Virus record (IMG/VR): IMGVR_UViG_3300035703_000475 | Coordinates: 1 to 20,020 of that record | DNA: 20,020 nucleotides | Direction: 5' to 3' (one strand) | Origin: a virus | Shown here: one piece after another, positions 1-20,020 of the stretch | How the letters are laid out: every line of letters begins with the position of its first letter | Position numbering within the stretch: position 1 is the first letter of the stretch | Made by a program: the position numbers and the translations under genes | The notes under the pieces: generated by a model | What the model saw: the letters and a program-made list of their open reading frames with translations, nothing else | Told to the model about the DNA's origin: nothing | The model's database searches: none

Positions 1-1
1 A

Positions 2-79
2 CTTGACGAAAGAGAACTTATAGATATTGAAGTGTCTGGAAATCATTTGTTTTATGCGAATGATATTCTCACACATAAT
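2..79 (+). mobile_element. Intein C-terminal fragment, gp41-1-like (5' partial)
   Basis: Visible residues include IDIEVSGNHLFYANDILTHN followed by Ser. This is a complete intein block F and G: the hydrophobic IDIEV strand, the NHLFYANDILTHN segment with penultimate His and terminal Asn for Asn cyclisation, and Ser as first C-extein residue (junction 79/80). From memory, the 26 visible residues and the SSSDV extein start agree with the C-fragment of gp41-1, a split intein first found in marine metagenomes. That fragment is 37 residues long, so a split version would start about 33 bases before this window. If contiguous, the N-part would be joined upstream. The insertion site is a conserved helicase motif. 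No endonuclease domain is visible here. Confidence 0.9.
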
Positions 80-391
80 AGTAGTTCTGATGTTGAACTT
101 ACTGATACTAGTGAATCCTTTGGTCTTCCTGCGACTGCTGACCTTATGTTTGCCCTTATTAGCACTGAAGAGTTGGAACAAATGGGTCAGATTATGGTAA
201 AACAATTAAAGAATCGTTATAATGATCCCACTATCTACAAGCGTTTTATTGTGGGTATTGACAGGGCAAAGATGAGACTGTATGATTGTGAACAGTCTGC
301 TCAGAAAGATATACTTGACTCTGGGCAAGATGACGAGTATACTGATGAAGATAAGAAGCCTAAAAAATCATTTGAGGGATTTAAATTTTAA
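2..391 (+). CDS. 41: Replicative DNA helicase gp41, C-terminal part, preceded by intein C-terminus (5' partial)
   Basis: The reading frame is open from the window edge and stops at 389-391. Codons from 80 on encode the last 103 residues of a DnaB/T4 gp41-type hexameric helicase, which unwinds the fork on the lagging strand and recruits primase gp61. The recognisable part is the RecA-core end: SSSDVELTDTSESFGLPATA, then FALISTEELEQMGQ and QIMVKQLKNRYND, followed by an acidic and then Lys-rich tail, as in T4-like phages. The codons before 80 are not helicase but the end of an intein (separate entry). The start lies outside the window, so I cannot tell whether the intein is contiguous or split. 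The stop overlaps the next ATG (TAATG). Identity of the helicase is confident by family knowledge; intein state is unresolved. Confidence 0.92.
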   Translation, partial: LDERELIDIEVSGNHLFYANDILTHNSSSDVELTDTSESFGLPATADLMFALISTEELEQMGQIMVKQLKNRYNDPTIYKRFIVGIDRAKMRLYDCEQSAQKDILDSGQDDEYTDEDKKPKKSFEGFKF

Positions 392-1029
392 TGTTTGAAT
401 TAAATCAAAATTTAAAAGTTAAAGAGGAGTTTGTATTTGATTCTAAAGTTTTTATAATTGACAACTTTTATAAAAATCCAGATATTATTGTAGATTTTTT
501 TCTAAATCAAAAAGCAGATCTCTGGAAAATGGAAGATGAATATCAACCTTCGCATAATGGAATATATTTTGAAGATAGGAAGCATCAGATTAAATCCGAA
601 GAAATACGTGAGGCATACTTTTTTTTACAGAGTTTGTGTCAACAAAAAATTCATTGTTTGAGTGATATTGATACAAATATGACCAAATTTAAAAGAGATT
701 CATTCAATGATTATATTAATTGTTATTGGTCTCCTCACCGTGATGATGGGTATACTGCAGTTGTCTATTTAAATGTAAATGACAATAAGTCAGGAACAAA
801 TCTTTATGAAAGTTTAGATCCAGAGCATGAACCAGTTGATGAATATTCTGAACATTATTATCCATGGAGACCAAAAAGTAAATATAAACTTTTGAAATCT
901 TTAGAACCAAAATATAATAGAATGGTTATGTTTGATGGTAAGAGATTTTTACATGGTGCTAATATTTGTAATGAAGACTATTTTGATCAAATATATCGAT
1001 TAAACCAAGTTTATTTTTTTGAAGAATAG
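391..1029 (+). CDS. Fe(II)/2-oxoglutarate oxygenase-like protein (DUF6445-like)
   Basis: This 212-residue protein has the features of a double-stranded beta-helix Fe/2OG oxygenase. His116 and Asp118 (PHRDDGYTAVVYLN) form the HxD iron motif. A glycine-containing SGTNLYE segment follows. A distal His188 (RFLHGAN) and Arg203 (YRLNQV) lie where the third iron ligand and the 2OG carboxylate-binding residue are expected. The pattern resembles the DUF6445 family; the substrate is unknown. Phage proteins of this fold have been proposed to modify proteins or nucleotides, but nothing here decides that. It starts inside the gp41 stop codon (TAATG). It is visibly more AT-rich than its neighbours (13 G/C in bases 421-480 against 25 in bases 1141-1200), which may mean a separate origin. 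Confidence 0.7.
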   Translation: MFELNQNLKVKEEFVFDSKVFIIDNFYKNPDIIVDFFLNQKADLWKMEDEYQPSHNGIYFEDRKHQIKSEEIREAYFFLQSLCQQKIHCLSDIDTNMTKFKRDSFNDYINCYWSPHRDDGYTAVVYLNVNDNKSGTNLYESLDPEHEPVDEYSEHYYPWRPKSKYKLLKSLEPKYNRMVMFDGKRFLHGANICNEDYFDQIYRLNQVYFFEE

Positions 1030-1031
1030 TC

Positions 1032-1060
1032 TTGACAAGACTCAAAACTAGTTGTAAAAT
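1032..1060 (+). promoter_or_regulatory. Early sigma70-type promoter upstream of mazG
   Basis: TTGACA (1032-1037) is a perfect -35 box. Seventeen bases later comes TAAAAT (1055-1060), a good -10 box directly preceded by TG. Transcription should start near 1067, just before the mazG ATG at 1085. It sits in the only gap between the oxygenase gene and mazG. This is the type of promoter host RNA polymerase reads early in infection. Confidence 0.8.
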
Positions 1061-1084
1061 AAAATTCTATGATATTAACTTTTA

Positions 1085-1501
1085 ATGGAAACTGCTAAAC
1101 ACGTTAATTTTGATAAGTATGCTGAGTTTGTGGATGCCGTAACTTCTGATGCATCTAAAGACTTTCTTGCTTTGTCTGACCGACTGGTTGCTCTTGATGA
1201 GAAAGGTGCTAATATTGAACGACTTCTGACCGCTGCTGTTGGTATCAATGCTGAAGGTGGTGAGTTTATGGAAATCGTCAAAAAGATGGTGTTCCAAGGC
1301 AAACCTTATAATGAAGACAACCGTGAGCATCTGATTATTGAGTTGGGTGATATTATGTGGTATGTTGCACAAGCATGTATGGCACTTGATGTGACACTCG
1401 ATGATGTGGTTGCTCGTAATGTCCAAAAACTTCTGAAGCGTTATCCTGAAGGTGCTTTTGATGTTTACTTCTCTGAAAACCGTGCTTCTGATGACCGATG
1501 A
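1085..1501 (+). CDS. mazG: MazG nucleotide pyrophosphohydrolase
   Basis: This 138-residue protein carries the MazG all-alpha NTP-PPase signature: Glu57, Glu60 and Glu63 in AEGGEFMEIVKK, and Glu86 and Asp89 in IIELGDIMWY. These acidic residues bind Mg and the nucleotide phosphates. Family members hydrolyse (d)NTPs to monophosphates and pyrophosphate. In cyanophages MazG has been proposed either to alter host (p)ppGpp signalling or to recycle nucleotides, and the sequence does not choose. It is the first gene behind the early promoter at 1032-1060. The ATG lacks a clear Shine-Dalgarno sequence. Its stop overlaps the next start (ATGA). It has a single MazG domain, unlike the tandem bacterial enzyme. 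Confidence 0.9.
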   Translation: METAKHVNFDKYAEFVDAVTSDASKDFLALSDRLVALDEKGANIERLLTAAVGINAEGGEFMEIVKKMVFQGKPYNEDNREHLIIELGDIMWYVAQACMALDVTLDDVVARNVQKLLKRYPEGAFDVYFSENRASDDR

Positions 1502-1680
1502 CTAAAGAAAAACAAGTAACAGTTAAAATGGATGTTCGAACTGCTGCTACTGTTCGACAAATTCTTTTTGAATCTCAAAAAGGATATACATATGATGAGA
1601 CGAGTGTTCCTCCTCGAATTTCTAATATTCGTGCAGTGATTCTTGACCTTGATGAAAAAATTAGTTCAATTGTAGAATAA
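1498..1680 (+). CDS. Small conserved cyanophage protein, unknown function
   Basis: This 60-residue protein begins KQVTVKMDVRTAATVRQIL and has a second helical part near INSNIR-like residues (ISNIRAVILDLDEKI). It looks like a compact helical protein with no membrane segment, metal site or signal peptide. I recognise the VKMDVRTA pattern as common in T4-like cyanophage genomes but know no function. It is translationally coupled on both sides: its ATG lies in the mazG stop (ATGA) and its own stop overlaps the next ATG (TAATG). It therefore probably belongs to the same early operon as mazG and the membrane protein. Confidence 0.75.
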   Translation: MTKEKQVTVKMDVRTAATVRQILFESQKGYTYDETSVPPRISNIRAVILDLDEKISSIVE

Positions 1681-2720
1681 TGGATTTACTTATGAGTGTC
1701 TGGGAGAAGGAACTCTTTCTCCCTTACATCATCGGCATTATGATTGTCGGTGGTCTAGTCAAACAATACGGTGTGCTGAATGAAGTCTTCGTAGCACTTC
1801 GTAAAACATTCAAGTCAAATCGTCTAGTAGTTGCTGCTACTGCTCTTGCTGGTGGTGTTCTACCCATTGAAGGGCGAGTCGTTATGTCGGCTCCCCTTCT
1901 GGATTCCATCGCCTCAGACAAAGCACAATCTCGTTCCAAGTTTGGTATTGTAGATTATCTTTCTACGCACCACTATTACTGGTGGTCGCCACTTGAGAAG
2001 ACTGTTGTGCTTCCGATGGCAGCATTAGGTCTATCCTATCCTCAAATGCTAGGATATACTGCTGTGCCCCTCATCATCACCCTTGCTTTTGCTGGTGCAT
2101 TTATCTTTGCCTATGTGAAAGAAACTGATGTTGAAATTGTATCTGAGACACGCACATTCAGTTGGAATCGTCTGCTGAAAGGTTGGGCACCTATCGTTGC
2201 TACAATGTGGTTTCTGGTCTGTTATGGCGACCCTGATATGCCCTACCTCTTTTCTTTGTGGTTTGGTGGTCTTGCTGCTTACTATTCTTACATCTGTAAT
2301 GATTGGAAGTGGGGTCGTTATATCAACTGGAAGTTTGCTGGATTTGCTGCTCTTGTTCTTGCTCTTGCAGCAGTCATGGGTGAAATCAAAGAACCTGTAA
2401 TGGAGTATCTTAAAGTTACTTCGCAGCAAGGCGCAGCGGCACTGTATACTGTATCTGTTGTAGGATTCTTGGCATCCTTTGCGATGGGTTCATCCAGTAA
2501 ATATGCGGGTATCGTTGCTATTCTTGCAAAAGCATTTGGTCCTGGATACTTGACATGGTTTCTGTGTGTGGAGTATGCTGGTTACATCATCTCTCCAATG
2601 CACAAGTGCCTGCTGATTGGTCAACAATATTTTGGTACTCCTATTAAGACTTATTATAAAGTTCTTGGTTGGTTGATTGTTGCATTGATTGGGTGGGGAG
2701 CATTAACACTAGCATTTTAA
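1680..2720 (+). CDS. Polytopic membrane protein, DUF401-like (ion-transporter superfamily)
   Basis: This 346-residue protein has about nine or ten hydrophobic segments. Two conserved polar stretches lie inside membrane regions: GGVLPIEGRVVMSAPLL (about 58-74) and ISPMHKCLLIGQQYFGTP (about 304-321). This pairing matches DUF401 proteins, which belong to the wider ion-transporter/gluconate-permease-like superfamily. The likely role is transport of a small solute across the host inner membrane; the substrate cannot be read. It is coupled to its neighbours by TAATG overlaps and sits in the mazG early operon, so it would be made early in infection. Base composition is richer in G+C (27 of 60 in 1741-1800) than the structural genes, closer to a host-like gene. 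Confidence 0.72.
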   Translation: MDLLMSVWEKELFLPYIIGIMIVGGLVKQYGVLNEVFVALRKTFKSNRLVVAATALAGGVLPIEGRVVMSAPLLDSIASDKAQSRSKFGIVDYLSTHHYYWWSPLEKTVVLPMAALGLSYPQMLGYTAVPLIITLAFAGAFIFAYVKETDVEIVSETRTFSWNRLLKGWAPIVATMWFLVCYGDPDMPYLFSLWFGGLAAYYSYICNDWKWGRYINWKFAGFAALVLALAAVMGEIKEPVMEYLKVTSQQGAAALYTVSVVGFLASFAMGSSSKYAGIVAILAKAFGPGYLTWFLCVEYAGYIISPMHKCLLIGQQYFGTPIKTYYKVLGWLIVALIGWGALTLAF

Positions 2721-2842
2721 TGTTCTTTGTAATAGGTATCTTTTTTCTAATTATTGTGGATGATTATCTTTTAATGGCAATTGTTATGGGATTAATTATT
2801 TGGGACATTAGAAAAAAGAACCTAAAAATTAGGGGGAATTAG
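2720..2842 (+). CDS. Tiny membrane protein (40 residues)
   Basis: The ATG overlaps the stop of the transporter-like gene (TAATG), and the frame runs 40 codons to TAG at 2840-2842. The peptide is two short hydrophobic stretches (FFVIGIFFLIIV and LLMAIVMGLIIW) separated by DDY, then a basic tail (RKKNLKIRGN). This fits a small inner-membrane peptide with the C-terminus in the cytoplasm. It might be an accessory subunit of the upstream membrane protein; that is inference from position. Its 3' end overlaps the first ten bases of tRNA-Ala, which is unusual but seen in compact phage genomes. Confidence 0.55.
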   Translation: MFFVIGIFFLIIVDDYLLMAIVMGLIIWDIRKKNLKIRGN

Positions 2843-2903
2843 TTAAACGGTATAACGGGTGCTTTGCAAGCACTTATTAGGAGTTCGATTCTCCTATTCT
2901 CCA
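2833..2903 (+). tRNA. tRNA-Ala (anticodon UGC)
   Basis: A full cloverleaf folds by hand. The acceptor GGGGAAT pairs with ATTCTCC (one G-U), and the D stem is GTTA/TAAC. The anticodon stem is GGTGC/GCACT with loop TTTGCAA, placing TGC at 2865-2867. The T arm AGGAG/CTCCT has loop TTCGATT. The discriminator is A and CCA is not encoded. Length is 71 bases. The acceptor lacks the G3-U70 pair that marks alanine tRNAs for AlaRS: position 3 is G and its partner, third from the 3' end of the acceptor, is T, so the wobble pair is in fact present there. It is read from the early operon. Confidence 0.93.
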
Positions 2904-2926
2904 TTTGCTATTTGCGAATAGCGAAT
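2903..2926 (+). other. Hairpin between the two tRNAs
   Basis: ATTTGCTATT (2903-2912) pairs with AATAGCGAAT (2917-2926) over ten base pairs, one of them U-G, around the loop TGCG. It fills almost the whole spacer between the two tRNA genes. No U-run follows, so it is not a typical terminator. A role as a processing spacer that keeps the two tRNAs from misfolding is inference. Confidence 0.6.
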
Positions 2927-2929
2927 ATT

Positions 2930-3002
2930 GCCCGTGTACTCCAACGGTAGAGAGGGTGGACTTAGAATCCATACAGTGGAAGTTCGAATCTTCTCACGGG
3001 CA
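2930..3002 (+). tRNA. tRNA with anticodon UAG (Leu by anticodon), short variable loop
   Basis: Acceptor GCCCGTG pairs perfectly with CACGGGC, and the discriminator is A (3002). The anticodon stem GTGGA/TCCAT carries loop CTTAGAA, so the anticodon is TAG, reading CUA leucine. The T arm is GGAAG/CTTCT with loop TTCGAAT. The D stem has three pairs plus a C-A mismatch. Length is 73 bases with a variable region of only about five bases. Bacterial leucine tRNAs normally have a long variable arm, so the identity by anticodon is odd. CCA is not encoded. The gene itself is convincing; the amino acid it carries is less sure. Confidence 0.85.
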
Positions 3003-3010
3003 CTAAATAT
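3003..3010 (+). promoter_or_regulatory. Candidate late promoter box CTAAATAT
   Basis: CTAAATAT lies directly after the second tRNA and 13 bases before the ATG at 3023. It resembles the T4-type late box TATAAATA and the same CTAAATA form occurs at 7116. The distance to the start codon is shorter than for the other late boxes here, so it is less certain. Confidence 0.45.
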
Positions 3011-3022
3011 TTAAAAAGTTCT

Positions 3023-4261
3023 ATGGCAATAAGAAATCTACCAAATAGGGGATACATATTTGAAGCTGTTTGGGCAGCTGCTGTTGCTGCTAGATTTTAT
3101 AAAAGATTTGGTGATATAAAAAAACTTCAGTCTAGTAGATTTGCAAAAGGACTTACGGGTGATTATATTGGAAGACTTCCACCTGTATTATATAGAGATG
3201 TGGTTGCTATACTTCAACAGATGTTTTCCACATCATCACATTCTCTGGCAACAAGAACTCAAAATGATGTTAAGTGGAATGTAGACATTCGGGATTATTT
3301 GAACGTTCGAATTAGTGTTCCCGCAGATGTTGATAGATTGTTGATGCAATATGCCAGAAATCGTAATTTTGCAGAAATATCAGATTTTATTCGTTCTGCA
3401 GCAGTAATTGTCAATGGACACTCCACATTAAATTCTAAAGTCAGGGCAGTTGCATTCAACGGATATACTGATACTATAAACGTCACTGCAGATGGTTTAC
3501 TTGGGCAAAGAGATGTAAAAGCAGATGTGTCAGTTACAATTTCAACCCAAGATCCAAACATACAAGATATTCGTCCTTTTGCAGTTTCTTGTAAAGTTCC
3601 TGGTGGAGAACAGTTTGCCCAAGTTAGTGGATATGAGTGGCAAAAATTTGAGGATTTATTTGGACAAATTGGTATTGCTATACCTCCAAACGTACATCAA
3701 CAATGGTTAGAATCGATGCAAGAATATCTAACAGAAGGGGTATTTACTAAAAAGTATGCAACACGACAAGCGATTAAGGCAACAAGAATTCCTCAAAATA
3801 CTAAACTTGCAGCTAAAAGAGTATATCGTAGTGCTGCGAATGCTATGAATTCTAATTTTCCGGTTCAGAATTTTGTGGATTATATAATTCGTGGATTTAG
3901 TAATGGAGTCGAAACTGAACTAGTAAAATTGACTGGTAGAAAGATGGGTGGTGATTTGGTTATGACTGGAGGAAAAACCCTGAAGATAGACCAACAATTT
4001 AGAGACATACTAATGAATTTAAATTATAGTGCTGAATATAAAGATACTGGAGAAGGTGCAAAAATATTAATCAAAGCAGAGGGAATATCAGATTCACTAA
4101 TGCAGTTTAGGTATAAATGGGAAAATAAAAGTAATAAACCATCTAGTAATACTCCTCAAAAAACATATTCAATGTATCCAAGACATTATTTGGAAGCTTT
4201 GGATGGAATGTTTGATATTGATTCAAGAACTCAAAAATTTACTATTTCTCAATCACAATGA
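3023..4261 (+). CDS. 412-residue conserved phage protein, possible PD-(D/E)XK-type nuclease fold
   Basis: I do not recognise a named family. The protein starts RGYIFEAVWAAAVAARFY, an N-terminal helix with Glu14. In the middle come RDVKADVSVTI, then FAVSCKVPGGEQFAQVSG and a helix containing KFEDLFG. The order helix-Glu, strand-Asp, strand with x-x-Lys followed by QFAQVSG is what restriction-endonuclease-like folds show, although the usual acidic residue two before Lys is Ser here. The rest is helical and basic with no membrane segment. A candidate late box precedes it, and it is coupled to the next gene by ATGA overlap, so it may be a late DNA-processing or virion-associated protein. The fold assignment is tentative. 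Confidence 0.7.
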   Translation: MAIRNLPNRGYIFEAVWAAAVAARFYKRFGDIKKLQSSRFAKGLTGDYIGRLPPVLYRDVVAILQQMFSTSSHSLATRTQNDVKWNVDIRDYLNVRISVPADVDRLLMQYARNRNFAEISDFIRSAAVIVNGHSTLNSKVRAVAFNGYTDTINVTADGLLGQRDVKADVSVTISTQDPNIQDIRPFAVSCKVPGGEQFAQVSGYEWQKFEDLFGQIGIAIPPNVHQQWLESMQEYLTEGVFTKKYATRQAIKATRIPQNTKLAAKRVYRSAANAMNSNFPVQNFVDYIIRGFSNGVETELVKLTGRKMGGDLVMTGGKTLKIDQQFRDILMNLNYSAEYKDTGEGAKILIKAEGISDSLMQFRYKWENKSNKPSSNTPQKTYSMYPRHYLEALDGMFDIDSRTQKFTISQSQ

Positions 4262-4485
4262 TAACCGATCAACTTTTTGAACTAATAAAATCATTTGAGT
4301 CTCCATCTAAAAACAAGGGTGTAAGATATAAAGATTTTTTGGCGTATATTTACATGACCTTTGATAAAAAAATTTCATTGTGTAGGAGTGATAAGGAAAT
4401 GAATAAATATAAGAAAATGAGGAATAGTCTCCTCGGATATATTGTTGCAAACGAAAGATCGATAACTACTGAAATCTGTAAGTAA
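4258..4485 (+). CDS. Small basic protein, unknown function
   Basis: This 75-residue protein begins MITDQLFELIKSF and is rich in Lys, Arg and aromatic residues (KDFLAYIYMTFDKKISL). It is soluble and probably all-helical. Both ends overlap their neighbours: the start lies in the stop of the 412-residue gene (ATGA), and its TAA shares an A with the next ATG (TAATG). Such coupling suggests it is made together with the 412-residue protein, perhaps as a partner. I recognise no family. Confidence 0.65.
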   Translation: MITDQLFELIKSFESPSKNKGVRYKDFLAYIYMTFDKKISLCRSDKEMNKYKKMRNSLLGYIVANERSITTEICK

Positions 4486-5753
4486 TGAAAAATTTTTTCC
4501 AATTTTTGTCAGAAGCTTCTGCATCGACTGCAGTTCAACAAGCTCAAAGACTAGGTCTTAAGAGTAATGGGCATGGTGATTGGTATGACAAGACTGGAGA
4601 GTTTGTTGCTAAAACAGTCGGTGGTCAACTAAAGTTTTATAATAAGCGTCAAAAAATTGGACAGAAAGATCCAACACAGTCTGAAAAAGAAAAGAATTTA
4701 TCTCAACCAACACAAGAACCAGCACCGCAACAAGCAGCACCTATTCAACAAGCACCTCCAGAAAATTTTCTTCCCGTAGAAAAAACAAAAGGAACTCTTA
4801 CTATTGCATTTGGTCGTTTTAATCCACCACATCTTGGGCATCTTCAGTTGATGGATACTGCTGCTGCAGCGGCAGAACAGGAGGGTAGTGATTATATGAT
4901 TATTCCTTCACGTAGTCAGGACAAGAAAAAGAATCCTCTAGATGCTGATACAAAGGTTTCTTTAATGCGTCAGATGTTTCCTCAACATAGTGAGAGAATT
5001 ATGAATGATGCAAATACAAAAACTATCTTTGATGTCCTCAAGAAAGCACATAATGATGGATATGCAAATATAAGAATTGTTGGTGGTGCTGATAGAGTTA
5101 AAGAATTTGAAAAATTGTCTAACAACTATAATGGAAATCTTTATCAATTTGATAATATTGAAGTAGTTTCTGCTGGAGACCGTGATCCAGATTCAGAAGG
5201 AGTTGAAGGTCTTTCTGCATCAAGAATGAGACTTGCGGCTGCTGAGAATGATTTCAAAACATTCCGTTCTGGTATGCCAGCAGAAATGAAACCAAAAGAC
5301 GCACGTGCTATTTTTAATACAGTTCGTCAGTCGATGGGAATTCAGGATGAAGTTGTTGAGATTTGGAAAATTGCACCAAAACTTGATTGGAGAAATCTCA
5401 GAGAAAATTATATTCAAGAAAAAATCTATCAAGTTGGTCAATTGGTTGAAAATTTAAATACTGGATTGATTGGTAAAATCATTCGGAGAGGAACTAATTA
5501 TTTAATTTGTGTTACAGAAGATAATATTATGTTTAAGTCGTGGATTAAAGATGTAATGGAGTCTTATCAAGAGAAAAAAATGGATAGAAAAATGAGACTT
5601 CCTGAAAAACCAAATACATTAGTTGGCACAGTTGGATATTTAAAGTACGTAGCACAACAAACACGTGGTTCAGAACTTGGTAAAGAAAACTTAGCTTTTG
5701 GTCAAAAGAGTTTTGGATTGAATTTCATAAATAAGTATAGAAAAAGTAAGTAA
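4485..5753 (+). CDS. HIGH-type nucleotidyltransferase with N-terminal capsid-targeting-like peptide
   Basis: The 422-residue protein has four parts. Residues 1-11, MKNFFQFLSEA, resemble the T4 capsid-targeting peptide (MKTYQEFI.EA) and include LSE|A at 8-11, the cleavage pattern of prohead protease gp21. Residues 29-57 hold a GDWYDKTGEFVAKTVGG motif, followed by a Gln/Pro-rich linker. Residues 105-260 are a cytidylyltransferase/NMN-adenylyltransferase domain: GRFNPPHLGH with His116 and His119, RIVGGADRV, and LSASRMR with Ser244, Ser246 and Arg249. The C-terminal part (about 315-360) looks like a small beta-barrel (TGLIGKIIRRGTNY). Active-site motifs are intact, so it is probably an enzyme that adds a nucleotide to NMN or a similar substrate. 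Cyanophage relatives are often annotated as cytidyltransferase. Packaging in the head is inference. Confidence 0.82.
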   Translation: MKNFFQFLSEASASTAVQQAQRLGLKSNGHGDWYDKTGEFVAKTVGGQLKFYNKRQKIGQKDPTQSEKEKNLSQPTQEPAPQQAAPIQQAPPENFLPVEKTKGTLTIAFGRFNPPHLGHLQLMDTAAAAAEQEGSDYMIIPSRSQDKKKNPLDADTKVSLMRQMFPQHSERIMNDANTKTIFDVLKKAHNDGYANIRIVGGADRVKEFEKLSNNYNGNLYQFDNIEVVSAGDRDPDSEGVEGLSASRMRLAAAENDFKTFRSGMPAEMKPKDARAIFNTVRQSMGIQDEVVEIWKIAPKLDWRNLRENYIQEKIYQVGQLVENLNTGLIGKIIRRGTNYLICVTEDNIMFKSWIKDVMESYQEKKMDRKMRLPEKPNTLVGTVGYLKYVAQQTRGSELGKENLAFGQKSFGLNFINKYRKSK

Positions 5754-5768
5754 TTAAAAAGATTCCCA

Positions 5769-7112
5769 ATGAGTAAGAAAATTTTTGAGGAAAAAGGTGG
5801 ACCTCATCGTGGTCATGCTGCAGGAAACACAGATGTGGAAAAGCAAGCATCTCAACTTGCTTCAGATGTCAAATATAAAGTTAAAAAGGGAATGAGTGGG
5901 CAAACTAATTTGAATCCAGCTCAAGTTTCGAAACTCTATCTTGCTCAACTTGCCAAATCTCCTGCACCTCCAGCAGTTAAAGCACTTGCCAAGAAAAAAA
6001 TTATGGGGGAGGATTATACTTCGGATATTCCGCAATTGGCTGAAGAAACTGTTGTCAATGCAATGATGAAAGTATTTGTCGATGGTGTTGAAAAAAATGA
6101 AGAGTATCATGATGAATATCTTCTTCATCTGGAGGGAATTGAAGATAGAAAGTATAAGATTAGAGTTACTGATAAGAAAACTGGTAATACTTATGTGAGG
6201 ATGGCAACTCGTGCAAAGATTGCAGAACTTCGTGCAAATCCAAATATTTCTTCGGTTGAAATGACTGAATATGGTGAACCTAGTGAGAGCGAAAGGAAAG
6301 GTGGTACGCAAACTGCTGCTGCAAAAGCAGGTAAAGATTATGATGATGATGGTAAAATAGAAAGTGGTGCTAAAGAATATCGTGGAGCAGTTCATAATGC
6401 TATTCAGCGTCGTAAAGGTGGAACACCAGATGGTAAAGATACTTCAAGTGTGAAAGAAGAGTTTCTTGCAGACGCATCTAAGAGAGAATCTGAAGGTTCT
6501 GAAAAAAAAATTGACGTTATGAAAGGGTCAAACAACGTTGTAATAAATCCACCTTTGGGTGAATCTTCTATTATTGAAAAGAAAATGACTAAAAGTGAAG
6601 AGGAAGAAGAAAAAAAATTGAAATCAAAATATGATCCATCGGGTACAAAGGAAAGTATGATATCTCAATATGGCAAGAAAAAAGGACCAAAAGTTTATTT
6701 TGCATTTTTGCGTAAAAAAGCAATACAGAATGCTGGATATGAACCGCAGGGGAGTGTAATTGAAGAGGGTGATTGTGGATGTGAAAACGATACTGAAGAT
6801 AAAAAAGATCCTAGATCAATCAAGACGGATGTTGGTAACGTTAAAAATAAATTGAGAGCAATGGGTCTTAAGATGTCTTTTGAACCAGAAGGTGAAATGT
6901 CAGAGGCACGTTATTATGGTCGTCGTGGACCCGATAGAAATGCTCTTGGTAGAGCAGATAGAGATGACAGTCCAAGATATCGGAATCTAGGTTCTCCTAC
7001 ACCACGCCAAGAGGCGGAAGAGAAAAAAAGGGCAGATGAAGCTTCTGAACGTGCTGTAGCACAATTGAGAAGAAGAAGAGCAGCTGAAGAAGCTAGAAAA
7101 AATAAAGGATAA
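5769..7112 (+). CDS. Basic multi-segment virion-type protein with EF-hand-like motif
   Basis: The 447-residue protein is rich in Lys, Glu, Gly and Ala and mostly looks disordered or helical. An EF-hand or dockerin-like loop, DYDDDGKIES, sits at 190-199 within AGKDYDDDGKIE, followed by KEYRGAVHNAIQRRKGG; this unit recurs in cyanophage virion proteins. A second unit (about 272-320) runs MTKSEEEE...SQYGKKKGPKVYFAFLRKKA. Residues 369-375 read MSFEPEG, also found as MSYEPEG in the 556-residue protein at 13731. It is followed by MSE|A (378-381) and a very basic tail. These (M/L/I)xE|A sites fit cleavage by prohead protease. It lies 15 bases after the nucleotidyltransferase. A role as an internal head or DNA-binding protein is inference. 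Confidence 0.75.
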   Translation: MSKKIFEEKGGPHRGHAAGNTDVEKQASQLASDVKYKVKKGMSGQTNLNPAQVSKLYLAQLAKSPAPPAVKALAKKKIMGEDYTSDIPQLAEETVVNAMMKVFVDGVEKNEEYHDEYLLHLEGIEDRKYKIRVTDKKTGNTYVRMATRAKIAELRANPNISSVEMTEYGEPSESERKGGTQTAAAKAGKDYDDDGKIESGAKEYRGAVHNAIQRRKGGTPDGKDTSSVKEEFLADASKRESEGSEKKIDVMKGSNNVVINPPLGESSIIEKKMTKSEEEEEKKLKSKYDPSGTKESMISQYGKKKGPKVYFAFLRKKAIQNAGYEPQGSVIEEGDCGCENDTEDKKDPRSIKTDVGNVKNKLRAMGLKMSFEPEGEMSEARYYGRRGPDRNALGRADRDDSPRYRNLGSPTPRQEAEEKKRADEASERAVAQLRRRRAAEEARKNKG

Positions 7113-7115
7113 TTG

Positions 7116-7122
7116 CTAAATA
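7116..7122 (+). promoter_or_regulatory. Candidate late promoter box CTAAATA
   Basis: CTAAATA sits 30 bases upstream of the ATG at 7153, close to the 28-32 base distance of the TATAAATA boxes at 7502 and 13696. A strong ribosome site (GGAGGA) lies between it and the gene. Confidence 0.55.
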
Positions 7123-7152
7123 CGTCAGGATACTCTTCACACGGAGGACATT

Positions 7153-7326
7153 ATGGGAGCAGTAGTAGCGGTTGTAAAACCAATCCTTTTTCAGATTGCA
7201 ACTCATCCGGCAGTTAAAAATCTTGTTCTCGACTTACTTAAAAAGTATGTTGATAGTACAGATAATAGTGTTGATAACGTTGTTTATGAATTGGTTAAAG
7301 AAAAACTCTTTACACCACAAGCATGA
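7153..7326 (+). CDS. Small hydrophobic/amphipathic protein (57 residues)
   Basis: The ATG has a strong ribosome-binding site (CGGAGGAC, about six bases before it) and a late-type box 30 bases upstream, so it is very likely translated. The peptide begins MGAVVAVVKPILFQIATHPA, continues with an amphipathic helix VKNLVLDLLKKYV and ends KEKLFTPQA. It is probably membrane-associated or part of the virion. The start of the next gene lies in its stop codon (ATGA). I recognise no family. Confidence 0.65.
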   Translation: MGAVVAVVKPILFQIATHPAVKNLVLDLLKKYVDSTDNSVDNVVYELVKEKLFTPQA

Positions 7327-7487
7327 TTACCTGCTTTGTAACTAATTGGGGAGTAACCATTTTTCTTGGATTATTGTTAACCGCTTCTGAGTGGTTGGCA
7401 AAAACAAAAAAATTTGAGGAAAATGGTTTACTCGACTTAATTACTAATTTTTTAAAAATAATCTTAAGAAAGGAGACTAAAAAATAA
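7323..7487 (+). CDS. Small single-span membrane protein (54 residues)
   Basis: The ATG overlaps the preceding TGA. One membrane segment is clear (WGVTIFLGLLLTASEWLA), followed by a charged stretch (KTKKFEENGLLDL) and an amphipathic helix ending in LRKETKK. Membrane span plus basic tail fits a small inner-membrane protein; a holin-like role is possible but unsupported. The last codons form the left arm of the terminator at 7471-7502, so the gene ends the transcription unit. Confidence 0.62.
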   Translation: MITCFVTNWGVTIFLGLLLTASEWLAKTKKFEENGLLDLITNFLKIILRKETKK

Positions 7488-7502
7488 AAGTCTCCTTTTT
7501 TT
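7471..7502 (+). terminator. Intrinsic terminator
   Basis: AGGAGACT (7471-7478) pairs with AGTCTCCT (7489-7496) across a ten-base A-rich loop and runs into seven T residues. The left arm lies inside the coding end of the 54-residue gene. The next late box begins at the end of the T-run. Confidence 0.85.
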
Positions 7503-7509
7503 ATAAATA
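7502..7509 (+). promoter_or_regulatory. T4-type late promoter TATAAATA
   Basis: A perfect T4 late consensus box, 32 bases upstream of the virion gene ATG at 7541 and directly after a terminator. It is the best late promoter on the left half of the window. Confidence 0.8.
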
Positions 7510-7540
7510 TGAATAGAAAAAGAATTTATAGGTAAAAAAC

Positions 7541-8116
7541 ATGTCTCTTTGGGGCAATAAAGACTCGGTTTATTCTACTGGCACAGTTGCTGTCAATCTT
7601 ACTACCAACACTGTAACTGGAACTGCTGGTGTTGTTACTTTTACTAATGCTGGAATTAATACTGGCAATGTAATCACTGTTGGTGCTGGAGCCACATATG
7701 GTTATGCAGTTATTACTGGATTTACCTCGACGACTATTTCAATAGCTAGCACTTCATATTTTGTTTCTGGATTAACTACCGTCCCTGCTGGTACTTCTTA
7801 TAACATTTCAGAGCAACCAATTTCGACACTGGGAAATTCTGTATATAGAGCTCCTGAATCTAAGACCACTGGATTTTCGACAAGTCCAGTATTCACTGGA
7901 ATTTTTGGTGTAGATCAACTTGAAGTTGCTGCCGCTGCTGTTACCACTGTTGGTGGTAAAAGTGCAGCATATGCAGTTGCACACTCTGGTTGGGTTGGTG
8001 TTACTACATATATTGATACTCACGGAAACCTCAGAGTTAAATCTGAAGTTCTTGTTGCTGGTGGAATTTCCACTACATCAGATGCAAATGATGATGCAAG
8101 ATTTCCAGACAGCTGA
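7541..8116 (+). CDS. Virion structural protein (cyanophage type)
   Basis: This 191-residue protein is rich in Thr, Ser, Gly and Val and appears to be all beta. It begins MSLWGNKDSVYSTGTV, has a central GDVI-like strand region (NTGNVITVGAGATYGYAVITG), a SYNISEQPISTLG segment and ends HSGWVGVTTYIDTHGNLRVKSEVLVAGGIS. I recognise this as a family that recurs in T4-like cyanophages and is usually called virion structural protein; its place in the particle is not known to me. It has a consensus late promoter and follows a terminator, consistent with strong late expression as its own unit, followed by smaller genes. Confidence 0.85.
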   Translation: MSLWGNKDSVYSTGTVAVNLTTNTVTGTAGVVTFTNAGINTGNVITVGAGATYGYAVITGFTSTTISIASTSYFVSGLTTVPAGTSYNISEQPISTLGNSVYRAPESKTTGFSTSPVFTGIFGVDQLEVAAAAVTTVGGKSAAYAVAHSGWVGVTTYIDTHGNLRVKSEVLVAGGISTTSDANDDARFPDS

Positions 8117-8125
8117 TGATATAAT

Positions 8126-8497
8126 ATGAGATTTGATGAATTGAATGAGAGCAACTATTTGCTTTTTGCTATAAAATTCTATGATAATCCTCAGGCTGTG
8201 ACAAAGGAAGATTTTGAGGATGATTTAAAAAGAATAAAATATATAAAAAGGTTATTAAAAAGATATAAAAACACTGGTGAATTGAAAGAACATCTTGTTT
8301 TAAATCATTTAATAGTGTTGTTTAATGTCTTTAATGATGCTGCAGTTCCTTTACTTTTTTACAACATTGAAAAAGATCTTTGGCCAACTTTAAAAAGTTT
8401 TTTAATATTTTTAAATAGACTTCATGAATATCCAAAATCGGATATACATTATGTAAAAGAAGATATATCTTGCTTAAACAAATTAAACTCAATTTAG
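8126..8497 (+). CDS. Conserved phage protein, unknown function (helical)
   Basis: This 123-residue protein begins MRFDELNESNYLLFAIKFYD, has a charged helical middle (FEDDLKRIKYIKRLLKRY) and hydrophobic helices LVLNHLIVLFNVFNDA and KSFLIFLNRL. It looks like a compact all-helical soluble protein. The pattern is familiar from many T4-like and pelagic phages as a short conserved protein encoded near head or tail genes; I believe it corresponds to a viral domain of unknown function but cannot name it surely. It follows the virion gene by nine bases, so it probably shares its late transcript. Confidence 0.75.
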   Translation: MRFDELNESNYLLFAIKFYDNPQAVTKEDFEDDLKRIKYIKRLLKRYKNTGELKEHLVLNHLIVLFNVFNDAAVPLLFYNIEKDLWPTLKSFLIFLNRLHEYPKSDIHYVKEDISCLNKLNSI

Positions 8498-8498
8498 T

Positions 8499-8690
8499 AT
8501 GAATATAGAAAAAATAATCAATATAATTCGACATATAAAAGAAGAATCTTCTATTGCTAATGTTGTCGGTGATGGTTCAAAAGTTTCATTACCACCAACA
8601 CATGAACCTGGAGTTAAAAAAACTTGGAATTATGCAAAGGGTGGAAAAAATTCTCGTAAGTGGTGGTTACAATCTTTAAACGGAAAGTAA
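8499..8690 (+). CDS. Small conserved phage protein, unknown function
   Basis: This 63-residue protein starts with an amphipathic helix (MNIEKIINIIRHIKEE), then GDGSKVSLPPTHEPGVKK and a basic aromatic tail (GKNSRKWWLQSL). The helix, PP motif and (R/K)KWW tail recur in short proteins next to the 123-residue family in cyanophages. It starts one base after the previous stop and ends one base before the next ATG. Function is unknown; a small virion-assembly factor is a guess. Confidence 0.65.
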   Translation: MNIEKIINIIRHIKEESSIANVVGDGSKVSLPPTHEPGVKKTWNYAKGGKNSRKWWLQSLNGK

Positions 8691-8691
8691 A

Positions 8692-9105
8692 ATGTTCTCA
8701 CAAGAATCTAAATTAGCGGTTCTTGAATCTAAACTCGGTATTTATGAAGAACTATCCCGCGAAATGCTTTCTAAATTAGAGGCAGCCGTAGATAAAATTT
8801 CAGAAGGAAATTCAAGAATTGCTACGATTCTTGCAAAACATGACGAAAGAATTGAACAAAGTATTAAGACCGATGAACTTCTTGTTAAGATGATTGAGGA
8901 TTTGAAAAAAGAAAATAAAGAAGATCATATTACAGTTGTAAAAAGAATCGAAACACTAGAAAAAGTAGTCGAAGATCTTAAAAAGTTTAGATGGCAATTT
9001 GGAGCAATACTTGCTGCTGTTTTAATTGGTGTTAATCTTGTACCAGTGGTTAGAAGCTTCTTGACTCCTGCACCTGCCCCTGCTACAATAGAAAGAACGA
9101 AGTAA
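8692..9105 (+). CDS. Coiled-coil protein with one C-terminal membrane segment
   Basis: About 100 residues of heptad-like coiled coil (for example LEAAVDKISEGNSRIATIL and DHITVVKRIETLEKVVEDL) lead to one membrane span (FGAILAAVLIGVNLVPVV, about 102-119) and a short Pro/Ala tail. This resembles XhlA-like phage membrane proteins in layout, although relationship is not shown. The long cytoplasmic coil suggests it anchors or tethers something at the inner membrane. The end of the gene contains the promoter for gp61. Length is 137 residues. Confidence 0.65.
   Translation: MFSQESKLAVLESKLGIYEELSREMLSKLEAAVDKISEGNSRIATILAKHDERIEQSIKTDELLVKMIEDLKKENKEDHITVVKRIETLEKVVEDLKKFRWQFGAILAAVLIGVNLVPVVRSFLTPAPAPATIERTK
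9061..9089 (+). promoter_or_regulatory. Sigma70-type extended -10 promoter for the gp61-nrdAB unit
   Basis: TTGACT (9061-9066), a 17-base spacer and TACAAT (9084-9089), with TG one base before the -10 box (TGCTACAAT). The predicted start is near 9096, about 23 bases before the primase ATG. It lies within the last codons of the coiled-coil gene, so it re-sets early expression downstream of a late block. Confidence 0.75.
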
Positions 9106-9118
9106 TATCTCCTTCATA

Positions 9119-10090
9119 ATGGATTTTGTTGACTCCAAGTACATTGGACTCGTTTCATCACGCTTGCAAAAATTTAAGAGGGTCAAGTCGGATCTCTACA
9201 ACTTCCGCTGCCCTATCTGTGGAGACTCCCAGAAGAACAAGAATAAGACGAGGGGATATCTATATCCTGTAAAGAACAATACTAACTTCAAGTGCCACAA
9301 CTGTGGTGTGAGTATGTCGTTCAATAACTTTCTCAAAGAGATTGATACCGTATTGTATAAACAATACACAATGGAGAAGTTTAAGGAGGGACACACTGGT
9401 AAAAACTTTGTAGTGGATAAACCAAAACTTGAATTTACCAAACCAATTTTTAAAAAGAAACTGGATTTGCCTAAGGCATCAGAGAATCCTGTTGCTAGGG
9501 AATATCTGGAAAAAAGGCAACTTAATCCTGAAAAGTTTTATTTTGCTCACAAATTCAAAGAGTGGACTAATACTCAAAAAGTTACGTTCGACACTATCGG
9601 TAGGGATGAGAGTCGCATTATTATACCAATGTACGATGCTGATAGTAACTTGATTGGTTTTCAGGGAAGAGCACTAGGACCGAACCCTGTTAAATATATT
9701 ACCGTGATGCTTTCTGATGATGCCCCGAAGATTTATGGACTCGACCAAGTTGATTCTTCAAAACCCATTTACATTGTTGAAGGACCCTTCGATTCCACGT
9801 TTGTACAAAATGCTGTTGCTATGTGTGGGTCCGACGTTGATATTGGGTCGTTTGGTTGGGGCAATTATATTTACGTTTTTGATAACGAACCTCGCAATCG
9901 AGAAATCGTCAACCGAATATCAAAAACCATCAACAGAGGCGAAAAGGTGATTATTTGGCCAACATCCATTGAGCAAAAAGATATCAATGATATGGTGCTC
10001 ACTGGACTTAATGTTATGGATGTGTTAAAATCAAATACCTACTCAGGTTTAGAAGCAAAAATTAAGTTTAACAACTGGAAGAAAATATGA
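9119..10090 (+). CDS. 61: DNA primase gp61
   Basis: The 323-residue protein makes RNA primers for lagging-strand synthesis together with helicase gp41, whose gene ends at 391. The N-terminus is a zinc ribbon: Cys31, Cys34 (CPICGDSQ) and Cys59, Cys62 (CHNCG), used to read the priming site. The C-terminal half is a TOPRIM-type catalytic core: Glu221 in YIVEGPFDS, Asp255 in YVFDNEP, and Asp288 and Asp291 (KDINDMV), which bind Mg. Length is close to T4 gp61 (342). It is driven by the sigma70-type promoter at 9061-9089 and its TGA overlaps the nrdA start (ATGA), coupling primase to dNTP synthesis. No clear Shine-Dalgarno precedes the ATG. Confidence 0.93.
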   Translation: MDFVDSKYIGLVSSRLQKFKRVKSDLYNFRCPICGDSQKNKNKTRGYLYPVKNNTNFKCHNCGVSMSFNNFLKEIDTVLYKQYTMEKFKEGHTGKNFVVDKPKLEFTKPIFKKKLDLPKASENPVAREYLEKRQLNPEKFYFAHKFKEWTNTQKVTFDTIGRDESRIIIPMYDADSNLIGFQGRALGPNPVKYITVMLSDDAPKIYGLDQVDSSKPIYIVEGPFDSTFVQNAVAMCGSDVDIGSFGWGNYIYVFDNEPRNREIVNRISKTINRGEKVIIWPTSIEQKDINDMVLTGLNVMDVLKSNTYSGLEAKIKFNNWKKI

Positions 10091-12384
10091 GCAACGGAAC
10101 GAAAGTCGTTAAGAGAAATGGTAAAACTGAACCCCTTGATCTAAATAAACTCCACATTATGGTGGAAGAGGCATGTAAGGACCTCGCAAATGTATCTGCA
10201 TCACAGGTTGAGATGCAGTCTGGTATTCAATTTTATGATGGCATCACAACTGCAGAGATTCAGGAGATTCTGATTCGTTCTGCTTCTGACCTGATTGACC
10301 TGGAACATCCCAACTATCAGTTTGTTGCTGCTCGTCTACTATTGTTTGCCCTCCGTAAGCAATTGTTTGGAAGAATGCATGAGTGCCCCACAGTAAAACA
10401 TCATGTAGAGCGTTGTGTTGGTAGAGGTGTTTATGACCCCGAGATTCTGTCACTGTACTCGGATGAGGAGTTTGAAAAACTTCAGTCGTTCATTGATCAT
10501 AGTCGTGACTATCTGTTTACTTATGCAGGTCTACGTCAGGTCGTTGATAAGTACCTCGTGCAGGATAGAAGCACTGGGGCACTTTATGAGACTCCACAGT
10601 TTATGTACCTTTTGATTGCCGCAACAATCTTCTCAAAGTATCCTAAAGAAACCCGTCTAGATTACGTTAAGAGGTATTATGACGCAATCAGCAAGCACAA
10701 AATCAACATTCCAACCCCCATCATGGCGGGAGTGCGAACGCCACTTAGACAATACGCTAGTTGTGTTCTGGTTGATGTTGATGACACCCTCGATAGTATC
10801 TTTACTAGCGATATGGCTATTGGCAGATATGTTGCACAAAGGGCGGGAATCGGTATCAACGCAGGTCGAATCCGTGGTATCAACAGTAAAATTAGAGGTG
10901 GTGAAGTCCAGCACACTGGCGTTGTACCATTTCTCAAAAAATTTGAAGCGACTGTCCGTTGCTGTACGCAAAATGGCATACGAGGAGGAAGCGCGACGGT
11001 CCACTTCCCAATCTGGCACCAAGAAATCGAAGACATCCTAGTACTAAAAAATAATAAAGGAACCGAAGATAACCGTGTTCGTAAGTTAGACTACAGTATC
11101 CAAATCTCTAAACTTTTCTATGAACGATTTATCCGCAGCGAAGACATCTCACTCTTCTCTCCACACGACGTTCCTGGTTTGTATGATGCTTTTGGTACTG
11201 ATGGATTTGATGAGTTATACCATGTTTATGAACGAGATGAGTCTATTCCAAGAAAAACTATCGCAGCTCAAGAACTATTTCTCTCACTCTTGAAAGAACG
11301 TGCAGAAACTGGTCGTATTTACATTATGAATATTGACCACTGCAACTCCCACTCATCTTTCATCGATAAAGTTGAGATGAGTAATCTGTGCCAGGAAATC
11401 ACTCTCCCAACAAAACCACTTCAACATATTGATGATACTGATGGTGAAATTGCTCTTTGCATTCTTTCTGCTATTAATGTTGGTAAAATTAAGAGTAATG
11501 AAGATCTTGAAATTCTTTGCGATCTTGCTGTTAGGAGTCTCGATGAACTCATTGATTTTCAGGGATACCCCGTCAAAGCAGCAGAAATCGCCACAAGAGC
11601 ACGTCGTTCACTTGGGGTAGGTTTTATTGGTCTTGCCCATTATCTTGCCAAGCACGGTGAACATTATGATGATCCTGGTGCTTGGAAACTAGTTCATGAT
11701 TTAACTGAGGCATTTCAGTATTATCTCATTCAATCAACAGTCAATCTTGCAAAAGAAAAAGGTGCTTGTGAATATTCACATCGCACCAAGTATGGGCAAG
11801 GTATTCTTCCGATTGATACATACAAGAAGGATGTGGATGAAATCGTTCCAAACGAACTGAACTATGATTGGGATAGTCTTAGGGAGCAGGTTAAGCAATA
11901 CGGTGTACGGAACTCAACTTTGTCCGCACAGATGCCATCGGAGAGCAGTTCCGTTGTGTCAAACGCAACCAACGGAATCGAACCTCCTCGCGGATACTTG
12001 TCCATTAAGAAGTCGAAAAAAGGTCCACTTAAGCAAATTGTTCCACAGTATCAGACACTTAAGAACAATTATACGCTTCTTTGGGATATGCCTAGCAATC
12101 GCGGGTATATTCATATTGTTGCTGTTATGCAAAAATTCTTCGATCAAGCGATTTCTGGAAACTGGTCGTATAATCCAGAAAATTATGCCGATAATGAAGT
12201 TCCTACTTCAGTAATGGCACAAGACCTTTTGACTACATATAAGTACGGCTGGAAAACCAGCTACTATCAGAACACACACGATATGAAGAATGATGAGGTT
12301 GAAGAAACTCGTCAAACGTTAGAAAATTTAATGTCCGAAATTCTAGAATCAGAGGAGGAAGATTGTGAGTCTTGTAAGATTTAA
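10087..12384 (+). CDS. nrdA: Ribonucleotide reductase class Ia large subunit (R1)
   Basis: The 765-residue protein reduces NDPs to dNDPs with NrdB. An ATP-cone allosteric domain occupies about residues 5-95. Catalytic positions match E. coli NrdA: Cys226 and Cys458 (redox pair), Asn433, Cys435 (thiyl radical) and Glu437 in SNLCQEI, and Tyr726-Tyr727 in SYYQNT on the radical path. The C-terminal tail CESCKI holds the thioredoxin/glutaredoxin-reduced cysteines, spaced CX2C rather than the CX4C of E. coli. Its ATG overlaps the gp61 stop. Picocyanobacterial hosts are generally known to use a B12-dependent class II enzyme, so this gives the phage its own iron-dependent route. The gene is full length, with no intein. 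Confidence 0.96.
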   Translation: MSNGTKVVKRNGKTEPLDLNKLHIMVEEACKDLANVSASQVEMQSGIQFYDGITTAEIQEILIRSASDLIDLEHPNYQFVAARLLLFALRKQLFGRMHECPTVKHHVERCVGRGVYDPEILSLYSDEEFEKLQSFIDHSRDYLFTYAGLRQVVDKYLVQDRSTGALYETPQFMYLLIAATIFSKYPKETRLDYVKRYYDAISKHKINIPTPIMAGVRTPLRQYASCVLVDVDDTLDSIFTSDMAIGRYVAQRAGIGINAGRIRGINSKIRGGEVQHTGVVPFLKKFEATVRCCTQNGIRGGSATVHFPIWHQEIEDILVLKNNKGTEDNRVRKLDYSIQISKLFYERFIRSEDISLFSPHDVPGLYDAFGTDGFDELYHVYERDESIPRKTIAAQELFLSLLKERAETGRIYIMNIDHCNSHSSFIDKVEMSNLCQEITLPTKPLQHIDDTDGEIALCILSAINVGKIKSNEDLEILCDLAVRSLDELIDFQGYPVKAAEIATRARRSLGVGFIGLAHYLAKHGEHYDDPGAWKLVHDLTEAFQYYLIQSTVNLAKEKGACEYSHRTKYGQGILPIDTYKKDVDEIVPNELNYDWDSLREQVKQYGVRNSTLSAQMPSESSSVVSNATNGIEPPRGYLSIKKSKKGPLKQIVPQYQTLKNNYTLLWDMPSNRGYIHIVAVMQKFFDQAISGNWSYNPENYADNEVPTSVMAQDLLTTYKYGWKTSYYQNTHDMKNDEVEETRQTLENLMSEILESEEEDCESCKI

Positions 12385-12406
12385 AACGGGTTTGGAGGAT
12401 AAACCA

Positions 12407-13549
12407 ATGGTCGAATCAATGACCGTGTTTAATTCTCAAGAAGTAGACACCAAAAAGCAACCAATGTTTTTTGGACAACCACTAGGAATACAGAGATATG
12501 ATTCTTACAAGTATCCAATTTTCGATAAACTAACAACTCAACAACTAGGTTACTTTTGGAGACCTGAAGAGGTCTCGCTCCAAAAAGATAGGGGAGATTA
12601 TCAATCTCTCCGTCCAGAACAAAAGCACATTTTTACCAGCAACCTGAAGTATCAGGTAATGTTGGACTCAGTTCAGGGTCGTGGACCTGGTATGGCGTTC
12701 GCGCCTTACTGTTCACTTCCAGAACTGGAAGCTTGTATGAAGGTATGGGAGTTTATGGAGATGATCCATTCTCGTTCATATACTTATATTATTAAAAATG
12801 TTTATTCAGATCCATCTGAAGTTTTTGATACCATTCTAAAAGAGGATCGTATTATGGAACGTGCCGTCAGTGTGACTGAGGCATATAATGACTTTATTAA
12901 TAGTGCTCAGCATTATGGTTCTACTAATGACTGGATTCATGCATTAGAACAAGTTCCATCGGCACTGGAGGGAAGGTATGAACTCAAACGTAAACTGTTC
13001 CGAGCAGTTGCAAACGTTAATATTCTTGAAGGTATTCGCTTTTATGTCAGCTTCGCTTGTAGTTTTGCTTTTGGCGAACTCAAGCTTATGGAAGGAAGTG
13101 CAAAAATCATCTCACTAATTGCCCGTGACGAAAACCAGCACTTGGTTATTACTCAGAACATTTTGAATAAATGGAAGGAAGGTGATGACCCTGAGATGGC
13201 ACGTATTGCCAAAGAAGAGGAACAATGGTTTTATAAGACCTTTGAGAATGCTGTAAACCAGGAAAAACTTTGGGCAGAGTACCTGTTCAAAGATGGTTCG
13301 ATGATTGGTCTAAATGACAAACTGTTACAGCAGTATGTTGAATGGATTGCTAACCGTAGAATGAAGGCAATCGGACTCAAACCACTTTATGACATTCCAG
13401 CAAAGAATAATCCACTTCCTTGGACTGAGCACTGGATTTCTTCAAAGGGACTTCAAGTTGCTCCACAAGAAACAGAAGTTGAGTCATACATAGTAGGTGG
13501 GATTAAACAAGATGTTACCAAAGATACTTTCTCAGGATTCCAATTATGA
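12407..13549 (+). CDS. nrdB: Ribonucleotide reductase class Ia small subunit (R2)
   Basis: With the ATG at 12407 the product is 380 residues. I chose it because TTTGGAGGAT lies about eight bases upstream; the frame also opens at a GTG at 12365, inside nrdA, with no such site. The ferritin-like fold carries the di-iron ligands Asp87, Glu118, His121, Glu208, Glu242 and His245, and the radical Tyr125 (EMIHSRSY, ACSFAFGE, ARDENQH). The end, FSGFQL, matches the R2 tail that docks into R1. It generates the tyrosyl radical for NrdA, whose gene ends 22 bases before it. The set is complete and should be active with oxygen and iron. Confidence 0.95.
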   Translation: MVESMTVFNSQEVDTKKQPMFFGQPLGIQRYDSYKYPIFDKLTTQQLGYFWRPEEVSLQKDRGDYQSLRPEQKHIFTSNLKYQVMLDSVQGRGPGMAFAPYCSLPELEACMKVWEFMEMIHSRSYTYIIKNVYSDPSEVFDTILKEDRIMERAVSVTEAYNDFINSAQHYGSTNDWIHALEQVPSALEGRYELKRKLFRAVANVNILEGIRFYVSFACSFAFGELKLMEGSAKIISLIARDENQHLVITQNILNKWKEGDDPEMARIAKEEEQWFYKTFENAVNQEKLWAEYLFKDGSMIGLNDKLLQQYVEWIANRRMKAIGLKPLYDIPAKNNPLPWTEHWISSKGLQVAPQETEVESYIVGGIKQDVTKDTFSGFQL

Positions 13550-13673
13550 TGAATGGTGTGAACAGGAAATCCTGAACGCATACAAAGAAGCAGCAGAATG
13601 TGATGAATACTTATTTGGTGATTATGACTATTCTAAGGAATGGTTAGGTAAATGCAATGATGATGTAAAGTGA
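13512..13673 (+). CDS. Small acidic protein overlapping the nrdB 3' end
   Basis: An ATG at 13512, inside nrdB in another frame, opens 53 codons to TGA at 13671-13673. The peptide is acidic and aromatic, with three cysteines (NYDEWCEQEILNAYKEAAEC, then DEYLFGDYDYSKEWLGKCND). Most of it lies outside nrdB in sequence that would otherwise be empty, and its stop touches the terminator stem, which argues for a real gene. No good ribosome site is visible, so translation may depend on coupling to nrdB. I recognise no family; a small redox or RNR-associated partner would be a guess. Confidence 0.55.
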   Translation: MLPKILSQDSNYDEWCEQEILNAYKEAAECDEYLFGDYDYSKEWLGKCNDDVK

Positions 13674-13696
13674 GGGTCTTCGGACCCTCTTTTTTT
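13672..13696 (+). terminator. Strong intrinsic terminator of the gp61-nrdAB unit
   Basis: GAGGGTC (13672-13678) pairs perfectly with GACCCTC (13683-13689) around a TTCG tetraloop and is followed by seven T residues. The stem begins within the stop codon of the small acidic gene, and a late promoter starts at its last T. Confidence 0.93.
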
Positions 13697-13703
13697 ATAA
13701 ATA
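13696..13703 (+). promoter_or_regulatory. T4-type late promoter TATAAATA
   Basis: Perfect late box directly after a terminator and 28 bases before the ATG at 13731. The same terminator-then-late-box layout is found at 7471-7509. Confidence 0.8.
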
Positions 13704-13730
13704 TTTCTAGAAATTTTTATAAGTATAAAA

Positions 13731-15401
13731 ATGTTACCATCTGATGTTAGAAGTTTGTACGAATCATATCAATCAATTTATCAACAAAAGGAAGAAGATG
13801 AAATTTCTTCTGAAATGATTGAGGAAATTGTAGAAGAACTTGTCGAAGAGTGTTTAGAACTTGGATACACTCTTGAAGAATCAACTGAAGTTGTTCAAGA
13901 AGCAGCAGAACTTTATTTTGATATTCAAGAACTTGAAGAGGCAAAAGTAACTTACGGTAGTGATACTGAGAGTCCAGAAGAAAGAACTGCCCGAGCAAAA
14001 GAAAGACTTGCTAGTAGAAAATCAGAAGCACGTAAGGCAGCGGTAAAAGGCGCTGTAAAGCGTGTTGGAGAAAAATTAGGAGGTGCTAGAGCAGCTGCTG
14101 GTATTGCAGGTTCAATCGCCAAAGACGAGGCAAGAAGGGCAGGACGCAGAGCACAGCACGAAGTTGGTAAAGCTGCTAGTGCTGTTGGGAGCGCCGTTAC
14201 AGGGGCAGCAAAGGCAGCCTACGGTGCTGCAAAGGAGAAGAAGGATGAAGTTAAAAGAGGTGTTAAGAGCCTGATTGGAAGAGGACTACGCAAAGTATCA
14301 GGCGCTGCTGGTGTAGTTGCTCAGAAGGCACGTAAGGCAGGTGCTGCCGCTGGTAAAGCTGCTGAGAGGCTTGGTGAAGAAACTATCAGCGAAGATCCAG
14401 TCCAAGATTATAGAGATATGCAGAGAGCGAAACAAAATGCTTCTGGGGTGAGAGGACCAGAATTAAGTCATTCATCCAAATTAGGTGGATCTGCAGCACA
14501 AAAACCACAACCAAGAAGTAGGGAGTTTTCTCATGGAGGAGGATCTCGTCCTCTTAAATCGGTTGTAAAGGGTGGTCTTACAATGTCTTATGAACCAGAA
14601 GGTGACGTTGTTGATGAAAATATTCAGGCAGTGGTAAAAACTGGTTTAGATAAAGCTTCTAATTTTATGAAAACCAACCCCGTTGGTAAAGCGGCATCAG
14701 CAGTTCTTGCACCTGTGGGACCTGGAAGAAAAACTCCAACTGCAACAAGTGGTGGATATAGAAAAGAGCAATTCGACACAATTGATGAAAATGTTGGTGG
14801 ATCTGTAAAACTGAAACCAGGTTCTGGACTAGGTGGTGCAACTCCTGTTTATCCAAAAGGGCAAGAACCAAAGGCAACTGGTGCTAAATTACCAAGTCTT
14901 CAAAATGCACATTATGAACCAGAAGACATTTATGATCTGGTAATGGAGTATTTGTTAGATAATGGTCATGCAGAGAGTATTTCCGAAGCTCATTATATTA
15001 TGACACAAATGGACGTTGAGATGATTACTGATATTGTTGAAGAAACTCTTGATGAAGCTCGTAAAGCAACTAAACTAGGATATGAAAAGGGAACTGCTGC
15101 TAATCCTACAAATAGAAATATTCCAACAGGTGATGCATCACAAAGAACAAGACTTCATTCAAGACTGAAGAGTCGTGCTGATCAAATGGGAAGAGAAAGA
15201 AGAAATTCTCCAGAACATAAGGCTGGTGCTAGACCTCCACTAAAAAAGAAAGAAAAAGCATTCTTAAAAGCATCTGATAGAACTGCCCAGCATATTGCAC
15301 GTCCAAATGTTCCAGATACTGGAAGTCATGCAGAATGGCCAAGTCAAAGAAGAGCACAAAGAGATCCTAAACAGAATCCAAAGCATAACGCAAACAAATA
15401 A
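13731..15401 (+). CDS. 556-residue virion-type protein of alternating acidic and basic segments
   Basis: Four segments are visible. Residues 22-70 are acidic helix (MIEEIVEELVEECLELGYTL), ending LEE|AK at 68-72. Residues 84-215 are Ala/Lys/Arg/Gly-rich and histone H1-like (for example KSEARKAAVKGAVKRVGEKL). Residues 216-395 are a linker with MSYEPEG (285-291) also present in the 447-residue protein. Residues 398-442 repeat the acidic helical module, with ISE|A at 417-420 and LDE|AR at 440-444, before a strongly basic tail. The LxE|A sites match T4 gp21 prohead-protease cuts. It has its own late promoter and terminator. It is probably a processed internal head or DNA-condensing protein; that is inference. 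Confidence 0.78.
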   Translation: MLPSDVRSLYESYQSIYQQKEEDEISSEMIEEIVEELVEECLELGYTLEESTEVVQEAAELYFDIQELEEAKVTYGSDTESPEERTARAKERLASRKSEARKAAVKGAVKRVGEKLGGARAAAGIAGSIAKDEARRAGRRAQHEVGKAASAVGSAVTGAAKAAYGAAKEKKDEVKRGVKSLIGRGLRKVSGAAGVVAQKARKAGAAAGKAAERLGEETISEDPVQDYRDMQRAKQNASGVRGPELSHSSKLGGSAAQKPQPRSREFSHGGGSRPLKSVVKGGLTMSYEPEGDVVDENIQAVVKTGLDKASNFMKTNPVGKAASAVLAPVGPGRKTPTATSGGYRKEQFDTIDENVGGSVKLKPGSGLGGATPVYPKGQEPKATGAKLPSLQNAHYEPEDIYDLVMEYLLDNGHAESISEAHYIMTQMDVEMITDIVEETLDEARKATKLGYEKGTAANPTNRNIPTGDASQRTRLHSRLKSRADQMGRERRNSPEHKAGARPPLKKKEKAFLKASDRTAQHIARPNVPDTGSHAEWPSQRRAQRDPKQNPKHNANK

Positions 15402-15405
15402 TACC

Positions 15406-15427
15406 AAGGAGGGGAAACCCTCCTTTT
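15406..15427 (+). terminator. Intrinsic terminator, between convergent genes
   Basis: AAGGAGGG (15406-15413) pairs with CCCTCCTT (15418-15425) around a GAAA tetraloop, with a T-run to 15429. It ends the plus-strand gene. The minus-strand gene stops at 15428, just against it; read on that strand the stem is followed only by GGTATTATTTG, a weaker tail. Confidence 0.88.
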
Positions 15428-15760
15428 TTAATATCTTGTAACAGGTCTTTTAACAAATATTTCACCTTCAATAATTCTAGTTGTTATTCCATCCTTATAT
15501 AAAACAATATCATAAAGATATTTTCCTGGATTTAATTGTGCTGTCTCATTAGCATTCATTAATATTTTAATTTTTCCGGAGAAAACATCAATTATAGAAC
15601 AATTAAATGATTTTGATGTCAAAGACAATGGATTTTTTTTTATTTTTGAAATAATGGTATATCCATTTAAATACATTAAACCTCCATTATCTTCCAAGAC
15701 AAAAACTTGATCGAAATCTGTTCCGATATAAATTGTTAGATTAGTTGTATATACTGCCAT
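15428..15760 (-). CDS. Beta-rich virion-type protein, paralogue B
   Basis: This 110-residue protein begins MAVYTTNLTIYIGTDFDQVF and continues LNGYTIISKIKKN, GKIKILMNANETAQLNPGKYLYDIVL and EGEIFVKRPVTRY. It is mostly beta. The order MAVY..N..I..G..F.Q, a GY...S.I.K segment, PG.Y.YD..L and EG...V is shared with the gene just upstream on the same strand, so the two are tandem paralogues. Such short proteins recur in cyanophage structural regions, probably as tail or baseplate parts, though their location is unknown to me. It starts ten bases after the upstream gene and has no clear ribosome site. Confidence 0.75.
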   Translation of the reverse strand: MAVYTTNLTIYIGTDFDQVFVLEDNGGLMYLNGYTIISKIKKNPLSLTSKSFNCSIIDVFSGKIKILMNANETAQLNPGKYLYDIVLYKDGITTRIIEGEIFVKRPVTRY

Positions 15761-15770
15761 TTTACTAAGA

Positions 15771-16112
15771 TTAAGAACTAATACCTGCTCTGACTAATAC
15801 GCTTCCTTCAACAACTATACTTTTATAATTTGTTGGTGAAAGAAGCAGTACATCATATACATACCTACCTTCTTTAATTGATGAAGTTATTGTTGAACCT
15901 AAAGATAATGATATTAATCCTTCAGACGCACTAGTTATTCCTACTTGAAATTCCGCAGTTTTTATTGATGAATCTACATGCTTTCTTATCATTGAAGAAA
16001 CTGCATATCCCGTCAAATTTATAATTTCTGAAGAATTTGAATTTAAAATAGTTAATGATTGTGAAAATGTTTCTCCAGAATTAATAACAATATTATTTGC
16101 ATAAACTGCCAT
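15771..16112 (-). CDS. Beta-rich virion-type protein, paralogue A
   Basis: This 113-residue protein begins MAVYANNIVINSGETFSQSL and has LTGYAVSSMIRKHV, a Ser/Leu-rich strand region, EGRYVYDVLL and EGSVLVRAGISS. It aligns over its whole length with the following gene, with conserved MAVY, GY, (K/R)(Y)V/LYD and EG(S/E) V positions but clear divergence elsewhere, so the duplication is old. It is the first gene of a two-gene minus-strand unit, driven by the late box at 16133-16140; AAAGAGA lies upstream of the start. A particle role is inferred from similarity to cyanophage structural proteins. Confidence 0.78.
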   Translation of the reverse strand: MAVYANNIVINSGETFSQSLTILNSNSSEIINLTGYAVSSMIRKHVDSSIKTAEFQVGITSASEGLISLSLGSTITSSIKEGRYVYDVLLLSPTNYKSIVVEGSVLVRAGISS

Positions 16113-16132
16113 TATTATATCTCTTTATTAAA

Positions 16133-16140
16133 TATTTATC
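16133..16140 (-). promoter_or_regulatory. Late promoter GATAAATA (minus strand)
   Basis: On the minus strand GATAAATA ends 20 bases before the ATG of the 113-residue gene. It gives the inverted gene pair its own late promoter. Confidence 0.7.
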
Positions 16141-16146
16141 AAGAGC

Positions 16147-16175
16147 TTGACTTAATTTGAAAATTTAAGTAGAAT
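16147..16175 (+). promoter_or_regulatory. Sigma70-type promoter upstream of the GIY-YIG gene
   Basis: TTGACT (16147-16152), 17 bases, TAGAAT (16170-16175). It lies in the 111-base divergent spacer and faces the GIY-YIG nuclease gene, with a predicted start near 16182. Confidence 0.7.
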
Positions 16176-16193
16176 CGCTTTGCTAGCGTTGAA

Positions 16194-16201
16194 GATAAAT
16201 A
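16194..16201 (+). promoter_or_regulatory. Candidate late promoter GATAAATA (plus strand)
   Basis: GATAAATA lies 22 bases before the ATG at 16224 and has the same sequence as the minus-strand box 54 bases away. Together with the sigma70-type promoter it would allow both early and late reading of the following genes. Confidence 0.6.
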
Positions 16202-16223
16202 GTAGCTCATAAAGACTTATAAT

Positions 16224-16673
16224 ATGAGTTATGAAAACCCTTGGAGATTCAATGGGGAAGTTTTTGAGTCTTCTGACATTCAAGATAATTTTGGTTTTGT
16301 ATATCATATACACTGTAATCAAACTGGTCGTAGTTATATTGGTAGAAAGTATTTCTGGTCTTTCCGCACACCAAGAGGAAAATCTAGAAAAGTTAAGTCA
16401 GAGTCCGATTGGAAAACATATTACGGCTCCTGTCCTGAACTCAAAGTCGATGTTAACCTTTGGGGGAAGGAAAGATTTACTAGAACAATCCTCAGTCTCC
16501 ATAAAACAAAAGGACAGTGCAATTACGAAGAAACCAAACAGCTTTTCCTAAATAATGTGTTGATTGAGTCTCTTGACGATGGAACGCCGGCGTACTACAA
16601 TAGCAATATTCTAGGACGCTATATGCGAAAAGATTATGGTAACTTTGGAACAGACTCTTCGCCAAACACATGA
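16224..16673 (+). CDS. GIY-YIG family endonuclease
   Basis: This 149-residue protein has the GIY-YIG core in order: GFVYHI (24-29, Tyr27), RSYIGRKYF (36-44, Tyr38 and Arg41), WKTYYGS (63-69), and an acidic helix CNYEETKQLFLNN (Glu102 or Glu103 as metal ligand). Such domains make nicks or double-strand breaks with one metal ion. There is no recognisable DNA-recognition domain after the core, so it resembles free-standing phage nucleases more than typical Seg homing enzymes. Lys/Arg-rich residues 47-60 may bind DNA. It is the first gene of the right-hand plus unit. Its 3' end overlaps the next gene by 38 bases. It could serve host DNA breakdown, or be a mobile gene. Confidence 0.78.
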   Translation: MSYENPWRFNGEVFESSDIQDNFGFVYHIHCNQTGRSYIGRKYFWSFRTPRGKSRKVKSESDWKTYYGSCPELKVDVNLWGKERFTRTILSLHKTKGQCNYEETKQLFLNNVLIESLDDGTPAYYNSNILGRYMRKDYGNFGTDSSPNT

Positions 16674-16833
16674 TTGGGCAGTTGACCGCATTCATACTCT
16701 CTGTGAAAGGAATATTGAAGATGCCCATGCGATTCAATCTGAATTTAGTGAATGGTTGAATCCGAATATTCCTGATCATGATATTTTCTCATTAGAGTTC
16801 ATAGGAGAGGGAGATGACACTAGACCTTCATAA
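16636..16833 (+). CDS. Small acidic helical protein, unknown function
   Basis: This 65-residue protein begins MVTLEQTLRQTHDWAVDRIH, continues HTLCERNIEDAHAIQSEFSEWL and ends with a polar, acidic tail. It has no membrane segment. It overlaps the GIY-YIG gene by 38 bases at its start and the C39 peptidase gene by 20 bases at its end, each in a different frame, so all three are probably translated from one message. The middle is sequence with no other gene, which supports it. I recognise no family. Confidence 0.6.
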   Translation: MVTLEQTLRQTHDWAVDRIHTLCERNIEDAHAIQSEFSEWLNPNIPDHDIFSLEFIGEGDDTRPS

Positions 16834-17485
16834 CTTTTTTAAATTTTACGACGAAAAGAATTCAAATCATGTTGCAGCAGTTCAATGGTTAGAAGATAAC
16901 CTTCCTGCTCAATTTCTTGATGATTCAGAGACTGACTGGATTGGTATTTACAGAACAAAACCACCAACTCCAGCAGTTCTTGCAGTTCCATATTTCAATC
17001 AAGTAGACAATTACAGAGATGCACATAGAACTTGTAACAGTTCGTCATGTGCTATGTGTCTTGCGTTCCTCAAGCCAGGAAGCATTAAAGGTGATGACGA
17101 ATACGTCAAGAAAGTATTTGCGATTGGTGATACGACTGACCATGCCGTACAGACGAAGGTTCTGGCAGGTTATGGTATTAAGTCACACTTTAGTTACAAT
17201 TTATCTTTTGCTGATATCGATAAAAGTTTGGACGCTGGGAAGCCCGTTGTTATTGGCATACTCCATAGGGGTTCTCTTTCTGCACCTACTGGTGGGCACA
17301 TGTGTGTTGTAATTGGTAAAACACCGGACGGAAAGGGATACTATGTTAATGATCCATATGGTTCATTGAATGATAATTATACTGGTCCTGTGACTAACGG
17401 TAAGAAAACAATCTATACCAAAGCAGTTCTCAAGCACCGTTGGTGCCCAGGAGGCAACGATGGATGGGGAAGAATTTTCGATTAA
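16814..17485 (+). CDS. C39-like papain-fold cysteine peptidase with N-terminal shared module
   Basis: This 223-residue protein has two parts. Residues 4-47, from DLHNFFKFYDEKN to DWIGIYR, form a module nearly repeated in the lysozyme two genes on. Residues 57-223 look like a peptidase C39_2 domain: VPYFNQVDN, then Cys74 in RTCNSSSCAMCL at the catalytic position, His162 in GGHMCVVIG, and Asp180 in YYVNDPYGS. All three catalytic residues are present. Related domains cut peptides, including peptidoglycan cross-links in phage lysins, so it may act in lysis or cell entry; the substrate is inference. A good ribosome site, AGGAG, precedes the ATG by about six bases. No signal peptide is visible. Confidence 0.78.
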   Translation: MTLDLHNFFKFYDEKNSNHVAAVQWLEDNLPAQFLDDSETDWIGIYRTKPPTPAVLAVPYFNQVDNYRDAHRTCNSSSCAMCLAFLKPGSIKGDDEYVKKVFAIGDTTDHAVQTKVLAGYGIKSHFSYNLSFADIDKSLDAGKPVVIGILHRGSLSAPTGGHMCVVIGKTPDGKGYYVNDPYGSLNDNYTGPVTNGKKTIYTKAVLKHRWCPGGNDGWGRIFD

Positions 17486-17597
17486 TTTTAAAAGAAAGAT
17501 CTTACAAAGAATTAAAGATCTTTCAAATCATGGTAGACATGTGGAAGCACAACAACTTTACTTAAAATATTTCGGAGGCAACAATGGCAAGAGTTGA
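17460..17597 (+). CDS. Small basic helical protein (45 residues) bridging peptidase and lysozyme genes
   Basis: An ATG at 17460, inside the end of the peptidase gene, opens 45 codons to TGA at 17595-17597, inside the start of the lysozyme gene. The peptide looks like a real amphipathic helical protein: FKRKILQRIKDLSNHGRHVE, then AQQLYLKYFGG. It accounts for the 98 bases between the two lytic genes, which otherwise hold no gene. The inverted repeat at 17494-17524 lies within it. Its length and overlaps on both sides keep confidence moderate; no ribosome site is clear. I recognise no family. Confidence 0.5.
   Translation: MDGEEFSINFKRKILQRIKDLSNHGRHVEAQQLYLKYFGGNNGKS
17494..17524 (+). repeat. 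Perfect 10-base inverted repeat
   Basis: GAAAGATCTT (17494-17503) and AAGATCTTTC (17515-17524) are exact inverted copies around an 11-base AT-rich loop. No T-run follows, so a terminator is unlikely. The stem lies between the peptidase and lysozyme genes and could act in RNA stability or processing, or as a protein site. Confidence 0.7.
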
Positions 17598-18255
17598 TTT
17601 ACACAATTTCTTTCAATTCTATGATGAAAAGAATCCAAACCACGTCAAAGCAGTGCAATGGTTGGAAGATAATCTTCCAGTCAAGTTTCTAGAGGATAAT
17701 GTAGATTGGGCAGAGATTTATCGTGGAAAAAAGACTAGTGCTGCAGTAGAATCTACTCCATCTGCTGCAGCTTCTGTAACAGGTGGTGATGACGTTCCAC
17801 AAATGGGAATCAAATTGATTAAAGAGTTTGAAGGATGCCATCTAAAGGCATACCCTGACCCTCTGACTGGTGGACTTCCTATTACTATTGGTTGGGGTTC
17901 AACTCGTAAAAAAGATGGATCACACTTTAAACTTGGTGATACTTTAACTCAGCAAGAAGCAGATTCACTTCTTATTGAACAATGTAAGAATGAATTTCTT
18001 CCTGCATTGCGTAAAATCCCACATTGGAGTGAAATGTCAGATGGAAAAAGAGGCGCTCTGCTCAGCTTTGCTTATAATCTTGGTGCCGGTTTTTACGGTG
18101 GTGATAACTTTAATACTATTACTAAACGCCTGAAGAATAAAGAGTGGGATTTAGTTCCCGATGCGCTTTATCTCTACAGAAATCCTGGTTCTAATGTAGA
18201 AGCAGGTCTTGCTCGTAGAAGAAAAGCGGAAGGTGAAGCTTGGAAAAAAGGTTAA
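17584..18255 (+). CDS. GH24 (T4/P22-type) lysozyme endolysin with N-terminal shared module
   Basis: The 223-residue protein cleaves the MurNAc-GlcNAc bond of peptidoglycan. Residues 5-47 (DLHNFFQFYDEKN to DWAEIYR) match the N-terminus of the C39-like peptidase at about 33 of 46 positions. An Ala/Ser/Thr linker follows. Residues 74-222 are GH24: catalytic Glu83 in LIKEFEG, Asp92 in AYPDP, Thr101 in TIGWG, and GLARRRKAEGEAW near the end. There is no signal peptide, so it should depend on a holin to reach the wall; the next gene is holin-like. GGAGG lies five bases before the ATG. The extra N-terminal module makes it longer than T4 lysozyme (164). Confidence 0.92.
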   Translation: MARVDLHNFFQFYDEKNPNHVKAVQWLEDNLPVKFLEDNVDWAEIYRGKKTSAAVESTPSAAASVTGGDDVPQMGIKLIKEFEGCHLKAYPDPLTGGLPITIGWGSTRKKDGSHFKLGDTLTQQEADSLLIEQCKNEFLPALRKIPHWSEMSDGKRGALLSFAYNLGAGFYGGDNFNTITKRLKNKEWDLVPDALYLYRNPGSNVEAGLARRRKAEGEAWKKG

Positions 18256-18272
18256 CCTCACACTAAAGTAAA

Positions 18273-18614
18273 ATGACTAACAAGAAAAACGAAAATGCTA
18301 TGGGACAATTAATTCGTATATGTATTTTGGGTTGGTCTGCTGCTCTCCTTACTGCTAGTTATTCTGGTGCTCTATCTAAGATGGACCCAACTTTCATTGC
18401 AACAGTCTTCACCGCATCTGCTGCCACATTTGGTATTAACACCATGAAAAAGGGTGGTGATGAAGAAGATGAAAAGAAAGAAGAACCACGTAGAGAAGTG
18501 GTAGTAGAACCTACTCCAGAACCAGCAGCACCAGAAGTTGTTGTTGATGAACCAACTCTTGAAGAAAGAGTTGAAGTACTAGAAGGACAAGTTCAACCTC
18601 GCACAGGAGCCTAA
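18273..18614 (+). CDS. Holin-like membrane protein
   Basis: The 113-residue protein has two hydrophobic segments close together, LIRICILGWSAALLTASYSG (about 12-31) and PTFIATVFTASAATFGI (about 39-55), then a long charged, Pro/Val/Glu-rich cytoplasmic tail with VVVEPTPEPAAPEVVVDEPT. Size, two spans and place directly after the lysozyme gene fit a holin, the protein that forms lesions in the inner membrane so that endolysin can pass. T4 holin has one span and a large outer domain, so it is not a T4 t homologue. The family is not named with certainty. Its TAA overlaps the next ATG. Confidence 0.62.
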   Translation: MTNKKNENAMGQLIRICILGWSAALLTASYSGALSKMDPTFIATVFTASAATFGINTMKKGGDEEDEKKEEPRREVVVEPTPEPAAPEVVVDEPTLEERVEVLEGQVQPRTGA

Positions 18615-18730
18615 TGGCAAAATCCGCAAATAAGGGAAAAAAAGGTGGAGCAGGTTCTGCCAATAATAAAAAGCAGAACTCTGGTAATGCTAATGCCAAA
18701 AAAGCAAAAAATGGTGGCAAGAAAAAGTGA
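18614..18730 (+). CDS. Very basic low-complexity peptide (38 residues)
   Basis: The ATG overlaps the holin-like stop (TAATG). The product consists almost only of Lys, Gly, Ala, Asn and Ser, with 14 lysines, one Gln and one Met, and no acidic or aromatic residue (MAKSANKGKKGGAGSANNKK at the start). It should be disordered and strongly positive, so it may bind nucleic acid or acidic membrane lipids. Translation is supported by the stop/start overlaps on both sides. Composition is quite unlike its neighbours. Confidence 0.6.
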   Translation: MAKSANKGKKGGAGSANNKKQNSGNANAKKAKNGGKKK

Positions 18731-18936
18731 TAGAACTTTTAATAGTTCTTTTGATTGGTAATCTTGTAACTGATATCAACTTTTTAAGTATTAACTGCAA
18801 TTCAAATTATGTTGGTGACAATACTGATGGTGATTCTGGAATAATCTATCTGTGTAAAAATGCCAAGAGAATGGAACACTCCAAAGAGGGAGTGTTGGAA
18901 CGCCCCGATACATCAAATATTGAAAGCTATAGATAA
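18727..18936 (+). CDS. Small protein with N-terminal membrane or signal segment
   Basis: A GTG start overlaps the preceding TGA (GTGATAG), and the frame runs 69 codons. Residues 1-22 are hydrophobic (MIELLIVLLIGNLVTDINFL), followed by a polar region with Cys24 and Cys43. The rest (NSNYVGDNTDGDSGIIYL) suggests export to the periplasm or an anchored protein facing it. The last 77 bases overlap the next gene in another frame. In this position it could be an antiholin, a spanin-like protein or a small exported effector; nothing decides. The GTG start lowers confidence. Confidence 0.5.
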   Translation: MIELLIVLLIGNLVTDINFLSINCNSNYVGDNTDGDSGIIYLCKNAKRMEHSKEGVLERPDTSNIESYR

Positions 18937-19060
18937 TCACACCCGTCTTCACATGGAGACGGGTGATATTTGGCATGAAGAACAGGCCCAGATATTGAGA
19001 AAGTATGTAAAAGACTTGAAAGTCTGGATTCACAAAGAAGAAGGTTGGTGGAACGAATGA
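18860..19060 (+). CDS. Small conserved phage protein rich in His and Trp
   Basis: This 66-residue soluble protein reads MPREWNTPKRECWNAPIHQI, then LKAIDNHTRLHMETGDIWHE and a helical C-terminus with KYVKDLKVWIHKEEGWW. The WNAP..(K/Q)IL.AID.HT.LH..TGD.WHEEQA pattern looks familiar from other T4-like cyanophages, so I regard it as the real gene here. It overlaps the gene before by 77 bases in another frame, and its TGA overlaps the next ATG (ATGA). Two strong hairpins lie inside it. Function is unknown. Confidence 0.65.
   Translation: MPREWNTPKRECWNAPIHQILKAIDNHTRLHMETGDIWHEEQAQILRKYVKDLKVWIHKEEGWWNE
18875..18896 (+). other. Hairpin 1 within the small overlapping genes
   Basis: AACACTCC (18875-18882) pairs perfectly with GGAGTGTT (18889-18896) across six bases. 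It lies 15 bases after the ATG at 18860, in sequence read in two frames. It may lower or couple translation; that is inference. Confidence 0.6.
18940..18965 (+). other. Hairpin 2, GC-rich, after the stop of the 69-residue gene
   Basis: CACCCGTCT (18940-18948) pairs perfectly with AGACGGGTG (18957-18965) around an eight-base loop, four bases after the TAA at 18934-18936. No T-run follows, and it lies within the 66-residue gene, so it is not an ordinary terminator. Confidence 0.65.
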
Positions 19061-19803
19061 AAAAGTTATTCACCTCATTTGGTTTAATTTTATCATTATC
19101 ATTTCCTGCAATAGCATCATCTTTAGCACCAAAACAACCAACGGTTAGACCTTACAGTGCAGAGGCAATGGGTTGTATGATTCTTTTGGAATGTACTGAA
19201 GGTGTAGAGAAACTTACAGTAGATTCTGAACTATTAAAACATTCAGACTTTGATCCGTTTAGAGAAGAATTAAAAAGAATTATTACTGCTCTTAATGGTG
19301 TAAATGTACCAGTGTATGTTGCACCAGAAAGATATTTTACTCCAAGAACAGTAGGATTATATAAACCAAACTACAATCGTTTCTTCGTGAATGAAACTCT
19401 TCTTAGAGATCCAAGAGAGTTTCTGGGAACAATGAGGCATGAAGGTTGGCACGTTGTTCAGGATTGTATGGGTGGTGGATTACAAACATCCTTTATGGCA
19501 CAAGTACATCAAGATAGTGAAATTCCTGCTTGGGTTATGAAGAATACTCGATTAACTTATGAGTCTATGATGCAAAGTCGTGCTATTCCTTGGGAAGCAG
19601 ATGCTAACTGGGCAGAAGAACAATCAAATGTGACTGCTGAAAAGTTGGAGATGTGTTCGAAGGGTCCTCTATGGGAACAAATTCGTCCTACACCAATGAC
19701 TATGGATTGGTTGATTGGTTGTGGATGGATGAAACCACAAGAAGGTAAGTATCCTTATTATCCAAATAAAAAAGTAGAATATTGTACGGAAGGTAAGTAT
19801 TGA
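19057..19803 (+). CDS. Exported HExxH zinc-peptidase-like protein
   Basis: I place the start at the ATG at 19057 (ATGA overlap with the previous stop), because it gives a clean signal peptide MKKLFTSFGLILSLSFPAIA with likely cut before SS; an upstream GTG at 19045 would spoil it. The mature part, about 228 residues, has HEGWH at 128-132 in TMRHEGWHVVQD, the zincin HExxH motif, and Glu180 in PWEADANWAEE as a probable third zinc ligand of gluzincin type. Six cysteines (40, 46, 137, 200, 222, 243) fit disulfides in the periplasm. The target could be a host envelope protein or peptidoglycan. No named family is recognised; activity is inferred from the motif only. Confidence 0.72.
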   Translation: MKKLFTSFGLILSLSFPAIASSLAPKQPTVRPYSAEAMGCMILLECTEGVEKLTVDSELLKHSDFDPFREELKRIITALNGVNVPVYVAPERYFTPRTVGLYKPNYNRFFVNETLLRDPREFLGTMRHEGWHVVQDCMGGGLQTSFMAQVHQDSEIPAWVMKNTRLTYESMMQSRAIPWEADANWAEEQSNVTAEKLEMCSKGPLWEQIRPTPMTMDWLIGCGWMKPQEGKYPYYPNKKVEYCTEGKY

Positions 19804-19952
19804 TGAACTTTCCCTGGGGAGTTGTTATAATTTTATCTTGTGGTCTTGCTTTTACAGCATATTGCATTTACTACATATTAAATCTAGCACATAAGGAGAT
19901 GAATGATGAAGCATTTAAGTCTGATACTATCAATCACAAGTCTAACCATTAG
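19803..19952 (+). CDS. Small single-span membrane protein (49 residues)
   Basis: The ATG overlaps the TGA of the peptidase-like gene (TGATG) and the frame runs 49 codons to TAG. One membrane span (WGVVIILSCGLAFTAYCIYY) is followed by a polar tail (LAHKEMNDEAFKSDTINHKS). An i-spanin needs a longer periplasmic domain, so a spanin role is doubtful. The last 47 bases overlap the next gene in another frame. Confidence 0.55.
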   Translation: MNFPWGVVIILSCGLAFTAYCIYYILNLAHKEMNDEAFKSDTINHKSNH

Positions 19953-20020
19953 TGGAGCACTTTGTTATGGTGCTTATGTAACATATAAAAAAGCAGAAGC
20001 AATTCTAAACAATCCAGAAC
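19906..20020 (+). CDS. Small membrane or exported protein, 3' partial
   Basis: Two ATG codons in a row (19903 and 19906, same frame) follow a strong AAGGAG site at 19893-19898; the second has the better spacing. The visible part is MKHLSLILSITSLTISGALC, then YGAYVTYKKAEAILNNPE, so one hydrophobic segment and a charged helix leading out of the window. It starts inside the 49-residue gene in another frame. The Cys20 is not preceded by a normal lipobox. End and function are not visible. Confidence 0.65.
   Translation, partial: MKHLSLILSITSLTISGALCYGAYVTYKKAEAILNNPE

What the first reader, a model, noticed from the sequence alone, without database searches (positions are those of the whole stretch)
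2..391. gp41 helicase carries an intein matching the gp41-1 split intein seen in metagenomes
The sequence shows intein blocks F and G ending in His-Asn followed by Ser, joined to an intact helicase C-extein beginning SSSDV. From memory both match the gp41-1 C-fragment and its native extein. gp41-1 is one of the fastest split inteins known and was described from marine metagenome fragments, with its source phage not firmly assigned. This window would place it in a T4-like cyanophage genome with full context: oxygenase gene, then mazG promoter downstream.
Basis: partly seen in the sequence, partly recalled or inferred. Interest (0 to 1): 0.85.

Follow-up and report, generated by a model that had tools for sequence, protein, structure and literature searches.

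The report
Half a split intein in cyanophage helicase
The start of this virus fragment is the back half of gp41-1, a self-splicing protein element that biotechnologists already use, sitting in the DNA helicase gene of an uncultured phage of marine cyanobacteria; related fragments show it comes as two separate genes, usually with a DNA-cutting enzyme between them, and has spread repeatedly between phages.

Summary
Window nt 2-79 encode LDERELIDIEVSGNHLFYANDILTHN, identical in all 26 residues to the gp41-1 intein (PDB 6qaz; published IntC), followed by an intact gp41 helicase C-extein (SSSDV..., nt 80-391). The window is the whole record and starts inside IntC, so the split state cannot be read from it. 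Every informative relative is split: in 43 of 43 IMG/VR loci holding both halves, IntN ends in a stop, a 234-1600 nt spacer follows (usually with a GIY-YIG/NUMOD3 homing endonuclease), and IntC is a separate ORF. The three other contigs with the window's exact 79-nt IntC DNA also have it as a separate ORF. No isolate phage in the collection carries it. New here: intein-bearing alleles do not form one clade (AU p=7e-5); third-codon identity is 83% in the intein against 55% in the exteins; all 36 intein-bearing alleles have Ser at +1, whereas 110 of 112 empty alleles have Gly, Ala or Asn. So the element is mobile and apparently brings its own +1 Ser. In passing, one contig (L185) encodes gp41 in three pieces with two split inteins. 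The finding itself is a new member of a known kind.

The parts
2..79 (+). C-terminal 26 codons of a gp41-1-type IntC (blocks F and G, ending His-Asn at 74-79); 5' end cut by the record start
   Evidence: 26/26 identity to PDB 6qaz residues 103-128 and to published IntC
80..82 (+). AGT, the +1 Ser codon of the C-extein (second nucleophile of splicing)
   Evidence: Ser in 36/36 intein-bearing alleles; Gly 97, Ala 11, Asn 2, Ser 2 of 112 empty alleles
80..391 (+). gp41 helicase C-extein, SSSDVELTDTSESFG... to the stop
   Evidence: tblastn to cyanophage gp41 up to 93%, T4 gp41 structure 8dtp, PHROG 19
1..99 (+). stretch identical in two other contigs, L167 (its last 99 nt) and L206 (which differs from nt 100 on); probable assembly fork
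391..1029 (+). DUF6445 / 2OG-Fe(II) oxygenase-like gene directly after gp41
   Evidence: next to gp41 also in isolates Sf-CH5, Sf-CH8 and S-SCSM2R
1032..1060 (+). sigma-70-like promoter match TTGACA-17-TAAAAT before mazG
   Evidence: consensus match only
1085..1501 (+). mazG, pyrophosphohydrolase
   Evidence: PF03819 above cut-off

Best explanation
The window begins in the C-terminal gene of a naturally split intein of the gp41-1 family, inserted in the replicative helicase gene gp41 of an uncultured T4-like cyanophage. Inferred from relatives: the helicase N-terminal piece ending TRSGY carries IntN (first residue Cys) and is made from its own gene, usually followed by a GIY-YIG/NUMOD3 homing endonuclease gene; the second gene starts with Met, encodes the 37-residue IntC and then the helicase C-extein. 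The two proteins bind through the intein halves and splice in trans through Cys1, Asn and the +1 Ser, giving one helicase chain. Shown by comparison: the element sits in many unrelated gp41 lineages and its alleles have Ser at +1 where empty alleles have mostly Gly. Inferred, not tested: the endonuclease cuts empty alleles, and repair copies the locus together with the +1 Ser codon.
For: 26/26 identity to gp41-1 with the native SSS extein. 43 of 43 loci with both halves are split, 42 with the stop directly after IntN. The three contigs with identical 79-nt IntC DNA have IntC as a separate ORF starting MLLKKILK. Endonuclease: PHROG GIY-YIG and other homing families, NUMOD3, invariant Y6, YVG19-21, R30, E75, N93, I-TevI as top fold match. 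Mobility: intein third positions 83% against 55% in exteins, higher in all 351 pairs; identical intein DNA beside 78.5% identical extein DNA in window and L174; 23 label changes on the extein tree, one clade rejected with p-AU 7e-5; nearest relatives of the window lack it. +1 Ser signature.
Against: The split state and the N-half of this very phage are not in the record. Splicing, endonuclease activity and homing are not tested. Little co-conversion is visible beyond the first codons. The nearest IntN relatives have 83-84 of 88 residues of published gp41-1, so the exact IntN was not found. The endonuclease model is of low confidence. The loci are not a random sample.
Confidence: 0.9

Rival explanations
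1. In this phage the intein is continuous (cis-splicing) and only shares its C-terminal end with gp41-1.
For: The record is cut at nt 1, so an upstream continuous frame is not excluded directly. A continuous mini-intein does occur in a remote helicase (L202).
Against: 43 of 43 loci of the gp41-1 type with both halves are split, and the three contigs with identical IntC DNA have it as a separate ORF. L202 is at another site and far in sequence.
Confidence: 0.05
2. The window start is an assembly artefact: intein DNA of one phage joined to the gp41 C-extein of another, intein-free phage.
For: The first 99 nt are identical in L167 and L206, so the window starts at a probable assembly fork; its nearest gp41 relatives lack the intein.
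Against: An empty allele would almost always have Gly at +1, while the window has AGT Ser. The intein-extein junction is inside the 99 nt also seen in L167 and L206, and the differences start only at nt 100, 20 nt into the extein.
Confidence: 0.03
3. A decayed, non-splicing remnant.
For: A broken copy exists in a relative: L182, with IntC cut off after SGNHLF.
Against: All 26 residues equal an intein proven to splice; Asn, the preceding His and +1 Ser are present; the helicase extein is open and conserved.
Confidence: 0.02

Closest known systems
gp41-1 split intein (Dassa et al. 2009; Carvajal-Vallejos et al. 2012; PDB 6qaz and 6riz)
   Same: All 26 visible IntC residues, native SSS C-extein, helicase gp41 as host protein, marine phage origin
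   Different: IntN and the first 11 residues of IntC lie outside the record; in the nearest contig (L167) IntC starts MLL instead of MML and IntN has 83 of 88 residues of the published one
Fractured genes (split intein halves with an endonuclease gene between them; Dassa et al. 2009, known to me by title and from memory, paper not held)
   Same: Relatives have IntN, a separate endonuclease gene and IntC in that order
   Different: Endonuclease here is of the GIY-YIG/NUMOD3 type; the Vsr-like family named for fractured genes resembles, by eye only, the ORF at the second site (L216:3974-5038). Some loci carry extra genes in the spacer (DNA methyltransferase in L178)
Collaborative homing in phages (free-standing endonuclease with a psbA intron in cyanophages, Zeng et al. 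2009, as described in PMC10448857)
   Same: A separate endonuclease gene near a splicing element in a cyanophage, presumed to spread it
   Different: Protein splicing instead of an intron; the endonuclease lies inside the fracture; cutting not tested

Membership tests
gp41-1 split intein | IntC sequence with blocks F and G ending His-Asn and followed by Ser | tested here: met
   26/26 residues of 6qaz, HN at 74-79, AGT at 80-82; first 11 residues of IntC lie outside the record
gp41-1 split intein | Native gp41 helicase C-extein SSSDV at the same site | tested here: met
   native SSS in PMC7090010
gp41-1 split intein | IntN beginning with Cys after TRSGY in the same genome | not testable with these tools
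   outside the record; met in relatives, e.g. L001 and L167
gp41-1 split intein | IntC encoded as a separate gene | not testable with these tools
   start codon lies before nt 1; met in 43/43 relatives with both halves and in L206
gp41-1 split intein | Fast trans-splicing | not testable with these tools
   needs an experiment
GIY-YIG homing endonuclease (spacer ORF of relatives) | GIY-YIG catalytic residues and homing-family match | tested here: met
   PHROG 5123 E=3e-11 and others, NUMOD3, invariant Y, YVG, R, E, N, I-TevI top fold match on a low-confidence model; Pfam's GIY-YIG model was not hit
GIY-YIG homing endonuclease (spacer ORF of relatives) | Cleavage of intein-free alleles | not testable with these tools
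   needs an experiment
T4-like cyanophage | T4-like replication genes with cyanophage-type neighbours and isolate similarity | tested here: met
   gp41, gp61, nrdA, nrdB, mazG; matches only to cyanophage or marine virus records

The most novel reading that the evidence does not exclude
The gp41 helicase loop around TRSGY|SSSDV is a landing zone for several split inteins with different endonucleases, and at least one uncultured cyanophage (L185) builds its replicative helicase from three separately translated proteins by two trans-splicing reactions; the middle protein carries only 12 helicase residues between IntC of a gp41-1-type intein and IntN of a second split intein.
Probability: 0.6. Interest if true: 0.65.

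Novelty: new member of a known kind. Interest (0 to 1): 0.45.

Why it matters
gp41-1 is one of the fastest split inteins and is widely used for joining proteins, yet it was described from metagenome fragments. The comparison places it in long contigs of T4-like cyanophages, gives about 50 natural variants with native exteins, shows that it moves between phages, and shows that its alleles carry the +1 Ser it needs where empty alleles mostly have Gly. The three-piece helicase of L185, if real, would be a natural counterpart of engineered tandem trans-splicing.

Tried and rejected
Looking upstream in the own record: nothing there. Treating contig G001 (L167) as the proven upstream half: its last 99 nt equal window nt 1-99, it ends where the window begins in S-SRM01 coordinates, and no window gene has a homologue in it; but L206 shares the same 99 nt and then diverges, and GC differs (0.33 against 0.37), so the pairing stays open. 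Wide co-conversion of flanking DNA: not seen. A source among isolates: none above 60% identity in IntN among 50,697 phage records. A source among cellular genomes: no relative in the species genomes. The original papers of 2009 and 2012 are not held. Structure model of the endonuclease: low confidence (mean pLDDT 54). A second contig with both split inteins, as in L185: none found.

Full report
What is in the window. The frame starting at nt 2 is open to a stop at 389-391. Its first 26 residues, LDERELIDIEVSGNHLFYANDILTHN, are identical to residues 103-128 of the gp41-1 intein structure 6qaz (6riz differs at one residue) and to the published IntC, MMLKKILKIEELDERELIDIEVSGNHLFYANDILTHN followed by Ser (PMC7895425). 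The next closest solved inteins score far lower (E=2.6e-4 or worse). The frame continues into the C-terminal part of gp41 helicase. The window is the whole 20,020-nt virus record, so nothing upstream can be read from it.

Phage context. Downstream lie a DUF6445 / 2OG-oxygenase-like gene, mazG, a DUF401-type membrane protein, a cytidylyltransferase-like gene, primase gp61, nrdA, nrdB, a SegE-like GIY-YIG gene, a C39-like peptidase and a lysozyme (gp61 also from synteny with annotated isolates). The closest isolate is Synechococcus phage S-SRM01 (82.4% identity over 25% of the window, in order). The oxygenase-like gene sits next to gp41 in cultured Synechococcus phages too (Sf-CH5, Sf-CH8, S-SCSM2R), so that context is ordinary. 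Of eight contigs with the same intein that were tested, four carry photosystem reaction-centre genes.

Relatives show the whole arrangement. A search with IntN gave 52 IMG/VR loci, most of them at 85% identity or more over the full query. L001, from a 153.7-kb contig, shows it in full: a helicase N-terminal piece ending TTRSGY, IntN and a stop (7372-8703); a 221-aa endonuclease ORF (8753-9418); a 147-aa ORF; then IntC starting MMLKKILK joined to SSSDVEL (9968-10390); then mazG. Of 43 loci with both halves, 42 have the stop directly after IntN and one 8 codons later; none is continuous; spacers run from 234 to 1600 nt. Three contigs have IntC DNA equal to the window's 79 nt: L167, L174 and L206. 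L167 and L174 have the full split arrangement, and in L206, which lacks the part further upstream, IntC is a separate ORF; all three start MLLKKILK. I therefore infer that the window's intein is split too.

The spacer enzyme. It matches NUMOD3 above the Pfam cut-off and several PHROG homing-endonuclease families, among them a GIY-YIG family. Y6, Y19-V20-G21, R30, E75 and N93 are invariant in 12 diverse copies; from established knowledge of I-TevI these are the expected catalytic positions. A low-confidence model still has I-TevI as its top fold match. Further ORFs often follow it, for example an N6/N4 DNA methyltransferase in L178. A group of loci with a 234-nt spacer (L156, L159-L161, L198, L199) has lost the endonuclease.

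Mobility. Between 27 intein-bearing loci, third codon positions are on average 83% identical in the intein and 55% in the exteins, and higher in the intein in all 351 pairs. Window and L174 have identical intein DNA (79/79) but extein DNA that is 78.5% identical. On a tree of the C-extein with the first codons left out, the 32 intein-bearing alleles need 23 changes (shuffled mean 29.1; well supported branches force at least 7), and one clade is rejected (p-AU 7e-5). The nearest relatives of the window's gp41 lack the intein.

The +1 residue. All 36 distinct intein-bearing alleles have Ser at +1 (AGT in 29), the residue that splicing needs (for the requirement). Of 112 empty alleles 97 have Gly, 11 Ala, 2 Asn and only 2 Ser. 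The element thus seems to convert the first codon of the C-extein on entry and to leave a Gly-to-Ser change in the spliced helicase. Wider flanks show little extra similarity, so the converted tract is short or old.

Where gp41-1 occurs. No isolate phage among 50,697 records has IntN above 60% identity, and the scan of species genomes of bacteria and archaea found no relative. The papers in the library call gp41-1 cyanophage-like and cite metagenomes. The record start looks like an assembly fork: the last 99 nt of the 74.5-kb contig G001 (L167) equal window nt 1-99, and so do 99 nt of L206, which then diverges. G001 shares no gene with the window and ends where the window begins in S-SRM01 coordinates, but its GC differs and the fork has at least two exits, so I leave the pairing open.

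Beyond the window. In L185 gp41 is in three clean ORFs: 148-1479 (N-extein and gp41-1-type IntN), 2287-2703 (IntC, then SSSDPELTDTSE, then IntN of a second intein; this protein passes the Pfam Intein_splicing cut-off) and 2710-3255 (second IntC and the helicase C-terminus). The second intein occurs without gp41-1 at the same site in L213-L217; in L216 it is split by a different ORF (3974-5038) whose family was not established. L185 is the only contig with both, so a chimera is not excluded, but its 12 middle codons differ synonymously from L213, which argues against a simple join with that contig. Engineered three-segment trans-splicing with a 13-residue middle piece is published (PMC12707363); I found no report of a natural one in the library, which is not exhaustive.

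Verdict. The window is a new, truncated member of a known kind. The interest lies in the wider comparison: repeated gain, the +1 Ser signature, and stacked split inteins.

Noticed in passing
L185:148-3255 (IMGVR_UViG_3300005512_003673): gp41 in three ORFs with two different split inteins 12 residues apart; the middle protein is IntC1 - SSSDPELTDTSE - IntN2. Single contig only.
   Followed up: partly
L213-L217; L216:2543-5561: A second split intein family in gp41 at TSE|C...N|SFGLPATAD; in L216 an ORF of unestablished family (3974-5038) that by eye resembles Vsr-like (EDxHD) endonucleases lies between the halves.
   Followed up: partly
L085:6173-8438: gp41 with an additional continuous mini-intein in the Walker A loop (LAG|C...HN|TGVGKS) besides a remote split intein at the gp41-1 site without an endonuclease between its halves.
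   Followed up: no
L083:2004-3531 and L084: A related intein with its own GIY-YIG-like ORF inserted a few residues upstream, at TTR|SGYGNSDV.
   Followed up: no
L178:1591-2394, L179, L192; L174:9093-9653: Extra genes in the intein spacer after the endonuclease: an N6/N4 DNA methyltransferase and a 183-187-aa ORF without family match. The fracture may serve as a site for cargo genes.
   Followed up: partly
L156, L159-L161, L198, L199: Spacer of only 234 nt without endonuclease, holding what looks like the end of the cargo ORF seen in L174 and L206: probably a deletion derivative.
   Followed up: no
L182:4565-5740: IntC breaks off after SGNHLF into unrelated sequence and no helicase C-extein follows: a broken or rearranged copy.
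   Followed up: no
L136:7214-7279: Intein-free gp41 with AGT Ser at +1 (TRSGY|SSSDV), one of only two such among 112; possibly a scar left by intein loss.
   Followed up: no
L086:7247-8417: A remote split intein at the same gp41 site has an HNH_3 endonuclease in the spacer instead of GIY-YIG.
   Followed up: no
window 1680-2720: DUF401-type membrane protein next to mazG, matching PHROG 14035 of unknown function.
   Followed up: no
window 16224-16673: SegE-type GIY-YIG gene in the window itself, followed by C39-like peptidase and lysozyme genes; not the intein-spacer endonuclease.
   Followed up: no
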